NCBI RefSeq assembly: GCF_014642075.1 | Contig: NZ_BMIK01000002.1 | Location: 496,001-560,000 of the forward strand | Source of the DNA: Parapedobacter defluvii | Lineage (GTDB): Bacteria > Bacteroidota > Bacteroidia > Sphingobacteriales > Sphingobacteriaceae | DNA length: 64,000 nt | Direction: 5' to 3' | In this document: one piece after another, positions 1 through 64,000 of the stretch | How positions within the stretch are numbered: position 1 is the first letter of the stretch | How the letters are laid out: each line of letters begins with the position of its first letter | Notes under the pieces: model-generated | Told to the model about the DNA's origin: nothing | Database searches by the model: none | Seen by the model: the letters and a program-made list of their open reading frames with translations, nothing else | Program-made: the position numbers and the translations under genes

Positions 1-2208
1 GGTCGTGCAATTGACAATCTGCATGTTGTTTTCCGCACACAATTCTAAAAAGCGCTCAATACGCGCCGATGAGTGCTCGGGGCCCTGTCCTTCCAGCCCA
101 TGTGGCAGCAGCATGACCAAGGCATTGGAGCGTCTCCATTTGGTCTCCGCACTGGAAATATATTGGTCCACAATAATCTGCGCACCGTTATAAAAATCAC
201 CAAATTGGGCTTCCCAAATGGTTAGCGACTGCGGGTTTGCCAGCGCATAGCCATATTCGAATCCCAGTACCCCGTATTCGGAAAGGTGGGAATTGTAGAT
301 ATTGAACCGCTCACCTCCGCTGATTTGCTGCAGGGGGATGTACTCCTCTTCGGAATCTTCCAGCGTGAGAACCGCGTGCCGGTGGGAGAAGGTACCCCGT
401 TCCACATCCTGTCCGCTGATCCGCACCCGCATGCCCTCATTCAACAGCGTCGCGTAGGCCATCAGCTCGCCCATAGCCCAGTCGAACGTTTTGGTTTCGA
501 CCATTTTGGCGCGCTCGTCAAACAGGCGTGAAATTTTACGGAAGAATTTCTTGTCTTTGGGTAGTGTTGTGATTTCCTTGGCGAGCGTTAAAAATGTTTT
601 CTCTGCAACACCTGTTTTGGCAGGCACGAAAATGTCTTCGTATTTCGCCTTGCGAAGGCCTTTCCATGCGCCGGAATACATGGGATTGTCCTGTGTCAGG
701 TTTTCTTCTTCTTTCGAATCGTCCAGCCGCTCCTGCAGGAGCTTCCGGAAGTCCTTTTCCATCTCCTTCGCCAGGTTTGCATCTACACTGCCTTGCTCCA
801 GCAGTTTCTGATTGTAGATTTCACGCGGATTGGGATGCTTCTCGATGGCTTTATACAGCAACGGTTGCGTAAACTTCGGTTCATCTGCTTCGTTATGGCC
901 ATATCTGCGATAGCACAGCAGGTCGATGAATACGTCCGTATGGTATTTCTGCCGGTATTCCACCGCCAGATTGATTGCATAAACCAGTGCTTCCACATCG
1001 TCTCCATTCACGTGGAATACAGGCGATAAGGTTACTTTAGCGATATCGGTGCAGTAGGTAGACGACCGTCCGTCTTTGAAGTTGGTCGTAAAGCCCACCT
1101 GATTATTTACGACAATATGGATGGTACCGCCGGTACGGAACCCTTCCAGTTTAGACATCTGAATAACTTCGTAAACAATACCCTGCGCAGCAACTGCTGC
1201 ATCGCCATGTATGAGTATGGGAGCAATTTTGGTGGCATCACCACCGTATTTCATGTCAATTTTCGACCGGACGATCCCTTCGACCACCGGATCAACCGTC
1301 TCCAGGTGGGAGGGGTTGGGCACGAGGCTCAAATGTACGCTTTCCCCATTGTTGGTCGTGATATCCGTGGAATAGCCCAGGTGATACTTAACGTCGCCCC
1401 CGAAGTCCTGTTCGGCATCTTCGGCATAGGTTTTTCCCTCAAACTCGGAGAAAACACTTTCGTAGGATTTACCTAGTATATTGGTCAGTACATTCAGGCG
1501 GCCCCGGTGGGCCATACCCAGTACAAATTCCTGGATGCCTAATTCGGTTCCTTTTTCGATGACCGAATCCAGCGCCGGGATGAGGCTCTCCGCTCCTTCG
1601 AGCGAGAAGCGCTTTTGACCCAGAAATTTGGTGCCCAGGAAGTTTTCAAATACCACCGCCTCATTCAGCTTCCGCAGGATCCGCTTTTTTGTCTCCAGCG
1701 GAAAGTTCGGTGTATTGCGTTCGCCTTCCATGCGGTCCTGCAACCACTTGATTTTTTCGGGGCTGCGGATATATTTGAATTCGGCACCGATGGAGCGACA
1801 GTATGTATCTTCAATCAGCTGACGTATATCGCGCAAGGTGGCAGGTCCCAGTCCGACTTCAACACCGGCATTGAACACGGTGTCCATATCAGCCTCACTC
1901 AGGCCGAAAGTCTCCAATTCTTTGCCGGGGTAATATTTCCTGCGCTGGCGTACCGGATTGGTCTCCGTGAACAGATGCCCGCGATCGCGGTAGCCGTTGA
2001 TCATATTCAAGACATTGATTTCCTTCAGCACGTGGTCAGGCGTAGCCCGAGCCTCGGGTGCTGCAGCCGAACCATTCTGACCGAAATCAAAACCCTCGAA
2101 AAATTTTTGCCAGCCGAAATCAATAGAATTGGGGTCTTCTTTATATGCTTTGTATAACGAGTCGATGTAGGTCGAATCTGCGTTACTCAGATAAGAAAGC
2201 TTGTCCAT
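1..2208 (-). CDS. sucA: 2-oxoglutarate dehydrogenase E1 component, partial
   Basis: Thiamine-diphosphate E1 subunit of the TCA-cycle 2-oxoglutarate dehydrogenase complex, which decarboxylates 2-oxoglutarate and passes the succinyl group to lipoyl-E2. The reading frame is open from an ATG at 2208 to the left edge, 736 codons; full-length family members run to about 930 residues, so roughly the last fifth is missing. The N-terminus (MDKLSYLSNADSTYIDSLY) matches the E2-binding segment of the family. The blocks FVLGMAHRGRLNVL, GDAAVAAQGIVYE and NNQVGFTT are the classic E1 TPP and catalytic motifs, and EAQFGDFYNGAQIIVDQ lies in the transketolase-like central domain. A TAACTTTG -7 box lies about 25 bases upstream. 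The partner sucB would be expected beyond the left edge. Identification is certain. Confidence 0.97.
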   Translation of the reverse strand, partial: MDKLSYLSNADSTYIDSLYKAYKEDPNSIDFGWQKFFEGFDFGQNGSAAAPEARATPDHVLKEINVLNMINGYRDRGHLFTETNPVRQRRKYYPGKELETFGLSEADMDTVFNAGVEVGLGPATLRDIRQLIEDTYCRSIGAEFKYIRSPEKIKWLQDRMEGERNTPNFPLETKKRILRKLNEAVVFENFLGTKFLGQKRFSLEGAESLIPALDSVIEKGTELGIQEFVLGMAHRGRLNVLTNILGKSYESVFSEFEGKTYAEDAEQDFGGDVKYHLGYSTDITTNNGESVHLSLVPNPSHLETVDPVVEGIVRSKIDMKYGGDATKIAPILIHGDAAVAAQGIVYEVIQMSKLEGFRTGGTIHIVVNNQVGFTTNFKDGRSSTYCTDIAKVTLSPVFHVNGDDVEALVYAINLAVEYRQKYHTDVFIDLLCYRRYGHNEADEPKFTQPLLYKAIEKHPNPREIYNQKLLEQGSVDANLAKEMEKDFRKLLQERLDDSKEEENLTQDNPMYSGAWKGLRKAKYEDIFVPAKTGVAEKTFLTLAKEITTLPKDKKFFRKISRLFDERAKMVETKTFDWAMGELMAYATLLNEGMRVRISGQDVERGTFSHRHAVLTLEDSEEEYIPLQQISGGERFNIYNSHLSEYGVLGFEYGYALANPQSLTIWEAQFGDFYNGAQIIVDQYISSAETKWRRSNALVMLLPHGLEGQGPEHSSARIERFLELCAENNMQIVNCTT

Positions 2209-2232
2209 TTAGTTGTTTATGCAATAATGCGC

Positions 2233-2240
2233 CAAAGTTA
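2233..2240 (-). promoter_or_regulatory. -7 promoter box for sucA
   Basis: Read on the minus strand this is TAACTTTG, a full match to the Bacteroidota -7 consensus TAnnTTTG. It sits 25 bases before the sucA ATG. No TTG is found at the ideal 19-base distance upstream. Confidence 0.6.
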
Positions 2241-2298
2241 TAATTATTAAATCGTTTACCATAGCAATAACCCACAAATTTATGGCCAATTTTCATCC

Positions 2299-3546
2299 TT
2301 ATCCCAGTTCCACCGCTTCTTTCGGGTAGAACTGTGCGGTCAATTTTTTTAGGTCCGCCGGCTTGTTGTCTTTGATGCTGCTACCCACGCCAGCCAGATG
2401 CGCCCAACTGCCGTAATTATTGGCGGGACCGTAGTCAATGAGCTTTTCTTCGAACCAGGCTGCACCTTTCAGCCAATTGACTTTCAGCTCATGGATCAGG
2501 TACGAGGCAACGATGACCCGTTGGTAATGCGGGATGTATCCCGTTTCATTGAGTTGCTGGACGGCCCGATCCACAATCGGGTTACCCGTATTTGCGCGTT
2601 TCCACAGGTCAAAGAGCCTATCCTCATCGGGGGCAATCTCCGGGGGGGTACCCGTTAAACCTCCCAACTGGAAAAAACGGTTGCCGTGCTTTTTGAACAT
2701 GAATCGATAATAATCCCGCCACAGCAATTTCAATATGATCTGTTCACCGCGCTTCTTGTCCAAAACCGTGTTTTCTGCTTCCTTGGTGGCATGGTAGAAG
2801 GTGTTTGGGGATAACGCACCCACGGCGATATAGGGAGAAAGCTCGGTATATTCTTCCGGAGTGTGATCGTATAGAAACGCATGCATCTGGTCTAACGCTA
2901 TCGCTTCTCCTCCCGGGAATTTCAGGTTGGAAACCTGGGCGATTTCGCTTTTATCAAAACCGAGTTCCATTAATTCAGGAGCCTTACCGCTATCCATTCC
3001 TTCCGGTACACGAATGGTATCGGGCGTGCCCAACTGAGGGCGTATGGAGCTTTCCCGTTCTGTTTTTTTCTTGAAAACGGCAAAGGCATCGGGAATGTCG
3101 CGGATCGGAAAGGGAAGATCTTCTTTGTGGTATAATGTATGGCCGATAAAATGCCTGAGGTTAATCTGCATCTTCCAAAGCGCTTCTTCAACAAGCCCGG
3201 AAATATAGGTCTCCTCATAAGCCACTTCCCGGTGATGGTAGACTTCATCTACCTGGTATTTTTCCGCAATTTGAGGAAGCAGTTCCTCCGGGTGGCCATA
3301 GTCAATAATCAGGTCGCCACCCAGTTGCCGGAGGGTTTGCTGTAATGCCAGCACATTTTCCCGTAGGAAGGCGGCACGCAATACCCCGGTCTTCCGGGTG
3401 CCATACTTTGTGTGGGTAAAATGCCGGGGGTCGAAACAGTATACCGGGACAATCCGTTGGCTGCGCTCGACGGCACGAAGCAGAATTTCATTGTCGTGAA
3501 TACGCAAATCATTCCTGAACCAAACCAAGATCGTCCTATCGTCCAT
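2299..3546 (-). CDS. DASH-family cryptochrome / deoxyribodipyrimidine photolyase
   Basis: FAD flavoprotein of the photolyase/cryptochrome family, 415 residues, which repairs UV-induced pyrimidine dimers with blue light. The N-terminal Rossmann-like domain starts with ILVWFRNDLRIHDNEIL, the photolyase signature. The C-terminal FAD domain contains ELSPYIAVGALSP, KLLWRDYYRFMFKKHGNRFF, NTGNPIVDRAVQQLNETGYIPHYQR and DYGPANNYGSWAHLAG, which are the helical FAD- and DNA-binding blocks. The RDYYRFMFKKHGNRFF block and the short length point to the DASH group found across Bacteroidota rather than CPD class I enzymes. It is transcribed away from the SDR gene at 3798, with back-to-back promoters in the 250-bp gap. 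Whether it repairs single-stranded or duplex DNA cannot be told from sequence. Confidence 0.9.
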   Translation of the reverse strand: MDDRTILVWFRNDLRIHDNEILLRAVERSQRIVPVYCFDPRHFTHTKYGTRKTGVLRAAFLRENVLALQQTLRQLGGDLIIDYGHPEELLPQIAEKYQVDEVYHHREVAYEETYISGLVEEALWKMQINLRHFIGHTLYHKEDLPFPIRDIPDAFAVFKKKTERESSIRPQLGTPDTIRVPEGMDSGKAPELMELGFDKSEIAQVSNLKFPGGEAIALDQMHAFLYDHTPEEYTELSPYIAVGALSPNTFYHATKEAENTVLDKKRGEQIILKLLWRDYYRFMFKKHGNRFFQLGGLTGTPPEIAPDEDRLFDLWKRANTGNPIVDRAVQQLNETGYIPHYQRVIVASYLIHELKVNWLKGAAWFEEKLIDYGPANNYGSWAHLAGVGSSIKDNKPADLKKLTAQFYPKEAVELG

Positions 3547-3569
3547 ACTTACTAAGGGATTAAATTCTA

Positions 3570-3577
3570 CAAATATA
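3570..3577 (-). promoter_or_regulatory. -7 promoter box for the photolyase gene
   Basis: On the minus strand this reads TATATTTG, a full match to TAnnTTTG, 24 bases before the photolyase ATG. A TTG-equivalent lies at 3594-3596, but with only 16 bases of spacing. Confidence 0.55.
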
Positions 3578-3670
3578 AGCTTATTTGTCGTAGCAACCCT
3601 TGTTTATTGCCGATAAACTGGAATATTGACAATAAAACCACAATTGTCTGCAATTTATCAGCGGGCAATG

Positions 3671-3700
3671 TTGGTAAGCTAACCATTTTTTTTAAGTTTG
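3671..3700 (+). promoter_or_regulatory. Complete Bacteroidota-type promoter for the SDR gene
   Basis: TTG at 3671-3673, exactly 19 bases, then TAAGTTTG at 3693-3700. This matches the Bacteroidota -33/-7 pattern. It predicts transcription starting near 3707 and a leader of about 90 bases before the ATG at 3798. Confidence 0.65.
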
Positions 3701-3797
3701 CAAAATAACATTCATCGGAAACATAATTCATTTTCGATTGTATAACTATTAAATTAGTAGTAACCAAGCCGCCTTCTTAAAGTGGTATTATTGGAGT

Positions 3798-4673
3798 ATG
3801 GAAGTCCTGATAACCGGCCTTAATAATTATTTAGCAAGAAACATTGCTGTGTGTCTTGCTGAAGAAGATTATCAAGTAACCTGCCTGTTAAGGAATCGTA
3901 AGTTTTTCTATAAGCATGTGCCAAAGAAGTATGGCATCAATATCGTAGAAGGCGACCTGTTCCGTGGTACATTTCCCCCCGGCCTGAGCAAGGAAGTACG
4001 CGCTGCTTTCTATTTTAACCAGTCGCCCATTAACGAAATCGATATCCGCCTGGAGATGGATCTCATCGCCTTGCAGAAATACGTGCGGTTACTGAAGTCA
4101 ACGGCCTGTGAGCATTTGATTTATGTGACCAAACTGTCTGATGACAATATAGACCGGGTTAAATCCCTTCTGAACAAGAGCGGAATGGCTTATACGATCA
4201 TGCGGATCAGTAACATCGTCGGCAAAGGTTCTGCGCTGATGAACATCTTTTCAAATCTGGCCAAGCAACGTTGGATTGTCTTGCCCAAGGAATTTGTAAC
4301 CAGCCGTTGCCAGCCGATCCTCCTATTGGACGTATGCGCGTACCTGAGTAAAATCATTCTGAATACAGATACCTACGGAAAAGTATTCGACGTCGGAGGG
4401 CCGGAAGTGATGACCTATAAAGAAGCTTTTGAACGTTACCTGGACATCGCTAAATTGAAGAAGCGTGTATTGGCGTTGCCCGGGCTCGGCAAACCTATTT
4501 CTGTTTTCATGGGAAGATATCTTTATAAATTTGAGCAGGATGTTGCCGCCGCATTCACGGCATATATGCGTAAAGATTTGGTAGCTGTAAACGATGGATT
4601 AAATGCCTATTATCCGGGAATTAAATTGGCCCCCTTCCACGTTTCCTTGCGGTACGCATTGGGGCTGCCTTAA
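3798..4673 (+). CDS. Atypical SDR / NmrA-like NAD(P)-binding protein
   Basis: 291-residue Rossmann-fold protein of the atypical short-chain dehydrogenase group (YbjT/NmrA-like). The N-terminus MEVLITGLNNYLARNIA has the strand-loop-helix layout of a nucleotide-binding site, but the usual TGxxGxxG glycines are reduced to TGLNNYLA, so dinucleotide binding may be altered or lost. Later blocks (LIYVTKLS, MAYTIMRISNIVGKGSA, KVFDVGGPEVMTYKEAFERYL) match the extended-SDR substrate domain. The catalytic YxxxK is not evident, as in many atypical SDRs. It is followed after 11 bases by a second SDR-fold gene, so the two are probably co-transcribed. Substrate unknown. The family is secure, the function is not. 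Confidence 0.8.
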   Translation: MEVLITGLNNYLARNIAVCLAEEDYQVTCLLRNRKFFYKHVPKKYGINIVEGDLFRGTFPPGLSKEVRAAFYFNQSPINEIDIRLEMDLIALQKYVRLLKSTACEHLIYVTKLSDDNIDRVKSLLNKSGMAYTIMRISNIVGKGSALMNIFSNLAKQRWIVLPKEFVTSRCQPILLLDVCAYLSKIILNTDTYGKVFDVGGPEVMTYKEAFERYLDIAKLKKRVLALPGLGKPISVFMGRYLYKFEQDVAAAFTAYMRKDLVAVNDGLNAYYPGIKLAPFHVSLRYALGLP

Positions 4674-4684
4674 ATTGAGGGCTG

Positions 4685-5620
4685 ATGGATAGCACGGCTA
4701 CGAAAGGACGGATATTGATAACCGGCGCAACGGGTTTGGTTGGTCAGGCATTGATACCCGTGTTGGTGAGCAAGGGCTACGCGGTCAATGCGCTGAGCCG
4801 GAACAAACACAGTATGCAATTGCCGCATGTCCGTTTTTTTCAATGGGATGTTTCGGCAAATCAACTAGACGCTGCATGCTTGGATGGAGTGAGTGCCATC
4901 GTCCACTTAGCGGGTGAAAATATCGCTGCCCTTCCATGGAGCAATCATCGGAAGCAGTTGATCCGCAACAGCCGTATCCAGTCCATTTTGCTGCTTTATG
5001 ATCTGCTTCGCCAACGTAAAAACCACGGAGTCACAACCGTTGTATCTGCCTCTGCATCGGGATATTATGGAAACAGAGGCAACGAGTGGATGACGGAAGA
5101 TAAGTCGCCCGCCGCAGACTTTCTGGGGCATACCTGCCGCGACTGGGAACGTGCGGTAGAAACAGGACGGGCACTGGGCTTGCGTACCGTTTCGCTGAGA
5201 AGCGGAGTCATCCTCTCGGATCAGGGAGGAATCTTCACCCGATTTGCCGGTTTTATAAAAAAAGGGTTGGGTACGGTGCCCGGTACAGGCAAGCAATGGA
5301 TGCCCTGGATTCATGTAGCAGATGCGGTGGCTATGTATTCCTTCGCATTGGAACACAATGGGATACATGGGGTTTACAACATGCTGGCGCCGCAGCCGGT
5401 CACGTTTTCTACATTTGTGCACACCCTGGCAAAAAAAATGAAAAAACCTTTGTGGCTACCTCATATACCGCCATTCGTATTAAAAGCCGTGATGGGTCAA
5501 CTAAGCGAAATGCTCCTCTGTAGCACCCGTATGTCAGCCGAAAAGATTCAAAATACGGGCTTTACATTCCGGTATCCGGAAATAGAAGGGGCCATGGAAG
5601 CACTCATTCCCTCGCCTTGA
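4685..5620 (+). CDS. TIGR01777-family epimerase (YfcH-like)
   Basis: 311 residues, the usual length for the TIGR01777 group of NAD(P)-dependent sugar-epimerase-like proteins (E. coli YfcH; called SulA-linked in older work). It has an intact RILITGATGLVGQALI nucleotide-binding motif, IVHLAGENIA, SASASGYYGNRG and SLRSGVILSDQGG, followed by the family's GTGKQWMPWIHVADAV block and a C-terminal DUF1731-like helical tail (MSAEKIQNTGFTFRYPEIEGA). No substrate has been firmly assigned to this family. It lies 11 bases after the atypical SDR gene and its end overlaps the converging gene at 5604 by 17 bases. Confidence 0.9.
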   Translation: MDSTATKGRILITGATGLVGQALIPVLVSKGYAVNALSRNKHSMQLPHVRFFQWDVSANQLDAACLDGVSAIVHLAGENIAALPWSNHRKQLIRNSRIQSILLLYDLLRQRKNHGVTTVVSASASGYYGNRGNEWMTEDKSPAADFLGHTCRDWERAVETGRALGLRTVSLRSGVILSDQGGIFTRFAGFIKKGLGTVPGTGKQWMPWIHVADAVAMYSFALEHNGIHGVYNMLAPQPVTFSTFVHTLAKKMKKPLWLPHIPPFVLKAVMGQLSEMLLCSTRMSAEKIQNTGFTFRYPEIEGAMEALIPSP

Positions 5621-6248
5621 CCGTACTTTTTCCGTCTTTACCCGGCGATCCGGAATATACCTGTCCCTGGGAAAGGTTGCTCAATGGCCTGCCCGGTGCA
5701 CCCATGCCGATCAAACTATAGATATTGGAAAGCTCGCTGCTTGGATTCACGCGGTATCCACCTGCTCTCGTATCGATCTGTAGGTAATGTTCAGACTTTT
5801 TGTCTTCGGTTTGCGGTTCAATACCATCGCTGGCGTAGGTAAAGTTCACATTACCGCCATTGCCGTTGGGAAAAGTGCGCGATCCATTATTGCGGGCATC
5901 GTGCCCACCGGCCAGCACATACAGTGCACCCAGTTTTTCAAATCGTATGTCGATGTCAAAATTGGTACCGTTGTTTTTTCCATCCGTACCGAATAGATAA
6001 CCCCGCTTGTCAATCTCGGCGTGGCCAACCTCCAGTTTTACGTCTTTTTTACCATAAAATACCAATTGACCCCGGTCGCCCATAATCAAGGTGTCAATCC
6101 GCAGCACCAACGATGAATCCTTTCCTCCGCTATATACTTCCTTTTTCTTCTTGCCGACGATGAGTTTCCCGATATGCAATGTGTTGGTGTCCTGGGCAAA
6201 GGCACTGACCGAATACAGTGCTAACATGCACACAATGAAGTTCTTCAT
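5604..6248 (-). CDS. Secreted hypothetical protein, glycine-rich
   Basis: 214 residues with a clear Sec signal peptide (MKNFIVCMLALYSVSAFAQ, cut after AFA). No family recognised. The mature part is rich in Gly, Asn and Lys, with short beta-type segments around residues 25-110 (LVLRIDTLIMGDRGQLVFYG). The C-terminal third is low in hydrophobics and contains GMGAPGRPLSNLSQGQ and SGSPGKDGK, a collagen-like look. It probably folds as a periplasmic or surface beta-rich domain. It converges on the TIGR01777 gene with a 17-base overlap and is divergent from the TonB receptor at 6373. No recognised promoter box. The gene call rests on the signal peptide and on the absence of a better frame. Confidence 0.65.
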   Translation of the reverse strand: MKNFIVCMLALYSVSAFAQDTNTLHIGKLIVGKKKKEVYSGGKDSSLVLRIDTLIMGDRGQLVFYGKKDVKLEVGHAEIDKRGYLFGTDGKNNGTNFDIDIRFEKLGALYVLAGGHDARNNGSRTFPNGNGGNVNFTYASDGIEPQTEDKKSEHYLQIDTRAGGYRVNPSSELSNIYSLIGMGAPGRPLSNLSQGQVYSGSPGKDGKSTVKARE

Positions 6249-6372
6249 GAGCTAAATCCTCCTTCTTGTTAAGACATTTTTCAGCTGATAAAGTTTAATT
6301 TGTGTTACAATTATCCCCCACGCATGAAGTATAGCGTCATAATCGTTAATTTCGTCCCCAAGTTCATTAACC

Positions 6373-8445
6373 ATGATGCGTATAATCCTTTTCTGTATAT
6401 TCCTTATTCCCCTATTCCCATCTGTGGCGTCCACGTTTCAGGATACAACTACGCACCTGGAGGAGGTGACCGTACGGGCATATTTTACCGAGCAGCCGCT
6501 TTTGCGGCTCACGGCATCAGCGGGCGTGGTTAGCCCCACCGCATTGGGAAATCAAAGCGGCACGACCTTACTGCCTGCCATCAATACCGTACCGGGTGTC
6601 CGGATGGAAGAACGTTCTCCCGGCAGCTATCGGCTTTCTCTCAGGGGCAGTCTTTTACGCTCACCTTTTGGTGTACGTAACGTAAAGGTATACCTGGATG
6701 AGATACCGCTTACCGACGCGGGGGGGAATACGTATCTCAACGTATTGGATGCAGGAAGTATCGAAGGGATTGAAGTGCTGAAAGGGCCGGACGGAAGTCT
6801 CTTCGGAGCCAATTCGGGTGGCGTGGTATTGATCCGGCCGCAGGGAATGGGCGATGAAACGGATCCGAAAGCGTCGCTGCGCCTAAATGGCGGATCTTTT
6901 GGCTTATTCCATGAGCAGCTATCCGCCACACTGAATCCCACAGCTGGTTACCGGTTTGGTTTCAGTCAGGCATACCAGCGTGCCGACGGTTATCGGCAGA
7001 ATTCGGCCATGAAGCGGGCAGCTTTTCAGACCGTGCAACGGTGGAACTATAATCCGAGGGGTGAATTACGGCTGATTGCCCTGTACTCAGACCTGCGTTA
7101 CCTTACGCCCGGCGGGCTTACAGAAGCGCAATATGCCGAAGATCCCAAACTCGCACGCCCGGCTACACCGGCCACTCCGGGGGCGTTGGAACAACAGGCG
7201 GGCATTGTCAATAAAACGCTGATCGGCGGTTTGGTACATGACATCCACATCGGGTCCCGGCTCAGGCATGTTGCGGCTGTCTTCGGTTCACACACCGATT
7301 TCAGCAATCCCTTCATCACCAACTATGAGCTACGTAATGAAGCCAATATGGGTTTCCGTACCTACCTGGATTATCGTGGAGGTGGTTCAGGTGTGTTTTC
7401 CTGGCATGCCAATGTAGGAATGGAAGGACAGTTTGGGAAAAATGATTTTGCAAACTACGAAAATCATGGCGGTGTGCGTGGCGATGCCATGGCAATCGAT
7501 GCGTTAAGAAGCAGTCAACATTTTTACTTTGTGCGCTTTAGCGCAGATGTATATAACCGCCTGTTGCTGGAAACGTCGTTGAGCCTTAACTATTATGGTT
7601 ACCGGTTCCGGCCACTTTTCCCAGACAGTGAACCCCATTATACCCGGCGTAGTTTTGATGCGGAATGGATGCCACGGGCTGCGTTGTCTTATATGCTGGC
7701 ACCGCAATGGGTATGGCGGGCTTCGGTTTCAAGGGGATATTCGCCACCCACCCTTGAGGAGGTCCGTGCCTCGGATCAGGTTATCAATACAGCGCTTGAA
7801 GCGGAAACTGGATGGAATTACGAAACGGGGTTCCGCTGGCAGCCCGGCAACAGACGGATTGCCGTTGATGGTTCGGTGTTTTACTACCGGATGGAAGATG
7901 CCATCATCCGCCAGGTACTCGAAACCGATGCCGAATTTTTCGGCAATGCAGGGGGAGTCAACCAACGGGGAATAGAGCTTTCCGCATCGGCTTGGGCGAT
8001 CGAACCCGATCAAACCGGGTGGTTACGTGGTCTTCAACTGGGAACAAACCTGACCTTGAGCAAATTCCGTTTTGGAAATTACCGGGTGGGCGACGATGAT
8101 TTTACGGGAAATAAACTCACGGGTGTACCCGGAACCACCCTGGTCAGCAGCTTGTTGGCCAGGTTCCCCGGAGGGATAGAAGCGTACGCTATGCATAACT
8201 ATACGTCGGCCATTCCGCTGAATGATGCAAATACCGTGTTTGCGGGTGCTTATCACCTGCTGCAGACCAAACTGACATGGAACAAGCCCTTGGGAAGCCG
8301 GTTCATCTTTCAGGTGTTCGCCGGAGGCGACAACCTGCTGAACCAGCGGTATAGCCTCGGCAATGACATCAACGCCTTCGGTGGCCGCTTTTTCAATGCC
8401 GCCGCACCGCGCAATTTTTATGCAGGAATGGCATTACGTATTTAA
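6373..8445 (+). CDS. TonB-dependent outer-membrane receptor
   Basis: 690-residue receptor importing an unknown ligand through the outer membrane, powered by TonB. Signal peptide MMRIILFCIFLIPLFPSVAS; TonB-box-like segment HLEEVTVRAYFTEQ; plug domain about residues 45-160 (TLLPAINTVPGVRMEERSPG, VYLDEIPLTDAGGNTYL, IEVLKGPDGSLFGANSGG); then a beta-barrel ending in an aromatic-terminated strand (NFYAGMALRI). It lacks the N-terminal carboxypeptidase-like domain found in the SusC proteins of this window, so it resembles classic siderophore or cobalamin-type receptors. No binding-protein partner is adjacent. Two ATGs in a row (6373, 6376) are possible starts. Fold certain, ligand unknown. Confidence 0.92.
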   Translation: MMRIILFCIFLIPLFPSVASTFQDTTTHLEEVTVRAYFTEQPLLRLTASAGVVSPTALGNQSGTTLLPAINTVPGVRMEERSPGSYRLSLRGSLLRSPFGVRNVKVYLDEIPLTDAGGNTYLNVLDAGSIEGIEVLKGPDGSLFGANSGGVVLIRPQGMGDETDPKASLRLNGGSFGLFHEQLSATLNPTAGYRFGFSQAYQRADGYRQNSAMKRAAFQTVQRWNYNPRGELRLIALYSDLRYLTPGGLTEAQYAEDPKLARPATPATPGALEQQAGIVNKTLIGGLVHDIHIGSRLRHVAAVFGSHTDFSNPFITNYELRNEANMGFRTYLDYRGGGSGVFSWHANVGMEGQFGKNDFANYENHGGVRGDAMAIDALRSSQHFYFVRFSADVYNRLLLETSLSLNYYGYRFRPLFPDSEPHYTRRSFDAEWMPRAALSYMLAPQWVWRASVSRGYSPPTLEEVRASDQVINTALEAETGWNYETGFRWQPGNRRIAVDGSVFYYRMEDAIIRQVLETDAEFFGNAGGVNQRGIELSASAWAIEPDQTGWLRGLQLGTNLTLSKFRFGNYRVGDDDFTGNKLTGVPGTTLVSSLLARFPGGIEAYAMHNYTSAIPLNDANTVFAGAYHLLQTKLTWNKPLGSRFIFQVFAGGDNLLNQRYSLGNDINAFGGRFFNAAAPRNFYAGMALRI

Positions 8446-8457
8446 AAAAATTATCCC

Positions 8458-8465
8458 TACTTTCG
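8458..8465 (+). promoter_or_regulatory. -7 promoter box for fbaA
   Basis: TACTTTCG, one base off TAnnTTTG, 22 bases before the fbaA ATG and just after the stop of the TonB receptor gene. No well-placed TTG upstream. Confidence 0.45.
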
Positions 8466-8487
8466 AGACCTCAAAACAAAAGATATC

Positions 8488-9567
8488 ATGAGTTTGAAAG
8501 ATTTTAAAGGAGTTGTCACCGGTGATGCCGTTCAAGAATTATTTGAAATAGCAAAAACGCATAAATTCGCCCTTCCGGCGGTTAATGTCATCGGTACCAA
8601 TTCCATTAATGCTGTAATGGAAACTGCCAAGGCGGTCAATTCGCCCGTAATTATCCAACTGTCAAATGGCGGGGCGCAGTTTTACGCAGGTAAATCGCTA
8701 AATAACGACGGCCTGAAAGCCTGTATTCTCGGTGGGGTGTCCGCCGCTCAGCACGTCCATTTGCTGGCCGAACACTACGGCGTAGCTGTTATCCTCCATA
8801 CCGACCACGCAGCCAAAAAGCTACTGCCCTGGATTGATGGATTGCTTGATTACGGTGAGCAATTTTTTAAAGCAAATGGAAAGCCTTTGTTTTCCTCCCA
8901 TATGCTTGATTTATCCGAAGAGCCCATCGAAGAAAATATCGAAATTTCGAAAAAATACCTGGCGCGCATGAAACCCCTGGGCATGACGGTGGAGATTGAA
9001 CTGGGTGTAACCGGCGGTGAGGAAGATGGGGTGGACAATTCGGATGTGGATAGCGCTAAGCTCTATACCCAGCCTGAGGAAGTTGCCTACGCATATGAAG
9101 AACTCAAAAGCGTCAGTGATAAGTTTACCGTTGCAGCTGCCTTCGGTAATGTGCATGGGGTATATAAACCCGGCAACGTAAAATTGCAGCCGGTCATCCT
9201 TCACAATTCCCAGGAATACATCCGCCAAAAGTTCGGACTGTCTGCCGAAAAGCCGGTCAACTTCGTTTTTCACGGTGGCTCAGGTTCCGCTCCGGAAGAA
9301 ATTGCCGAGGCCATTTCTTATGGTGCCATTAAGATGAATATCGACACCGACATGCAGTGGGCCTTCTGGGATGGCGTACGCGGTTATTACCAGTCAAAAG
9401 AAGGATACCTGCAAAGTCAGATCGGCAATCCGGAAGGGGCTGACTCACCCAATAAGAAATACTACGATCCACGTGTTTGGCTGCGCAAGGGCGAGGATGC
9501 TTTCGTTAAGCGGCTTACCCAGGCGTTCGAAGAACTGAACGCGCTGGATGTGAACAGCAAACTGTAA
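8488..9567 (+). CDS. fbaA: Class II fructose-bisphosphate aldolase
   Basis: Zinc-dependent aldolase of glycolysis and gluconeogenesis, reversibly cleaving fructose 1,6-bisphosphate into dihydroxyacetone phosphate and glyceraldehyde 3-phosphate. At 359 residues it is the length of the E. coli FbaA subgroup. Visible landmarks: the AVNVIGTNSINAVMETA entry block; VILHTDHAAKK with the catalytic Asp and a zinc-ligand His; the second zinc His in AFGNVHGVYKPG; FHGGSGSAPEEI, the phosphate-binding loop; and AIKMNIDTDMQWAFWDGVR. It is a single-gene unit with its own promoter box, followed by a strong stem-loop. Confidence 0.97.
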   Translation: MSLKDFKGVVTGDAVQELFEIAKTHKFALPAVNVIGTNSINAVMETAKAVNSPVIIQLSNGGAQFYAGKSLNNDGLKACILGGVSAAQHVHLLAEHYGVAVILHTDHAAKKLLPWIDGLLDYGEQFFKANGKPLFSSHMLDLSEEPIEENIEISKKYLARMKPLGMTVEIELGVTGGEEDGVDNSDVDSAKLYTQPEEVAYAYEELKSVSDKFTVAAAFGNVHGVYKPGNVKLQPVILHNSQEYIRQKFGLSAEKPVNFVFHGGSGSAPEEIAEAISYGAIKMNIDTDMQWAFWDGVRGYYQSKEGYLQSQIGNPEGADSPNKKYYDPRVWLRKGEDAFVKRLTQAFEELNALDVNSKL

Positions 9568-9588
9568 ATACGACTACGTTTGATGATG

Positions 9589-9640
9589 AAGCCCTTGCCC
9601 GGCCAACCGGAGAGCAAGGGCTTCGTACTGTAAATGTACG
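9589..9640 (+). terminator. Compound stem-loop after fbaA
   Basis: A perfect 10-bp stem (9589-9598 with 9614-9623) encloses a smaller CCGG/CCGG hairpin with a CCAA loop. A second small stem (CGTAC 9624-9628 with GTACG 9636-9640) follows. There is no run of T after the main stem, so this may terminate weakly or protect the fbaA mRNA 3' end. Confidence 0.5.
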
Positions 9641-9644
9641 GGGC

Positions 9645-9679
9645 AATCTAAAATCGTCAATCTAAAATCTAAAATCAAA
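9645..9679 (+). repeat. Heptanucleotide repeat upstream of guaA (5 units)
   Basis: Five 7-bp units in register: AATCTAA, AATCGTC, AATCTAA, AATCTAA, AATCAAA. The run stops 4 bases before the guaA -7 box. Confidence 0.8.
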
Positions 9680-9683
9680 TCCG

Positions 9684-9691
9684 TACCTTTG
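9684..9691 (+). promoter_or_regulatory. -7 promoter box for guaA
   Basis: TACCTTTG, a full match to TAnnTTTG, ending only 4 bases before the ATG at 9696. Transcription would then start at or within a few bases of the ATG, so the guaA mRNA may be nearly leaderless. The heptad run occupies the -33 region. Confidence 0.6.
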
Positions 9692-9695
9692 GCCC

Positions 9696-11246
9696 ATGCC
9701 AGAAAAGATCATGATTCTTGATTTCGGCTCCCAATATACCCAATTGATTGCACGCCGGGTGAGGGAACTGAATGTTTATTGCGAAATCCATCCCTATAAT
9801 CACCTTCCTGAGTTCAACGAAACGATAAAAGGGGTTATCCTTTCAGGAAGTCCGTATTCGGTACGTCAGTCCGATGCACCTCAGGTCGACTTCCGGGCAC
9901 TCCAGTCCAAATTTCCTGTATTGGGTGTATGCTACGGTGCACAGTACATCGCACAGCATTCAGGCGGAGAGGTGGTGGCGTCGGAAATCCGCGAATACGG
10001 TCGGGCCAATCTCCATTTCGTGGATCATGCCAATCCGTTGTTAGCAGATGTTCCGGTAGATTCCCAGGTGTGGATGTCGCACGGCGACACCATTGCGGAT
10101 ATTCCGGCCGGCTTTGAGATCATTGCAAGTACAGACAAGGTGAAGGTGGCGGCATACCACGTAAAGGGTACCCAAACCTATGGTATCCAGTTTCACCCCG
10201 AAGTCACCCATAGTACCGACGGCACAACCCTGCTGAAGAATTTTGTCATCGACATCTGTGGCTGCACACCGTCCTGGACCGCCGACGCGTTTGTGGATAC
10301 AACGGTGGCTTCACTGAAAGAAAAATTGGGAGATGATCACGTGATCATGGCATTATCGGGAGGTGTAGATTCCACGGTTGCGGCTGTCTTGCTCCATCAG
10401 GCAATCGGTAAAAACTTGCACTGTATCTTTGTAGACCATGGCTTGCTGCGTAAGAATGAATACGAACAGGTGCTGGAGTCGTACCAGCATATGGGGTTGA
10501 ACATCAAGGGAGTAAATGCCAAAGATCGGTTTTACCAAAAGCTAGCGGGTGTGAGCGAACCTGAGCGGAAACGTAAAATTATCGGTGCGGCATTTATTGA
10601 TGAATTTGACGAGGCCGCACACGCCGTTCAGGCCGAACTTCCCGAGGGTGTAGCGGTTAAATGGCTCGGTCAGGGCACCATTTATCCGGATGTCATCGAA
10701 TCCATTTCCGTAAAGGGGCCTTCGGCTACTATTAAATCCCACCACAATGTGGGAGGGTTGCCCGATTTTATGAAACTGAAAGTTGTTGAGCCGCTCAACA
10801 CCCTGTTCAAAGACGAAGTGCGCAGAGTAGGGAAGGCATTGGGGGTAGCCCCCAGCATTTTGGGTCGGCATCCATTTCCCGGTCCGGGATTGGCGATCCG
10901 GATATTAGGCGAAATCACCGCCGAGAAGGTACGGATTTTGCAGGAAGCTGATGATATTTACATCCGCAACCTGCGTGAATCGGGTTGGTACGACAAGGTG
11001 TGGCAGGCAGGTACCATTTTCCTGCCGGTACAGTCGGTAGGGGTGATGGGAGATGAGCGTACCTACGAACATGTCGTCGCTTTGCGCGCGGTCGGCTCGT
11101 TGGATGGGATGACGGCAGATTGGACGCACCTGCCCTATGAGTTATTGGCAAAAATATCGAACGAAATAATCAATCACGTAAAGGGGATAAATAGGGTTGT
11201 ATATGATATCAGTTCAAAACCGCCGGCTACGATTGAATGGGAGTAA
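9696..11246 (+). CDS. guaA: GMP synthase (glutamine-hydrolysing)
   Basis: Final enzyme of GMP synthesis: amination of XMP using glutamine and ATP. 516 residues, normal length. N-terminal class I glutamine amidotransferase domain with the nucleophile Cys79 in [10 protein letters not shown] and the His167/Glu169 pair in [12 protein letters not shown]-pyrophosphatase domain with the PP-loop SGGVDS at 221-226. C-terminal dimerisation domain with [14 protein letters not shown] and the ending [14 protein letters not shown]. The last 44 bases overlap the start of the next gene, so the two are likely translationally coupled. Confidence 0.98.
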
Positions 11247-12462
11247 AGGATTAGTCGGGATTGCACTTGTGCTTTTGATGGCTGCCTGTACTCCCAAAGT
11301 AAGGGTATTGCGCGGATCGGGCACCACTCCTCCACCGAAAAAGGAAGTGCCCTCGGAAGATAAAGATAAAAAAGAGGAAGTTGACACGGACACCAAGGAG
11401 GTGGATGTGAACAACATTGCGTTATTGCTGCCGTTTGAATTGGACAAAGCCAATCCGCATGCACCCAGCACCGAGGATATCAAGCGTTCGGCGCTCGCTC
11501 TTGATTTTTATCAGGGATTTAAACTGGGTTTGGACGCGCTGGCCGAGAAGGGGACCAACTTCAAGGTGAATGTGCTGGATACGCGTGATGATCCGGCTGA
11601 AAATACCCGTATAGCAAAACTGGAACAGGTACAGGACGCCGCATTGGTGGTCGGGCCGGTATATCCAAAGGAAATCCAGGTGTTTGGGTTTAATGCTTCG
11701 CTGGAGGATGCACTCCAAATTTCTCCCTTGGCCGCCAGCATGCCTTCTGAGTTTAATCTACCCAATCTGGTCACAATTACCGCGCCGATCACCGCGCATG
11801 TGCAGGCGCTGGCCGCACGGATCGCCCAACAATACCAATCCGCAGACGTAGTGATCTTATATCAGACCCAGGATGCGGCAAGCAGGCAGTTTCTTTCCCC
11901 GTTGAAGGCGGAAGTTGGCCGACTAAAAAAAGATATTAAGGTGGTCGAAGTGACGGATGAAGAATCACTGGAAAGCAGTGTACACATATCCGGAAAAAAT
12001 TTGGTGGTATTGGCAACAACCAACAAGTATCAGATTTCACCGATTCTGGCTCATCTGCGCAAATTGCACGACGAGCTTTCTTACCAGATCCAACTATTCG
12101 GACACCCGAACTGGGCAAAATTGGAATTTGACGAAACAGATGGGCTCGCAATCTTCCGCACCTGCATCACTACCTCGTATTATGTAGATAAAGGACGTGT
12201 GGAAGTGCGGCGGTTTGACGAGCAGTACCGCCGTGAATTTGGTATACCCGCCACCGAATTCGCCTATAAAGGGTACGATGCAGCCTATTACTTCGGGGGG
12301 CTGCTGGCGAAATACGGAGCAGCCTATAAAGAACATATTACGCAGGAAGAATACAGGGGGTTGCATAATGCCTTCAAGTTTGAGCACAATCCCAATTGGG
12401 GATATGTAAACAACGCGGTATTTATGTTGCAGTACCGGAGTGGCGATTTCCAGCCCTTATAA
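11203..12462 (+). CDS. Periplasmic-binding-protein-like (type 1) lipoprotein
   Basis: 419 residues from the ATG at 11203; a TTG at 11197 is an alternative. Lipoprotein signal with basic start ([12 protein letters not shown]), hydrophobic core [12 protein letters not shown] and Cys, then an acidic/lysine-rich linker to about residue 70. The rest resembles the type 1 periplasmic binding fold used by Leu/Ile/Val receptors and Lpo[55 protein letters not shown] and [17 protein letters not shown]. In LpoA-type proteins this fold regulates murein synthesis. That role here is inference, because no ABC transporter genes are nearby. Coding overlap of 44 bases with guaA is unusual but is forced by the signal peptide. 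Confidence 0.8.
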
Positions 12463-12477
12463 CGGATCCGATTGCGC

Positions 12478-13653
12478 ATGGCGACCGAACGGCGGATAAG
12501 TCAGCAGATACGGATGGTTGAGCGTGTGTTGCACGAATACCAGCAACAACGGAAAATCCCCCTGGCCCGTTTTCTTACGGGATTTTACAAGCGTAACCGC
12601 CAGATGGGTGGAAATGACCGCCGGACAGTTTCCCGCCTCACATACCACTATTTCCGCATTGGCAACGCAGCCAGACAAGCTGATTTATCCACACGGCTGG
12701 CCATCGCTGAATTTTTATGCAGCGAAGACAGTGCCCTGGTTCAGTTGGTACTTCCTGCGCTGTACCCTTCCGTCGATAAGCCGATGAAAGAAAAGCTGGT
12801 GTTGCTGGAACAGCAAACGGATTTCCGTTTGGAAGATGTATTTCCTTATCAAGGACAGCTCTCGGAGGGAGTCGACGGGTCTGATTTCGTTAAGAGCCTT
12901 TTTGTACAACCCGATCTGTTTATCCGTTTGCGCCCGGGGCATGAGGCGGAGGTGCAGAAACGGCTTACGGAAGAAGGTATTTCCTATCGCGTGTTGGGTA
13001 CATCCCGATTAGCACTTCCGAATGGTGTGGCGCTTGACCGGATCCGCGATCTCGTGGGTAAGTATGAGGTGCAAGACGATTCCTCACAGCAGACCGGTAC
13101 ATTTTTCAATGCCGCTGATGGGGAAAGCTGGTGGGATGCGTGTGCGGGAGCCGGAGGGAAGTCGCTCCTGCTGCTCGACAGCCATCCGGCCATAAACCTA
13201 TTGGTATCTGACGTAAGGACCAGTATCCTGCGCAACCTCGACGAACGTTTTGAAGCGGCCGGTATCACAAAATACCGACAGAAAATTATCGACCTTACCA
13301 AAGATACGGCGGTTATTCTCGGCAATGAACAGTTTGACGGTATCATCCTCGATGCACCCTGTAGCGGGTCTGGTACCTGGGGCCGGACACCGGAGATGAT
13401 TACTTCTTTCGACGGGGATTCAATCCGGCAATTTGCGGCTGTCCAGCAGCAAGCCGCAGAAGCAGTCATCAAACACCTAAAACCCGGTAAGCCCTTGATT
13501 TACATTACCTGTTCTGTTTTTTCCGAAGAGAACGAACAGGCGATCGCATTCCTTCAGAATACAGGCCTGGTCAAATTGGAACGGGCGGAACTTTTACAGG
13601 GTTACCGCCACCGCGCAGACAGCATGTTTGTGGCAAGACTGATCCGGCGCTGA
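12478..13653 (+). CDS. RsmB/NOL1-type RNA (cytosine-5) methyltransferase
   Basis: SAM-dependent RNA m5C methyltransferase, 391 residues from ATG 12478 (an in-frame TTG lies at 12472). The N-terminal third is helical and resembles the NusB-like region of RsmB. The Rossmann methyltransferase core has the SAM motif DACAGAGGKSLLL, the acidic LLVSDVRTSIL, then the two diagnostic cysteines: DAPCSGSGTWGRTPE (motif IV) and IYITCSVFSEENE (motif VI, the catalytic Cys of this family). The likely substrate is a 16S rRNA cytosine such as C967, but other rRNA targets are possible within this family. It converges on trxA with 7 bases between the stops. Confidence 0.88.
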   Translation: MATERRISQQIRMVERVLHEYQQQRKIPLARFLTGFYKRNRQMGGNDRRTVSRLTYHYFRIGNAARQADLSTRLAIAEFLCSEDSALVQLVLPALYPSVDKPMKEKLVLLEQQTDFRLEDVFPYQGQLSEGVDGSDFVKSLFVQPDLFIRLRPGHEAEVQKRLTEEGISYRVLGTSRLALPNGVALDRIRDLVGKYEVQDDSSQQTGTFFNAADGESWWDACAGAGGKSLLLLDSHPAINLLVSDVRTSILRNLDERFEAAGITKYRQKIIDLTKDTAVILGNEQFDGIILDAPCSGSGTWGRTPEMITSFDGDSIRQFAAVQQQAAEAVIKHLKPGKPLIYITCSVFSEENEQAIAFLQNTGLVKLERAELLQGYRHRADSMFVARLIRR

Positions 13654-13660
13654 TTTTTAA

Positions 13661-13957
13661 TTACACGTTTTCTTTCAGCAGCCGTTCCAGTTCATTGGCC
13701 GGAAAAACACCCGATTGGCGCCACTTGATTTGACCGTTTTTAAAAATAATTAATGTAGGCACACCGCGTATTTGATATTTGGTGGCTACCTGCGGGTTTT
13801 TATCTACGTCAATTTTGATAATGGATGCGGCATCGCCTACGCGTTGCTTTACATCCTCCAGGATGGGGGCCTGTGTCTTGCAGGGACCGCACCAGGTGGC
13901 GAAAAAATCCACTAACACAGGTTTTTCACCGTTGATCAGTTCATTGAATGTGCTCAT
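13661..13957 (-). CDS. trxA: Thioredoxin
   Basis: 98-residue cytoplasmic thioredoxin that reduces protein disulfides. The active site WCGPC is at residues 22-26, within VDFFATWCGPCKTQAP. The cis-proline loop is RGVPTLIIFKNGQ, and an acidic buried-residue equivalent lies in the second strand (IIKIDVDKNP). No signal peptide. Divergent from the DUF202 gene across a promoter region with a 9-bp inverted repeat. Confidence 0.95.
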   Translation of the reverse strand: MSTFNELINGEKPVLVDFFATWCGPCKTQAPILEDVKQRVGDAASIIKIDVDKNPQVATKYQIRGVPTLIIFKNGQIKWRQSGVFPANELERLLKENV

Positions 13958-14011
13958 TTTTCAAGTATCTCCCTAATTAACGCGCTTTTTTGCGGATTGT
14001 TTTTCTCCGTT

Positions 14012-14049
14012 GTAAAGATAGGGGTTTGACAAACACTAGTTATCTTTAC
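14012..14049. promoter_or_regulatory. Mirror-image divergent promoter, trxA / DUF202
   Basis: A 9-bp perfect inverted repeat (GTAAAGATA at 14012-14020, TATCTTTAC at 14041-14049) places a TATCTTTA -7-like box facing each way: leftward to trxA and rightward to the DUF202 gene, whose ATG is only 4 bases after the repeat. Both boxes differ from TAnnTTTG only at the last base. Confidence 0.5.
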
Positions 14050-14052
14050 CGG

Positions 14053-14349
14053 ATGAATAAAGATCTGATTTTACGCGAACGCCTGGCCATCCAGCGCACC
14101 ATCATGGCTAATCAGTCCACTTTTTTGTCGTTCCTCCGCACCTCAATGTATTTTGCTGTGGCCGGTGTCTCCCTGGATCAGTTGCTGAAGCTGCCCGGTG
14201 GGCATATTATTGAGTATATTTTTCTGGTCATTTCTGCAGTTTTACTGGTGGTAGGTGGGGCAAACTATTTCATCCAAAAAAGAAAAATCGATAAAAGTGA
14301 AAAGCATATCGGCGATTACCAGCTTGATTATGAAAAGGGAGGGGAGTAG
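14053..14349 (+). CDS. DUF202 family small membrane protein
   Basis: 98 residues from ATG 14053 (longer upstream starts would run through the promoter). The N-terminal amphipathic block RERLAIQRTIMANQSTFLSFLRTS is the DUF202 signature. Two transmembrane helices follow (about residues 33-48 and 55-75), then a charged tail, QKRKIDKSEKHIGDYQLDYEK. Related domains occur as the VTC1-like membrane module in eukaryotes and as small bacterial membrane proteins of unknown function. Role here unknown. Confidence 0.85.
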   Translation: MNKDLILRERLAIQRTIMANQSTFLSFLRTSMYFAVAGVSLDQLLKLPGGHIIEYIFLVISAVLLVVGGANYFIQKRKIDKSEKHIGDYQLDYEKGGE

Positions 14350-14402
14350 TACCGATTTTTCCGAAGGTCTTGAATTTGGCTGTGGGTTACTTTTAAATGA
14401 AA

Positions 14403-14431
14403 AAATGCGATTCCGATAAGGAATCGCATTT
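14403..14431 (-). terminator. Rho-independent terminator of tRNA-Leu
   Basis: Perfect 12-bp stem (14403-14414 with 14420-14431) and 5-base loop. On the minus strand the stem is followed by a T-run. It lies 6 bases downstream of the tRNA 3' end. Confidence 0.85.
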
Positions 14432-14437
14432 CATCTG

Positions 14438-14521
14438 TGCCCGGAGAGAGACTCGAACTCTCAAGGGACTGCTCCCAACGGCTTCTGAGACCGCAACGTT
14501 TACCAATTTCGCCATCCGGGC
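14438..14521 (-). tRNA. tRNA-Leu(CAG)
   Basis: 84-nt class II tRNA. The 7-bp acceptor stem GCCCGGA/TCCGGGC is perfect and the discriminator is A. The anticodon loop CTCAGAA gives anticodon CAG (complement of 14485-14487), reading CUG. A long variable arm with a GGGA/TCCC stem is typical of tRNA-Leu, and the T arm is GAGAG-TTCGAGT-CTCTC. CCA is not encoded. A terminator follows directly. Confidence 0.95.
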
Positions 14522-14556
14522 GGCACGCCCCAAACCCGTTGTTTGGATCGGGGATG

Positions 14557-14564
14557 CAAATATA
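14557..14564 (-). promoter_or_regulatory. -7 promoter box for tRNA-Leu
   Basis: On the minus strand, TATATTTG, a full match to TAnnTTTG, 35 bases before the mature tRNA 5' end. The heptad array starts 7 bases further upstream and covers the -33 region. Confidence 0.6.
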
Positions 14565-14571
14565 TGATTTT

Positions 14572-14659
14572 AATTGACAATTGAAAATTGATAATTGAAA
14601 AAGACTATCAACTATCAATTATCAACTATCAACTATCAACTATCAACTATCAACTATCC
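14572..14659. repeat. Convergent heptad repeat upstream of tRNA-Leu
   Basis: Left part: four 7-bp units AATTGA(C/A/T/A) at 14572-14599. Right part: seven units TATCAA(C/T) at 14606-14654 plus a partial unit. The right-hand unit is the reverse complement of the left-hand unit with a one-base register shift, so the two runs face each other and could pair. The array ends 6 bases before the stop of the RND permease gene. Confidence 0.85.
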
Positions 14660-14664
14660 AAAAA

Positions 14665-17600
14665 TTACTCTTCCTCGTCATCCGTATGCAACATATCCTG
14701 ATGCTCTTCGGGTTTATAGGAAGCCTGAAGTGCCGCCAGTTTCTTTTTGCCATAGGCCATTTTGGTAATCAATACAAATAAGACCGGTACAATGAATATT
14801 GCAAACAGGGTAGCGATCAACATCCCTCCAAAAACCGTCCAGCCGATGGTTTGCCGTGCAATGGCACCCGCTCCGGCCGAATACATCAGCGGAACAATAC
14901 CCAGGATAAAGGCAAACGACGTCATGATAATCGGGCGTAGCCGTAATTTTACCGCTTCTAGCGTTGCTTTCAGCAGTCCCATGCCGATATCTACCCGTTC
15001 TTTGGCAAACTCGACAATAAGGATCGCATTTTTAGCGGCCAGACCAATGATCGCCACCAAACCAATCTGGGCATAGATGTTGTTGTCAAGCCGTGGCAGA
15101 AGGGTGAGCACCAAAATAGCCCCAAATACACCAAGCGGAACGGAAAGCAGGATCGAAAAGGGTACCGACCAGCTTTCATACAACGCCGCCAGCAGCAGGA
15201 AGACGAATACGATACAGAGTGCAAAGATCATGATCGTCATGTTTCCCGCTTCCTTTTCCTGTAGACTTATTCCCGAAAATTCATAGGTGAAACCGGCGCC
15301 CAGCGTCTGTGCAGCAGTCTCCTCCAACGCCCGTAATGCATCCCCACTGCTGTATCCGGGAGCGGCACCCCCCATCAGGTCAATGGAACGGAAAATATTG
15401 AAGTGGTTGATAATGGACGGGCTTTCGATAATCTCATAAGATACCAATGTACTTAGTGGCACCGGATTTCCCTGCTGGTTTTTCACATACAGCTTTCCGA
15501 TGTCAGCGATGTCCATCCGATAGGCCGTGTCTGCCTGGCTGACCACCCGGAAACTCCGTCCGTAGCGCGTAAAATCGTTGACATAACTGCTGCCCAGGAA
15601 AGACGAAATGGTGCTGTAGACACTTGAAACGGCTACACCCATGCGTTTTGCTTGCTCTCGGTTTACCTTCACTAAGTAATTGGGCGTGCGTGAATTGAAT
15701 AGTGTATAAGCCATGCCGATTTCCGGACGCTGGTTAGCAGCCATCAGAAATTTACCCACCTGAGCTTCGAAATCTTTAATGTCGCCGCTTCGTTGGTCGA
15801 TGAGCTGCATGCTGAATCCTCCGCTGATACCCAGCCCGGGAATAGCCGGGGGCAATACGGGCATAAGGGAAGCCTGTTGCAGGCCCGCATATTTTCGCTG
15901 TACACCCGCTACAATTTCCTGTGCCGTGCGGCTGCGTTCTCCCCATGGATGCAGTTGGACAAAGAAGGTACCCCCATTGGGTTTAAACGAACGGTTCAGC
16001 AGGTTAATCCCCGCAATGCGCATAACGTTTTTGATTTCAGGATTTTCTCTCCGCAACGAGTCCGATAACGCATCCAATAAGTTGGCGGTACGCTCAGAAG
16101 AAGCTCCTTCGGGGAGCGTAACGCCCACCATGAACACGCCGGCATCTTCCGTAGGAATAAACCCGGTGGGTTTGCTGGTAAACAACCCAACTGTACCCAC
16201 GTAGATGCAGACCAATAGGACGATGGCAAGGGGAGCACGCTTGATGACCACCCTGACCGCACTGGAATACCGCTTCGTAACCCGCTCAAACCAGGTGTTG
16301 AACTTATAGAATAACCGGTTGATGCCGGTTGATTTCTCATTGAATTGCGACGGCTTAAGCAACAGCGAACATAAGGCGGGGGTGAGGGATAGGGCGACAA
16401 ACGCAGAAAGCAACACCGATACAGCGATCGTAATGGCAAACTGTTGGTAAAGTTGCCCCACCATGCCCGGGATAAAGCCCACGGGCACAAACACCGCCGC
16501 TAGGATCAATGCAATGGCGATAACAGGTGCGGTAATCTCTTTCATCGCCCGTCGCGTCGCTTCCGGTGCCGACAATTTATCGTGGTCAATATAATGTTGC
16601 ACCGCCTCCACCACCACAATCGCATCATCCACCACAATCCCGATGGCGAGTACGAAGGCCAGCATCGTCAGGTTGTTGATCGAAAAGCCGAACAGATTGA
16701 AGAAAATAAAGGTACCAATAATTGAAACGGGAATCGCCAATACAGGAATCAAGGTAGCCCGCCAGCTTTGGAGGAAGATAAATACCACCAAAGTTACCAA
16801 TATCAGCGCCTCAACCAACGTGTGCAGCACGTTGGTGATGGACTCCTGGATCACCGATACGGTTTCATAGTTAACTACATAGTCCATATCGCTCGGGAAG
16901 TCTGCTTTCAACTGCTCCAGTGCGGCGTAGATGCCCTCAGCGGTTTCCACGGCGTTTCCACCAGGCATCTGATTAACCATCATACCCGAAGCCGTCAGTC
17001 CGTTCAGCTTATTGGTAATGGAATAGGCAAACTCGCCCAGCTCCACGCGTGCCACGTCTTTGAGGTATACAATGGAACCGTCGGCATTGGTTTTGACAAT
17101 GATCTGCTCAAACTGTTCCTCCTCGTCCAGATCACCATCTAGAATGACCGGATATTCAAAAACCTGAGTATTTACCTGCGGTCTCGCTCCCACACTGCCT
17201 CCTGGCATCCGGATGTTTTGCTCCTGAATTGCCGCGTTAACATCTGCCGGAGTGAGCCCTAAGTTAGAAAGTTTCGTTGCATCCAGCCATACACGCATGC
17301 TGAAGGGCTGGCCGAACGCCATCACGTCGCCCACTCCCTTTACACGCATCAGTGCGTCACGTACATACAGGTTGGTGTAGTTTGCCAAAAATTTCTGGTC
17401 CCGGGTGCCATTTGGTGAGATCAGGGAAATCATCATCAACACGTCCGTATTGGCTTTCCGTGTAATCACTCCCAGTCGTCGCACACTTTCCGGTAAGGCG
17501 GGTTCGGCAATACCTACACGGTTCTGTACGTCCAACGTGGCAATATCAATATCCGTACCTACATCAAACGTCACGGTGATCGCAGCACGTCCATCGGATG

Positions 17601-17850
17601 TACTGTTTGACTGCATGTACGTCATCCCGGGCGTGCCATTGATCTGGCTTTCGATGAGTGTGGTTACGGTCTGTTCCACGGTCTGCGCGTCTGCCCCGGT
17701 ATACGTCGCCTGCACCTGTACGGTGGGGGGCGAAATATTGGGATACTGGCTGATGGGCAATGTCGAGATCGAAATGATACCTATCAACGTAATCAAGATG
17801 GAGATGACGATGGAGGTAACGGGTCTTCTTATGAATACTTCTGAAATCAT
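14665..17850 (-). CDS. RND multidrug efflux permease (HAE1 / AcrB family)
   Basis: 1061-residue inner-membrane proton antiporter of the hydrophobe/amphiphile efflux family, which exports drugs or other hydrophobic compounds through a trimeric tripartite pump. It starts MISEVFIRRPVTSIVISILI, the AcrB N-terminus. TM4 contains AIGIVVDDAIVVVEAV, carrying the paired aspartates of the proton relay. There are two large periplasmic loops and twelve predicted membrane helices, including the second-half GLAAKNAILIVEFAKE and GIVPLMYSAGAGA. The C-terminal tail is acidic (DDEEE). It is third after tolC and the adaptor in a tetR-tolC-MFP-RND operon. Substrate not predictable. Confidence 0.96.
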   Translation of the reverse strand: MISEVFIRRPVTSIVISILITLIGIISISTLPISQYPNISPPTVQVQATYTGADAQTVEQTVTTLIESQINGTPGMTYMQSNSTSDGRAAITVTFDVGTDIDIATLDVQNRVGIAEPALPESVRRLGVITRKANTDVLMMISLISPNGTRDQKFLANYTNLYVRDALMRVKGVGDVMAFGQPFSMRVWLDATKLSNLGLTPADVNAAIQEQNIRMPGGSVGARPQVNTQVFEYPVILDGDLDEEEQFEQIIVKTNADGSIVYLKDVARVELGEFAYSITNKLNGLTASGMMVNQMPGGNAVETAEGIYAALEQLKADFPSDMDYVVNYETVSVIQESITNVLHTLVEALILVTLVVFIFLQSWRATLIPVLAIPVSIIGTFIFFNLFGFSINNLTMLAFVLAIGIVVDDAIVVVEAVQHYIDHDKLSAPEATRRAMKEITAPVIAIALILAAVFVPVGFIPGMVGQLYQQFAITIAVSVLLSAFVALSLTPALCSLLLKPSQFNEKSTGINRLFYKFNTWFERVTKRYSSAVRVVIKRAPLAIVLLVCIYVGTVGLFTSKPTGFIPTEDAGVFMVGVTLPEGASSERTANLLDALSDSLRRENPEIKNVMRIAGINLLNRSFKPNGGTFFVQLHPWGERSRTAQEIVAGVQRKYAGLQQASLMPVLPPAIPGLGISGGFSMQLIDQRSGDIKDFEAQVGKFLMAANQRPEIGMAYTLFNSRTPNYLVKVNREQAKRMGVAVSSVYSTISSFLGSSYVNDFTRYGRSFRVVSQADTAYRMDIADIGKLYVKNQQGNPVPLSTLVSYEIIESPSIINHFNIFRSIDLMGGAAPGYSSGDALRALEETAAQTLGAGFTYEFSGISLQEKEAGNMTIMIFALCIVFVFLLLAALYESWSVPFSILLSVPLGVFGAILVLTLLPRLDNNIYAQIGLVAIIGLAAKNAILIVEFAKERVDIGMGLLKATLEAVKLRLRPIIMTSFAFILGIVPLMYSAGAGAIARQTIGWTVFGGMLIATLFAIFIVPVLFVLITKMAYGKKKLAALQASYKPEEHQDMLHTDDEEE

Positions 17851-17890
17851 GTTGTTTCTGTCCTAAATGCTTGATGGTCTTTGTTCCACC

Positions 17891-19012
17891 TTATTTCTTT
17901 TCAGCGGGTTGGGTTACTTGTACCTTGGCCCCTGGCCGCAGGTTGATGATGCCATCGGTTACCACCTGTTCACCGCTCGATAACCCCTCATTGATCACAA
18001 CGCGATCCACTACTTTCAGTCCCAACCGTACGCCCCGTTGCTCTACCGTGCTGCTATCGGTTACTACATACACCGAGGTTTGGCCAAGCTGCTCGGTAAC
18101 GGCACGATAAGGGATGACCAATTGTTTCGTTTCCGATTGGTTGCGCACCTGCACGGTAGTGGCCATGCCCGCACGCAGCAGTTCATCCGGATTGGGGAAA
18201 CTCGCCCGCACGGTGATGGTACCGGTATTGCGATCCACGGCACGGTCAATGGCGACGATCTTGCCCGGATGCGAATAAACTTGTCCACCGGGCAGTTTGA
18301 TCGAGATCACCGAATCGCGTACCACGGCGTCCGATTGCCGCAAAGCGTTGAAGCGGGGAATCTCCCGCTCGTTTACCGGAAAGTCTACGGCAATGGGATT
18401 AACCGATGAAAGGGTGTTAAGCAATGTGGACCCCGCAGAAACCAATGCACCCATGCGCACCTGTGAAATACCGATGGTGCCGCTGAACGGGGCGACGATG
18501 ACCGACCGGTCGAGATTGGTCTGTGCCGTGGTCAATGCGGCCCGCGCGGAGGCAGCCTGTGCCTGTGCATTGTTGAAGTCGGTTTCCGCATAATCAAGCG
18601 TCTGTTTGGCAATCGCATCTTGTTCGGCCAGTTTCTGATAGCGTTCCACATCCCGCTGGAGGCGTGCAAGATTGGCCTCGGCAATGGCAAGACTGGATTT
18701 TGCCTGCTCCACAGCCGCGGCATAACGGGTACGGTCTATTTCGTAGAGCTTCTGACCTTTGGACACCGATGCACCATCGGTAATAAAGATACCCGTAATG
18801 TATCCGCTTACTTCAGCCCGTAGTTCGGTTTCGTTCAGCGCCACCACATTGCCGGGATAGTTGTCTGTACCCACCACCAGTTCTTCGGTAACCGGGGCTG
18901 TCGATACGGGAATAGCTTGTTGCCCGGGGGCCTGTTTCTGCGTTTGATTGCTGCATGCGGCAACCAATCCGGCTCCGGCCAGGAGGATCGCTGCGAAGCT
19001 ATGTTTGTTCAT
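17891..19012 (-). CDS. RND efflux periplasmic adaptor (AcrA/MexA-type) lipoprotein
   Basis: Membrane-fusion protein linking the RND permease to the TolC channel. The ATG at 19012 gives MNKHSFAAILLAGAGLVAAC, a typical lipoprotein signal with lipobox LVAAC, 373 residues. Longer starts at 19021 and 19075 add a non-signal leader. Features: lipoyl/barrel-sandwich halves (LRAEVSGYITGIFITDGASV and VAPFSGTIGISQVRMGALV) around an alpha-helical hairpin rich in Ala, Gln and Asn at about residues 85-145, then the beta-barrel and membrane-proximal domains. It lies 40 bases before the permease gene. Confidence 0.95.
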   Translation of the reverse strand: MNKHSFAAILLAGAGLVAACSNQTQKQAPGQQAIPVSTAPVTEELVVGTDNYPGNVVALNETELRAEVSGYITGIFITDGASVSKGQKLYEIDRTRYAAAVEQAKSSLAIAEANLARLQRDVERYQKLAEQDAIAKQTLDYAETDFNNAQAQAASARAALTTAQTNLDRSVIVAPFSGTIGISQVRMGALVSAGSTLLNTLSSVNPIAVDFPVNEREIPRFNALRQSDAVVRDSVISIKLPGGQVYSHPGKIVAIDRAVDRNTGTITVRASFPNPDELLRAGMATTVQVRNQSETKQLVIPYRAVTEQLGQTSVYVVTDSSTVEQRGVRLGLKVVDRVVINEGLSSGEQVVTDGIINLRPGAKVQVTQPAEKK

Positions 19013-19064
19013 GCTGGTCATTTTTACGGTATTCTGAGTTGTTTCAAGTTCTTTCATATGTTGG

Positions 19065-20399
19065 TTAATTATCAATGTCTACGGTTCCCAGTGCACGCTG
19101 TACATCCAGCTTGCCAGCCAGGACGGCAAAGAGCGAATTGAGGTAACTGATTTGTGTGGTACGCAGATCGGTCTCCGCGGTCATCAGATCGAGGTACGTT
19201 TTTATACCTTCGTCGTATTGCAATTTGATGGTATTGTAGACATCTTCGGAAAGGGCTACGTTTTCACGGGCAACCCGCCAGTCGTTAAGATTGGCCTGAT
19301 ACGTGGCCAGCGCCATTTCATATTGTGTGTTGATCTGGTTTTTCAGATTCACGACATCCCAGTCAAGGCGTGTTTCCTGCAGTTTGGATTTCCGGATTTC
19401 ATGGATGCGCTTCCCACCCTGGAAAATAGGTATGTTCAGCGTGAGTCCGAATACCGAACGGGGAAAATTAGCATCAAACATTTCCGGAAACCGGTTGCCC
19501 CGGAAATCCCACGCATAATTATAAAATGCAGATAAACTGGGTAGAAACGTCCATTTATTATATTGCGTATTGAGGTGCTGGAGTTGCTTCACCGTTTGCA
19601 GTTGCCTGAATTCAACCCGCTCGTTATAGTCGACCGTCAGCGTAGTATCCAACAGGATTTCACTTTCCATGGCCGCATTATCGAAAGAAAGGTTCATCGG
19701 CTGGTCCGCCGAAAGCCCGATCAGTTCTTTCAGAAATGCATATTTGTAAGTGAGCAATTCGCTGACGCGTTTTTGCTCAGCAAGGGTATTGCTCAATGTA
19801 ATCTGCGCACGTTTGAAATCAGTCTTGTCTACAATGCCCGTTTCGTACCGCGCCTTCGCATCGTTGAGCTGACGCTGGATGCGTTCGATGTTTTCTTTGA
19901 TAATATTGAGCTGTTCCTCGCTGGTAAGGATATCGTAGTATGCCTTGCTGACTTCGACTACCGTGTTGATCCGGCTGCTTTCCGTATTGAGTGCGTTTTG
20001 CTGGCGGATAAAACGGGCTGCTTTGGAGGCTTGCATAAGCCCCGGGTTGAGAATCTGCTGATCGGCCTGGAGTACCGCGGCACTCACATGCTTCTGGCCC
20101 AGTTGGATCACATTGCCCCCAATCACGCTGGTCGGGATCTTCACATTCCAGTTGTATGTACCCGTTGCGTTTATTTGGGGAAACCAGCCCGAGAGGGCGG
20201 AAGCGATTTCTTCTTCACCGACTTCCTCATCAATGAGGGCTTGGTGCACAGACGGACGGTTTTCCAGGGCGTAATTTATGACATCTTGCAGATTGGCATT
20301 TTCTGGTAATGACGGTTGGCTTTCCTGCCCGAAAGCAAGTGAAAGGACGAGGGAAAAAGCAATCGAGAGGGCTAATTTATTTCGTGATTTTCTATACAT
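19065..20399 (-). CDS. TolC-family outer-membrane efflux channel
   Basis: 444 residues with signal peptide MYRKSRNKLALSIAFSLVLSLAFGQ. Two OEP repeats rich in long amphipathic helices (ALIDEEVGEEEIASALSGWFPQINATGTY; EKRVSELLTYKYAFLKEL; AETDLRTTQISYLNSLFAVLAGKLDVQRALG) form the trimeric alpha-barrel. It is the outer-membrane exit duct for the adjacent adaptor and permease. Its start codon lies inside the last codons of the tetR gene (28-base overlap), so expression is coupled to the regulator. Confidence 0.95.
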   Translation of the reverse strand: MYRKSRNKLALSIAFSLVLSLAFGQESQPSLPENANLQDVINYALENRPSVHQALIDEEVGEEEIASALSGWFPQINATGTYNWNVKIPTSVIGGNVIQLGQKHVSAAVLQADQQILNPGLMQASKAARFIRQQNALNTESSRINTVVEVSKAYYDILTSEEQLNIIKENIERIQRQLNDAKARYETGIVDKTDFKRAQITLSNTLAEQKRVSELLTYKYAFLKELIGLSADQPMNLSFDNAAMESEILLDTTLTVDYNERVEFRQLQTVKQLQHLNTQYNKWTFLPSLSAFYNYAWDFRGNRFPEMFDANFPRSVFGLTLNIPIFQGGKRIHEIRKSKLQETRLDWDVVNLKNQINTQYEMALATYQANLNDWRVARENVALSEDVYNTIKLQYDEGIKTYLDLMTAETDLRTTQISYLNSLFAVLAGKLDVQRALGTVDIDN

Positions 20400-21004
20400 A
20401 TTGTTTCAGTCTGAAAAGATTCTTTTTTGATACCATTCCAAATGATCGTTACCATTTCGTTCATAGACGATTTATTGAACGAGTAATGTCCGTTAGTGTG
20501 CCGTTTGGCCGTAGCAGTTACCGTACCGATAAAAGCAGCACTGAGAATGTTAATATCCATGGACCTGATATGGCCCTCATCTATACCCAGTTGAAGGAAA
20601 TTGGACATCTCGTTCTGCATTTGCACGCCGCAGTTCCGTTCATGGACCACCTCCGCGTAAGGCGACGAAAAAAATTGTTCCATGAAACTCAGTACTTCGG
20701 GGTGCTTGATGTAAAAATTCACCAAGTTTATCCAGATGGCAACGAAACGTTGCGGATAGGGTAGAAGCTGCTCGGCCGGTTTAAACATCGCATTGCCGAT
20801 GCGGTGTTTGCAATGCTTAAACAATTCGATGATCAGCTCATCCCTTGAAGAAAAATAGTGATAGATAGTCCCCGTTGCCACGCCGGCGTCCTGGGCAATC
20901 TGACTCATCGGGCTTCCGTGGAAACCTTGTTTCATGACAAGTCGCAGTGTGCTTTCGAAAATGGCACATTTTTTTTCTGCAGTATGTTCCAATTGAACGT
21001 TCAT
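20372..21004 (-). CDS. TetR/AcrR-family repressor of the efflux operon
   Basis: 210 residues from the ATG at 21004 (MNVQLEHTAEKKCAIFESTLRL). A longer frame begins at 21142 but would extend into the neighbouring promoter region. The N-terminal TetR helix-turn-helix is MSQIAQDAGVATGTIYHYFSSRDELI. The helical ligand domain is variable, with PEVLSFMEQFFSSPYA. The first gene of a tetR-tolC-MFP-RND operon normally represses it and is released by a pump substrate; that is inference from context. The 3' end overlaps tolC by 28 bases. Confidence 0.9.
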   Translation of the reverse strand: MNVQLEHTAEKKCAIFESTLRLVMKQGFHGSPMSQIAQDAGVATGTIYHYFSSRDELIIELFKHCKHRIGNAMFKPAEQLLPYPQRFVAIWINLVNFYIKHPEVLSFMEQFFSSPYAEVVHERNCGVQMQNEMSNFLQLGIDEGHIRSMDINILSAAFIGTVTATAKRHTNGHYSFNKSSMNEMVTIIWNGIKKESFQTETICIENHEIN

Positions 21005-21125
21005 TCGGTCGGCAAAGGAACGCATTATTCGCGAAAAATCGATGGCCATCTGCTTTGTTAACGGAATTTTGACAATCGAGGTCAAACGGTCAAATACCCA
21101 TTTCGCATAAGTCAGTGAAATTGTG

Positions 21126-21133
21126 TACTTTTG
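21126..21133 (+). promoter_or_regulatory. -7 promoter box for the DEAD-box helicase gene
   Basis: TACTTTTG, a full match to TAnnTTTG. Transcription would start near 21140. This lies inside the longest possible helicase frame (GTG at 21115), which argues for a downstream start at TTG 21166. Confidence 0.6.
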
Positions 21134-21165
21134 CATCATCATTGGTACAAATTAATTTGCTTACG

Positions 21166-22548
21166 TTGACATTTGCCGATTTTAATTTTGATAGCAACCT
21201 TTTCGAAGGGTTGAATAGCATGGGTTTTAAAACACCCACTCCCATACAAGCTGAAACGATTCCGATTATTCAAGAACAACACGATCTGATCGCGTGTGCG
21301 CAGACCGGTACCGGTAAGACGGCCTCTTACCTGCTTCCGGTTATGGATGCCATATGCCGTACCGATCCGCGTCCGCCCATCAGCGCGCTGATATTGGCTC
21401 CCACACGCGAACTGGCCATGCAGATCGATCAGCAGGTTGAAGGGCTCGCCTATTTCACGGGTATCACTTCCATTGCCATTTACGGCGGGGGCGACGGGAT
21501 CGGCTATGAACAGCAGCGCCGGGCGCTTCGCGAAGGGGTGGATATCGTTATTGCAACTCCGGGCAGGCTCATTGCACACATTGGTTCAGGCATTGTCAGG
21601 TTGGACGAAGTCAAATTCCTCGTGCTCGATGAAGCCGACCGCATGCTGGACATGGGATTCAAAGATGACATCAACCGGATTGTCCGTCAACTGCCTGCGG
21701 AACGGCAGACCATGCTCTTTTCGGCAACCATGCCCCCCAAGATACGGACATTTGCCAAAACCTTACTGAAAGATCCCAAACAGGTAAATATCGCGATTTC
21801 CAAGCCTGCCGAAGGTATCCTCCAGCAGCAATACCGGGTAGCAGACGGGCAGAAAACCCCGTTGCTGAAACAGATCCTGCAAAGCGGGGAATACCGGAGT
21901 GTCATTGTCTTTTCCTCCACCAAGGAAAAGGTGAAAAACCTGAGCCGGGAATTGACCCGGCTGGGACTGACCGTACAGCCCTTCCATTCCGACCTGGCTC
22001 AGGAAGAGCGGGAACAGATCCTTCTCCGTTTTAAGAACAAGCAGCTACCGATATTGATCGGAACCGACGTGCTGTCAAGAGGTATTGACGTGGAAGGTAT
22101 CGATCTCGTGGTTAACTACGATGTGCCGCCCGATCCGGAAGATTATATACACCGTGTGGGCCGTACCGCCCGTGCCGAGCGCACAGGTACCGCAATTACC
22201 TTTGTCAACCACCGCGATCAACGCCGCTTCCTGGCCATCGAACGGCTGATGGATAGAAAAGTAGACGAGGTCACCTTGCCGGAAGGAATTGAAAGCGATG
22301 CAGGAGCTTCTGCCGAAGAACGGCCGAAACGCAGTAATCGCCACCCGAGGAAAAACCGTAAATCCGGCGGTAGGAAACCAGCCGGCACGGCTCAGCTCCA
22401 AAAGGAAGGTGCTTCAGCAACATCATCGGATACAGCGGCCGATAAATTACCCAAAAAGAAGAAGAAACGGCGTTTCAAAAAACATACGAAAGATCAGGGA
22501 TCGAATGCTTCCGAAGCGCCAGGTGGACCGGCCAGCCAGGCTTCTTGA
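21166..22548 (+). CDS. DEAD-box ATP-dependent RNA helicase (RhlE-like)
   Basis: 460-residue RNA helicase that remodels RNA or ribosome assembly intermediates. N-terminal Q-motif GFKTPTPIQAETIP; Walker A AQTGTGKT; PTRELA; motif II DEAD in VLDEADRMLDMGF; SAT in FSATMPP; C-terminal RecA lobe with VIVFSSTKEK, GTDVLSRGIDVEG and HRVGRTARAERTG. A basic, low-complexity tail of about 80 residues (RHPRKNRKSGGRKPAG, KLPKKKKKRRFKK) probably binds RNA. There is no ATG at the expected start. TTG at 21166 gives the family's usual beginning (TFADFNFDSNLFEGL) and lies after the promoter box; GTG 21115 lies before it. Confidence 0.93.
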   Translation: MTFADFNFDSNLFEGLNSMGFKTPTPIQAETIPIIQEQHDLIACAQTGTGKTASYLLPVMDAICRTDPRPPISALILAPTRELAMQIDQQVEGLAYFTGITSIAIYGGGDGIGYEQQRRALREGVDIVIATPGRLIAHIGSGIVRLDEVKFLVLDEADRMLDMGFKDDINRIVRQLPAERQTMLFSATMPPKIRTFAKTLLKDPKQVNIAISKPAEGILQQQYRVADGQKTPLLKQILQSGEYRSVIVFSSTKEKVKNLSRELTRLGLTVQPFHSDLAQEEREQILLRFKNKQLPILIGTDVLSRGIDVEGIDLVVNYDVPPDPEDYIHRVGRTARAERTGTAITFVNHRDQRRFLAIERLMDRKVDEVTLPEGIESDAGASAEERPKRSNRHPRKNRKSGGRKPAGTAQLQKEGASATSSDTAADKLPKKKKKRRFKKHTKDQGSNASEAPGGPASQAS

Positions 22549-22549
22549 C

Positions 22550-23599
22550 TTATTGCGGTAATTGCAGCATCCGCCATTCAGCCACCTGGAATAATCCACC
22601 TGCTTTTACAGACGTGACCGAAACACGGTAAAACCGATACGCCTCATGGTTGTCAAACGTGTATGTTTTGGTTTGGAAACGCTCTTCGAAATTCTCATCC
22701 GTACGTTCATCCAGCAATGTCCACGTGTGTTCGTCCATCGAGCCTTCCAGCTTCCAATTCTTCGGATCGCGATCGGGAACATCATTGGCGGAAGTGAGCG
22801 TGTATGCGCCGAGAATCACCGGCTCGTAAAAGTCTAGCTGGAACCAAAGATCGCCAACGTAATTAAATTGCAGGAATTTTGTCTGGATGTCGTTGTCGGT
22901 CAGCTTCAGTGAACCTTCACCGGCAAATTTACCGCCGTCGTTATCGCGTGATACGCTCAGTACCCCTCGTTCGGTTACATCGCGTACTACACCCAGATCG
23001 GTAAGCATCCGCGATATTTCCGCGATGGAGCCATTCGGGGTTTTTACACGCAGTGTGTAATCCTCAAATTGTCCCGGCGCCACCGAAATGTTCACCGTTT
23101 CGTTGTTGTTCAGGAATTCACCGCCCACACCCACACCTTTATACCAAAAGATACTGTCGACCGCTAGGTTGGCAGCAACAGACAGATCGAGGCTGCCTCC
23201 CGGTTTGGGGGTAGCCAAGACTTCAATTAAACTGTCAGGAACAATGTTGACCACTGTTTCCGTTTCTGCCCAAAAGCCCTGGCTGTTTTCCGTCCGGAGT
23301 TTGATGCGGAACTCGCCGGTGCGTAGAAAGGTATGCGTGGGCGAATCGTCCAGCGAAACGCTGTCATCGCCGAATTCCCACCGCACCAGTGAATAGTTAT
23401 CTCCTTCGTTGGTGAACGAATAGGTGAAAGGATCGTCTTCGGAAACCTGCACCATGGAGAACCCAGCGCTCGGTTTGGGCTCTTCCGGCTCAGGTGCCGG
23501 AACGGATTCTTCCTTACAGGATAGCAGCGTCAGCTGAAAAAGTAGCGCGATACCTAGTGTCCTTGTGATCGTTATCATTGCCATTTGGATAGTTGTCAT
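22550..23599 (-). CDS. PKD / discoidin-like surface lipoprotein
   Basis: 349 residues. Lipoprotein signal ends LLFQLTLLSC. A PKD-type beta-sandwich spans about residues 45-118 (RWEFGDDSVSLDDSPTHTF is the PKD hallmark). The middle part is unassigned. Residues from about 215 to the end form an F5/8 type C (discoidin)-like domain: SVSRDNDGGKF, GAYTLTSANDVPDRDPKNW, GSMDEHTWTLLDERT, YRFYRVSVTSV. This domain recurs in the proteins at 23654 and 35082. Likely a surface carbohydrate- or polymer-binding protein. It is the last gene of the 11-gene SusCD operon, 54 bases after the previous one, and its stop is one base from the stop of the converging helicase gene. Confidence 0.8.
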   Translation of the reverse strand: MTTIQMAMITITRTLGIALLFQLTLLSCKEESVPAPEPEEPKPSAGFSMVQVSEDDPFTYSFTNEGDNYSLVRWEFGDDSVSLDDSPTHTFLRTGEFRIKLRTENSQGFWAETETVVNIVPDSLIEVLATPKPGGSLDLSVAANLAVDSIFWYKGVGVGGEFLNNNETVNISVAPGQFEDYTLRVKTPNGSIAEISRMLTDLGVVRDVTERGVLSVSRDNDGGKFAGEGSLKLTDNDIQTKFLQFNYVGDLWFQLDFYEPVILGAYTLTSANDVPDRDPKNWKLEGSMDEHTWTLLDERTDENFEERFQTKTYTFDNHEAYRFYRVSVTSVKAGGLFQVAEWRMLQLPQ

Positions 23600-23653
23600 C
23601 GTACAAACTATATTTTATCTTTCTAATCGGTTACCTCATACATTGCCCGGGTA

Positions 23654-25036
23654 TTAAGGTACACGGATTACCCGCCATTCCGCCAGTTGCCAGAGGTTGC
23701 TTCCGTTGTTGATGCCAAATTCGAGGCGGTAGTGCGTATAAGATTCTTCCGTGTTGAATTCGTAGCGTTTTGTTTGGAAGCGTTCGGTAAATATCTCGCC
23801 GGTTCGGCTGTCTAATACCGTCCACGTCTCTCCGTCGTTGGATCCCAACAATTCCCAATCTTTCGGATCCCGGTCAGGCGCGTCATTGGCCGAGGTGAGC
23901 GTGTAGGCGCCCAATTTGGTTGGTGCAGCGTACTTCAGCTGTACCCACAGATCGGCCCGGAAGTCGCCCACTAGGAACTTCGTCTGGGTGTCATTATCCA
24001 CCAGTTTAAGCGATCCTTCGCCTCCTTCGGCTCCATCGCCATTATCGCGGCTGACGCTATAGGTGCCTTCATTGGTTACGTCCACCTCTAACACATGCTC
24101 GGGATAAATGAGAACGATGACTGATTTCTTTTCTTCATCCAGTACATGGGTAGAGGGGTTGGTCAGTGTCACCGGTACGGCAAGGAGTTTATCCATATGC
24201 TGTTCGATAACCGACCACTGCACGAACACATCCAACGGAGCCGAGCTGATGTTAGAGCCGATCCGGCGGAGGGTATCCATGGTTAGCTGGCTCGCCTCTA
24301 ACGGAATGGTGTTTTCCGGCAGAACACCGGCCGCGATCAATGTTGCTAGGGTATCGGGGTTGAGCTTGGCACCCACGGTAAAGGCCCGTCCGGGAACACC
24401 CGCCAATGAAATACCCAATGGCACATTGAGCCCGCCGGACTGGACCTGGTAATTTTGTCGGTTGCGCACTTCCAATATACTTCCACCACCGTTGGTAATG
24501 GACAGATACCGGATTTCATCCGGCTGCAAAATATCCGTTGTATTGAGCGTCACGACGCCGCCCGTGCCGCCGCTGGCCAGTGTATTGCCTTTTCCGGGAT
24601 TTGCCAGTCGGTAGGCAAACGCCACCTGCTTGCCGTAGTTGCGTTCCAGAAAACTCACATTGATAGCGATTTCAAAAACGGCGCTGTCTGCACCGAAGGG
24701 CACCGACACAGCAGTGGGCACCACGAGGTGTTCATTGGGGATCGGCAGTACGTCTTCCAGTTTTCCTTCGGCAATCAGTTGGTCTATCGTGTCCTGGTTA
24801 AGCTGGATTTCCACTTGGAACGCTTTGCCCGCCGGTTGTGATAGTTGGATAGCCAACGGTACAATCATCCGTTCGCCTTCCTTACGCGGTTCGCCTGCGG
24901 TCTCTCGTGGGGATACCGCACTGGGATCCGTCGACTTGATGTCGAACGATTCCAGCTCGTGATCGGTACAGGTCTGGAACAGCAGCATGGCCAATGCCAA
25001 CGTGCTTAATGTGTGTATGCGTTTTAATGCGTTCAT
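23654..25036 (-). CDS. DUF1735 (BT_3987-type) lipoprotein with discoidin-like C-terminus
   Basis: 460 residues; lipoprotein signal LSTLALAMLLFQTC. Two repeated N-terminal beta domains of the DUF1735/BT_3987 type: IVPLAIQLSQPAGKAFQVEI with LNQDTIDQLIAEG, and VPLGISLAGVPGRAFTVGAK with LNPDTLATLIAAG. The repeat is visible by eye. The C-terminal 135 residues are a discoidin-like domain (GAYTLTSANDAPDRDPKDW, GSNDGETWTVLDSRTG, YTHYRLEFGI), closely similar to those at 22550 and 35082. DUF1735 proteins accompany SusCD systems as surface glycan-binding or accessory proteins, and such a role is inferred here. Confidence 0.82.
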   Translation of the reverse strand: MNALKRIHTLSTLALAMLLFQTCTDHELESFDIKSTDPSAVSPRETAGEPRKEGERMIVPLAIQLSQPAGKAFQVEIQLNQDTIDQLIAEGKLEDVLPIPNEHLVVPTAVSVPFGADSAVFEIAINVSFLERNYGKQVAFAYRLANPGKGNTLASGGTGGVVTLNTTDILQPDEIRYLSITNGGGSILEVRNRQNYQVQSGGLNVPLGISLAGVPGRAFTVGAKLNPDTLATLIAAGVLPENTIPLEASQLTMDTLRRIGSNISSAPLDVFVQWSVIEQHMDKLLAVPVTLTNPSTHVLDEEKKSVIVLIYPEHVLEVDVTNEGTYSVSRDNGDGAEGGEGSLKLVDNDTQTKFLVGDFRADLWVQLKYAAPTKLGAYTLTSANDAPDRDPKDWELLGSNDGETWTVLDSRTGEIFTERFQTKRYEFNTEESYTHYRLEFGINNGSNLWQLAEWRVIRVP

Positions 25037-25084
25037 ATCGTAATGGATAGCAAATTTTGTTAACAGTCTCTATCGCCACCTCGA

Positions 25085-26797
25085 TCAACGGTCCAGCCAT
25101 ACCCGGCCGTCCAGTTGCCAGCTTTCCAATCGGGGTATTTTGAGCCAGCTGATAATCTGTGCCGGTATGTCTACGTTTCGGGGTACCAATGCTCCTAGAT
25201 CGGCCGAACTTGGCGCACAGACAAAGTCCGATTGGTATTGACGGGTGATGTCAGCACCGCCCAGTGTCATGTGGCTGCCAAGGGGCCCCATGTCGTCAAT
25301 TGTGTTACCCTCCGAGCCGACCACGGGCCAGAGACCGGCAAGGAAATCGTAATAGGGGTGGTCTTCCGGCACGCCGATCTCACAGGAATACTGCGAAATG
25401 ACATCATCGGGCAATGCCACTTTCCAAAACCGTACATCGCTGATGTAGCAATCGGCCTGGCCGTTATCCGCCTGTCCGCCGAGCATCAGCGGAAAGTTAT
25501 TCGTGATGCTGCCGTAGTTGGTGATGTTCACTTCGTTATTAAACTGCCCGTTGGTGTACGTGCGGACAAACCGCTCATTGTCCCGTACCACACCCACCAC
25601 GGCAATGCTGTTCCACGTCGCATTGGCCAGGGTACCTCCACGGGTTTGGCCTACGTTATTGCCGAGTCCGCGTGCATTAAACATCCAGAAATCCTCCTCC
25701 AAAAAAATGGTCCAGCCCACAAAATCCCAGGTCCACCGTTCCCGCTTGTTTAGCAGGGCCGGGTAGTTGTATCGGTAATTGTTGTTTGGCCCCGGATTTT
25801 TCTTTACCTTCAGCTCAATCGTAAATGCTTCATTGTCCAGGTTGTAAATGTCGTTGTCGCCCGCGGTGACCTCACCCCTCAGTTGTTGCTGGAAACGTAC
25901 GAAATCTCCCTGGAACCGGATACCTAAGAAAGGTTTGGAAATCACACGTGTCTGGTACCGCAGCGAGTGAAAGATCGTAAAGGTATTGACTTCTGGGTTG
26001 CTGAAAATCGTGTTGTCATTCTCTTCGTCGGGTATCGGATATTCTCCTCCTTTGCTGGAGGTGATGACCACCAGCCAGTTTTCCTGGCTGTAATTCGGGC
26101 GGCTCTTCACGGCATCAAGGACTTCTCCTACATAGCCGTCAAAGGCGAGGAGCGCATCGCGGTATTGCGGCACGGACAGGTCATATCCATACTGGCTGCC
26201 TGCCTGGTCAATTCCTGTGAAATGTAGCGTAACCATGGTGATGGTATCTACTTCCAATGCGCTAATGGCAGCATCTTTCACCGCTGCGTCGCCGTCGAGC
26301 AATTCGCGCTCTTTAGCACCTGCCGTGAGCTGCTCGAAAAACAGCGGAGATGGCGTATACACCCGTACATCGCTTTCGGGATTTGCGGCCTGTATACGCT
26401 CAAACAGTAGCGGAAAATCTTCCAGGTCGGCGTTTGCAAAATTATCACCTTGAATGCCGTGCTTGGCTTTCTGTACGCCGGTCAGCATATCGGCCCAGTT
26501 GGTCCCGTTTTGTGACCCCGTTTCTTCGTCAGACAGGGACTCCCACGAATAAATGGAATTGGGCAGTAACGAACCGATAGCCGGTAGGTTTGCCTGCTGC
26601 ACAGACTTTCCCCGGGCACCGTCGGCGATGATATAAAGCACGCGGGGCGTACCGAAGGCAACGTCAATGCTGTCCGTATATTCGGTTTCGGGTATCTTGC
26701 GGGCAAACTCTTCGCGGCATGCCCACAGACCCGCTAGCGCTAGCACTGTCGGCAGCAGCAACCGGAGGGTTTTCGAGATGTATGGATTTGCAGTCAT
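25085..26797 (-). CDS. Alkaline-phosphatase-fold lipoprotein with DUF4983/LamG-like domain
   Basis: 570 residues; lipoprotein signal LLLPTVLALAGLWAC. Residues about 50-280 follow the type I phosphodiesterase / alkaline phosphatase layout: VLYIIADGARGKSVQ (first metal Asp), GTNWADMLTGVQKAKHGI (nucleophile region), HFTGIDQAGSQYGYD and WLVVITSSKGGEYPIPDE. In active ENPP-type enzymes the last two read xPDxxGHxxGP and SDHGM. Here GH is GS and DH is SK, so several metal ligands are missing and catalysis is doubtful. Residues about 310-500 form a LamG/concanavalin-like sandwich as in DUF4983 proteins (WTWDFVGWTIFLEEDFWMF; YISDVRFWKVALPDD). It sits within the SusCD operon. Possibly a binding protein derived from an enzyme. 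Confidence 0.75.
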   Translation of the reverse strand: MTANPYISKTLRLLLPTVLALAGLWACREEFARKIPETEYTDSIDVAFGTPRVLYIIADGARGKSVQQANLPAIGSLLPNSIYSWESLSDEETGSQNGTNWADMLTGVQKAKHGIQGDNFANADLEDFPLLFERIQAANPESDVRVYTPSPLFFEQLTAGAKERELLDGDAAVKDAAISALEVDTITMVTLHFTGIDQAGSQYGYDLSVPQYRDALLAFDGYVGEVLDAVKSRPNYSQENWLVVITSSKGGEYPIPDEENDNTIFSNPEVNTFTIFHSLRYQTRVISKPFLGIRFQGDFVRFQQQLRGEVTAGDNDIYNLDNEAFTIELKVKKNPGPNNNYRYNYPALLNKRERWTWDFVGWTIFLEEDFWMFNARGLGNNVGQTRGGTLANATWNSIAVVGVVRDNERFVRTYTNGQFNNEVNITNYGSITNNFPLMLGGQADNGQADCYISDVRFWKVALPDDVISQYSCEIGVPEDHPYYDFLAGLWPVVGSEGNTIDDMGPLGSHMTLGGADITRQYQSDFVCAPSSADLGALVPRNVDIPAQIISWLKIPRLESWQLDGRVWLDR

Positions 26798-26830
26798 AAT
26801 GCGATGTTGATTTCTTATGTAACTAATCGG

Positions 26831-28447
26831 TTAATCGATAATCATCCGGAGAAAATTGTTTACTGGCTCGCCGTCAAACAGCTCAATGTCGCCATAAATC
26901 AATAGTGCACGGCGGCCGTCGGCAGAACGGGTTTCAACGATGTCTCTGATGGTTCCGCTGAACAGGCCTGTTGCATTGTAACCGGCCAGCAATGCACCGG
27001 TTTCATCCAGTACCATGAATCCATTCCGGGCAATGCCGTTGTACGTACGGAAACCTCCGGAAACGATGATCTTGCCGTCACTTAGCTGTTTGATAAAGTT
27101 CGGGCTGCCTCCCTCAAATGCTTGGGGAACAAAGCCCTCGTCGAGCGTACCGTCTTCATTGAGCATGGCCAGTTGCAATGCGGGCTTTCCGTTGTAATTG
27201 CGGAATTCGCCAGCAATAAGGTATTTGCCGGTGGCCGGGTTGTAATAAGCACGTTGGATGAGCTGATCGGCACCTGTGCCACCCGGATTGAACGTTTCGT
27301 CGATGGTGCCATCCTCTTTAAGCCGTAAAATACGGCCGGCGCTTTGGCCGTCGAAGCGGGTGAAATTACCGTATACCAACAGTTTACCCTGTTGGTTGCC
27401 CGATGTGTGCAATATCGTGTTAGCGGTTCCATTGCCGGCTTCCAGTCCTTTTCCGGTCGCATCGTTGAATCGGTACGTTTTGTCGAGGGTGCCGTCTGCA
27501 TTCAACCGGGCAATCTGGCGGATCTCTATACTGTCCAGAATGACACTGTCGCGTGTTTCCAGCCGGTTCGGTTTATCGTATTGCCGGCTGATGTAATAAC
27601 GGAATTCACCGGTTACCAGCACTTTCCCGTTTTGTTCGTAGAGTTTGTCGATATACTTGTCAAACCCGCCGTTGAAGCGTGGGTAATACTTGATGGTATC
27701 CTGCTGGTCGGGACGCCGGAAGGGGTGTACCCCCATGGTGTCAATGGTGCCGTTCTCATGGATACGCGTCAGGTTGCTGATGTCCCCATTGCGTTGGGCA
27801 TAACCGCTGAATGAACCGGCAATCAGGTATCCGTTGCCAAAACGGATGATGTCCGAGAGCGCACCATTGGCTCCGCTTCCCGAGCGAAGACTGGCATCGT
27901 AAGTGCCGTCTGCAAAGGCACGTGCAATCCGGTTGATGGGGCGTACAATGCCTTTGTTGTTGTAATCCGTGAATTCGCCAACAACCAACATCCGCTCGTC
28001 ATTTGTCTGAATCACCCCGCTTACGGGACCGTTGGCACCTTGCGTCGCATTAAAACTCGGATCGGGGTTGATTTTTCCCGTTACCTCAAACTGTGGGCCG
28101 AATACAACCACGTCACCCACCGAAATGGAGGTCACACCGGTGCTGGCAAAATCAGGGACGACTACTTTGATGTGCTCGTCGGTTACCTCGGTCACTTCTG
28201 CCATTTCTCCGTTGAACCGGAATACCAATTGTTCGGTAAAGGGAATCAGGCCCGTTGCATGGATCGTTACCTCGGTGCCCGGTAGTCCGCTGGCAGGTGC
28301 CGGAGTTTGATTCCGGTTCATGACGATTCCCAAGGGCTCTTTACCGGGGCCGTAGGGTTCAGCCGGGACGGTCTCTTTTTCGGAGCAGGTCCACAGACCC
28401 CACCCGGCTAAGCTGAATAAACAGGCTATTTTGAATGAATGTGTCAT
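26831..28447 (-). CDS. IPT/TIG plus DUF5122-type beta-propeller lipoprotein (DUF5008-like)
   Basis: 538 residues; lipoprotein signal ACLFSLAGWGLWTC. Residues about 50-130 form an IPT/TIG immunoglobulin-like domain (ASGLPGTEVTIHATGLIPFTE, VVVPDFASTGVTSISVGD). From about 135 onward the protein consists of repeated delta-60 / DUF5122-type propeller blades: short units of the form DG.L.......G.G.....I...ADGK.L..G.F....G......I.RL..DGT.D, for example ARLNADGTLDKTYRF, RLKEDGTIDETFNP and AMLNEDGTLDEGFVP. The domain order is that of DUF5008 proteins linked to SusCD loci. Probably a surface-exposed binding scaffold; substrate unknown. Confidence 0.8.
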   Translation of the reverse strand: MTHSFKIACLFSLAGWGLWTCSEKETVPAEPYGPGKEPLGIVMNRNQTPAPASGLPGTEVTIHATGLIPFTEQLVFRFNGEMAEVTEVTDEHIKVVVPDFASTGVTSISVGDVVVFGPQFEVTGKINPDPSFNATQGANGPVSGVIQTNDERMLVVGEFTDYNNKGIVRPINRIARAFADGTYDASLRSGSGANGALSDIIRFGNGYLIAGSFSGYAQRNGDISNLTRIHENGTIDTMGVHPFRRPDQQDTIKYYPRFNGGFDKYIDKLYEQNGKVLVTGEFRYYISRQYDKPNRLETRDSVILDSIEIRQIARLNADGTLDKTYRFNDATGKGLEAGNGTANTILHTSGNQQGKLLVYGNFTRFDGQSAGRILRLKEDGTIDETFNPGGTGADQLIQRAYYNPATGKYLIAGEFRNYNGKPALQLAMLNEDGTLDEGFVPQAFEGGSPNFIKQLSDGKIIVSGGFRTYNGIARNGFMVLDETGALLAGYNATGLFSGTIRDIVETRSADGRRALLIYGDIELFDGEPVNNFLRMIID

Positions 28448-28459
28448 ATAGGCCGTTTC

Positions 28460-29251
28460 TTAACGTTTACTTTGAATAATATCCTGGATCACTTCTCCCC
28501 GGTTGAAACCGAATCCGCCACCTTGGTTGAAATCCAGTACGTGTACCACGCCGTTGAGGGGCTGGATGTCTGAAGAAGAAACCGGGTGGGTTACCCATCT
28601 GGCCGGATCAGAAACATTGGGGATATAGGAAATATGCAATTGCCGATAGCCCATGTATTTCAGGCGGGTCTCCGTAGGTTTGCCTGCATCGGTGACCGCA
28701 TCGTTAAATACCACGCCGATGTTGCTTACCGTGTTGTTATATGCGATGTAATTTTCGCCGCCGAAGGTGCTCAGGATATCAAAGTCGATCTGTGGATAAT
28801 CCTTCAACAGCTTTTTGCCGTGGAATAGGTATCGCTCCAGGTATTTCCGCCAGATCACCGAATCAATATCTGATAGGGTCTGTATGGTATCTAACCCGAG
28901 GTCGTAAAGTCGCTGGTTTGCGGTACCGGTCTTCAAAAAGGGGTCTTCACCTTCATAATTCACTTGCCCGATCAGGCGCCTGATTTCTTCGTCTTTGGGG
29001 GCAAAGAAGGTTAGCTCTTCAGTATTCAGCACCTCATCCAGACCGGCCAGCCGGGCGACCTCTGCCACCGAATCGAGCTCAATGGGCCGCGAGTCCAGGT
29101 AATCCATTATGGTGCCGTCAAAATAGGGGTTGGCCTTCCCGCCGTCGGTGTAGTACTCATCCTGTTTACAGGAAGAGAGGAGGGAGGAAACCAACAGCAG
29201 AGCCAGCAAAGGCCTGCCTGTGTGTGTAACTACCTGTTTGATCGTATTCAT
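28460..29251 (-). CDS. Fasciclin-domain lipoprotein (second SusCD set)
   Basis: 263 residues from ATG 29251, which gives MNTIKQVVTHTGRPLLALLLVSSLLSSC, a good lipoprotein signal. The longer frame from 29299 would overlap the upstream susD gene. The body resembles a fasciclin (FAS1) adhesion domain: LDSVAEVARLAGLDEVLNTEELTFFAPKDEEI, LERYLFHGKKLL and a final PLNGVVHVLDF, the conserved NGxIHxID-like block. FAS1 lipoproteins are frequent companions of SusCD pairs and may mediate surface or matrix interactions. A second FAS1 lipoprotein follows the other susD of this operon. Confidence 0.85.
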   Translation of the reverse strand: MNTIKQVVTHTGRPLLALLLVSSLLSSCKQDEYYTDGGKANPYFDGTIMDYLDSRPIELDSVAEVARLAGLDEVLNTEELTFFAPKDEEIRRLIGQVNYEGEDPFLKTGTANQRLYDLGLDTIQTLSDIDSVIWRKYLERYLFHGKKLLKDYPQIDFDILSTFGGENYIAYNNTVSNIGVVFNDAVTDAGKPTETRLKYMGYRQLHISYIPNVSDPARWVTHPVSSSDIQPLNGVVHVLDFNQGGGFGFNRGEVIQDIIQSKR

Positions 29252-29283
29252 CGTTATCAATTGCTCCATAAATCCTGACATTA

Positions 29284-30798
29284 TTACCTGCTTAACCAAT
29301 ATTCATTTAAAACAATCCGCGGATTATTGGCCCGGGCCGATTGATCGATCGGCCACGTCCACGCCCGGCGGTTGTATTGATCCGAATTCAACGGGTTGCG
29401 GGCGAAGGTGGGGTTCATGATGCGTTGGGTACGGACCAGATCGAAATAGCGGTGCCCTTCGCCAAACAGTTCGCGGCATCGTTCCCAGAAAATAAAATCT
29501 TTGAGCATTGCTCCGCCGGCACCGGTGTAAGGCGTGGCTTCTGCACGATTCCGGATGAGGTTGAGCGACGCAATGGCTTCGTTATCACGCGACAGTTCGG
29601 CCAATGCTTCTGCATGCAGGAGGATGGCGTCGGCATACCGGAAAATCATAAAGGTATTGTCCGGATTGCGGTCTTCATTGCCCGAAGCATATACATTGAA
29701 CCCGAATTTTACCGCCGTAAATTGGCCGCTGTTGGATAGCATGTCGGTAAACCAGAAATCACGGCGTTTGTCGGCCACGCCCGCCGGATACAGCTTGGCC
29801 ATATATGTGTCAATAAAATAACAATGGCTGATCTGGTTGTTATAGCGCGGAAATTTATACGGCCACCGCAGGAAATGGTCGCCAAAAGGCGACAGGGCTT
29901 CGTTTTGATCCTGATAGTTGATGCTTCGGTAAAATTCGAACAGGCTTTCGTCCGAGCGGCCTTTCATTACGGTGGCCCATCCCTCTTCGGTAAGGGGGTA
30001 AAGCCGGTACGCATTGCTTTCGATCAGCTCGGTGCCCAAAGCAGCCACTTCTTCGTAGTAACGCTGCCGGTTGTTGCGGTCAAATCCCGCGTTCCACATG
30101 TTCATGTGCATGAGCAGAGCGATGATACCACCGCGCGATGCCCGGGCTCCTTTGAGGGCGGGGTCTGAATACGTCCACGGAATGTTGTCCTTATGCGGCC
30201 GGAGGTCGTCCAGGCATTTATTCATCACCGATACCATCGGCTCCCGGGGTAAGGCTTCTTCCTGGTAAGGCTCGGTATAGTAAACCACGTCGCCATACAG
30301 GCGGACCATCCAGAAATACGTAAAACACCGGATAAATGTGGCCTCGGCCAGGTACCGTTTTTTTTCGGTTTCACTCAGGCCGGGAATTCCCTCGTTCAAC
30401 TTGTCAATGAGGATATTGGCGGTTTGGATAACCTGGTAATACCGGGTCCAGTTCGTGACCCGTTCATAATGGTACCAATTCCAGGGCTGGGTAGGGTCCA
30501 TCGCCGTAAGCAGGTCGTTTCGGCCTAGCACTTCCACCACGCGCCGTGAGGAGTAGCTGTTACCATTGGGCGAGGCAAAGACTTCGCCCGAGCGTACTTC
30601 GCCGATACCGCCGATGATCCAGCCCTCGTTGAGTTTGTCAAAAAACATGCTGTACATGTTGGCAATGTTTGTTTCTACGTCGGTTACCGACTGATAGAAG
30701 TTATTGCCCGTAAGACGATCCAACGGTTCGACCGTTAGAAATTCTTTACACGAATACGAGGCGAATAATAAGACCAAAATTGCTATTCTTTTTTTCAT
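29284..30798 (-). CDS. SusD/RagB family outer-membrane lipoprotein (pair 2)
   Basis: 504 residues from ATG 30798; lipoprotein signal KRIAILVLLFASYSC. SusD hallmarks: KEFLTVEPLDRLTGNNFYQS at the mature N-terminus, TPR-like helices, YLAEATFIRCFTYFWMVRLYGDVVYY in the middle, and the C-terminal RYADAILLHAEALAEL, SLNLIRNRAEATPY and ERCRELFGEGHRYFDLVR. It forms the lid of the SusC transporter encoded 14 bases upstream. Ligand unknown. Confidence 0.95.
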   Translation of the reverse strand: MKKRIAILVLLFASYSCKEFLTVEPLDRLTGNNFYQSVTDVETNIANMYSMFFDKLNEGWIIGGIGEVRSGEVFASPNGNSYSSRRVVEVLGRNDLLTAMDPTQPWNWYHYERVTNWTRYYQVIQTANILIDKLNEGIPGLSETEKKRYLAEATFIRCFTYFWMVRLYGDVVYYTEPYQEEALPREPMVSVMNKCLDDLRPHKDNIPWTYSDPALKGARASRGGIIALLMHMNMWNAGFDRNNRQRYYEEVAALGTELIESNAYRLYPLTEEGWATVMKGRSDESLFEFYRSINYQDQNEALSPFGDHFLRWPYKFPRYNNQISHCYFIDTYMAKLYPAGVADKRRDFWFTDMLSNSGQFTAVKFGFNVYASGNEDRNPDNTFMIFRYADAILLHAEALAELSRDNEAIASLNLIRNRAEATPYTGAGGAMLKDFIFWERCRELFGEGHRYFDLVRTQRIMNPTFARNPLNSDQYNRRAWTWPIDQSARANNPRIVLNEYWLSR

Positions 30799-30812
30799 GA
30801 TCGTCATGCACG

Positions 30813-33800
30813 TTAAAATCCGAGATTAAAACCGATGTTGTAGGTACGGGGTACAGGGTAGCCTTCCGAAACATCCCGCCCCATGGTGGTCACGTTTTCC
30901 GGGTTGGGACCTGAATAACGGGAGAACGTATGCAGGTTTTCCCCGGAAAGGTAGATCCGCAGGTTGTCTATCCCGAAGCGCCGGATGAAATCGCGCTCAA
31001 ACATATAGGAAAGCACGATGCTGTTGATTTTGAAGTAGGTGCCGTCCTCAGCCCATAGCGTCTGGTCAAAGCGGAAAGGTTGGATCGTACCGTAGCGGCG
31101 GTAATCGTAAGCATATGGGTACTGGGCCCTGTCGCCCGGTTGCTGCCACATGTTAACGTCGTCCAGCGGTACCACCGCTTTGTTGCCGAAGGGATCACGC
31201 ATCAGCCCCAACCGTTGGGCCATCGCATTGTTCAGGATCGTCCGTTTTCCGGTAAAGGATCCGTTGATGTTAAGCCCGAAGTTTTTGTAGGTGAGCATGG
31301 CCGACAAGCCTCCGGTGAAGATGGGCTGGGAGTTGCCGGTACGCCGGTAATCGAAACCGTCAAGAATGTAATCACCGTTCAAATCGCGGAGGATGGGATC
31401 TCCCCCCTGGAAAAACTGCCCGTTAGTCTGGTAGCGCAAACCCGTTACCGGATCTACAGGCACCTCCTGATCTGTGGCGTACACCCCATCGTTGATGCGG
31501 AGGTAGTTGGCCAGCGAGGCACCCCCCACGCGAAGAATGATATGCTGATAATGCTCATTGGGGTCAAATTCCCACCGGATGAACTGCCCGTCAAAGCCGT
31601 CGGGAAGGCTGAGCAGCACATCGTGGTTGATGGCGCCATTGATGGAGAACGATAGGCTGAAGTCACTGTTGATGGGCAGTGGCCGGACCATCAGGAATAG
31701 CTCATGGCCGTAGTTCACAATACCCGCACCATTGCTGTATAGTTTGTTGAATCCGGTGATGTTGGAAAGGGGTTGTTCAAACAGCTCGTTTTCCACTTTC
31801 TTATAATAGGTATCGTAGATTACTTCCACCCGGTTGTTGAAAATGGAAAAATCGAAACCCAGGTTGTATTGTGTGTTGGTCTTGGGCATGAGGTTGGGGT
31901 TGGGAATCTGATCAAAATCGAGGCCGATTCCCTGTTGCCCATTGTAGTTACCGGTGATGTTGAACTTTCCGTAGATCCGCTCCAGTGTACCCGTAGGGAT
32001 GATATTGACCCCCCAGCTTAAACGCAGCGCCCCGTAATCCAGCCAGTCAAGGCCAGCGAGAAAAGGCTCCTTGTCGAAATTCCAACGGAATCCGATAGCG
32101 GGGTTACGTGCATAGAGGTTTTCGAAACCATTGGCCGAGGAACCGTCAAGACGGTAGGAAAGGTCCAGTACATACCGCTTATCAAAGTCGTAGGAAGCCG
32201 CAAAGGCGAACGAAGCGGCCCGTTCATCGGTATAGTCATCCAGCAGTCCGCCGCCGCGGGAAAAGTATCCGTCAAATCCGATCGGCCCCTGCAATTGGTC
32301 GTTGGGGCTGCGTTCCTGCCGGGTAACGGAACTCTGGCGGCCTGCAATGCGGAATTCATTGAAAAAATTGACGAATAGATTATGCCGCTCAAGGAATGTC
32401 CGTGAATAATTAAGACTGTTCCGGTTATACAGCTGTGTGGTGCGGCCGTTGTAGGAATATACACGGGCAAACTGGTTGTTGGCAACGGCGGGGGTAAAAG
32501 TGTCCTCTGTTTTCGATTCAAATTCGTAGCTAACATTGGTACTGGCCCGGAGCCCCTTGATAAATTCGTAACTCGCTTCCAGGTTAGACCGGATCAACCG
32601 CGTGGCATTGTCGTTGTCAGTGCTCAATGCCGATGCATGGCTGCCCCCCGCCTGGTAAAACGATGGAGGCGGAAGCAGGGTCGAAGAAAGCCCGTTTTCT
32701 GCTATGCCGGTCTGCAGCATGCCAATACCATCGCCCACGCTCTGCTGTCCCAGTTGCCCGGTTACCGAGCCGATGATCTGAAAACGGCGGTCGGCAGGTT
32801 GGTATTCCATGCGCAGGTTGGCATTATAGCGGCTGAAACCCGTATTGCGGATAATGCCCTGATCGGAAAAATAACCGATATTGGCTTTGTAGTTGAACAG
32901 CTGGTCACCGCCGTCAATGGCCAGGTTATGGCTCTGGTTATAAATGGTCCGGTAGTAGTAATCCTGCCAATTGGTCGAATTGTTCCAGTACGCGTTGAGG
33001 CTATCGGAGAGCATTGGCGAACCGGATACATCCCACAGATCCCAGAAATCCTGCGCATTTTCGTAAATCTGCTTCAATTTAAGCTGCCGTTCCAGGTTTC
33101 CCCCCAGTGTTTCACGTAATTTAGGCGGTGTTTTGATAAAGGAGTTGTGGGTATACCGCACCCGGGGGATCGGCGAATTGCCGCGTTTCGTCGTGATAAT
33201 AATGACGCCATAAGCCGCCATCGAACCGTACAGTGACGTGGCTTGGGCATCTTTCAGGATCTCGATGTTGGCGATGTCTTCCTGTGGGATGAGAGACAGC
33301 GGACTGATACCGGGCCCCTGTTGCTGGAAACCATACTCCGTGGCACGGTCGGCATCCATCGGCACGCCATCAATCACATAAAGCGGCGATGTGGGCTGCA
33401 GGAACGATTGGTTGCCGCTGCCCGTCATGGAGATGGTCGAAAGACCGCGGATTTGGGTGGATCCCCGGAAACCGGGTGCACCGGTGTTCAGCTGTATGTT
33501 CATACCCGGCACCCGGCCCTGTAAGAGTTGTTCCACATTGGCCACTGGGATATCCTGTACCTTATCGCCGCCGATGCTGAAGGACGAACCCGTGCTTAAC
33601 TCTTTGGAACGCTTTTGGTAGCCACGGATCACCACCTCTTCCAGTGCATTCGCATCCGGCGCCAACTGAATGCGCAGACTCTCCCGGTCGCTTCCTACCT
33701 TCCGCGATTGCTCCTGATAACCAATGATCCGGAATACCAGCGTGGAATTGGGAGGTACCGAAAACCGGAAGTTCCCGTTTTCATCGGTCGTACCCAGCGC

Positions 33801-33983
33801 CCGTAACGGACGCCCCACAAATACGGTGACACCGGGAAAAGGTTGACGGTTTTCGTCGACGACATTACCGGCAACGGTTACATTGGTCTGGCCATACGAC
33901 CCCAACGCAACCAGCAACCCGGCAACTATCCCTATCAATCGTACGGTCTTCATAACGAAGGAATTGATTTTTAACTTATTCAT
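30813..33983 (-). CDS. SusC/RagA family TonB-linked transporter (pair 2)
   Basis: 1056 residues from ATG 33983; an inner ATG at 33950 also gives a good signal peptide (MKTVRLIGIVAGLLVALGSYG). N-terminal carboxypeptidase-like domain VTVAGNVVDENRQPFPGVTV; SusC-type plug with PVANVEQLLQGRVPGMNIQL, LYVIDGVPMDAD, IEILKDAQATSLYGSMAAYGVI; then a 22-strand beta-barrel to the C-terminal YNIGFNLGF. It imports a large ligand captured by its SusD partner. The start overlaps the end of the DUF5007-like gene by 8 bases, tying the two SusCD sets into one transcript. Confidence 0.96.
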   Translation of the reverse strand: MNKLKINSFVMKTVRLIGIVAGLLVALGSYGQTNVTVAGNVVDENRQPFPGVTVFVGRPLRALGTTDENGNFRFSVPPNSTLVFRIIGYQEQSRKVGSDRESLRIQLAPDANALEEVVIRGYQKRSKELSTGSSFSIGGDKVQDIPVANVEQLLQGRVPGMNIQLNTGAPGFRGSTQIRGLSTISMTGSGNQSFLQPTSPLYVIDGVPMDADRATEYGFQQQGPGISPLSLIPQEDIANIEILKDAQATSLYGSMAAYGVIIITTKRGNSPIPRVRYTHNSFIKTPPKLRETLGGNLERQLKLKQIYENAQDFWDLWDVSGSPMLSDSLNAYWNNSTNWQDYYYRTIYNQSHNLAIDGGDQLFNYKANIGYFSDQGIIRNTGFSRYNANLRMEYQPADRRFQIIGSVTGQLGQQSVGDGIGMLQTGIAENGLSSTLLPPPSFYQAGGSHASALSTDNDNATRLIRSNLEASYEFIKGLRASTNVSYEFESKTEDTFTPAVANNQFARVYSYNGRTTQLYNRNSLNYSRTFLERHNLFVNFFNEFRIAGRQSSVTRQERSPNDQLQGPIGFDGYFSRGGGLLDDYTDERAASFAFAASYDFDKRYVLDLSYRLDGSSANGFENLYARNPAIGFRWNFDKEPFLAGLDWLDYGALRLSWGVNIIPTGTLERIYGKFNITGNYNGQQGIGLDFDQIPNPNLMPKTNTQYNLGFDFSIFNNRVEVIYDTYYKKVENELFEQPLSNITGFNKLYSNGAGIVNYGHELFLMVRPLPINSDFSLSFSINGAINHDVLLSLPDGFDGQFIRWEFDPNEHYQHIILRVGGASLANYLRINDGVYATDQEVPVDPVTGLRYQTNGQFFQGGDPILRDLNGDYILDGFDYRRTGNSQPIFTGGLSAMLTYKNFGLNINGSFTGKRTILNNAMAQRLGLMRDPFGNKAVVPLDDVNMWQQPGDRAQYPYAYDYRRYGTIQPFRFDQTLWAEDGTYFKINSIVLSYMFERDFIRRFGIDNLRIYLSGENLHTFSRYSGPNPENVTTMGRDVSEGYPVPRTYNIGFNLGF

Positions 33984-35061
33984 CTTCAAACTTTGGTAGT
34001 TCGTTTCTAAAATGGAATACAATTTCCCAGTCGCCTGCCCGGTAGATGTTGAAATCCAATCCGAACGAGGCATACGTCAACCCACCGCTGAAACCACGTC
34101 GGGAATATTCGATGTCGATGCTGGCGCTGCCTCCGTTTTCATTGGTATACCGGGTGGCGATATTGACCAGTGGGATGGGGTAGGCTACATCGTACTGTAC
34201 ATACGATGCTGTTTTGACAAGATTGAAGCCGTGAACCAACTGGTCCCACTTGGTTTCATTGAATTCGTCGGGGTTCATGAATGTGCCGTCTGGGCGCATG
34301 AATTTGAGACGCAGGTTATGGCCATTTCCACCTTCAAACGGACGGATGTAAACCACCACGTCTTTGATGTTGTCATTGCTCTGCAGCGGACGGTTGGAGT
34401 TGGCACCGATGACATTGTCTAACCGTGGACGGATGTAGTCCTGTTTATCCGGATTGGCCGGATCGGTCGGGTCCGGTGCGGGTTCGCCCGTGTACGGATT
34501 GGTATCCGTAAATGGGTAATAGGGCCGTTCCCGCCAGGGGATGAGCTGGAAATCCCGAAGATAGACGGTTCCGCCGGTGTTGGATACTTTGAGATCGAAA
34601 AACCGGATATCCTGTACCAGGTTACTGCTATCTGTGGGCCGGGGTTCGATGAGTTCATTGGTGGAAGAGGCCCAGAGAATAAACTGTCCCGACTCGCGGA
34701 CCTCAAACAGGGGGCGGTCTTCCAGTCGCCGTTTGGCTTCGATTGCTTCCAGCGATTGTTCGTAGCCATCGTACGCATCAATCCACACATAGGTGGGCCG
34801 GACCTGGAACAGATCCGTAACGGGCCGGCCATCGCCATACCGTGCATTGACAATTTCAAAGGTCAGCGGCAGCGATGAGTCGTCCGAGTTGAAGGTTCCC
34901 ATCAGGTTGGTCCTGCCGATAATGGGTTCCAGTATCTGCGAACCGTAGTTGATGTTTTCACTCAGGTATTCCCGCTCTTCCGGCAGATCGAGTACTTTCT
35001 TGCAGCCCCCCGTAAGCAGTATGCTGAGCAGCAGGGCGATAACAACATTGATCTTTTGCAT
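33976..35061 (-). CDS. DUF5007-like lipoprotein
   Basis: 361 residues from ATG 35061 (a GTG at 35073 also fits). Lipoprotein signal MQKINVVIALLLSILLTGGC. No enzyme motif. The layout resembles the DUF5007 family of SusCD-associated lipoproteins: KVLDLPEEREYLSENINYGS at the mature start, then TFEIVNARYGDGRPVTDLF with a beta-rich C-terminal domain ending RAGDWEIVFHFRNELPKFEDE. It sits between a fasciclin lipoprotein and the second susC, with 8-base junctions on each side. It probably joins the surface complex. Family label is from memory and not certain. Confidence 0.7.
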   Translation of the reverse strand: MQKINVVIALLLSILLTGGCKKVLDLPEEREYLSENINYGSQILEPIIGRTNLMGTFNSDDSSLPLTFEIVNARYGDGRPVTDLFQVRPTYVWIDAYDGYEQSLEAIEAKRRLEDRPLFEVRESGQFILWASSTNELIEPRPTDSSNLVQDIRFFDLKVSNTGGTVYLRDFQLIPWRERPYYPFTDTNPYTGEPAPDPTDPANPDKQDYIRPRLDNVIGANSNRPLQSNDNIKDVVVYIRPFEGGNGHNLRLKFMRPDGTFMNPDEFNETKWDQLVHGFNLVKTASYVQYDVAYPIPLVNIATRYTNENGGSASIDIEYSRRGFSGGLTYASFGLDFNIYRAGDWEIVFHFRNELPKFEDE

Positions 35062-35081
35062 AGTGGCGTACACGTTTCTAA

Positions 35082-36191
35082 TTAATTCTCTTCGTTATCC
35101 GGCGCATTCACGGTCCAGTCAGCAATCTGGAAATCGCTGCCGCTGCGCACCCGGGTGATATTCAATCGGTAAAATTTATAAGCGACCTCATTGCGGATCC
35201 GGAACACTTTCAGCTGGAACCGGTCTTCAAAAATCTGCCCCGACTTCGTATCCAGGGTCGTCCAGTTTTCCCCGTCCTGGGAACCCTGTAGGTTCCAGTC
35301 GATCGGGTCGCGCTGGGCGAGGTCATTTGCCGACGTAAGGGTATATGCCCCTGCCACCGCGGGTTCTTCCAGCTCAAACTGCAGCCAGACGCCGTTGAAA
35401 TTGTTGAGGAAGAACTTGGTTTCCCGGTTCCCGTCAAATGCAAACTCGGCTGCTTCGATGGCAGTTGGTCCACCGGGGTTTTCCCGCGAGGTTGACCACG
35501 TTCCGCCGATCAGCTTAAACAGGTTGGGGGGTGGTGGTACATAGGTAAGCCGGCTGATGAAATCGCCGAATCCGAATACATGGTCGCTATTGACAACATG
35601 CACAAAACCGTTGTCCGTTTCAATGTTGATCGAGCCGGTATTTGTTGTAATCCAATTACGGCGGAACTGGCTACGCTTGGTATCGCTGAATTCGATGGTC
35701 GATGGACCGCCATCGCGGAAACCGGTGGATGTGGTACGTGCCAGTTTGGCGTGCATGGGATAATCGTAGCGGATGGCCGTTAGGCTGATGCCGTCCTGCA
35801 GTAACATCGAATCTGTAGGATACTTGCCCCGTATGATGTATTGCGTAAGCATGGTATCCAGGTGGTTGTAATTGATGGTCGACAGGTATTCCGACGGTTT
35901 GTCTGCCAGAAACCGTACGTTGTTGAGGTTGGCTATGGCCAGTTGGAAACTTTCGTTGGTCAGCGCAAACAGGGTGATGTCACTATCGCGTAGGGTCGAT
36001 GCCAGTTCCAGTCGGTCGATCACACTGATCAACGAGTCGTAAACGCCCGGTTGGCTTTTGAGGTACGCATAGGTGTCTCCCGCGAAATGTTTATCAATGG
36101 GTGCCGGATTGTAATAACCGCCGTCTTTGGCACAGGAGGTTACCAACAATCCCAGGAACACCCAATAACGAAAATCGGTCAGTTTCTTCAT
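35082..36191 (-). CDS. Fasciclin plus discoidin-like lipoprotein (first SusCD set)
   Basis: 369 residues from ATG 36191 (MKKLTDFRYWVFLGLLVTSC, lipoprotein signal). Residues about 35-225 are fasciclin-like: LISVIDRLELASTLRDSDITLFALTNESF, LTQYIIRGKYPTD and NGFVHVVNSDHVFGF. Residues about 235 to the end are the same discoidin-like domain as in the proteins at 22550 and 23654 (GAYTLTSANDLAQRDPIDW, GSQDGENWTTLDTKSG, YKFYRLNITRV, IADWTV). This fusion links the adhesion module and the binding module used elsewhere in the operon as separate proteins. Confidence 0.85.
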   Translation of the reverse strand: MKKLTDFRYWVFLGLLVTSCAKDGGYYNPAPIDKHFAGDTYAYLKSQPGVYDSLISVIDRLELASTLRDSDITLFALTNESFQLAIANLNNVRFLADKPSEYLSTINYNHLDTMLTQYIIRGKYPTDSMLLQDGISLTAIRYDYPMHAKLARTTSTGFRDGGPSTIEFSDTKRSQFRRNWITTNTGSINIETDNGFVHVVNSDHVFGFGDFISRLTYVPPPPNLFKLIGGTWSTSRENPGGPTAIEAAEFAFDGNRETKFFLNNFNGVWLQFELEEPAVAGAYTLTSANDLAQRDPIDWNLQGSQDGENWTTLDTKSGQIFEDRFQLKVFRIRNEVAYKFYRLNITRVRSGSDFQIADWTVNAPDNEEN

Positions 36192-36201
36192 GGTTACGGG
36201 G

Positions 36202-37743
36202 TTATTGCCAGTATTCATTTTGAGTCAATTGCTTATTCTGGTCCAGCAACGTTTGGGCAACGGGCCAGTAAATGCCATTCCGGGCAATCAGCTGGCTGAT
36301 CGTGGCATGATTAGGTCGGATGCGGTTGTAGCGCACCAGATCATACCATCGGTGACCTTCGCCCATCAGCTCGCGCTGGCGTTCCAGGAAAATGGCGTTG
36401 AGCAGGTCACCGTTTACTTCTTCGTTGTATGCATCCAGTCCGCGCCGTGTCCGTATGGCATTGAGGTTATCAATGGCACCCGAACGTTCGCCCAATACGG
36501 CTAATGCCTCCGCCCGCAGCAATGTGACGTCTTCCAACCGCGTGAATATGATGGCGCTGGTGAAAATCCGGAACGTAGGGTCGCTTACACCTCCCATGAT
36601 GCATTTGATCTTGCTGAAGATCGGATACCTGCCGTTATAATTGGAAAAATAGCGATCGGATACCGGGGTACCCAGCGTGTCCAGGCTGAATCGCTCGTCG
36701 CCCCCCTCGTTGAAAATGTTGATGATCGAGTCCTTGGGGAGGTAGATATCGGGAATGCGCTTATTGACCACCGGTTCAGCCAGTGTTAATTCCTCGATGT
36801 GGCCGGTAAAGGAAGCATCCACGTGCCCCCAGTCAAAGGCAAAGCCGAACAGTTGATTGGTGTTCTTGTTAAAGAAAAAGCCATTGGCAGCGGTAAGATG
36901 ATCGGTGGAAATGTAATCGTTGGTGGCCTTTTGGTAGTTGTCAATCACGAACTTGCTATAGTTGGCCACGGAAGGGTAGTCCCCTTGCCAGGCGGCCAGG
37001 TGTGCAAGTACCGCATAGGCCGATAGCTTGCGTGCCAGTGCACCATCCCAGCGGCCGGTTGTTTCGTTGTAATAATTACCCTGCTGCTGTTCATCGCCTG
37101 CACTGTAGCGGTAGGGAAGGTCTGCCGCAGCGGCCAGCATTTCCTGTTCGGCCCAGGCCAGTACCCGGTCTTGGTTTTCGCGGGGTTTGTTTTCAAAATT
37201 GCCGTCATGGGAGGAAACAATGAGTGGCACATCACCCCAGTTCCTGACCATGTAAAAATAGGCGAAAGCACGCAGGAACCGGATTTGGGCGATATCCACC
37301 ACCATGTTGTTTTCGGTGTATCGGAGGTCTTTCTCATGGACCTCGTGCACACGCTCCAGGAAGATGTTTGCTGAATTGATCACTGCATACCAACGTCGCC
37401 AATTAGAGAGGGCCTCCAGCGAGGGATAGGAAGCGGTAAGGTCATTGCTGATGATGGCACGGAGGTCCTGTCTCGTCGGACTGGTGAATTCACCGGCACG
37501 GACATCACCATAGAGCCAATGGGCATTGTAGTCAGCCAGCGCTGCACGTACAAGACCATAGGTGCCCATTACTGCGGCACGGGTGTCTTCCAGTGAATTC
37601 CACATGTTTTTTTCGCCCACCACGCGCGACGAGTCGACATCCAGCATCTTTTTACAGCTGCCGGTCAACGCGAGCAGCACGACCGCGATGCCCCAGGGCA
37701 CCAGCCGTCTGATCAGTAGCTTGTTATTTATCGGTTTACTCAT
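36202..37743 (-). CDS. SusD/RagB family outer-membrane lipoprotein (pair 1)
   Basis: 513 residues; lipoprotein signal LVPWGIAVVLLALTGSC. Mature start KKMLDVDSSRVVGEKNMWNS, middle IRFLRAFAYFYMVRNWGDVPLI, and C-terminal ALAVLGERSGAIDNLNAIRTRRGLD and ERQRELMGEGHRWYDLVRYNR are diagnostic of SusD. Partner of the susC gene 25 bases upstream. It differs clearly in sequence from the SusD of pair 2, so the two transporters probably take different ligands or sizes of ligand. Confidence 0.95.
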   Translation of the reverse strand: MSKPINNKLLIRRLVPWGIAVVLLALTGSCKKMLDVDSSRVVGEKNMWNSLEDTRAAVMGTYGLVRAALADYNAHWLYGDVRAGEFTSPTRQDLRAIISNDLTASYPSLEALSNWRRWYAVINSANIFLERVHEVHEKDLRYTENNMVVDIAQIRFLRAFAYFYMVRNWGDVPLIVSSHDGNFENKPRENQDRVLAWAEQEMLAAAADLPYRYSAGDEQQQGNYYNETTGRWDGALARKLSAYAVLAHLAAWQGDYPSVANYSKFVIDNYQKATNDYISTDHLTAANGFFFNKNTNQLFGFAFDWGHVDASFTGHIEELTLAEPVVNKRIPDIYLPKDSIINIFNEGGDERFSLDTLGTPVSDRYFSNYNGRYPIFSKIKCIMGGVSDPTFRIFTSAIIFTRLEDVTLLRAEALAVLGERSGAIDNLNAIRTRRGLDAYNEEVNGDLLNAIFLERQRELMGEGHRWYDLVRYNRIRPNHATISQLIARNGIYWPVAQTLLDQNKQLTQNEYWQ

Positions 37744-37768
37744 GATGTATCTTGATGCTTTCAGTGAT

Positions 37769-40765
37769 TTACAAATTCATTCGGATGCCCAATGTGTAGG
37801 TCCGGGGGATGGGTAGGCCGTATCCCGTGTCGCGTCCCATGAAGTCGACCAGTTCCGGATCTCGCCCCGAGTAGGGGGTGAGTGTAAACAGGTTGTTGCC
37901 TGTACAATAGATGAAAAATCGTTCAATAGTGCCCGCTCGTTTGCTCAGCAGCTCGGTTAAGTCATAACCTAGTGACAGTGTCCGCAACTTAAGAAATGAG
38001 CCATTTTCCAGGAATAGGTCCTGCTCTGCACGGTAGGGAATTACATTACTCCAGGGGTTATAAATGGGATACCGATTGTAGTCGCCGTGTTTTTCCCAAA
38101 AAGTAATTTCCTTTACTGAATTGATTTCCACGGTACCTTCGCGGTTGATGAAATCAAAGCGGTTGGCCATATCGGCATTCAGTACATTACGACCTAAGTT
38201 AAAATAAAAATTAGCATCCAGTGTCCATTTGCCATAGCGGAACTGGTTCATAAAGCCCCCCGATACCTTTGGGAAAATGGAGCCCATGAGCACTCGATCG
38301 TTGTTGTCGATCGTATTGTCACCGTTGGTATCGACCCATCTCGGGTCACCGGCCCGCAGTGGAATGCCGTTATACCGCAAAGGTTGTCCATCGACCGTGG
38401 GTATTTCGGCATCCGACAGAAAAATGCCATCGTTTTGCAGTAACCAGAACCGGTCAACCCGCTCACCGACGCGAAACAGACGGTTATCGATAATCAGTTC
38501 GTTGCGCCCACCCGGTAAGGCCGTTAGTTTGTTTTGATTATAGTTAATGTTCAGCGAAGGCGTCCAGGAAAACTTTCCTGCTCCACCGCGGAATGCTTCA
38601 ATCTGCACCAGCATTTCCACTCCCGTATTGTTAACCTCCATGCCGGCTTCGTAAGACTGGCGATAACCGAATTCGGCGTAGGAGGGGATTCCGAGAAGCT
38701 GATTTCTGTCGTACTTGGTATACCAATCCAGGTTGACCTGTACCCGTTCGTCGGCTAAGCCCAGGTCCAGGCCGATGTTTAGTTGATCGGTATACGACCA
38801 AGGAATTCCATACCCCGACCAACCGAAATCATAAGGCCGGGTCAATACCCCCATGCCGTTGTAGCCCGGTGTAATGAGGTTGCCCGTGTACCCTACCTGC
38901 GTGGAATAGGATGGGCCCTGCGAAAAATTATCAAATGCGTTCAGTCGGCCCATGCGTCCACCACTGGCACGCAGGTTGAATGTCGAAAAAACCGAACTTT
39001 CGGTCAATAGGTCATTCCGGATGTTCCAACCCAGAGACAGTACCGGGGTAAACAGCCACCGGCTGGTGGGTTGGGCGTTGGAAGAAGCGTCTGACCGCAG
39101 TAGAAGCGAAACCGTATATCGGTTGTCGAAATTATAGGATCCACGGCCGTAAAAAGATACGATGTTCTGTTTGGTGTAATCCAGGAACTTAAAAACCAAT
39201 TCCCGGGGAAAAGCCGTTGGATTAAGGTAATTGCCGTTGTTGGGGTCAGATTCGAGTAGGTTGATTTTAATAAAATCGTTGATACCCTTATAGGCATATG
39301 CGTAGTTGTATTTGAACGCATCCCATTGCAGCACGCCGCCGCCTTCAACAAACAGTGTGTGTTTGCCACCTATATTGACATCGTAGGTTACATGATTGTC
39401 GAAAATAAGCCGTTGGTTGTAACCGTAATAGTTGGACGCAAAGCTGTTTTCTTCCATCAGCGTGCGTGGATAAAAGAGATCACGGTACCCTTCGTTGTAG
39501 TCCACTGCCACGCGGGAAGCGATTTTAACGCGGTTAAAGTCAAAAACCAGCTTGGCATGCCCCTCAACAATATTCGTCGCGTTGTTGTCAAAACTGTTGT
39601 CAAACTGTGTAAGGTATTGACGGTATATCTCGTCGTTTGGAGACAGCGGTGAGGAAGGATCGGGAATGTAGGACGCTGTGGCAAAACGGTCGCGCAATGA
39701 CCGGTTGCGGTCACGCTGTACACGGTTTCCGCTGATCATGGCCGAGAATAGCAGCCACTTCATGGGTTTCATGTTGATGTTAAACAGCGCGCTGTATCGC
39801 TTCAATCCCGTTTCATCGGCTACCCCCTGATTCCGCAGATGCCCCGCCGCAAAGCGGAAATTCGCACGGTCACTTCCACCCGATATGTCGGCATTGGCCG
39901 AATACAGTAAGCCGGTCTGGTAATAGCTGTCTGTCCAGTTGGACGGACCATAATAAGACGTATTCAGGGAATCGCTTAGGTAAAGCGGATAACTGTCGTC
40001 TGCCGAATACCTGCCGGTAGCCGTATACCGGTCATAAAATTGCTTGCGGAATGCATTTTCATATGCGCCGTTGATGGTTGTTACGGTGGGCCGTTGGGCT
40101 ACACCTGCATATACGTTGAAGCTGATTTTTCGTTGGGTTGTGGGCTGTTTGGTCGTGATTGCAATCACACCATTGGCACCCATTGGGCCGTATAACGCGA
40201 TACTTGCCAGGTCCTTAAGCACCGTTACCGATGCAATATTATTCATGTCGATGTTACTCAGGAGATTGGTGGCCGGACCAATGCGGCTGAATTGGTATTG
40301 CTGGATGTCAAATGCGAACGGATGTTCGCCGATGAGTGGAATGCCATCCACAACTACCAATGGCTGCGACTGATAGATCTCTTTGTGAGACAGAATCGGC
40401 ATCGGGAGCCCCCGGATATACATCTGCTGCACGCTTCCTGGTTCCCCGGTATTTTCCTGGACATACAGACCAGCAGCCTGGTCTTTTAGATACTGCTGGA
40501 GTGAAACCGCCGGGAAACGAGCAATTTCGTCAGGCGCAGTACTCATTGACCGTACGTTCACATCTGTGAAAATGGAATCCACTCTGCTGATTGTCAGTTC
40601 TTTGACCAACGTGGTGTCATTGACAAGACTGTCTTGCGGAACGGTCGTTCCCGCAGTATCCACTGGCTGATTATTCGTGCCGCCTTCCTGGAAATGGTGA
40701 ATGGCAAATGTGGGGTACGTGAGGAATAACAGTGCACAACCTAATAAAATTATTGTGTTACGCAT
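37769..40765 (-). CDS. SusC/RagA family TonB-linked transporter without carboxypeptidase-like domain (pair 1)
   Basis: 998 residues; signal peptide MRNTIILLGCALLFLTYPTFA. After it comes a short disordered stretch (TNNQPVDTAGTTVPQDS) and directly the plug region: LQQYLKDQAAGLYVQENTGE, MYIRGLPMPIL, PLVVVDGIPLIGEHPF, ASVTVLKDLASIALYGPMGANGVI, then a beta-barrel ending PRTYTLGIRMNL. The usual roughly 80-residue carboxypeptidase-regulatory-like domain seen in pair 2 is absent. It is the first gene of the 11-gene operon, preceded by a leader of about 340 bases. Confidence 0.95.
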   Translation of the reverse strand: MRNTIILLGCALLFLTYPTFAIHHFQEGGTNNQPVDTAGTTVPQDSLVNDTTLVKELTISRVDSIFTDVNVRSMSTAPDEIARFPAVSLQQYLKDQAAGLYVQENTGEPGSVQQMYIRGLPMPILSHKEIYQSQPLVVVDGIPLIGEHPFAFDIQQYQFSRIGPATNLLSNIDMNNIASVTVLKDLASIALYGPMGANGVIAITTKQPTTQRKISFNVYAGVAQRPTVTTINGAYENAFRKQFYDRYTATGRYSADDSYPLYLSDSLNTSYYGPSNWTDSYYQTGLLYSANADISGGSDRANFRFAAGHLRNQGVADETGLKRYSALFNINMKPMKWLLFSAMISGNRVQRDRNRSLRDRFATASYIPDPSSPLSPNDEIYRQYLTQFDNSFDNNATNIVEGHAKLVFDFNRVKIASRVAVDYNEGYRDLFYPRTLMEENSFASNYYGYNQRLIFDNHVTYDVNIGGKHTLFVEGGGVLQWDAFKYNYAYAYKGINDFIKINLLESDPNNGNYLNPTAFPRELVFKFLDYTKQNIVSFYGRGSYNFDNRYTVSLLLRSDASSNAQPTSRWLFTPVLSLGWNIRNDLLTESSVFSTFNLRASGGRMGRLNAFDNFSQGPSYSTQVGYTGNLITPGYNGMGVLTRPYDFGWSGYGIPWSYTDQLNIGLDLGLADERVQVNLDWYTKYDRNQLLGIPSYAEFGYRQSYEAGMEVNNTGVEMLVQIEAFRGGAGKFSWTPSLNINYNQNKLTALPGGRNELIIDNRLFRVGERVDRFWLLQNDGIFLSDAEIPTVDGQPLRYNGIPLRAGDPRWVDTNGDNTIDNNDRVLMGSIFPKVSGGFMNQFRYGKWTLDANFYFNLGRNVLNADMANRFDFINREGTVEINSVKEITFWEKHGDYNRYPIYNPWSNVIPYRAEQDLFLENGSFLKLRTLSLGYDLTELLSKRAGTIERFFIYCTGNNLFTLTPYSGRDPELVDFMGRDTGYGLPIPRTYTLGIRMNL

Positions 40766-41116
40766 ATAAATTGGTTTTTCGATAATTATTATCTCTTAAG
40801 TTAATAAAAAGCAAACAAAATTCCTTTGCACACGGTAGCAGTGCATTTAAGAGCTTAAAGAAGTGACAGGATATTCCACACCAAGGGTGCTGTTAATCAA
40901 ATGTACAGTCAATTATACAATGAAGCATCCCCTTCAGGAAACCTGAAACCGTACAACAACAGGAAGTCCGTTGCGATTTAAAATAATTGGCTAATTAAAC
41001 GTAAACAAAATTTTCATAGTTCATAATTTCATCATTAAATTAGGTAGTTATTCATTTCTCAAAATCATGTGCAGCCACCTGAACCGATGGCAGTGTGTTT
41101 ATTTGGTTTGTTACTG
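40766..41116 (-). other. Long untranslated leader of the SusCD operon
   Basis: About 340 bases of AT-rich sequence between the predicted promoter (41117-41146) and the first susC ATG at 40765, with no ORF of note. Two short inverted repeats are visible: TTCAGG-AAA-CCTGAA at 40933-40947 and TTAAG-AG-CTTAA at 40847-40858. The region could hold a regulator site or a cis-acting RNA. I recognise no known riboswitch. Confidence 0.4.
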
Positions 41117-41146
41117 CTAAGGTACGAACAAAAACCGTTTTAGCAA
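41117..41146 (-). promoter_or_regulatory. Promoter of the 11-gene SusCD operon
   Basis: On the minus strand: TTG (41144-41146), exactly 19 bases, then TACCTTAG (41117-41124), one base off TAnnTTTG. Predicted start of transcription is near 41110. Confidence 0.5.
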
Positions 41147-41248
41147 CTTTTTTTGAAATTTTTTTTGAACGTGGAAATTTACCGTTTCCCTATTGTTAAA
41201 ATTTTGTAATTAATACGGGGAAAATGACGATTTTATGATTTCTGTCAC

Positions 41249-41256
41249 TAATTTTG
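41249..41256 (+). promoter_or_regulatory. -7 promoter box for mqo
   Basis: TAATTTTG, a full match to TAnnTTTG, 16 bases before the mqo ATG at 41273. No TTG at the expected upstream distance. Confidence 0.55.
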
Positions 41257-41272
41257 CGGCAATCTTAATAGA

Positions 41273-42790
41273 ATGGGTAAAGGAAGAAAAAAAACCGCCG
41301 ACGAGGTGGATGTTATTCTTATCGGCGCGGGTATCATGAGTGCCACACTGGGCACCCTAATCAACGAACTGCACCCCCGTGCAAGTATTGAAATCTTTGA
41401 ACGGTTGGACGAGGTCGCCGCGGAAAGTTCCGATGCATGGAACAATGCGGGAACCGGACATTCGGCACTTTGTGAACTCAATTACACGCCGCAGCGGCCG
41501 GATGGGTCTGTCGATATTACGAAGGCCATCAAGATTGCCGAGTCATTTGAACAATCCAAGGAATTTTGGTCATACCTGGTTGCCAATGGATTGGTGGACC
41601 GCCCCGAAAGCTTCATCCGGAGTATTCCGCACATGAGTTTTGTGTTCGGCAAAGAAAATGTCGCTTTCCTCAAAAAGCGCTACGAGACTATGAAAGGACA
41701 TCACCTCTTCCAGGGAATGGAATATACAGAGGATCATGTCCTGCTGAACGAATGGATCCCATTGATGATGGAAGGGCGCGACGAGAAGGAGCTGTTGGCA
41801 GCCACAAAAATCGACATCGGTACCGATGTTAATTTCGGCGCGTTGACCCGGGCCTTGTTTCGCCATCTGATGCAACAAGGGGGCGTGAAACTCCGGCTGG
41901 CACATGAGGTGCGCGATATCGAGCGTGCAGCCGATGGACGTTGGGAGGTAACGGTGAAAAACCTGACAACCGACCGGAAACGTACCGTGTCTGCCAAATT
42001 TGTCTTCATCGGCGCGGGCGGCGGGTCGCTGCTGCTGCTGGAAAAGTCGGGCATACCCGAGGCGAAAGGTTTCGGTGGGTTCCCGGTCAGCGGGCAATGG
42101 CTCAAGTGCACCAATCCCGCTGTCATCGCCCAGCACCACGCAAAGGTATACGGTAAAGCAGCTGTGGGATCGCCCCCCATGTCTGTGCCCCATCTGGATA
42201 CCCGGGTCATTGACGGTAAGCTGGCCCTGCTGTTCGGCCCTTATGCGGGTTTTTCCACGAAATTTCTCAAAAATGGATCCTGGCTCGATCTGCCGGCATC
42301 CATTAAACTGAATAACATACGCCCGATGCTGGCGGCTGGCATGGATAACATTCCGTTGACCAAATACCTGATCAACCAGGTGCGTCAAAGCCCCGAAGAC
42401 CGGCTGGCAGCGCTTAGGGAATACGTACCCACCGCACGCATGGAAGATTGGGAACTGGAAATTGCCGGACAGCGGGTTCAGGTAATTAAGAAAGATGAGA
42501 AACACGGCGGAATCCTCGAATTCGGTACCGAGGTAGTGAGCAGTGCCGATGGTTCCATCGCTGCATTGCTGGGCGCATCGCCCGGGGCATCCACGTCCGT
42601 TTCCATCATGGTCGGCCTGCTTGCCCGTTGCTTTCCCGAACGTGCCAAGACGAAACAATACCTGGACAAGCTGCGGGAGATGATTCCTTCTTTCAGCCGT
42701 TCCATCGCTGCTGACGAGCAATTGTGCCGGGAAACCCGCGAACGCTCGGCTGCCATCCTGAAACTTGAACCTACACTCGAGTCCGTTTGA
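41273..42790 (+). CDS. mqo: Malate:quinone oxidoreductase
   Basis: 505-residue FAD enzyme at the inner face of the membrane that oxidises malate to oxaloacetate and passes electrons to the quinone pool, replacing or supplementing NAD-malate dehydrogenase in the TCA cycle. N-terminal FAD motif [17 protein letters not shown]; then [23 protein letters not shown], which is the Mqo signature; [34 protein letters not shown] and [15 protein letters not shown]. Length is normal. The stop codon shares its last base with the pnuC ATG. Confidence 0.97.
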
Positions 42791-43422
42791 TGGCGGAGGC
42801 AGGTGCATGGGTGGCCGACTGGTTAACCGGATTCGGTAACGAACTCCTGAATACACCACTTCTGCACTGGATCGGCGTGATCTGCGGAGTAGTGCAGGTG
42901 TTGCTGGCCAAAGCCAATAAAGTACTGCTGTATCCGTTCGGAATCGCCAGCATCCTGATTACGCTCTATGTGCTTTACGACGCCGGACTATATGCCGAAA
43001 TCCTGCTGAACCTGTATTACCTGACGATGAGTATTTACGGATGGGTCCATTGGGTAACGCGTCGGGACGAAATACCCGTAAAGGCAAGTTATTCGGGCAA
43101 AAGGGAATGGATTGCAACGATCGGCATCGTTGCCCTCGGCTTCCCCTTATTATATTATACATTGATCCACTTTACCGATTCAACCGTGCCGGCCTGGGAT
43201 GCATGGGTAAGTGCCACGGCCTGGGCGGGCATGTGGCTGTTGGCCAAACGCAAGATTGAAAATTGGATATGGCTCAATGTCAGCAATGCGATAGCTATCC
43301 CACTGCTCGTTTATAAGAACCTTCATCTGTACGCTGCATTGACATTGTTTTTGTTTATTGTGGCTATTTTTGGGTATGTTGAATGGAAACGTATTATCCG
43401 CCGGGAACAGGTAAATTCATGA
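42790..43422 (+). CDS. pnuC: PnuC-type nicotinamide riboside transporter
   Basis: 210 residues from ATG 42790 (TTG 42787 is one codon upstream). Integral membrane protein with about seven hydrophobic segments. PnuC signature areas: WIGVICGVVQVLLAKANK, LNLYYLTMSIYGWVHW with the conserved Trp-rich motif, and WLNVSNAIAIPLLVYKNLH. It mediates uptake of nicotinamide riboside (or, in relatives, thiamine) by facilitated diffusion. Upstream overlap with mqo by one base and downstream ATGA overlap indicate one operon. pncB, another NAD-salvage gene, lies at 61057, not adjacent. Confidence 0.85.
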   Translation: MAEAGAWVADWLTGFGNELLNTPLLHWIGVICGVVQVLLAKANKVLLYPFGIASILITLYVLYDAGLYAEILLNLYYLTMSIYGWVHWVTRRDEIPVKASYSGKREWIATIGIVALGFPLLYYTLIHFTDSTVPAWDAWVSATAWAGMWLLAKRKIENWIWLNVSNAIAIPLLVYKNLHLYAALTLFLFIVAIFGYVEWKRIIRREQVNS

Positions 43423-44450
43423 TCGCACTAGAAATTGTACATCAGCTCAGTAATTTATCGGCCCGCGCTGAAGCGGATGGCCGGCTTGTGCAGGAGCAGT
43501 TGGATATCATCTACGACCAGCGCTGGTTTAAGCTCTTTGTGCCCCGGTGTTACGGTGGATTGGAATTGACGGCTCCCGAAGGAATACGGTTGGAAGAGGA
43601 ACTGGCGTGGATAGATGGCAGCCTGGGATGGACGGTAACCCTGTGCGCGGGAGCCAACTTATTTGTGGGGTACATGCAACAGCCGCCCGCACAAACCCTG
43701 TTCACCGACCGAACCGTCTGTCTCGGAGGGAGCGGTCACGCGTCGGGGATAGCCGTAGCGGAGCGCAACGGCTACCGGGTGTCCGGAAAGTGGCGTTATG
43801 CCACCGGAGCACCGCATCTGACCCATTTTACCGCCAACTGTGTCCTTGAGCGCGACGGCGCGGTGGTACTGGACGAAGCGGGGAATCCGCAAATCAAGTC
43901 GTTTTTCTTTGCGAAAGATGACGTACGGATTGTAGAAGATTGGCCCGCTTTCGGGTTGAAAGCCACCGCCAGCCACTCCTTTGAAGTGTCCGGCCTTTGG
44001 GTGGACGAAACCCATGCGTTTGCCATTGCTCCGGAGCAGGTTACCTTAAACCAGCTTATCTACCAATATCCTTTTTTGCAATTCGCTGAAGCAACGCTCG
44101 CGGCCAACACGTTGGGCATGTCACGTCATTTTGTGTCCTGCGCAAAGGACGTGCTGAAAGATCCGGTAGTTGACCTGGCAAAAGAGGTAACGGAGCGGTT
44201 GGCAAACGCAAGTGCTTCGTTTTATCAGGCGGTTGATGTGTCGTGGGATGAATTGAAGGAAAAAGGGCAACCGTCTTCAAGGACACTTCAGACGGTAAGT
44301 GATCGAAGCCGGGCATTGGTACGTCTTTGCCATGAACAAATAATGTTACTGTATCCGCATACCGGATTGACGGGTGCAGACGCCTCTACCGAAATAAACC
44401 GGATATGGCGAGATTTATTTACGGCCAGTCAGCACAGCCTCCTTCGTTAA
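43419..44450 (+). CDS. Acyl-CoA dehydrogenase-fold flavoprotein
   Basis: 343 residues from ATG 43419, which overlaps the pnuC stop as ATGA. Acyl-CoA dehydrogenase fold, closest in layout to the HsaA/DszC-type flavin-dependent monooxygenase and related dehydrogenases: N-terminal helical domain with LFVPRCYGGLELTAPEGIRLEEELAWIDGSLGWTVTL, middle beta-domain with RVSGKWRYATGAPHLTHFTAN and DWPAFGLKATASHSFEVSGLWV, then a C-terminal four-helix bundle with TEINRIWRDLFTASQHSLL. No catalytic Glu is obvious. Reaction not predictable. A link to PnuC is shown only by the operon. Confidence 0.8.
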   Translation: MIALEIVHQLSNLSARAEADGRLVQEQLDIIYDQRWFKLFVPRCYGGLELTAPEGIRLEEELAWIDGSLGWTVTLCAGANLFVGYMQQPPAQTLFTDRTVCLGGSGHASGIAVAERNGYRVSGKWRYATGAPHLTHFTANCVLERDGAVVLDEAGNPQIKSFFFAKDDVRIVEDWPAFGLKATASHSFEVSGLWVDETHAFAIAPEQVTLNQLIYQYPFLQFAEATLAANTLGMSRHFVSCAKDVLKDPVVDLAKEVTERLANASASFYQAVDVSWDELKEKGQPSSRTLQTVSDRSRALVRLCHEQIMLLYPHTGLTGADASTEINRIWRDLFTASQHSLLR

Positions 44451-44929
44451 TCGGCTACACAATCCACGGGTTCATAAACCACTGAAAAGTTGCTTGTATC
44501 ACGGGTAACTTGCCGGCCGGTAGTGGTATCCACCGACAGGGGTTTTTGCATCAATTTTCCGTCCTGAAGCGCAAACACTACCCGTAGTGTGTCCTGCGTG
44601 CCTTCCTGGGTAAATGTCCATACCAAATCGAGCATGCCGTCTTTTTCCTTGCCCAGCACGGTTCCGCGCCTCGCGTCTTTTTCTGCGGGAATGACATTGT
44701 AGACACCGCTTACCGTTTCCTTGCGGATTGCCAATTGGATATAGGAAGAGTCCTGCCGTTGCGTTCCCTCCGTCCGGAGGAAGCAGTATTTCTGTTCCTG
44801 ATCTGTCATAAGCGGCTCTTCCGCATGCGAAAGGGTATCACCGGTTGCCTGCTGTTCGCGTTGGTTACTGTTTTGACAGGAAAGCAAGCCAGCTATGCAA
44901 AGTAGGCTGAGATGGGATCGTAGATTCAT
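44447..44929 (-). CDS. Hypothetical lipoprotein
   Basis: 160 residues; lipoprotein signal MNLRSHLSLLCIAGLLSC followed by a polar linker (QNSNQREQQATGD). The mature domain has alternating beta-type segments (SSYIQLAIRKETVSGVYNVIP, LDLVWTFTQEGTQDTLRVVF) and ends VVYEPVDCVAD with a second Cys. No family recognised. It converges on the acyl-CoA-dehydrogenase-like gene with a 4-base overlap. Confidence 0.75.
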   Translation of the reverse strand: MNLRSHLSLLCIAGLLSCQNSNQREQQATGDTLSHAEEPLMTDQEQKYCFLRTEGTQRQDSSYIQLAIRKETVSGVYNVIPAEKDARRGTVLGKEKDGMLDLVWTFTQEGTQDTLRVVFALQDGKLMQKPLSVDTTTGRQVTRDTSNFSVVYEPVDCVAD

Positions 44930-44940
44930 TAGAAATAATT

Positions 44941-45195
44941 TATCTTTAAAGGTCTAATGGAACCTGCACTTTCATTGCCTTTTGCGCCAGGCGCTGACAT
45001 GGCAGGTTTCATTTGTTCAGTATTACTGTTCTGAATAGTAACAACTCATTCCCCACATTGTTTGTATCGCCGCAACGGCGCGGTATTGCATTTGGCATTT
45101 CATTGCGATAGCGCACAGGGCTTTCCGTCCTCTGTGCCGGACGGGCATCCAACTTTGCTTTTTTATTTAAGGCGATTATAATTGCATAAAAAAGC
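44941..45195 (+). other. Structured intergenic region upstream of ispE
   Basis: A 300-base gap without a large ORF but dense in complementary segments. TATCTTTA at 44941-44948 is a possible -7 box. AACCTGC (44961-44967) pairs with GCAGGTT (45002-45008) around the palindrome GCGCC-A-GGCGC (44984-44994). CGCCG-CAA-CGGCG is a tight hairpin (45068-45080). GCACAG (45113-45118) pairs with CTGTGC (45132-45137) while CCGTCC (45125-45130) pairs with GGACGG (45139-45144), an interleaved H-type pseudoknot order. A 10-bp inverted repeat GCTTTTTTAT/ATAAAAAAGC (45157-45166, 45186-45195) follows. It could be a leader RNA, a small RNA or a REP-like element. No known class recognised. Confidence 0.45.
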
Positions 45196-45212
45196 GACTT
45201 TATCTAAGTTTG
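45182..45212 (+). promoter_or_regulatory. Promoter for the small ORF-ispE operon
   Basis: TTG at 45182-45184, 20 bases, then TAAGTTTG at 45205-45212 (full -7 match). Transcription would start near 45219, just before a GAGGAG ribosome-binding-like sequence (45218-45223). Confidence 0.6.
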
Positions 45213-45230
45213 TGATCGAGGAGCTGAATC

Positions 45231-45344
45231 ATGGACGTAAAATCAATTTTATTGCGATACTGGCAGTTGGCAGCTGAATCTGAGGGGTGGTATCCGCCCT
45301 ATGCGCCTGGTCGGAACGTAGAAGCTTCCTTTAATACGAACTGA
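45231..45344 (+). CDS. Small ORF of 37 codons coupled to ispE
   Basis: ATG 45231 to TGA 45342-45344. The peptide starts MDVKSILLRYWQLAAESEG and continues WYPPYAPGRNVEASFNTN: an amphipathic, aromatic-rich N-terminal half and a polar, proline-containing tail. Support: a purine-rich GAGGAG 7 bases before the ATG (rare in this window), a full promoter directly upstream, and a stop separated from the ispE ATG by one base, which suits translational coupling. No family recognised. It may be a real small protein or a leader peptide that sets ispE translation. Confidence 0.5.
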   Translation: MDVKSILLRYWQLAAESEGWYPPYAPGRNVEASFNTN

Positions 45345-45345
45345 G

Positions 45346-46158
45346 ATGGTTGCTTTTGCCAACGCCAAAATCAATATCGGCCTGCAGGTGCTGAGCCGTC
45401 GTGAAGATGGATACCATAATCTCGAAACGATTTTTTATCCGGTGAACATCTATGACGTGCTGGAAGTCGTGGAAGCACGGGATACGCGCTTTATTCCATC
45501 CGGAATACCGATTCCAAGCGGTGGGCAGGACAATCTGTGTCTGCGGGCGTATAGGCTGCTTAGTGAATCCCACGATTTACCCCCGGTGCATATTTACCTG
45601 CACAAGACCATTCCCATCGGTGCCGGATTGGGGGGCGGCTCGGCCGATGCAGCGTTTCTCTTGAAATTACTGAACACGATGTTCGCGCTGGGACTCAGCG
45701 AATCGCAATTGACCGGCTATGCCCGCCAATTGGGGGCCGACTGCCCATTTTTCATCCGCAATACGCCCGTGCTGGCCACGGGGATCGGAGATGTCTTCGA
45801 AGCGGTCAGGGTGGATTTGTCGGAATACCACTTGGTGCTGGTCACGCCCCGCGTGCATGTTTCGACGGCAGCCGCCTATCGGGGGGTGACACCCGATCCG
45901 AAGGGCAGGCAATTGAAAACGGCTATCACTCATCCCGTGGCTACCTGGCGGGATACCATTGTGAACGACTTTGAAGTGGGCATCTTTGCCCTTCATCCAG
46001 AAATTGCAGCCGTTAAAAGAAAACTGTATGAAAACGGGGCCGTATTCGCTTCCATGAGCGGGAGCGGATCTTCGGTGTATGGGTTGTTTAGTAAGCCCGT
46101 GAAAATAGTTGATATGGAGAAAGATAACCAAGTGTTTTACGTAGGCGGAGAACGGTAA
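45346..46158 (+). CDS. ispE: 4-diphosphocytidyl-2-C-methyl-D-erythritol kinase
   Basis: GHMP-family kinase of the MEP isoprenoid pathway, phosphorylating the 2-hydroxyl of CDP-methylerythritol. 270 residues. N-terminal AFANAKINIGLQVLSRREDGYHNLETIF is the IspE signature with the catalytic Lys. The ATP-binding glycine loop is IPIGAGLGGGSADAAFLLK. The third motif is ASMSGSGSSVYGLF. First large gene of a run with the DUF1905 protein (2-base gap) and a peroxiredoxin. Confidence 0.97.
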   Translation: MVAFANAKINIGLQVLSRREDGYHNLETIFYPVNIYDVLEVVEARDTRFIPSGIPIPSGGQDNLCLRAYRLLSESHDLPPVHIYLHKTIPIGAGLGGGSADAAFLLKLLNTMFALGLSESQLTGYARQLGADCPFFIRNTPVLATGIGDVFEAVRVDLSEYHLVLVTPRVHVSTAAAYRGVTPDPKGRQLKTAITHPVATWRDTIVNDFEVGIFALHPEIAAVKRKLYENGAVFASMSGSGSSVYGLFSKPVKIVDMEKDNQVFYVGGER

Positions 46159-46160
46159 TC

Positions 46161-46688
46161 ATGGTCGACTTCCAAGCAGTGGTTTTACGGTCTGAAGAGC
46201 AGGGTGCGGCGATGTTGGGATGGGCCTACATCGAAGTGCCGCGGGAAATTGCTGAGCAACTGAAACCCGGTTACAAGCAGGGATACCGTGTGCGGGGGGA
46301 AATAGACGGGATCGTGTTTTCCGGGCTTTTCCTAATGCCTAAAGGAGAGGGCGATTACATCCTGCCCATCAACGGTGGGATGCGGAAGGTATTGAAAAAG
46401 GGAGTGGGGGATGTCCTGTCGCTCCGATTGGAAGAAGATAAGGATTTTGTGATCGAGATACCGGAAGACCTGGAGCTGTGTCTATTGGACGATGAAGCGG
46501 ATCTGATGGGGAGATTCCTGGCATTGCCCAAATCGCACCGCAATTATTTCCTCAATTACATCCATGGGGCAAAGACGGAGCCGACACGCACCAAACGAAT
46601 TGCCATGACGGTAGAGGCGATGGCGATGGGGCTTGACTTCGGTGCCATGATCCGGCTTGACAAAGCAAGGAGGAAACGGGATGAATAA
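46161..46688 (+). CDS. DUF1905 / YdeI-OmpD-associated family protein
   Basis: 175 residues, cytoplasmic. N-terminal DUF1905 beta-barrel-like domain (about 1-95): GWAYIEVPREIAEQL, RVRGEIDGIVFSGLFLMPKGEGDYILPIN, and the helix-capping RKVLKKGVGDVLSLRLEEDKDF. C-terminal bacteriocin-protection (YdeI/OmpD-associated) helical domain: LPKSHRNYFLNYIHGAKTEPTRTKRIAMTVEAM. Function of the family is poorly known. Its last codons contain the start of the peroxiredoxin gene. Confidence 0.85.
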   Translation: MVDFQAVVLRSEEQGAAMLGWAYIEVPREIAEQLKPGYKQGYRVRGEIDGIVFSGLFLMPKGEGDYILPINGGMRKVLKKGVGDVLSLRLEEDKDFVIEIPEDLELCLLDDEADLMGRFLALPKSHRNYFLNYIHGAKTEPTRTKRIAMTVEAMAMGLDFGAMIRLDKARRKRDE

Positions 46689-47235
46689 ACTTTTGAAAAT
46701 GACGTTGATCGCATGGGTAGCGGTCGGCACAGCGATTGCATGTGCGCAGGAAGACGGTAAAAAATCGAATCATATGGAAACCTTGGAAATCGGGGATCAA
46801 GTGCCCCATTTTGTCCTCAAAGACCAAAATGGCCGGGATGTGGACATCGCGGATTACATGGGCAAAAAGAAATTGGTCATCTATTTCTATCCGAAAGACG
46901 AGAGCCCCGGTTGTACGAAACAGGCCTGTGCAATCCGTGATCATTTTACCGATTACACCGATGCGGGCGCTTTGGTAATCGGCATCAATTCAGGCAGCGT
47001 AGCGAGTCATAAGGCATTTGCAGAAAACCACGGCTTGCCTTTTATGTTACTCAGTGATCCCGGCAATCGCGTGTTGAAATTGTTCGGTGTGAAAAATGTA
47101 CTGTTCCTTACCGGGCGTGAAACGTTTGTGGTGGGACTCGATGGAAAGATTGCATTCAGATACCGGGCACTGATGAATGCCACCGCGCACAACGACAAGG
47201 TATTGGAATTTCTGAAAACAAGCGATGCCCGATAG
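46681..47235 (+). CDS. Exported PrxQ/Bcp-type peroxiredoxin
   Basis: 184 residues from ATG 46681, overlapping the upstream gene by 8 bases. Thiol peroxidase reducing peroxides. The PrxQ motif SPGCTKQAC gives peroxidatic Cys78 and resolving Cys83, five residues apart as in the alpha2-helix type of BCP. KKLVIYFYPKDE and SHKAFAENHGLPFMLLSDP are conserved. The first 20 or so residues (MNKLLKMTLIAWVAVGTAIA) form a signal sequence followed by CAQ. Either lipidation at that Cys or signal peptidase cleavage after ACA is possible, so it acts in the periplasm or envelope, unlike typical cytoplasmic Bcp. An internal ATG (METLEIGDQ) would give a cytoplasmic form. Confidence 0.88.
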   Translation: MNKLLKMTLIAWVAVGTAIACAQEDGKKSNHMETLEIGDQVPHFVLKDQNGRDVDIADYMGKKKLVIYFYPKDESPGCTKQACAIRDHFTDYTDAGALVIGINSGSVASHKAFAENHGLPFMLLSDPGNRVLKLFGVKNVLFLTGRETFVVGLDGKIAFRYRALMNATAHNDKVLEFLKTSDAR

Positions 47236-47257
47236 GGGGTCCCCGATCGGGCATCGC
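47222..47257. terminator. Bidirectional stem-loop after peroxiredoxin
   Basis: A 12-bp perfect stem (47222-47233 with 47246-47257) with an inner GGGG/CCCC pairing. The stop codon of the peroxiredoxin (47233-47235) lies at the tip of the left arm, so the terminator overlaps coding sequence. It lies between converging genes; TTTT follows on the plus side. Confidence 0.75.
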
Positions 47258-47279
47258 ATCGTTTTGGGATTACGGTTAA

Positions 47280-47903
47280 TTAATGATCGTCGTGATCGTG
47301 ATCCCCGTCTACGACATGCACTTCGACCTTAAGATCGAGATCGTTCTCTCCGCTGAACTTCGTATAGTTGGGATTGTTCCAGTCGGCATCGGTGATACTT
47401 GCTTTCACGCCGTTGTTTAAGTGACGCAGGATGACGTTAAACACAAACGAATCCGATGGCTTCAACACGTGCAGGTAACCCGTTACACCCACCCGCTTGT
47501 TGTCAGGGTCGGCGTATTGGTAGTCCAGCACACCTTCGGGAGCACCGAGGAAGAAAAGCTGGTGGATGTCGGACTCTTCCAGAAATTCCTGTTCGGCACC
47601 TTCCCGGCCCGCGAAATCGGTGGCGGTGAGTGTCAGGCGGTAGGTTTTTCCGGCGTCCAGGTGCAGGTGGGCACCCACGGGAGGGAGTCCATCCTCGTCA
47701 AACGTCACCGATACAACTTCGGGATCTTCCAGGTCGTGGGCATGGTCTCCGTGCCATTCAACTTCCGTAAATGTCAACGTTGCCGAACCGATTTCTTCTT
47801 GGGGGACTTCAGGCTCCGGATCGTCCTTGCTGCAGGAGGATATAAACGCAACGAATCCCAGCGACAATAGTGCAATCGAGAGTTTTTTGAATGAATGTTT
47901 CAT
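47280..47903 (-). CDS. His/Asp-rich lipoprotein, likely metal-binding
   Basis: 207 residues; lipoprotein signal LSIALLSLGFVAFISSC, then an acidic linker (SKDDPEPEVPQEE). The mature part is beta-rich with clustered histidines: EVEWHGDHAHDLEDPEVV, GAHLHLDAGKTYRLTLTATDF, and a C-terminal HDHDDH tail (VVDGDHDHDDH). The His/Asp clusters suggest binding of zinc or a similar divalent metal. A ZnuD-like TonB receptor gene lies upstream on the same strand, separated by the 79-unit heptad array, which supports joint metal uptake. Direct evidence for the metal is lacking. Confidence 0.8.
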   Translation of the reverse strand: MKHSFKKLSIALLSLGFVAFISSCSKDDPEPEVPQEEIGSATLTFTEVEWHGDHAHDLEDPEVVSVTFDEDGLPPVGAHLHLDAGKTYRLTLTATDFAGREGAEQEFLEESDIHQLFFLGAPEGVLDYQYADPDNKRVGVTGYLHVLKPSDSFVFNVILRHLNNGVKASITDADWNNPNYTKFSGENDLDLKVEVHVVDGDHDHDDH

Positions 47904-47943
47904 AAATGATTCGATTAAATTATAGTTAAACAGTTTATTTTAT

Positions 47944-48496
47944 GATAATTGATAATTGATAATTGATAATTGATAATTGATAATTGATAATTGATAATTG
48001 ATAATTGATAATTGATAATTGATAATTGATAATTGATAATTGATAATTGATAATTGATAATTGATAATTGATAATTGATAATTGATAATTGATAATTGAT
48101 AATTGATAATTGATAATTGATAATTGATAATTGATAATTGATAATTGATAATTGATAATTGATAATTGATAATTGATAATTGATAATTGATAATTGATAA
48201 TTGATAATTGATAATTGATAATTGATAATTGATAATTGATAATTGATAATTGATAATTGATAATTGATAATTGATAATTGATAATTGATAATTGATAATT
48301 GATAATTGATAATTGATAATTGATAATTGATAATTGATAATTGATAATTGATAATTGATAATTGATAATTGATAATTGATAATTGATAATTGATAATTGA
48401 TAATTGATAATTGATAATTGATAATTGATAATTGATAATTGATAATTGATAATTGATAATTGATAATTGATAATTGATAATTGATAATTGATAATT
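47944..48496. repeat. Heptanucleotide array, 79 perfect copies
   Basis: 553 bases of GATAATT repeated 79 times without a single change; I checked the phase at each 60-base line. It ends in GATGTTTGAT. It fills the gap between the end of the ZnuD-like receptor gene (48512) and the start of the His-rich lipoprotein (47903), both read on the minus strand, so it lies upstream of the lipoprotein gene. No G+C interruption. The true copy number in the cell may differ from the assembly. Confidence 0.95.
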
Positions 48497-48511
48497 GATG
48501 TTTGATGTATA

Positions 48512-50845
48512 CTAAAATGAATAAGAAAGTCGGATACCGATCTCCCGGCCCAAACCGTGACTGTAATAGCGGAACCGGTTCATATATTCCTTATAAAGTG
48601 TATTGAATAAATTGTTTACGGAGATGCCTGCTTCCAGGGGATGACTGCCCAAAGCGAACTGGCTGCCAGCGTACAGCGAGAAGACATGATAGGCCGGCGG
48701 GGGAGGTGCATAGTCCGTGCCGGGTTCGTACCGGTTTTGCTCCAGCACCCATTGGTGTGCAAAGGAGACATAGGTGTTGCTGGTTACTTTGCTTTCAATC
48801 GGCAGCTGCCAACGCAGGCGGTGGTCAAACCGGTCGGAAGGAATGTAAGGCAGATACACGTCATTGGTGACGTCGCGTGCGCGGATAACCGATGCATTGA
48901 GGTGATAATCCAGGCCATCAATGAGCCTGTATTGCAACGAGAGATCCGCCCCGAAAAAGGTGGCATCGGTCTGTTTGTACCGGAATACCGGAAACGTGCC
49001 CCGGATGGTCTGTAAAAATTCCCCAGGCGAGGGCTGTGCGTAAATGTAGTCCTGGATATACTGTGCGTAGAGATCGAGATCGATGGTAACCCTGTCGCGC
49101 GTATAGGAAGGGCTGACCACCCATTTGTATCCGTGTTCGCTACCCAGTCCGGCATCTCCGATTTCGTAGAGTGCCGCACCGTGGTGCAGCCCGTTGCTGT
49201 ACAGCTCATTGGCACTGGGAGCACGCCAGGCAAGACCGATGTTACTCCGTAGCTGCCAGGTTTTATCCGGTCGCCAGACACCGCCGAAAGAACCGCTCAC
49301 GTTGTGGAAATCGCGTTGGCCGCCATAAAGATGCTGGTATTTGTCAAAACCGGCGGCATCGAAGGTTTTGAAATCGTAGCGGATGCCCATTTCCCATTCG
49401 TATGCCTCCCTGATGAGCCGTTGGATGGCAAAAAGTCCACCGGTAAAGCTGTCGTAGTTGGGGATGAGGGGCGTGTTCAGCGTGCCGGGGACATTGTTGT
49501 TGACCTGCATGGTCAGGTTGGTGCCCACCTGTGTGCGCCAATTGTTGTCATAAAGCGGGGTTTGGTAGTTTGCATCCAGCGTTTGGGTGGTAAGCACCAT
49601 ATCCAGCATGGGCAACGCACCGCGGCCGCCACGGCGTATGTCATATTCCTGCCGGTGGTTACGCTGGATGCCGTATTGTATATCTGAGCTGCCTCCATTG
49701 GTGTAATCCCGGTGCCATTTCAGTTTACCCAGATCGTGTACGACGCGCTGCCGCGGAGCGGCGATGGCATAGCTGAACGGATAGGTCTCGAAAGGCTTGC
49801 CGGCCTCCACACGGGCCTGTATGTCGTCGATGGTACCCACGTGGGCACCGGTGAAAATCCCGAGTGACGTGTAAAAACGGCTGTAATAGGCATCAAAGAC
49901 GGACCGGGTGTGGCTGTAACGTACAGCGGCGGAGCCATTGTATTCGGCCAGTCCGGTGTTGCCTAAGTAATAGTCGGCCGTGCGCACGTTTCCGCTTCGT
50001 TTCGCCGTACCCTGTACCCGCCAGGAAAGTCCGGGAATACCCTTAACTCCCGATTGAAGCATGCCCGAAAGCACGCCGCCCTGGCCGTTGGTCTGATAGA
50101 TGGTGTTCAGTTCGCCGGATACATGCGGATCAATGGGCAGGGGAGCGGGAGAGGTGATGATCACCCCACCGATGGCGTCTGCGCCATAACGGACGCCCTC
50201 TGCACCCTTTATCAGTTTAAAATCCTTGGCAACAAACGGATCGATTTCCGGCGCATGTTCGCTGCCCCATTGCTGTCCCTCCTGCCGGATGCCGTTGTTG
50301 AGGATCAGGATGCGGTTGCTGTGCATGCCGTTGATCACCGGTTTTGCAATCGTCGTACCGGTCTGTAGCATGCTTACCCCCGGCAGGTTGCTGAAGATAT
50401 CGGCCAATGTCTTTCCCTGTACCTGGGCTACCTGTTCGCGCGAGACGGTCCGCACCGCATTTGCGGTAACCACAGGCTGCTGGTGACCGATCACGTTCAC
50501 GTCGTGCAACCGGATGTGGCCATGATGGAGTGCTAACGTAAGCGTTTCATCGTTTTTGAGCAATACTTCCGTAACGAGGCTGTCAAATCCCACGCTGGTA
50601 GCCGTGACGGTATAGCGGACACCCTTGCATAGTTGTGAAAACCGGAAATAACCATGTCCGTCAGAAAGAAGCTGGGTAGCGCCCGGATTGATTGTCAGGG
50701 TTACACCCGATAAGGGAAGCTGTGTATCGCTGTCCATCACCCGGCCCCGGACAGTAAGGGTACATGTTGAAGTTTGTGAATATCCTGCCGTAAAAAATAA
50801 GCTAAGTATAATCGAAGTAAGTGCCGTTCTGATCCACATCTGCAT
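48512..50845 (-). CDS. ZnuD-like TonB-dependent receptor
   Basis: 777 residues; signal peptide MQMWIRTALTSIILSLFFTAGYS. An N-terminal carboxypeptidase-like domain (CTLTVRGRVMDSDTQLPLSG), then plug (LADIFSNLPGVSMLQTGTTI, PVINGMHSNRILILNNGIRQ, IKGAEGVRYGADAIGGVI) and beta-barrel ending EIGIRLSYSF. The barrel segment RAPSANELYSNGLHHGAALYEIGD and the short HSNR and EHAPEID loops resemble zinc-type receptors (ZnuD and relatives). With the downstream His-rich lipoprotein this suggests zinc or similar metal uptake; that is inference. A heptad array abuts its promoter region. Confidence 0.88.
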   Translation of the reverse strand: MQMWIRTALTSIILSLFFTAGYSQTSTCTLTVRGRVMDSDTQLPLSGVTLTINPGATQLLSDGHGYFRFSQLCKGVRYTVTATSVGFDSLVTEVLLKNDETLTLALHHGHIRLHDVNVIGHQQPVVTANAVRTVSREQVAQVQGKTLADIFSNLPGVSMLQTGTTIAKPVINGMHSNRILILNNGIRQEGQQWGSEHAPEIDPFVAKDFKLIKGAEGVRYGADAIGGVIITSPAPLPIDPHVSGELNTIYQTNGQGGVLSGMLQSGVKGIPGLSWRVQGTAKRSGNVRTADYYLGNTGLAEYNGSAAVRYSHTRSVFDAYYSRFYTSLGIFTGAHVGTIDDIQARVEAGKPFETYPFSYAIAAPRQRVVHDLGKLKWHRDYTNGGSSDIQYGIQRNHRQEYDIRRGGRGALPMLDMVLTTQTLDANYQTPLYDNNWRTQVGTNLTMQVNNNVPGTLNTPLIPNYDSFTGGLFAIQRLIREAYEWEMGIRYDFKTFDAAGFDKYQHLYGGQRDFHNVSGSFGGVWRPDKTWQLRSNIGLAWRAPSANELYSNGLHHGAALYEIGDAGLGSEHGYKWVVSPSYTRDRVTIDLDLYAQYIQDYIYAQPSPGEFLQTIRGTFPVFRYKQTDATFFGADLSLQYRLIDGLDYHLNASVIRARDVTNDVYLPYIPSDRFDHRLRWQLPIESKVTSNTYVSFAHQWVLEQNRYEPGTDYAPPPPAYHVFSLYAGSQFALGSHPLEAGISVNNLFNTLYKEYMNRFRYYSHGLGREIGIRLSYSF

Positions 50846-50902
50846 TCATTGTCAATACCGCAAATTTCAACATAGTTGCGTTAATAAACAAATTAAATGC
50901 AA

Positions 50903-50910
50903 CAAAGTTT
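50903..50910 (-). promoter_or_regulatory. Probable -7 box for the ZnuD-like receptor gene
   Basis: On the minus strand AAACTTTG, one base off TAnnTTTG, 57 bases before the ATG. The heptad array begins 4 bases upstream of it. Confidence 0.4.
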
Positions 50911-50914
50911 TTTT

Positions 50915-51309
50915 AATGGACAATGGACAATGGATAATGGATAATGGACAATGGATAATGGATAATGGACAATGGATAATGGACAATGGATAATGGATAA
51001 TGGATAATGGACAATGGACAATGGATAATGGATAATGGACAATGGATAATGGACAATGGACAATGGATAATTATCAACTATCAATTATCAACTATCAACT
51101 ATCAACTATCAACTATCAATTATCAACTATCAATTATCAACTATCAATTATCAACTATCAATTATCAACTATCAACTATCAACTATCAACTATCAACTAT
51201 CAACTATCAACTATCAACTATCAACTATCAACTATCAACTATCAATTATCAACTATCAATTATCAACTATCAATTATCAACTATCAATTATCAACTATCA
51301 ACTATCAAG
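50915..51309. repeat. Composite convergent heptad array, 22 plus 33 units
   Basis: Left part 50915-51068: 22 units AATGGA(C/T). Right part 51072-51302: 33 units TATCAA(C/T), plus one variant unit TATCAAG. The last base of each unit switches between C and T; the other six are constant. The reverse complement of the right unit differs from the left unit by one base (AATTGAT against AATGGAT), so the two runs face each other. The final unit contains the TGA stop of xerD. Confidence 0.95.
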
Positions 51310-52198
51310 AGCGGGGGTGGAATTGGGTAATCACGGACCGCAGGTAATCCCGATCCACATGGGTATAGATTTCCGTGGTTGTAATGCTTTCGTGCCCAAG
51401 CATTTCCTGCACCGCACGGAGGTCGGCACCTCCCTCCACAAGGTGGCTGGCAAAGGAATGCCGGAACGTATGGGGGCTGATTTTCTTTTTAAGTCCGATT
51501 TTGGTGGCCAGGTCCTTAATGATGATAAATACCATCACGCGCGTTAAAGAAGCCCCCCGGCGGTTCAGGAATACAGCATCTTCGTAACCCGGCTTGATCT
51601 TTTGATGTACGCGCACGTCTTCCAGGTAAATGCGGAGGCATTTAGCGGCCTGTGTGCCGATCGGCACGAGCCGCTCTTTGCTACCCTTTCCCTCCACTTT
51701 GATAAATTCGACGTCCAGAAACAGGTTGGAGATCTTCAGTCCCACCAGCTCGCTTACGCGGAGGCCGCAGCCATACAGCACCTCCAGCATGGCTTTGTTG
51801 CGCATGCCCTCCGGAGTCGACAGGTCGATGGCCGCGATGAGGCCGTCGATTTCGGTGATGTTGAGCACATCGGGTATTTTGCGGCCCAACCGCGGTGCTT
51901 CGATCAGCGCCGTGGGGTTTTCGACTAGCCCATGCTCCAGGGCCATGAACAGATAGAACGTCTTGATGCCAGACAGGATACGTGCCTGGCTGTACGCAGA
52001 AAGCCCGAATCCGTTGATCCATGTCAAGAAATCCTGTAATTGGGAGGGGGTAATGGATTGGGGATGTATGTTTTGTGGTTCCGAGAACTGCCGGAGCTTG
52101 GTCACATCGTCCAGGTAGGCGTCTACTGTGTTGGCAGACATCGCCCGCTCCAGTTGGAGGTAATGTTTGAAGCCATTGATGGCCGTTTTCCAATCCAT
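51305..52198 (-). CDS. xerD: Tyrosine recombinase XerD
   Basis: 297 residues, the length of chromosomal XerC/XerD enzymes that resolve chromosome dimers at dif with FtsK. N-terminal SAM-like domain (FKHYLQLERAMSANTVDAYLDDV) and catalytic domain with all active residues: Arg147 (GCGLRVSEL), Lys171 (GKGSKERLVP), His243 and Arg246 (HTFRHSFASHL), His269 (MLGHESITTT) and Tyr278 (EIYTHV). No integrase-type arm domain and no neighbouring phage genes, so it is a housekeeping recombinase, not a mobile-element integrase. Its stop codon lies in the last heptad of the adjacent array. Confidence 0.93.
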   Translation of the reverse strand: MDWKTAINGFKHYLQLERAMSANTVDAYLDDVTKLRQFSEPQNIHPQSITPSQLQDFLTWINGFGLSAYSQARILSGIKTFYLFMALEHGLVENPTALIEAPRLGRKIPDVLNITEIDGLIAAIDLSTPEGMRNKAMLEVLYGCGLRVSELVGLKISNLFLDVEFIKVEGKGSKERLVPIGTQAAKCLRIYLEDVRVHQKIKPGYEDAVFLNRRGASLTRVMVFIIIKDLATKIGLKKKISPHTFRHSFASHLVEGGADLRAVQEMLGHESITTTEIYTHVDRDYLRSVITQFHPRS

Positions 52199-52229
52199 CG
52201 TTGCTTATCTTTCTTTCGCCGGAGTGCCG

Positions 52230-52478
52230 TTATTTGTTGAGATAAAGCAGGATGAAACCAAACGTTGCGGCTACCTGTCCGATCCAAAAAATGAACATCC
52301 ATTTGATGATTTCGGTTTTAGTCTCCGCGAGATCAGCTTTCGTCGCCAAAATTTTTGTTTTATCCTCCACCTCTTCCTTAATTTGTTCTTCAATATACGT
52401 GGTCAGGTTTTCGGCTGATTCTTTTCCCAATTTCCCGGAAAGCAATGCATATAGCTTCGTGATGGTAATGGTACTCAT
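52230..52478 (-). CDS. Small coiled-coil membrane-anchored protein (DUF1640-like)
   Basis: 82 residues. An N-terminal helix (LYALLSGKLGKESAENLTTYIEEQI), a charged coiled-coil with KADLAETKTEIIKW, and one C-terminal transmembrane helix (MFIFWIGQVAATFGFILLYLNK). This is the layout of DUF1640/CCDC90-type bacterial proteins, often encoded near toxins or recombinases but of unknown role. It lies 31 bases upstream of xerD and has its own promoter. Confidence 0.75.
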   Translation of the reverse strand: MSTITITKLYALLSGKLGKESAENLTTYIEEQIKEEVEDKTKILATKADLAETKTEIIKWMFIFWIGQVAATFGFILLYLNK

Positions 52479-52507
52479 TTTATGTTCAGTTTTCGGATTG
52501 ATTTATA

Positions 52508-52538
52508 CAAAAATAGGAAACAGTTTCCTGATATGCAA
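52508..52538 (-). promoter_or_regulatory. Promoter of the DUF1640-like / xerD pair
   Basis: On the minus strand, TTG (52536-52538), 20 bases, then TATTTTTG (52508-52515), a full -7 match, 29 bases before the ATG at 52478. Confidence 0.6.
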
Positions 52539-52569
52539 ATTCGTTCCGAATCTGTAATTTTACCCCACT

Positions 52570-53361
52570 ATGGAAAAAATCGAAGTCGCCCTGGAGCGGA
52601 TTATTGAAGCGGTACTCTCCAAAGTACCCAGTTTGGTATTGGCTGTTCTGCTGTTGGCAGGTGGAAGTTGGCTGATTCGGATGGTGCTGCGGCTTATCCG
52701 GAAGCGGTTCGAGCGCCGCAATGTGGATCTATCGCTGCGCGATTTCGTGATCAGTGCCCTGAAGATCATTTTCTATACCATGCTGATCATTTCGGCGGCT
52801 TCGATGGTGGGCATACAAACCACCTCATTTGTCGCGGTGCTGGGCGCTGCGAGCTTGTCCATCGGCTTGGCCCTGCAGGGCAGTCTGTCCAATTTCGCCG
52901 GTGGGGTGCTTATCCTGCTGTTCCGTCCGTTCCGGGTGGGTGATTACATCAGCAGTGCGACGGGTGCCACCGGGCAGGTCGAAAAAATCGATATCCTATA
53001 TTCGACACTGCGCACGGACGACGGCATCGCCGTATTCGTGCCAAACGGCCCACTGGCCAATTCGGTCATCAGTAACTATTCCAGCATTACCAAGCGGCGC
53101 CTGGAGTTCAAGATGCGCATACCGTACGGGGTTGATCTGGACCATACGCGTCAGCTCATCCGGGAGGTGTTGAAATCCGACGAACGGATACTCAATACCC
53201 CACGGCCGGAAATCCAACTGGCCGAATTGACCGATACTTCCATCGATCTCGTCATCCGGGCCTGGGCACCCAAAGCCCAGTACGACACCGTATACTTCGA
53301 TAGTTTTGAACAGCTCAAAAAAGTACTGGAAGAAAACGGCATCCAGGCATCGCTGTCCTAA
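52570..53361 (+). CDS. mscS: MscS-type small-conductance mechanosensitive channel
   Basis: 263 residues, close to E. coli MscS. Three membrane helices: about 18-40 (VLAVLLLAGGSWLIRMVL), about 58-80 and the pore-lining TM3 with VAVLGAASLSIGLALQGSLSNFAGGVLILLF, the small-residue-packed MscS motif. Then the beta domain FRVGDYISSATGATGQVEKIDILYSTLRTDDG and PNGPLANSVISNYS, and the alpha/beta cage. It releases solutes on osmotic downshift. It converges on ribE with a 4-base overlap of stop codons. Confidence 0.95.
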   Translation: MEKIEVALERIIEAVLSKVPSLVLAVLLLAGGSWLIRMVLRLIRKRFERRNVDLSLRDFVISALKIIFYTMLIISAASMVGIQTTSFVAVLGAASLSIGLALQGSLSNFAGGVLILLFRPFRVGDYISSATGATGQVEKIDILYSTLRTDDGIAVFVPNGPLANSVISNYSSITKRRLEFKMRIPYGVDLDHTRQLIREVLKSDERILNTPRPEIQLAELTDTSIDLVIRAWAPKAQYDTVYFDSFEQLKKVLEENGIQASLS

Positions 53362-53948
53362 GCCCGCAATTCCATCATCCGGGCCACATACTTTCCGATG
53401 ATGTCGAATTCAAGGTTGACCGTGTCGCCAGCCGTTACGTATTTGAGGTTTGTGTGCTCGTAGGTATAGGGGATGATCGCTACCGAAAACCGGTCGAGCT
53501 GCGCGTTGACCACCGTAAGGCTGATGCCGTTGACCGTGATGGAACCCTTTTCGACGGTGATGTTGCCGGAAGCACCGTCGTATTGAAAGGTATACAACCA
53601 ACTGCCTTGCTGGTCTTCCACCGATAGGCAGCGCGCGGTTTGGTCCACATGCCCCTGCACGATATGGCCGTCCAACCGGTCGCCCACCCGGGTGCATCGC
53701 TCCAGGTTGATGACACTGCCTACGCGTAAGTTGCCCAGGTTGGTTTTGGCGAGCGTCTCCGCAATCGCCGTCACCGTATGCATACCCGGTGACAACGCTA
53801 CTACGGTGAGGCAGACGCCGTTATGCGATACACTTTGGTCGATCTTCAATTCGTCCGATAGGGAAGAGGCAACCGTCAGGTGAAGGTTTTCTGCTTCCCG
53901 CCGAAGATCCGTCACGGTGCCGATGGTTTCGATAATGCCTGTGAACAT
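53358..53948 (-). CDS. ribE: Riboflavin synthase (alpha chain)
   Basis: 196 residues; dismutates two molecules of 6,7-dimethyl-8-ribityllumazine to riboflavin. MFTGIIETIGTV is the diagnostic start. Two homologous lumazine-binding halves are visible: DQSVSHNGVCLTVV...AETLAKTNLGNL, and KGSITVNGISLTVV with VAIIPYTYEHTNL. The order and length match RibE/RibC. It is the last gene of a six-gene minus run, 2 bases after hepT. No FMN riboswitch is visible upstream. Confidence 0.97.
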   Translation of the reverse strand: MFTGIIETIGTVTDLRREAENLHLTVASSLSDELKIDQSVSHNGVCLTVVALSPGMHTVTAIAETLAKTNLGNLRVGSVINLERCTRVGDRLDGHIVQGHVDQTARCLSVEDQQGSWLYTFQYDGASGNITVEKGSITVNGISLTVVNAQLDRFSVAIIPYTYEHTNLKYVTAGDTVNLEFDIIGKYVARMMELRA

Positions 53949-53950
53949 GG

Positions 53951-54289
53951 TCAGGATCTTTTTATGATTTGTTCAACTTGGTCGTGCAGTTCAGGGATCT
54001 TGTTGGCAATTACGTCCCATACGATCCGATAATTTATGCCCATATAGTCGTGGATAAGTTTATCTCGCATGCCTGCCATATTTTTCCAGTTGATCTCCGG
54101 ATATTGTACACGAAATTCGGCCGAAATCTTTTTTGCGGCTTCGCCAATAATTTCAATGCTGCGTACCGCTGCTCTTTTTAGTGTTTCATCGTCAATGAAC
54201 TCAGTGTATGACAGGTTAGACTTGGCAGCGATCAAATAGGAACATTCATCCAGCATATGCCGGAGATATTCACGCATGTCTTTAGACAT
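53951..54289 (-). CDS. hepT: HepT-like HEPN toxin (DUF86)
   Basis: 112-residue all-helical HEPN protein, a candidate RNase toxin. The HEPN motif RX4HXY is present as RDKLIHDY, with Arg75, His80 and Tyr82. In characterised MntA/HepT pairs that Tyr is adenylylated by the MntA antitoxin. N-terminal DECSYLIAAKSNLSYTEFIDDETLKRAAVRSIEIIGEA is the DUF86 signature. The gene overlaps mntA by 8 bases, as in known pairs. Confidence 0.88.
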   Translation of the reverse strand: MSKDMREYLRHMLDECSYLIAAKSNLSYTEFIDDETLKRAAVRSIEIIGEAAKKISAEFRVQYPEINWKNMAGMRDKLIHDYMGINYRIVWDVIANKIPELHDQVEQIIKRS

Positions 54290-54578
54290 AAATGACCTCT
54301 TTTAAGATTTTTGGGCCAATGTAAGGGCTTAGGCCATTTTTAGTTACAATTTCTACCCGTTCGTTTTGGAATAGACTTTCAAGTAAATCATAAGAAGCCA
54401 TGTAGTTATCAAAAGTCTCTTTCTCGTTATCGAAGTCAAGAAGGATGTCTATGTCACTCTTGTCGGTTTGTCTTTCGCGTGCATACGAGCCAAATAGACC
54501 AACATTTTTAACTCCATATTCGGAAAGTATCTTTTTATGCCTCTGAATGGTTGCTAAAATCTCGCTTTTGGATTTCAT
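54282..54578 (-). CDS. mntA: MntA-like minimal nucleotidyltransferase antitoxin
   Basis: 98 residues. MNT fold with GSYARERQTDKSDIDILLDFD: Gly30-Ser31 and the metal-binding Asp42 and Asp44. The HEPN neighbour downstream completes a type VII toxin-antitoxin pair in which MntA adds AMP units to HepT. The pair sits between lnt and ribE, two housekeeping genes, on the same strand, with 37 bases to lnt. Confidence 0.88.
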   Translation of the reverse strand: MKSKSEILATIQRHKKILSEYGVKNVGLFGSYARERQTDKSDIDILLDFDNEKETFDNYMASYDLLESLFQNERVEIVTKNGLSPYIGPKILKEVIYV

Positions 54579-54615
54579 AGTCTACCTCTTGTAACAAAGG
54601 ACGGTATTTTTCGTT

Positions 54616-56250
54616 TTATTTACAAATACTTTTCCGTTTCACCCGCCCGAATAACAAAAGGAGACCAAAAACGAGACTGCCCATACACCCCGCATATGCG
54701 AGATAATCGCCTGTACGCACGTAAAACGTGATTTCTTCATTGAGATTAATATCCTGCTTGATCGCCGCAGGTACCCACCATTGGGTCTTTTGCACGACAT
54801 CGCCCCGCTGGTTGATGAACCCGGAGATTCCTGTGTTGGCCGAGCGCGCCACCCACCGCCGTGTTTCGATCGCACGCAGCTTCGCATAGGCTAGATGCTG
54901 GTCTTTACCCGCCGTATTTCCCCACCAGCCGTCGTTCGTGATCACTGCAACGAATTGCGCACCCTCGCGGATGTATTCAGCGACATAGTTTCCCCAGATG
55001 GATTCATAGCAGATCACCGGTGCGGCACCGATACCGCTTTGGGAATAGAAGACCGACGGCTTATCCTGCCGCCCGTATCCGCCCGTTGTGCCGCCGAATG
55101 CGCTGAACAAGGGTTTCATGAATGCCAATGCCCCGCCGAACGGAAACTGTTCGACCCCGGCAACTAGTTTTGATTTGTGGTAAAATTGGAGTTTTGCCGA
55201 GTTTTCGATCAATATGGCGGCATTGAATACGTCGAGGTAATCCTTGCCCCAGGGCCTTGCCGTTGGTGTCTGCTGTTCGTTATAGAGCCGGTAGCTCTCG
55301 ATTCCAGACAGAATATTGCCGTTTTTATATGGCGAGAGGAACTGTTGCAGTTGCTGGAACGCAGGGTGCCCTAAGAACTCGCCTTCGTCATACCCCGGTG
55401 GGGGGTGGGCGATCGCGGTTTCGGGCCACACGAAAAACTCCGTATTCGGTTGCGCCACTGATTTAGACAGTTGGATCAGATTTTCCAATTGTTCCTCCGG
55501 TGCGATAAAGCTGAACTTTCCATAGGGATCCACATTGGGCTGCACAATCACCACGTTGGACGGATTCTCGTGTTCCTCATACGTCGCGTATCGCCAGATC
55601 GACCAAAGGGAGGGCAAGGCAACCAGTGCCGCGGTACTTCCCCAGAGGGCATACCGGCGCGAGCGCGCAAAACCGTCCTTAGCAGCCAATATCGCCAGGA
55701 ACACACCGCAGTTGACGGCCCATAGCCATACCGTACCGCCGTATACGCCCGTATATTCATACCATTGCACGAGCTGATGCGTACTGGCAAACCCATTCCC
55801 CAGGGTCATCCATGGGAAAGCGAGATCCCACGTTTGATGGAGGTACTCATAGGCGATCCAGAAACACACCAACCCCACGAGTGAAATCCCGATTGAATGG
55901 CGTTTTCGTAGCTGGTAGTATAAGCGGAAAGCCAGTGCCATCAGGAATGCCGCCAAGCCGAACGGGATGAGCGCAACAAATGCCGCCGCGTAGACCGGCA
56001 TGACTGCATTCATTGCGTTGAACACCCAATAAATGGAGGCGGTGTTCCACACCACACCCGTCAATCCGCCCAACAAGAATACCTTGGTGCCTTTCTTTTG
56101 ATAGTTGCCACGCATCACGCTTTCCAGGGCCAATAAGAGCGGCACAAACGCAACCCACAACAGGGGAGCGGTATACGGGATCGGTGGCCAGGCCAACCAC
56201 AGGAGGGCGGCGCTTAGCAGTGCCTGTAAATAAAGGTGTTTCACGGTCAA
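54616..56250 (-). CDS. lnt: Apolipoprotein N-acyltransferase
   Basis: 544-residue inner-membrane enzyme that adds the third acyl chain to lipoproteins. N-terminal membrane domain with about six helices (LLSAALLWLAWPPIPY, WVAFVPLLLALE, AIPFGLAAFLMALAF-like segments), then a periplasmic nitrilase domain with the Glu-Lys-Cys triad: Glu in VWPETAIAHPP, Lys in YHKSKLVAGVEQFPFGG, Cys in PVICYESIWG. A last membrane helix follows near the C-terminus. It starts at TTG 56250, overlapping the upstream gene's TGA; no ATG is available close by. This organism has many lipoproteins, so the enzyme will be busy. Confidence 0.95.
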   Translation of the reverse strand: MTVKHLYLQALLSAALLWLAWPPIPYTAPLLWVAFVPLLLALESVMRGNYQKKGTKVFLLGGLTGVVWNTASIYWVFNAMNAVMPVYAAAFVALIPFGLAAFLMALAFRLYYQLRKRHSIGISLVGLVCFWIAYEYLHQTWDLAFPWMTLGNGFASTHQLVQWYEYTGVYGGTVWLWAVNCGVFLAILAAKDGFARSRRYALWGSTAALVALPSLWSIWRYATYEEHENPSNVVIVQPNVDPYGKFSFIAPEEQLENLIQLSKSVAQPNTEFFVWPETAIAHPPPGYDEGEFLGHPAFQQLQQFLSPYKNGNILSGIESYRLYNEQQTPTARPWGKDYLDVFNAAILIENSAKLQFYHKSKLVAGVEQFPFGGALAFMKPLFSAFGGTTGGYGRQDKPSVFYSQSGIGAAPVICYESIWGNYVAEYIREGAQFVAVITNDGWWGNTAGKDQHLAYAKLRAIETRRWVARSANTGISGFINQRGDVVQKTQWWVPAAIKQDINLNEEITFYVRTGDYLAYAGCMGSLVFGLLLLFGRVKRKSICK

Positions 56251-56804
56251 AGTTGGGATAAGAGTTCGCTCTTCTTGTTCTCGTATTCTTCCTGCGTGAT
56301 CAGCTGTCGCTCAAACAGCGATTTCAGTTTTTTTAATTTCAGTGTCAGCGCATCGTCGGACTCAGCCAACGGCACAATCTTCAAGTGGGGCTCCTCCATG
56401 TCCTGAATGCCAGAGGTATGCTGCCTTTCACGGGCCTCGTTGCCCCACTGATAGAGTTTGCGGGCTTGGTTCTTGGGAATGTGTCCCATTTCCAGCGCAT
56501 CTCCTCCGGTTGGCGTCAGGAAAAATTTCGAACCGAGTATGCCCTCTTTAAAGGAAATATCCAGCACATCATCCCACGGGAAGATATCAAAATCCGTGGC
56601 AAGCCCGAGTTTCGTGGATCTGCAAAAGAAAATACGTTTGTCGGTCAATGCAATGCTGTCTGGAAACAAGGTTACCGCGGGCATTTTCTGTACGGCAACG
56701 TAAAGCACCTGCTCTCCGGTAGCCAGCATGTCCTGTAGTTTCACCAACAGCTTCTCCACTACTTTGGGGTCCTGTCCGTCGTTGATATATTGATCGATGT
56801 TCAT
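56247..56804 (-). CDS. PH-domain protein with C-terminal SHOCT motif
   Basis: 185 residues, no signal peptide. About 20-125 form a bacterial PH-like domain (EQVLYVAVQKMPAVTLFPDSIALTDKRIFFCRS, FPWDDVLDISFKEGILGSKFFLTP). The last 30 residues are a SHOCT helix hairpin (KKLKSLFERQLITQEEYENKKSELLSQL), a short oligomerisation motif. Similar proteins are widespread and uncharacterised. It overlaps lnt by 4 bases, so both are expressed together. Confidence 0.88.
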   Translation of the reverse strand: MNIDQYINDGQDPKVVEKLLVKLQDMLATGEQVLYVAVQKMPAVTLFPDSIALTDKRIFFCRSTKLGLATDFDIFPWDDVLDISFKEGILGSKFFLTPTGGDALEMGHIPKNQARKLYQWGNEARERQHTSGIQDMEEPHLKIVPLAESDDALTLKLKKLKSLFERQLITQEEYENKKSELLSQL

Positions 56805-56831
56805 GCGGGTTTTTATGCGAAGATAGGAAGT

Positions 56832-57497
56832 TTATCCCAAACCCTGCACACAAACCACGAATTCGCCTTTGATGGGATGCTCCTCAAAATGGGCGATCAC
56901 TTCCGCAAGTGTTCCCCGTATCGTCTCTTCATAGACTTTGCTGATTTCGCGCGATACGGAAGCCAACCGCTCACCGCCGAACGTGTCGGCAAACTCATGC
57001 AGGGTTTTAAGCAGCCGATGGGGAGACTCATAAAACACCAAGGTACGGCTTTCATCGGCTAACGCTTTCAATCGGGTCTGCCGCCCTTTCTTTACCGGCA
57101 GGAATCCCTCGAAGCAAAAACGGTCGCACGGCAATCCCGAAGTGACCAATGCCGGCACGAAGGCAGTGGCTCCCGGCAGACATTGTATGGCGATTCCGTG
57201 GCTGATGGCCTCACGTACCAACAGAAACCCCGGGTCGGATATGGCCGGTGTGCCTGCGTCGGAAATCAGGGCAACGGTCTGGCCGGCTTTCAGAAAACGG
57301 ATCACCTCGTTCACAGCTTTATGTTCGTTGTGCTGATGGTGGGCATAGGCCTTTTTTTCGATGCCGAAATGCTTAAGCAGCGGGGCACTCGTACGGGTAT
57401 CTTCCGCAAGAATGACATCCGCTTCTTTCAGGATGCGTATGGCCCGTAGCGTCATGTCTTCCAGATTGCCGATCGGGGTGGGGATGAGGTAAAGCAT
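56832..57497 (-). CDS. rsmI: 16S rRNA 2'-O-ribose methyltransferase RsmI
   Basis: 221 residues; methylates the 2'-hydroxyl of C1402 in 16S rRNA. Tetrapyrrole-methylase fold with LYLIPTPIGNLEDMTLRAI at the start, AEDTRTSAPLLKHF, ALISDAGTPAISDPGFLLV and the family's FYESPHRLLKTL. It lacks the about 60-residue C-terminal extension of the E. coli enzyme, as is normal in Bacteroidota. The ATG lies directly beside a heptad run, so the repeats form part of its leader. Divergent from serS. Confidence 0.95.
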   Translation of the reverse strand: MLYLIPTPIGNLEDMTLRAIRILKEADVILAEDTRTSAPLLKHFGIEKKAYAHHQHNEHKAVNEVIRFLKAGQTVALISDAGTPAISDPGFLLVREAISHGIAIQCLPGATAFVPALVTSGLPCDRFCFEGFLPVKKGRQTRLKALADESRTLVFYESPHRLLKTLHEFADTFGGERLASVSREISKVYEETIRGTLAEVIAHFEEHPIKGEFVVCVQGLG

Positions 57498-57501
57498 TTC
57501 T

Positions 57502-57617
57502 ATTAGATATTAGACATTAGATATTAGACATTAGACATGTGATGCTTCACAAATGGGGGATGTCTCATATCTCACATCTCATATCTCACATCTGATATCT
57601 CATATCTCACATCTCCT
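57502..57617. repeat. Convergent heptad runs between rsmI and serS
   Basis: Left run 57502-57536: five units ATTAGA(C/T). A 25-base spacer follows. Right run 57562-57617: eight units of the form ATCTCA(C/T), with three variants (GTCTCAT, ATCTGAT, ATCTCCT). The reverse complement of the right unit (ATGAGAT) differs from the left unit (ATTAGAT) by one base. The right run stops 3 bases before the serS -7 box. Confidence 0.88.
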
Positions 57618-57620
57618 TCC

Positions 57621-57628
57621 TATCTTTG
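57621..57628 (+). promoter_or_regulatory. -7 promoter box for serS
   Basis: TATCTTTG, a full match to TAnnTTTG. Transcription would start near 57635, about 80 bases before the serS ATG at 57718. Confidence 0.65.
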
Positions 57629-57717
57629 CGAGCACAAAATAAGCGAAATCGTCCTGATTTTCAAAAATGCATGACGGTTTGGTAGCTGATAAAGAAGAAT
57701 TAAACAGACAAAATAGC

Positions 57718-58989
57718 ATGTTGCAGGTTAATTATATCCGTGAAAACCGTGACCAAGTGATTGAACGCTTGATGGTCCGGAATTTTAAAGCGCTGGAATT
57801 GGTAGACGAGGTAATCGCACTCGATGAGCGTCGCAGGCAGTTGCAGACCGAGTCAGATTCCCTAGCGGCGGAGGCAAATGCGGCGGCACGGCAGATCGGT
57901 GAACTGATGCGTCAGGGGCGGCGTGACGAAGCGGAAGCGATCAAAGCCCGTTCCGGCGGATATAAGGAGCAACAGAAAAAACTAGCGGATGAACAGGCGG
58001 CTGTAGAAGCAGACCTGTATGAAAAGTTGGTGCTTCTACCCAATCTGCCTCATCACTCCGTACCGAAAGGTGTCGGCGCGGAAGATAACGAAGTGGTGTT
58101 GGAGTATGGCCATCGTCCCGAGCTCCCGGAGGATGCGTTACCTCACTGGGAACTGGCAGCCAAGTATGATATCATCGACTTTGAACTCGGTACCAAGGTG
58201 TCTGGGGCTGGTTTTCCGGTTTATAAAGGCAAAGGAGCCCGTCTGCAGCGCGCCATGATTAACTTTTTTCTCGATCGGGCAGCAGAGGCGGGCTATCAGG
58301 AGGTACAGCCTCCTATCCTGATCAACGAGGCATCTGGGTTTGGTACAGGGCAATTGCCCGACAAGGAGGGGCAAATGTATTACGTCGGCATTGACAATCT
58401 ATACCTGATTCCGACAGCCGAAGTGCCGGTAACCAATCTTTACCGCGATACCATCGTCAGGGAATCGGATTTTCCCATCAAAATGACGGCCTACACACCC
58501 TGTTTTCGCCGAGAGGCAGGATCTTACGGTGCCCATGTGCGTGGATTGAACCGCCTGCACCAATTCGATAAAGTTGAGGTTGTGCAGATCGTACACCCCG
58601 ACAGCTCCTATAAAGTACTGGAAGAGATGAGCACCTATGTGCAGTCTCTGCTGCAAGCATTGAACCTCCCGTACCGCGTACTGCGTCTTTGTGGAGGCGA
58701 CATGGGATTCACATCAGCGCTAACGTATGATATGGAGGTTTGGAGCGCTGCTCAGAAACGCTGGTTGGAAGTATCTTCCGTATCCAATTTCGAAACCTAC
58801 CAAAGCAATCGGCTGAAAGTGCGCTTTAAAGGGGAGAACGGTAAAACACAGTTAGCGCACACACTCAATGGCAGCGCACTGGCCTTACCCCGTATTTTGG
58901 CCTCTCTGTTGGAAGATAATCAGACGGCGGAGGGGATAAGAATACCGGAAGTACTGGTGCCCTATGCAGGGTTTGAATGGATAGACTGA
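57718..58989 (+). CDS. serS: Seryl-tRNA synthetase
   Basis: 423-residue class II aminoacyl-tRNA synthetase. I chose ATG 57718 because MLQVNYIRENRDQVIERLMV is the family's usual start; ATG 57667 would add a 17-residue extension that lies within the leader. N-terminal tRNA-binding coiled coil (about 25-110). Class II motif 2 is TPCFRREAGSYG and motif 3 is NGSALALPRILASLLEDNQ. The serine-binding TAEVPVTNLYRD is present. Confidence 0.97.
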   Translation: MLQVNYIRENRDQVIERLMVRNFKALELVDEVIALDERRRQLQTESDSLAAEANAAARQIGELMRQGRRDEAEAIKARSGGYKEQQKKLADEQAAVEADLYEKLVLLPNLPHHSVPKGVGAEDNEVVLEYGHRPELPEDALPHWELAAKYDIIDFELGTKVSGAGFPVYKGKGARLQRAMINFFLDRAAEAGYQEVQPPILINEASGFGTGQLPDKEGQMYYVGIDNLYLIPTAEVPVTNLYRDTIVRESDFPIKMTAYTPCFRREAGSYGAHVRGLNRLHQFDKVEVVQIVHPDSSYKVLEEMSTYVQSLLQALNLPYRVLRLCGGDMGFTSALTYDMEVWSAAQKRWLEVSSVSNFETYQSNRLKVRFKGENGKTQLAHTLNGSALALPRILASLLEDNQTAEGIRIPEVLVPYAGFEWID

Positions 58990-59006
58990 AGTTGGGCATC
59001 GCTACG

Positions 59007-59237
59007 CTACCCACGGAGGGACACTTCTCTGTAAAGGTGCTTGAACATAACGCCCGGATCTTCGCCGATGGCCAACGCAATGAGGTAAAGTTCATCCGCC
59101 CGCAACTGTGACTTCGGATTGATACTCAGTTGGCTAAGCCGATATGTACTCAACCCTGTCTTTCTCGCCACTTCAGCCCTGTTTACGGATCTTTTGGCCA
59201 GGTAGAGGCCAAGCTCCGTCAGTGTCCCCTTATTCAA
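59007..59237 (-). CDS. Small XRE-type helix-turn-helix regulator
   Basis: 76 residues starting at TTG 59237; an in-frame stop lies three codons upstream and there is no ATG. Five-helix Cro/CI fold: LGLYLAKRSVNRAEVARKTGLSTYRLSQLSINPKSQLRADELYLIALAIGEDPGVMFKHLY. The HTH is RAEVARKTGLSTYRLSQLS. No other domain. It lies after serS, on the opposite strand, and could act on the repeat-rich region at 59575-59706; that is inference. Confidence 0.75.
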   Translation of the reverse strand: MNKGTLTELGLYLAKRSVNRAEVARKTGLSTYRLSQLSINPKSQLRADELYLIALAIGEDPGVMFKHLYREVSLRG

Positions 59238-59306
59238 GTCGTTCTATCTTTTAGTCTTCGAGTCCGGGTAAAAATATCGCCTTATGCATTTTATGTAAAA
59301 AATATT

Positions 59307-59335
59307 TTGATATATGTGTATATTCTCTATTTTTG
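59307..59335 (+). promoter_or_regulatory. Promoter of a putative small RNA
   Basis: TTG at 59307-59309, 18 bases, then TATTTTTG at 59328-59335 (full -7 match), with no ORF immediately downstream. A terminator follows 135 bases later. Confidence 0.5.
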
Positions 59336-59341
59336 TAGAGT

Positions 59342-59494
59342 CTAAACACTATAACTAAACGGGTAGCCAACTTGTATATAAGTTTTCTGTAATTTTCGAC
59401 ATACTTGCGGTTTTGGGAATTGTTCCGCTTGTACTATGTGTTTGTGAATCCAAAACAATTCTATCGCTAAAAGGGGCTCCCCGCCCCTTTTTTT
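59342..59494 (+). ncRNA. Putative small RNA between XRE and DUF6266 genes
   Basis: About 150 bases bounded by a promoter-like sequence and a rho-independent terminator, with no convincing ORF. Two pairings that exclude each other are visible: GTTTTGG (59410-59416) with CCAAAAC (59450-59456), and GAATTGTT (59417-59424) with AACAATTC (59454-59461). A 5-bp hairpin lies at AACTT/AAGTT around 59379-59394. I recognise no Rfam-type class. Low certainty. Confidence 0.35.
59469..59494 (+). terminator. Rho-independent terminator
   Basis: AAAAGGGGC (59469-59477), 5-base loop, GCCCCTTTT (59483-59491), with T continuing to 59494. A clear plus-strand intrinsic terminator with no gene directly before it. 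Confidence 0.75.
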
Positions 59495-59574
59495 GTGCCT
59501 TCCTTGCCGCTAGGTTTCGATGTTTTCTTCGCCTCCTCCGCAATATTTTCGTAAACTCTTTGAGATACATTGAC

Positions 59575-59706
59575 TATCTACAAATATTAAACAATGTTTA
59601 AACATATGGTTAACATAGGGTTAACATAGGGTTTATATAGGTAACATCTATAATAATACTCTATAAAATTATTGTATTTATATTTTTATTACTATATTTG
59701 TAGATA
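59575..59706. promoter_or_regulatory. Regulatory region: 13-bp inverted repeats around 11-bp direct repeats
   Basis: TATCTACAAATAT at 59575-59587 and its exact reverse complement at 59694-59706 flank 106 AT-rich bases. Between them lie 11-bp direct repeats: GGTTAACATAG at 59608-59618 and 59619-59629, GGTTTATATAG at 59630-59640 and a degenerate fourth. The right inverted repeat contains TATATTTG (59693-59700), with TTG 18 bases upstream (59672-59674), a promoter for the DUF6266 gene. The left one holds AATATTTG facing leftward. Repeats spaced one helical turn apart suit cooperative regulator binding. Confidence 0.6.
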
Positions 59707-59743
59707 ATCGTTATTGAATTGGTTACCTGGAAAAGTACAACAT

Positions 59744-60481
59744 ATGGCTATCGCAGAGCAAGGAATAAATGGCCCATTCCGTGGCAAGGTAGGATCAGTA
59801 ATCGGATATCAATTGAATGGTCAGAATGTGATGCGTTCGATCAGTAAGCCGCGTAAACGGCCATTTACGGAACGGGAACTGCTGAATCAGGCGAAAATGA
59901 AAGTGACTTCTCAATTTTTAGAACGTATAAGATTTTACGTTAAATTTGGCTTTCGGGGTGAAGCACCCGAAGGCAGCAGGGTAGGAGCATTTCAACTGGC
60001 GCAGTCGCAGGTAAGGAAGCATGCGTTGGAGATTGATTCGGAAGGTAAGCCGTTTGTTAATCCTGCAAAAGTGCTGATTTCCAAGGGGAATTTAGAACCA
60101 CCGTTAAACTGCTCGGTAACGGCGGAAGGAGACCGGTTGTTCTTTCGTTGGGATTATTTGGAGTCTGGTGGATACCATCGGCTTCTGACGTTGGCATATG
60201 ACGGCGATTCGTTCCATTTCTTTCGGGATGTGGGGGCCGAACGGCGCAGCGGCCAAGACACCTGGGACCTCCATGATTTGGATTTGCTGGAGCAGCCTCT
60301 TCACGTATATGCAGCATTCCGGAATACGATGACCGATGAGATCTCCGACAGCGTGTACTGCGGGGCTATCGAGCCATCGGCTCCATCCGTGCCAGGTACT
60401 GATCGTTCCCGTCCTCAAACACCACCTGCACCACCCAGCCCTCCGTCCGGGCAATACGCGTTAACATTTCCTGATCAATGA
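59744..60481 (+). CDS. DUF6266 family protein with overprinted tail
   Basis: 245 residues from ATG 59744 (MAIAEQGINGPFRGKVGSVI), the standard start of this Bacteroidota family of unknown function. FTERELLNQAKMKVTSQFLE and the paired beta segments LFFRWDYLESGGYHRLLTLAYD and LHVYAAFRNTMTDEISDSVYCG follow the family pattern. The family would be expected to end near that last block. The remaining 38 or so residues (from about AIEPSAPSVPG) are proline/serine-rich and lie antisense to the 3' end of the methyltransferase gene, so they look like an added tail. Its own promoter sits within the inverted-repeat region. Confidence 0.82.
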   Translation: MAIAEQGINGPFRGKVGSVIGYQLNGQNVMRSISKPRKRPFTERELLNQAKMKVTSQFLERIRFYVKFGFRGEAPEGSRVGAFQLAQSQVRKHALEIDSEGKPFVNPAKVLISKGNLEPPLNCSVTAEGDRLFFRWDYLESGGYHRLLTLAYDGDSFHFFRDVGAERRSGQDTWDLHDLDLLEQPLHVYAAFRNTMTDEISDSVYCGAIEPSAPSVPGTDRSRPQTPPAPPSPPSGQYALTFPDQ

Positions 60482-61067
60482 ACAGCCAGTTGAACGGTTC
60501 CCCGGTTTCGCCTTTGTATTCGTATTGGTAGCGGATTTCTCCCTGATAACCGTGTGGTTTTTCAACCGATCCGTCGGCATAAAGGTAACTGATATCGGAT
60601 GAATCGAACAACAGCTGTCCTCCCTGGCGCAGCAGCGAGCGGCAGTGCCGCAACAACGTGCTGAGACCGGCAATGGTACCTGCCAGGCCGATGCCGTTCA
60701 TCAGAAACAGCAGCGTGTCGTATTGCCCAGTATCGCAATTAAAAAAATCCTGTTGCAGCACCTTCTGCACCCCGCGCTTATGCATAACGGCACAGGCTCC
60801 GGGCGAAAACTCCAAAGCAGTTACATCAACCCCCTGTTCCTGCAAATACAATGCATGGCTGCCGACGCCGGCACCGACATCCAGTATGCGGCCGTCGCAT
60901 AGTGCCAGCGCAATATGTTCAAGTTCCGGAAATTCGTCAGGCTCCCGGAAGAATACTTCGACGGGCATTTCTTCCAGATCGCCATAGCTAGTGTGCAACA
61001 TCAGTTTTTCCCGGGTGTTGCCGAGAAAATAATCGTGAAGGGCATTGCCCAAAACATCAGGTACCAT
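60366..61067 (-). CDS. Class I SAM-dependent methyltransferase
   Basis: 233 residues from ATG 61067, which overlaps the end of pncB by 11 bases. The longer frame from 61136 would lie largely inside pncB. Rossmann motif I is ILDVGAGVGSHALYL, with acidic VTALEFSPGAC and the later LLFLMNGIGLAGTIAGL and GGQLLFDSSDISYL. The N-terminal LHTSYGDLEEMPVEVFFRE is characteristic of a small-molecule methyltransferase group, but substrate is unknown. Coupling with pncB suggests a link to nicotinate or NAD metabolism (for example methylation of nicotinamide), as inference only. The 3' end overlaps the DUF6266 gene by 116 bases in antisense. Confidence 0.82.
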   Translation of the reverse strand: MVPDVLGNALHDYFLGNTREKLMLHTSYGDLEEMPVEVFFREPDEFPELEHIALALCDGRILDVGAGVGSHALYLQEQGVDVTALEFSPGACAVMHKRGVQKVLQQDFFNCDTGQYDTLLFLMNGIGLAGTIAGLSTLLRHCRSLLRQGGQLLFDSSDISYLYADGSVEKPHGYQGEIRYQYEYKGETGEPFNWLFIDQEMLTRIARTEGWVVQVVFEDGNDQYLARMEPMAR

Positions 61068-62229
61068 AGGGGATATGCAGGATTTGCTTGGCAAGTGCAA
61101 TCGTCTCCTCGTCGCCCGTATGTTTGCCCGGTTCATCCGAAAGCTTGATGACCGGTGTCCATTCTGCTTCTTCGGGGTAGGCTTCCGTCATTTTGATCAC
61201 AATGTTCATGGGTGTAAGTCCTACATCGTTGGTGAAATTGGTGCCGATACCGAAAGACATTCCGATACGGCCCCGGCAATATTCGACGATCCGGGCTACC
61301 TTATCGTAGTTCAGTCCATCGGAAAAAATGATTGTTTTGGACAGCGGGTCAATGCCCTTGTCCCGGTAATGCCGGATGGTCTTGTCAGCGAACAACAACG
61401 GATCGCCGCTGTCGTGCCTGACACCATCGAATAGTTTCGTGAGTTTTTTGTCAAATTGGGTAAAGAAGACGTCCGTGGTGTACGTATCGGAAAGGGCAAT
61501 CCCGAGGTCGCCCCGGTATACGTCCGACCAGTGTTCCAGCCCAAGCAGGTTGGCCATCTTGAATCCGTATTTTGCCGCATGGAACATAAACCACTCGTGC
61601 GCATGGGTTCCAATGGGTTTGGTTTGGTAAAGCATGGCCATGTGTACGTTGCTCGTGCCGATAAACGATTGTTCGCCGTATTGTCTGAGCGCCTGCATCA
61701 CGAGCCGATGTACCGCATAGGAATGGCGCCGCCGGGTGCCGAATTCTGCAATCGTGATACCCAATTCACCATATCGCATGATTTTCCCACGTACCGTCTC
61801 GATCACCCGTTCATCCGGTTCCCGCGTTTGACCCGTCATCTGGTAATAGAGCTCACAGATGAGCGACATAATGGGTACCTCCCACAGAATCGCACGGTAC
61901 CAGTATCCCTCGATGGATACGGAGAGTTCATGCCCCTGCTGCCGGATGTGGACTTCTTCCGGATCATACCGGTAACCCTGCAGAAAATCAAAATAGGTGG
62001 GATCGATATAAGGGCAGGTGACCGCAAAAAAAGTCTTTTCCTGACGTGTCAATTGTAGTTTCGCCAATTCATTGATCGCTTTCCGCAATTCTTCGGCAAA
62101 CCCGTCCGGAAATTTATGCTGACCGCGATTGATAAACTGATATTTTGCCTTTGCTTTTGGAAACAGCTTGATCACCGCATTCTGCATGGTGAATTTGTAG
62201 AAGTCGTTGTCGAGCAGGGAATTGATCAT
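61057..62229 (-). CDS. pncB: Nicotinate phosphoribosyltransferase
   Basis: 390 residues; makes nicotinate mononucleotide from nicotinate and PRPP with ATP in NAD salvage. SLLDNDFYKFTMQNAVIKLFP is the PncB start. AEFGTRRRHSYAVHRLVMQAL holds the conserved His region, SFIGTSNVHMA and VRHDSGDPLLFADKTIRHY are the PRPP-binding blocks, and FSDGLNYDKVARI is also conserved. Length matches the family. A short heptad run starts 15 bases upstream of the ATG. Confidence 0.96.
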   Translation of the reverse strand: MINSLLDNDFYKFTMQNAVIKLFPKAKAKYQFINRGQHKFPDGFAEELRKAINELAKLQLTRQEKTFFAVTCPYIDPTYFDFLQGYRYDPEEVHIRQQGHELSVSIEGYWYRAILWEVPIMSLICELYYQMTGQTREPDERVIETVRGKIMRYGELGITIAEFGTRRRHSYAVHRLVMQALRQYGEQSFIGTSNVHMAMLYQTKPIGTHAHEWFMFHAAKYGFKMANLLGLEHWSDVYRGDLGIALSDTYTTDVFFTQFDKKLTKLFDGVRHDSGDPLLFADKTIRHYRDKGIDPLSKTIIFSDGLNYDKVARIVEYCRGRIGMSFGIGTNFTNDVGLTPMNIVIKMTEAYPEEAEWTPVIKLSDEPGKHTGDEETIALAKQILHIPYGT

Positions 62230-62244
62230 GTTGGGTTGTTTATT

Positions 62245-62272
62245 TATCAGCTATCAGCTATCGGCTATCAGC
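62245..62272. repeat. Heptad repeat upstream of pncB (4 units)
   Basis: Four 7-bp units: TATCAGC, TATCAGC, TATCGGC, TATCAGC. It lies between the end of the SGNH hydrolase gene (62280) and the pncB ATG (62229), both on the minus strand. Confidence 0.75.
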
Positions 62273-62279
62273 TGTTTCC

Positions 62280-63035
62280 TCACTTTACCACGGCTAACCA
62301 GGCTTCAGCCATCAGCTGGGCTCCGGCCAACGACGGGTGCACGCCATCGCCGGTCCAATAGGAGGGAGCAGCTACGTTGGATGCCTCATCAAAAACCCGT
62401 TGATAGGGGATAAACACGGCACCGTATTCGGTGGCTATTTCCCGCGCTGCGGTACGATATTCATTGAAATCCGGATACCAGGCGTCCGTTACCGCTTTTA
62501 CGTTGTTTACGGCAAACGGCTCTCCGATGACGAGTTTGACACCCGGAAGGGCCGCCAGTGTCCGATCGATCAATTTCCGGTAATCATCGCGGTAAACCTG
62601 TATGGTTCCGTCATAATTTCCGCTGAACTTATGCCAGTAATCGTTTACACCGATGAGTATGCTCAATACATTTGGTTTAAGGGCGATGCAGTCTTCTTCC
62701 CAGCGCTCGGCAAGTTGGTATACCTTGTTACCGCTGATCCCTCTGTTATAGATGGTCAATTGCTTGGACGCATGAGTATTCAGTAGGTTGGCCGTGGTCA
62801 GAAAAGCATAACCGTTGCCGAGGGCACCGATGTTATTGGGGGCACTGTTGCCTTTATCTCGTCCCGCATCCGTAATGGAGTCACCCTGGAATAGAATGGT
62901 GTCATTTTGCTGTATGCGGATCTTGGGGGCGGAGTTTAAAGGTTTTACAGCCGCTTTTACAATTTCGGGGAGGTTGACGGCCAATGTGGCTCCCATCAAC
63001 GAGGCTCCTATGAATGTTCTTCTGCTTTTATCCAT
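62280..63035 (-). CDS. Tat-exported SGNH/GDSL hydrolase
   Basis: 251 residues from ATG 63035. Twin-arginine signal MDKSRRTFIGASLMGATLAVN (SRRTFIG motif). SGNH esterase fold: block I FQGDSITDAG with Ser53; block II GISGNKVYQL with Gly; block III SILIGVNDYWHK with Asn; block V GDGVHPSLAG with Asp230 and His233. Probably removes acyl or acetyl groups from a polysaccharide or lipid in the periplasm. Monocistronic. Confidence 0.92.
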   Translation of the reverse strand: MDKSRRTFIGASLMGATLAVNLPEIVKAAVKPLNSAPKIRIQQNDTILFQGDSITDAGRDKGNSAPNNIGALGNGYAFLTTANLLNTHASKQLTIYNRGISGNKVYQLAERWEEDCIALKPNVLSILIGVNDYWHKFSGNYDGTIQVYRDDYRKLIDRTLAALPGVKLVIGEPFAVNNVKAVTDAWYPDFNEYRTAAREIATEYGAVFIPYQRVFDEASNVAAPSYWTGDGVHPSLAGAQLMAEAWLAVVK

Positions 63036-63061
63036 GGTTAACAAATGGTTTTTAATGGTTT

Positions 63062-63092
63062 CAAACTTAGATATATTTCGTTTTATATGCAA
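63062..63092 (-). promoter_or_regulatory. Promoter of the SGNH hydrolase gene
   Basis: On the minus strand, TTG (63090-63092), 20 bases, then TAAGTTTG (63062-63069), full -7 match, 26 bases before the ATG. Confidence 0.6.
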
Positions 63093-63170
63093 TATAATTA
63101 TCAGGTGCAATGAAGAAGCCGTCCCACTTTTTCTGAGACGGCTTCACGTTTTAATATAAAGGGAATGGTA

Positions 63171-64000
63171 TTACCGACTGCGTGACGATGAACTTCCCCG
63201 TTCAGATGAACGGTTTCGCGCAGCGCTGCTGCTCCGTTCTGAGTTGCGGCTTGCGGATACGCTTGGCCGTGAAGACGTGCGGGAAGATACCGAGCTGCGG
63301 CTTTGGGTACCGTTTTGTGTGCCGGAAGACCTGACATTGTTACGTGACGACACGGTTTGCATCTGTGCCGCCGGCTGCCTGCTCTCCCGGGTTGTAGAAC
63401 GTACGGATGGGCGCGAACTGGGAGCCGAGCTGCTTTGCCTGCTGTTGGTCGTTTGCGAACGGTTGCTAACCTGCGGGCTGCTGGCGCTGTTACGTTCGGT
63501 ACGGGTTGCCCGTGTGGTGCCGGATTCCGAGCGTGTACGTGCCGGCGTCGACTGCCGGGTTGGCGCAGTAGCTTCCGTCCGTTTTTCCGTTGTGCGGGCA
63601 GCCCGGGTCGTATTGTTATTTTCGCGGGTCGTTACCTGCGAACTGCGGGTTGCCGTATTATTGTTCCGGGTTGCGGAACTACGTGTTGCAGCGGAGCTCC
63701 GCGGAGCGGTAGCTTCGGTACGGCCGCCTGTACGTGAACTGCTCGTACGGGTGCTGGCCGACCGTACGGTTGCCGCATCGGCTACGCGTGAAGGCCGTGC
63801 AGCTGAACGGGTATTCCGATCGACTTCGGGGCGGTAAATGCTTACCGAGCGGCTGTTAACCGTGGCCCTTCCGGGGCGCGAGGAACTGTTGATGTCTCGT
63901 ACGGTTACCCTGCTGCGGGTTACCCGCTCGATCTCGTTGCGTCGGGGGCCGCTTACATACGTACGGTTGTTATACACGTACGTGTTATTAATGATGGTCG
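63171..64000 (-). CDS. Arg/Ser/Thr-rich low-complexity protein, 5' end beyond window
   Basis: Open frame of 276 codons from the stop at 63171-63173 to the right edge. An in-frame GTG at 63977 is not needed as a start, since coding-like sequence (TIINNTYVYNNRTYVSGP) continues to the edge. About half of all residues are Arg, Ser or Thr, in short runs such as SSSRTGG, TRSSATRNNNT, SSRPSVRSTTR and, at the end, SSERGSSSSRSR. The composition suggests a disordered tail of a larger membrane or surface protein. The NTYVYNNRTYVSGPRR segment probably marks the end of a structured domain. No function assigned. Confidence 0.7.
   Translation of the reverse strand, partial: TIINNTYVYNNRTYVSGPRRNEIERVTRSRVTVRDINSSSRPGRATVNSRSVSIYRPEVDRNTRSAARPSRVADAATVRSASTRTSSSRTGGRTEATAPRSSAATRSSATRNNNTATRSSQVTTRENNNTTRAARTTEKRTEATAPTRQSTPARTRSESGTTRATRTERNSASSPQVSNRSQTTNSRQSSSAPSSRPSVRSTTRESRQPAAQMQTVSSRNNVRSSGTQNGTQSRSSVSSRTSSRPSVSASRNSERSSSAARNRSSERGSSSSRSR

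What the first reader, a model, noticed from the sequence alone, without database searches (positions are those of the whole stretch)
9645..9691. Heptad runs end 3 to 7 bases before -7 promoter boxes at four genes
At guaA (gap 4), serS (gap 3), tRNA-Leu (gap 7) and the ZnuD-like receptor (gap 4, weaker box) the heptads stop just upstream of the TAnnTTTG element and so take the place of the -33 region. The repeat sequence differs at each gene but the position is the same. This points to a role in promoter architecture, such as spacing, DNA bending or regulator binding, rather than random junk. Three units equal 21 bp, two helical turns.
Basis: partly seen in the sequence, partly recalled or inferred. 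Interest (0 to 1): 0.85.

Follow-up and report, generated by a model that had tools for sequence, protein, structure and literature searches.

The report
Spreading seven-base repeats abutting gene edges
Runs of seven-base repeats really do end just before three promoters here, but across about a third of this genome they mostly sit beside the ends of genes, so they look like fast-changing intergenic repeats that stop at working DNA rather than like promoter parts.

Summary
It fails at the ZnuD-like receptor, where the -7-like position aligned with relatives lies 45 bp from the array.

Genome-wide the distance rule fails. Of 31 start-facing array edges, 3 have an exact box within 10 bp. Arrays instead abut stop codons (25 of 37 edges within 15 bp or overlapping; null 17.6, p = 0.0005) and are scarce in divergent gaps.

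In nine congeneric genomes the guaA box is retained while the DNA upstream turns over. One relative (G008) carries the heptad types of guaA and serS swapped, at the same place and phase.

Best reading: lineage-specific intergenic heptamer repeats, of the kind described in Xanthomonas and Beggiatoaceae, filling spare DNA up to functional boundaries. Two things stay open: how one species-specific heptad "dialect" reaches many loci, and why five array-bearing promoters share one phase relative to the -7 box.

The parts
9645..9676 (-). AATCTAA-type heptad run before guaA (GATT strand is minus)
   Evidence: TRF row; sequence; its 25-mer pattern, one mismatch allowed, has 30 overlapping matches in congener G008 and 1 in G000
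9684..9691 (+). -7 box TACCTTTG of guaA
   Evidence: present in all nine congeneric guaA upstream regions
9696..11246 (+). guaA, GMP synthase
   Evidence: NF000848 774 bits
14572..14601 (+). AATTGAC/AATTGAA heptad arm next to the tRNA-Leu promoter
   Evidence: TRF
14604..14658 (-). inverted partner arm, TTGATAG on the minus strand, 6 bp after the RND permease stop codon
   Evidence: TRF; pair folds as RNA, z = -7.0
14557..14564 (-). -7 box TATATTTG of tRNA-Leu
   Evidence: exact box found before the tRNA in 8 of 9 congeneric loci; the ninth (L234) has an N gap
14437..14521 (-). tRNA-Leu (CAG)
   Evidence: ARAGORN
57502..57538 (+). ATTAGAC/ATTAGAT heptad arm, 3-4 bp from the start codon of the divergent rRNA methyltransferase gene
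   Evidence: TRF
57563..57615 (-). TCTCATA/TCTCACA heptad arm before serS
   Evidence: TRF
57621..57628 (+). -7 box TATCTTTG of serS
57718..58989 (+). serS; conserved start is M18 of the first-ATG ORF
   Evidence: TIGR00414 begins at residue 18; three relatives have in-frame stops upstream
50914..51071 (+). TGGAYAA heptad arm upstream of the ZnuD-like receptor
   Evidence: TRF, 22.6 copies; of 6 congeneric orthologues 5 have no run upstream and 1 (G002) has only an 18-bp run of another unit in the same gap
51072..51308 (-). inverted partner arm, TTGATAR on the minus strand, reaching the xerD stop codon
   Evidence: TRF, 33.9 copies; XerD
50861..50868 (-). -7-like position of the ZnuD-like gene aligned with relatives, 45 bp from the array edge
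47943..48499 (+). 79.6-copy TGATAAT array after the ZnuD-like stop codon, 100% matches
   Evidence: TRF; absent from 6 of 6 congeneric orthologues
62245..62273 (-). TATCAGC heptad run between two minus-strand genes
   Evidence: TRF

Best explanation
The heptads are expansion-prone, lineage-specific intergenic simple-sequence arrays with a 7-nt unit. I infer that they grow and shrink by slippage or unequal recombination, and that a few heptad types are copied between loci within a species. Selection removes them from coding DNA, from the -7 box and from operators, so the survivors fill the spare DNA between one gene's stop codon and the next functional element. Where that element is a -7 box, the array ends a few bp before it. 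I take the promoters of this phylum to depend mainly on the -7 box, so that loss of a -33 element is tolerated. Shown here: distribution, turnover, boundary abutment and orientation bias. Inferred: slippage, copying between loci, and neutrality at promoters.
For: Period-7 excess, and no run at the same threshold in 3 resamplings of the noncoding DNA. 34 of 42 clusters are intergenic; stop-facing edges within 15 bp or overlapping are 25 of 37 against a null of 17.6 (p = 0.0005 in 2000 placements), while start-facing edges are 12 of 31 against 12.5. Divergent gaps hold 3 of 34 clusters against 28% of intergenic bases (p = 0.012; convergent 6 of 34 against 9%, p = 0.12). 4 of 297 boxes have a run upstream. 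Upstream of the ZnuD-like gene 5 of 6 relatives have no run and 1 has a short run of another unit; the 80-copy array is absent from 6 of 6. The serS promoter has clear runs in 2 of 9 genomes; in four others (G003, G004, G006, G007) the box lies 6 bp from the divergent start codon, with no room for an array (my reading). Overlapping GAYA-type matches differ sharply within the genus: 342 (about 76 of them from the 80-copy array), 137, 15, 10, 5, 1, 0, 0, 0, while G008 has 30 AATC-type matches and G000 one. TTG at the -33 position occurs in only 80 of 313 boxed promoters, and PMC7366714 (passages read) states that no -33 motif could be identified in Flavobacterium johnsoniae. Rehm et al. 2015, PMC4692102 (sections 13 and 16 plus passages read) report the same layout for GGGAATC heptads: near stop codons on the coding strand, scarce between divergent genes, no regulatory role found.
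Against: Three promoter-adjacent runs fall in one 64-kb window and none with an exact box within 10 bp elsewhere in 2 Mb of the same genome, a clustering I cannot explain. At guaA and serS two species have runs at the same place and in the same phase with different units. At tRNA-Leu a 7-bp-phased ATT pattern next to the box is visible in most of 8 aligned relatives (my reading). Pure slippage does not explain why one species repeats the same heptad type at many unrelated loci.
Confidence: 0.65

Rival explanations
1. The promoter-adjacent heptads are working promoter elements: they place T-containing blocks at -23 and -16 from the -7 box, in register with sigma factor or polymerase contacts, replacing a -33 element.
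For: Five of five array promoters in two species have T at -23 and -16, and four of them have TCT at -16..-14 although the heptads differ. T is enriched at -23/-22 and -16/-15 in 283 other promoters, with T(-23) and T(-16) jointly at 0.244 against 0.187 expected.
Against: Only 3 of 297 boxes have such a run within 10 bp. Most relatives lack it at the same genes. Lag-7 periodicity is not raised in promoters generally. The joint-T figure is one of five pairs looked at, and the guaA and serS cases in the two species share bases next to the box, so they are not five independent events.
Confidence: 0.13
2. The arrays are RNA-level 3'-end elements: inverted pairs (GAY arm then RTC arm) form hairpins between genes that end or protect transcripts, and single arrays are pairs that lost an arm.
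For: Stop-facing GAYA edges within 60 bp read GAYA in the sense direction in 14 of 17 cases. In G008 the GATT strand is sense in 6 of 7 stop-adjacent edges (my reading). The tRNA-Leu pair folds with z = -7.0. Rehm et al. 2015 report the same strand rule.
Against: Many arrays are single. The ZnuD-like pair is no more stable than shuffles (z = -0.15), the serS pair is modest (z = -2.3) and the guaA run has no fold (z = 0.26). A separate strong hairpin already stands behind the aldolase gene.
Confidence: 0.14
3. An active process writes a species-specific heptad vocabulary into intergenic DNA, for example a templated polymerase or directed gene conversion, rather than slippage of local sequence.
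For: Within one genus species favour different heptads at many unrelated loci. The same interrupted 25-mer pattern (one mismatch allowed) recurs in 30 of 151 family genomes of 8 genera. No flanking sequence is shared beyond about 10 bp, so whole-element transposition is unlikely.
Against: The reversed-pattern control also matches in 13 of the 151 genomes, and in some family genomes as often as or more often than the pattern, so part of the sharing is plain simple-sequence DNA. No reverse transcriptase domain (PF00078) was found in G000, which has the most GAYA matches in the genus, although G003, G004, G007 and G008 have one. SbcD does not track arrays (present in G000, no hit over the cut-off in G007 or G008), and MutS is present in all nine.
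Confidence: 0.12

Closest known systems
GGGAATC / GGGGA(T/C)T heptameric repeats of Xanthomonas and Nostoc (Rehm et al. 2015, PMC4692102; sections 13 and 16 and passages read)
   Same: Head-to-tail 7-nt units, mostly intergenic, close to stop codons on the coding strand and upstream of starts on the non-coding strand, rare between divergent genes, inverted pairs in Xanthomonas, neighbours hypothetical or of general metabolism, no regulatory role found.
   Different: Units here are mostly A+T-rich (GAYANNN, AATCNNN and others), not G-run repeats; several unit types coexist; the arrays I compared turn over between species, whereas most Xanthomonas repeats lie between the same genes in the two genomes compared there.
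TAACTGA heptad repeats of Beggiatoaceae, Cyanobacteria and five Bacteroidetes (MacGregor 2015, PMC4679880; abstract, passages and sections 12 and 23 read)
   Same: Intergenic heptad arrays with patchy distribution; relatives with shorter array-free gaps; other heptamer repeats in the same Bacteroidetes gaps. TAACTGA read around is CTGATAA, which fits the GAYA frame (my reading).
   Different: In the Beggiatoaceae genome one unit dominates and sits next to start codons, with a translational role proposed; here stop codons are the favoured side.
Long simple-sequence repeats of Mrazek et al. 2007 and cyanobacterial heptanucleotide repeats (not read; as cited in the two papers above)
   Same: Heptanucleotides are the most common long unit in many genomes; polymerase slippage proposed.
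   Different: No Sphingobacteriaceae case stood in the listings of my searches.
Repeat tracts that tune promoter spacing in phase variation (not read; as cited in PMC4679880 and PMC4692102)
   Same: Short tandem repeats near promoters.
   Different: Here the run lies upstream of the -7 box with no TTG at the -33 position, and the three genes are housekeeping.

Membership tests
Intergenic heptameric simple-sequence repeats (Rehm/MacGregor/Mrazek kind) | Head-to-tail 7-nt units well above chance | tested here: met
   42 period-7 runs against 1-3 at periods 5, 6, 8, 9 and 10, with 10 at period 11 and 7 at period 12; 0 in each of 3 resamplings
Intergenic heptameric simple-sequence repeats (Rehm/MacGregor/Mrazek kind) | Mostly intergenic | tested here: met
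   34 of 42 clusters; 8 lay mostly in called coding DNA
Intergenic heptameric simple-sequence repeats (Rehm/MacGregor/Mrazek kind) | Close to stop codons, scarce in divergent gaps (Rehm) | tested here: met
   25 of 37 against 17.6; 3 of 34 against 28%
Intergenic heptameric simple-sequence repeats (Rehm/MacGregor/Mrazek kind) | One strand sense after stops, antisense before starts (Rehm) | tested here: met
   stop side 14 of 17; start side 7 of 11, weak; G008 stop side 6 of 7 by my reading
Intergenic heptameric simple-sequence repeats (Rehm/MacGregor/Mrazek kind) | Quadruplex-forming G-runs (Rehm subtype only) | tested here: not met
   the unit types listed for G000 are mostly A+T-rich without GGG runs; some GGGG units occur in other family genomes
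Promoter-architecture element before the -7 box | Distance preference to -7 boxes genome-wide | tested here: not met
   3 of 31 start-facing edges have an exact box within 10 bp, all in the window; 1 more has a 5-of-6 match; sample is 36% of the genome
Promoter-architecture element before the -7 box | Conserved with the promoter among relatives | tested here: not met
   guaA: clear runs in 2 of 9 genomes, looser 7-bp phasing in 2 more by eye; serS: 2 of 9, plus a 1-2 unit trace in G005
Promoter-architecture element before the -7 box | Fixed phase relative to the box | tested here: inconclusive
   5 of 5 have T at -23 and -16, found after the fact and not independent
Promoter phase-variation repeat | Length differs between strains and switches expression | not testable with these tools
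   one genome per species is held
Reverse-transcriptase-made tandem repeats (DRT10-like; PMC12632851, search listing only) | A reverse transcriptase in the genome | tested here: not met
   no PF00078 match in G000; matches in 4 of 9 congeneric genomes, G007 and G008 among them
Mobile element or MITE | Shared sequence outside the arrays or defined ends | tested here: not met
   29 chains: no common flank beyond about 10 bp; TAAT[TG] just before the first unit in 11 of 29

The most novel reading that the evidence does not exclude
Each array-rich species of this genus carries its own heptad 'dialect' that is actively copied into intergenic DNA at many loci. Where a copy lands before a -7 box, only the phase that puts T at -23 and -16 survives, so arrays with different sequence become interchangeable upstream promoter elements, as the guaA/serS exchange between two species suggests.
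Probability: 0.15. Interest if true: 0.75.

Novelty: new member of a known kind. Interest (0 to 1): 0.4.

Why it matters
It shows how a sequence that looks regulatory at three promoters can be a by-product of repeats that stop wherever DNA is needed. It also adds a Sphingobacteriaceae case, with several coexisting unit types and fast turnover, to the poorly understood heptamer repeats. The same strand-and-stop-codon rule was reported in Xanthomonas and Nostoc, so an unexplained general rule about heptads may be testable in a genus with cultured members whose species range from array-rich to nearly free of the two repeat patterns searched.

Tried and rejected
General promoter role: rejected by box and edge counts and by the absence of lag-7 excess in 283 promoters. 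ZnuD-like as fourth case: rejected by alignment with relatives. Residual heptad signal throughout intergenic DNA: none (lag 7 at 0.2712, other lags from 2 to 12 between 0.270 and 0.281, after masking). Reverse transcriptase source: rejected for G000. SbcD or MutS loss as cause: no match to array counts. Transposon with fixed flanks: not seen. Universal RNA hairpin: ZnuD-like pair z = -0.15, guaA z = 0.26.

Weak points of the counts: genes were called by a simple codon-pair script of mine, so start codons are approximate. Run thresholds differ (>= 10, >= 11, >= 9 in the box test, where control lags 5, 6, 8, 9 and 10 gave 0, 2, 3, 3 and 1 boxes against 4 for lag 7). The 8 mostly-coding clusters were dropped before the edge counts, and at least one (C5 35704) may really lie just upstream of a start. 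Pattern counts are of overlapping matches, so long arrays count many times. G008 regions were chosen by the AATC pattern: 15 regions gave 12 clusters, one was dropped for coding overlap, and 4 regions gave no run at my threshold. The G007 and G004 stretches were not analysed.

Full report
What was checked. GuaA is 94% identical to that species, and congener G003 has the same guaA upstream sequence as the P. koreensis record. guaA, serS, a TonB receptor of the haem/zinc kind (below the curated cut-offs), an RND permease, xerD and a class II aldolase were named by NCBIfam; the tRNA-Leu came from ARAGORN.

The observation. At guaA, serS and tRNA-Leu a heptad run ends 5-7 bp before an exact TAnnTTTG box by my boundaries. 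At the ZnuD-like receptor the array edge is 45 bp from the -7-like position that aligns with relatives; a conserved GTTGC...GCAAC-like block lies between. TAnnTTTG is a real promoter signal here: within 60 bp of starts it occurs 281 times on the sense strand against 50 on the other strand.

Chance. In 1.664 Mb of the own genome, period-7 runs number 42 against 1-3 at periods 5, 6, 8, 9 and 10, with 10 at period 11 and 7 at period 12; resampled noncoding DNA gave none in three trials. The heptads are therefore real.

Genome-wide position. In 2.064 Mb (36%) I found 42 clusters, 34 of them intergenic. Stop-facing edges lie within 15 bp, or overlap, in 25 of 37 cases (null 17.6, p = 0.0005); start-facing edges in 12 of 31 (null 12.5, not significant). 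Divergent gaps hold 3 of 34 clusters although they make up 28% of intergenic bases (p = 0.012); convergent gaps hold 6 of 34 against 9% (p = 0.12). Of 31 start-facing edges, 3 have an exact box within 10 bp, all in the window, and one more has a 5-of-6 match; the other 27 have neither. In congener G008, chosen by its own heptad pattern, 1 of 11 intergenic arrays has a box nearby (serS, gap 7), and 7 of 11 stop-facing edges lie within 10 bp of, or overlap, a stop codon.

Comparison among nine genomes of the genus. The guaA -7 box is present in all nine while the DNA upstream is not conserved. Mean column identity rises from 0.47 at -60..-21 to 0.98 over the box and what follows in the 8 genomes aligned; G001 was missed by my script's motif but is shown. 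Clear runs at guaA occur in G000 and G008; G002 and G003 show looser 7-bp phasing by eye. At serS, clear runs occur in G000 and G008 and a one-to-two-unit trace in G005; in G003, G004, G006 and G007 the box lies 6 bp from the divergent start codon, leaving no room for an array (my reading). G000 has AATCTAA units at guaA and TCTCATA units at serS; G008 has the reverse. At the permease/tRNA-Leu gap G000 carries TTGATAG units, while G002 and G007 carry TTAATGG-type units. Upstream of the ZnuD-like gene 5 of 6 relatives with the gene have no run and G002 has an 18-bp run of another unit; the 80-copy array behind the gene is absent from 6 of 6.

Sequence of the units. 18 of 34 clusters have GAYA every 7 bp, while about 11% of intergenic heptad rings contain it. 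Overlapping four-unit GAYA matches vary from 342 to 0 among nine congeners (reversed control 22 in G000), and 65 of 151 family genomes have some; in several family genomes the reversed control is as frequent or more so. An AATC-type 25-mer pattern, one mismatch allowed, recurs in 30 of 151 genomes, 30 times in G008 and once in G000; its reversed control matches in 13 genomes. So at least G000 and G008 have distinct dialects. Inverted pairs often join two unit types (TTGAYAR with TGGAYAR; my reading). Stop-side edges read GAYA in the sense direction in 14 of 17 cases; start-side edges read the complement in 7 of 11.

Mechanism. The simplest account is slippage or recombination of a 7-nt unit, some copying of units between loci, and selection that clears arrays from anything needed. 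That gives arrays which abut stop codons on one side and, where a promoter is next, the -7 box on the other. The -33 region can be lost because it is weak: TTG is found there in 80 of 313 boxed promoters, against 28 of 313 ten bases further up. PMC7366714 (passages) says that no -33 motif could be identified in F. johnsoniae, and PMC9723704 (passages) gives TAnnTTTG as the sigma-A -7 box in F. psychrophilum.

What does not fit. Five array promoters in two species share T at -23 and -16 from the box, four of them with TCT at -16..-14. Those positions are T-rich in ordinary promoters too. This was noticed after the fact, and neighbouring bases are shared between the two species, so I count it as a lead. 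Also unexplained: three promoter-adjacent arrays in one window and none with an exact box within 10 bp elsewhere in the sample, and how dialects spread. A reverse transcriptase is not the answer in G000, although four congeners have one.

Known relatives. Rehm et al. 2015 (PMC4692102; sections 13 and 16 and passages read) and MacGregor 2015 (PMC4679880; abstract, passages and sections 12 and 23 read) describe the same kind of repeat in other bacteria. The listings of my searches of open papers showed no Sphingobacteriaceae or Parapedobacter case (only the top rows of the larger result sets were shown).

Noticed in passing
47943-48499: A perfect array of about 80 TGATAAT units between the ZnuD-like stop codon and the next gene's start; absent from six relatives that have the gene. 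A long array behind the permease gene in G007 breaks into an N gap.
   Followed up: partly
59587-59641: A period-11 repeat (AACATAGGGTT). Period 11 is the next most frequent unit length after 7 in the genome sample (10 runs; period 12 has 7).
   Followed up: no
50846-50913: Conserved GTTGC...GCAAC block (right half varied in two genomes) with a -7-like box upstream of the ZnuD-like receptor in the seven genomes that have the gene, possibly a metal-regulator operator.
   Followed up: partly
57667-57717: The first-ATG start of serS is probably too early: the family profile begins at residue 18 and three relatives have in-frame stops upstream.
   Followed up: yes
9576-9640: Strong RNA hairpin (z = -7.2) after the aldolase gene and before the guaA heptads; likely a terminator.
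   Followed up: partly
L270-L283 and window arrays: The strand rule for heptads (one strand sense after stop codons, antisense before starts) appears in two dialects here and was reported for Xanthomonas and Nostoc heptads of unrelated sequence.
   Followed up: partly
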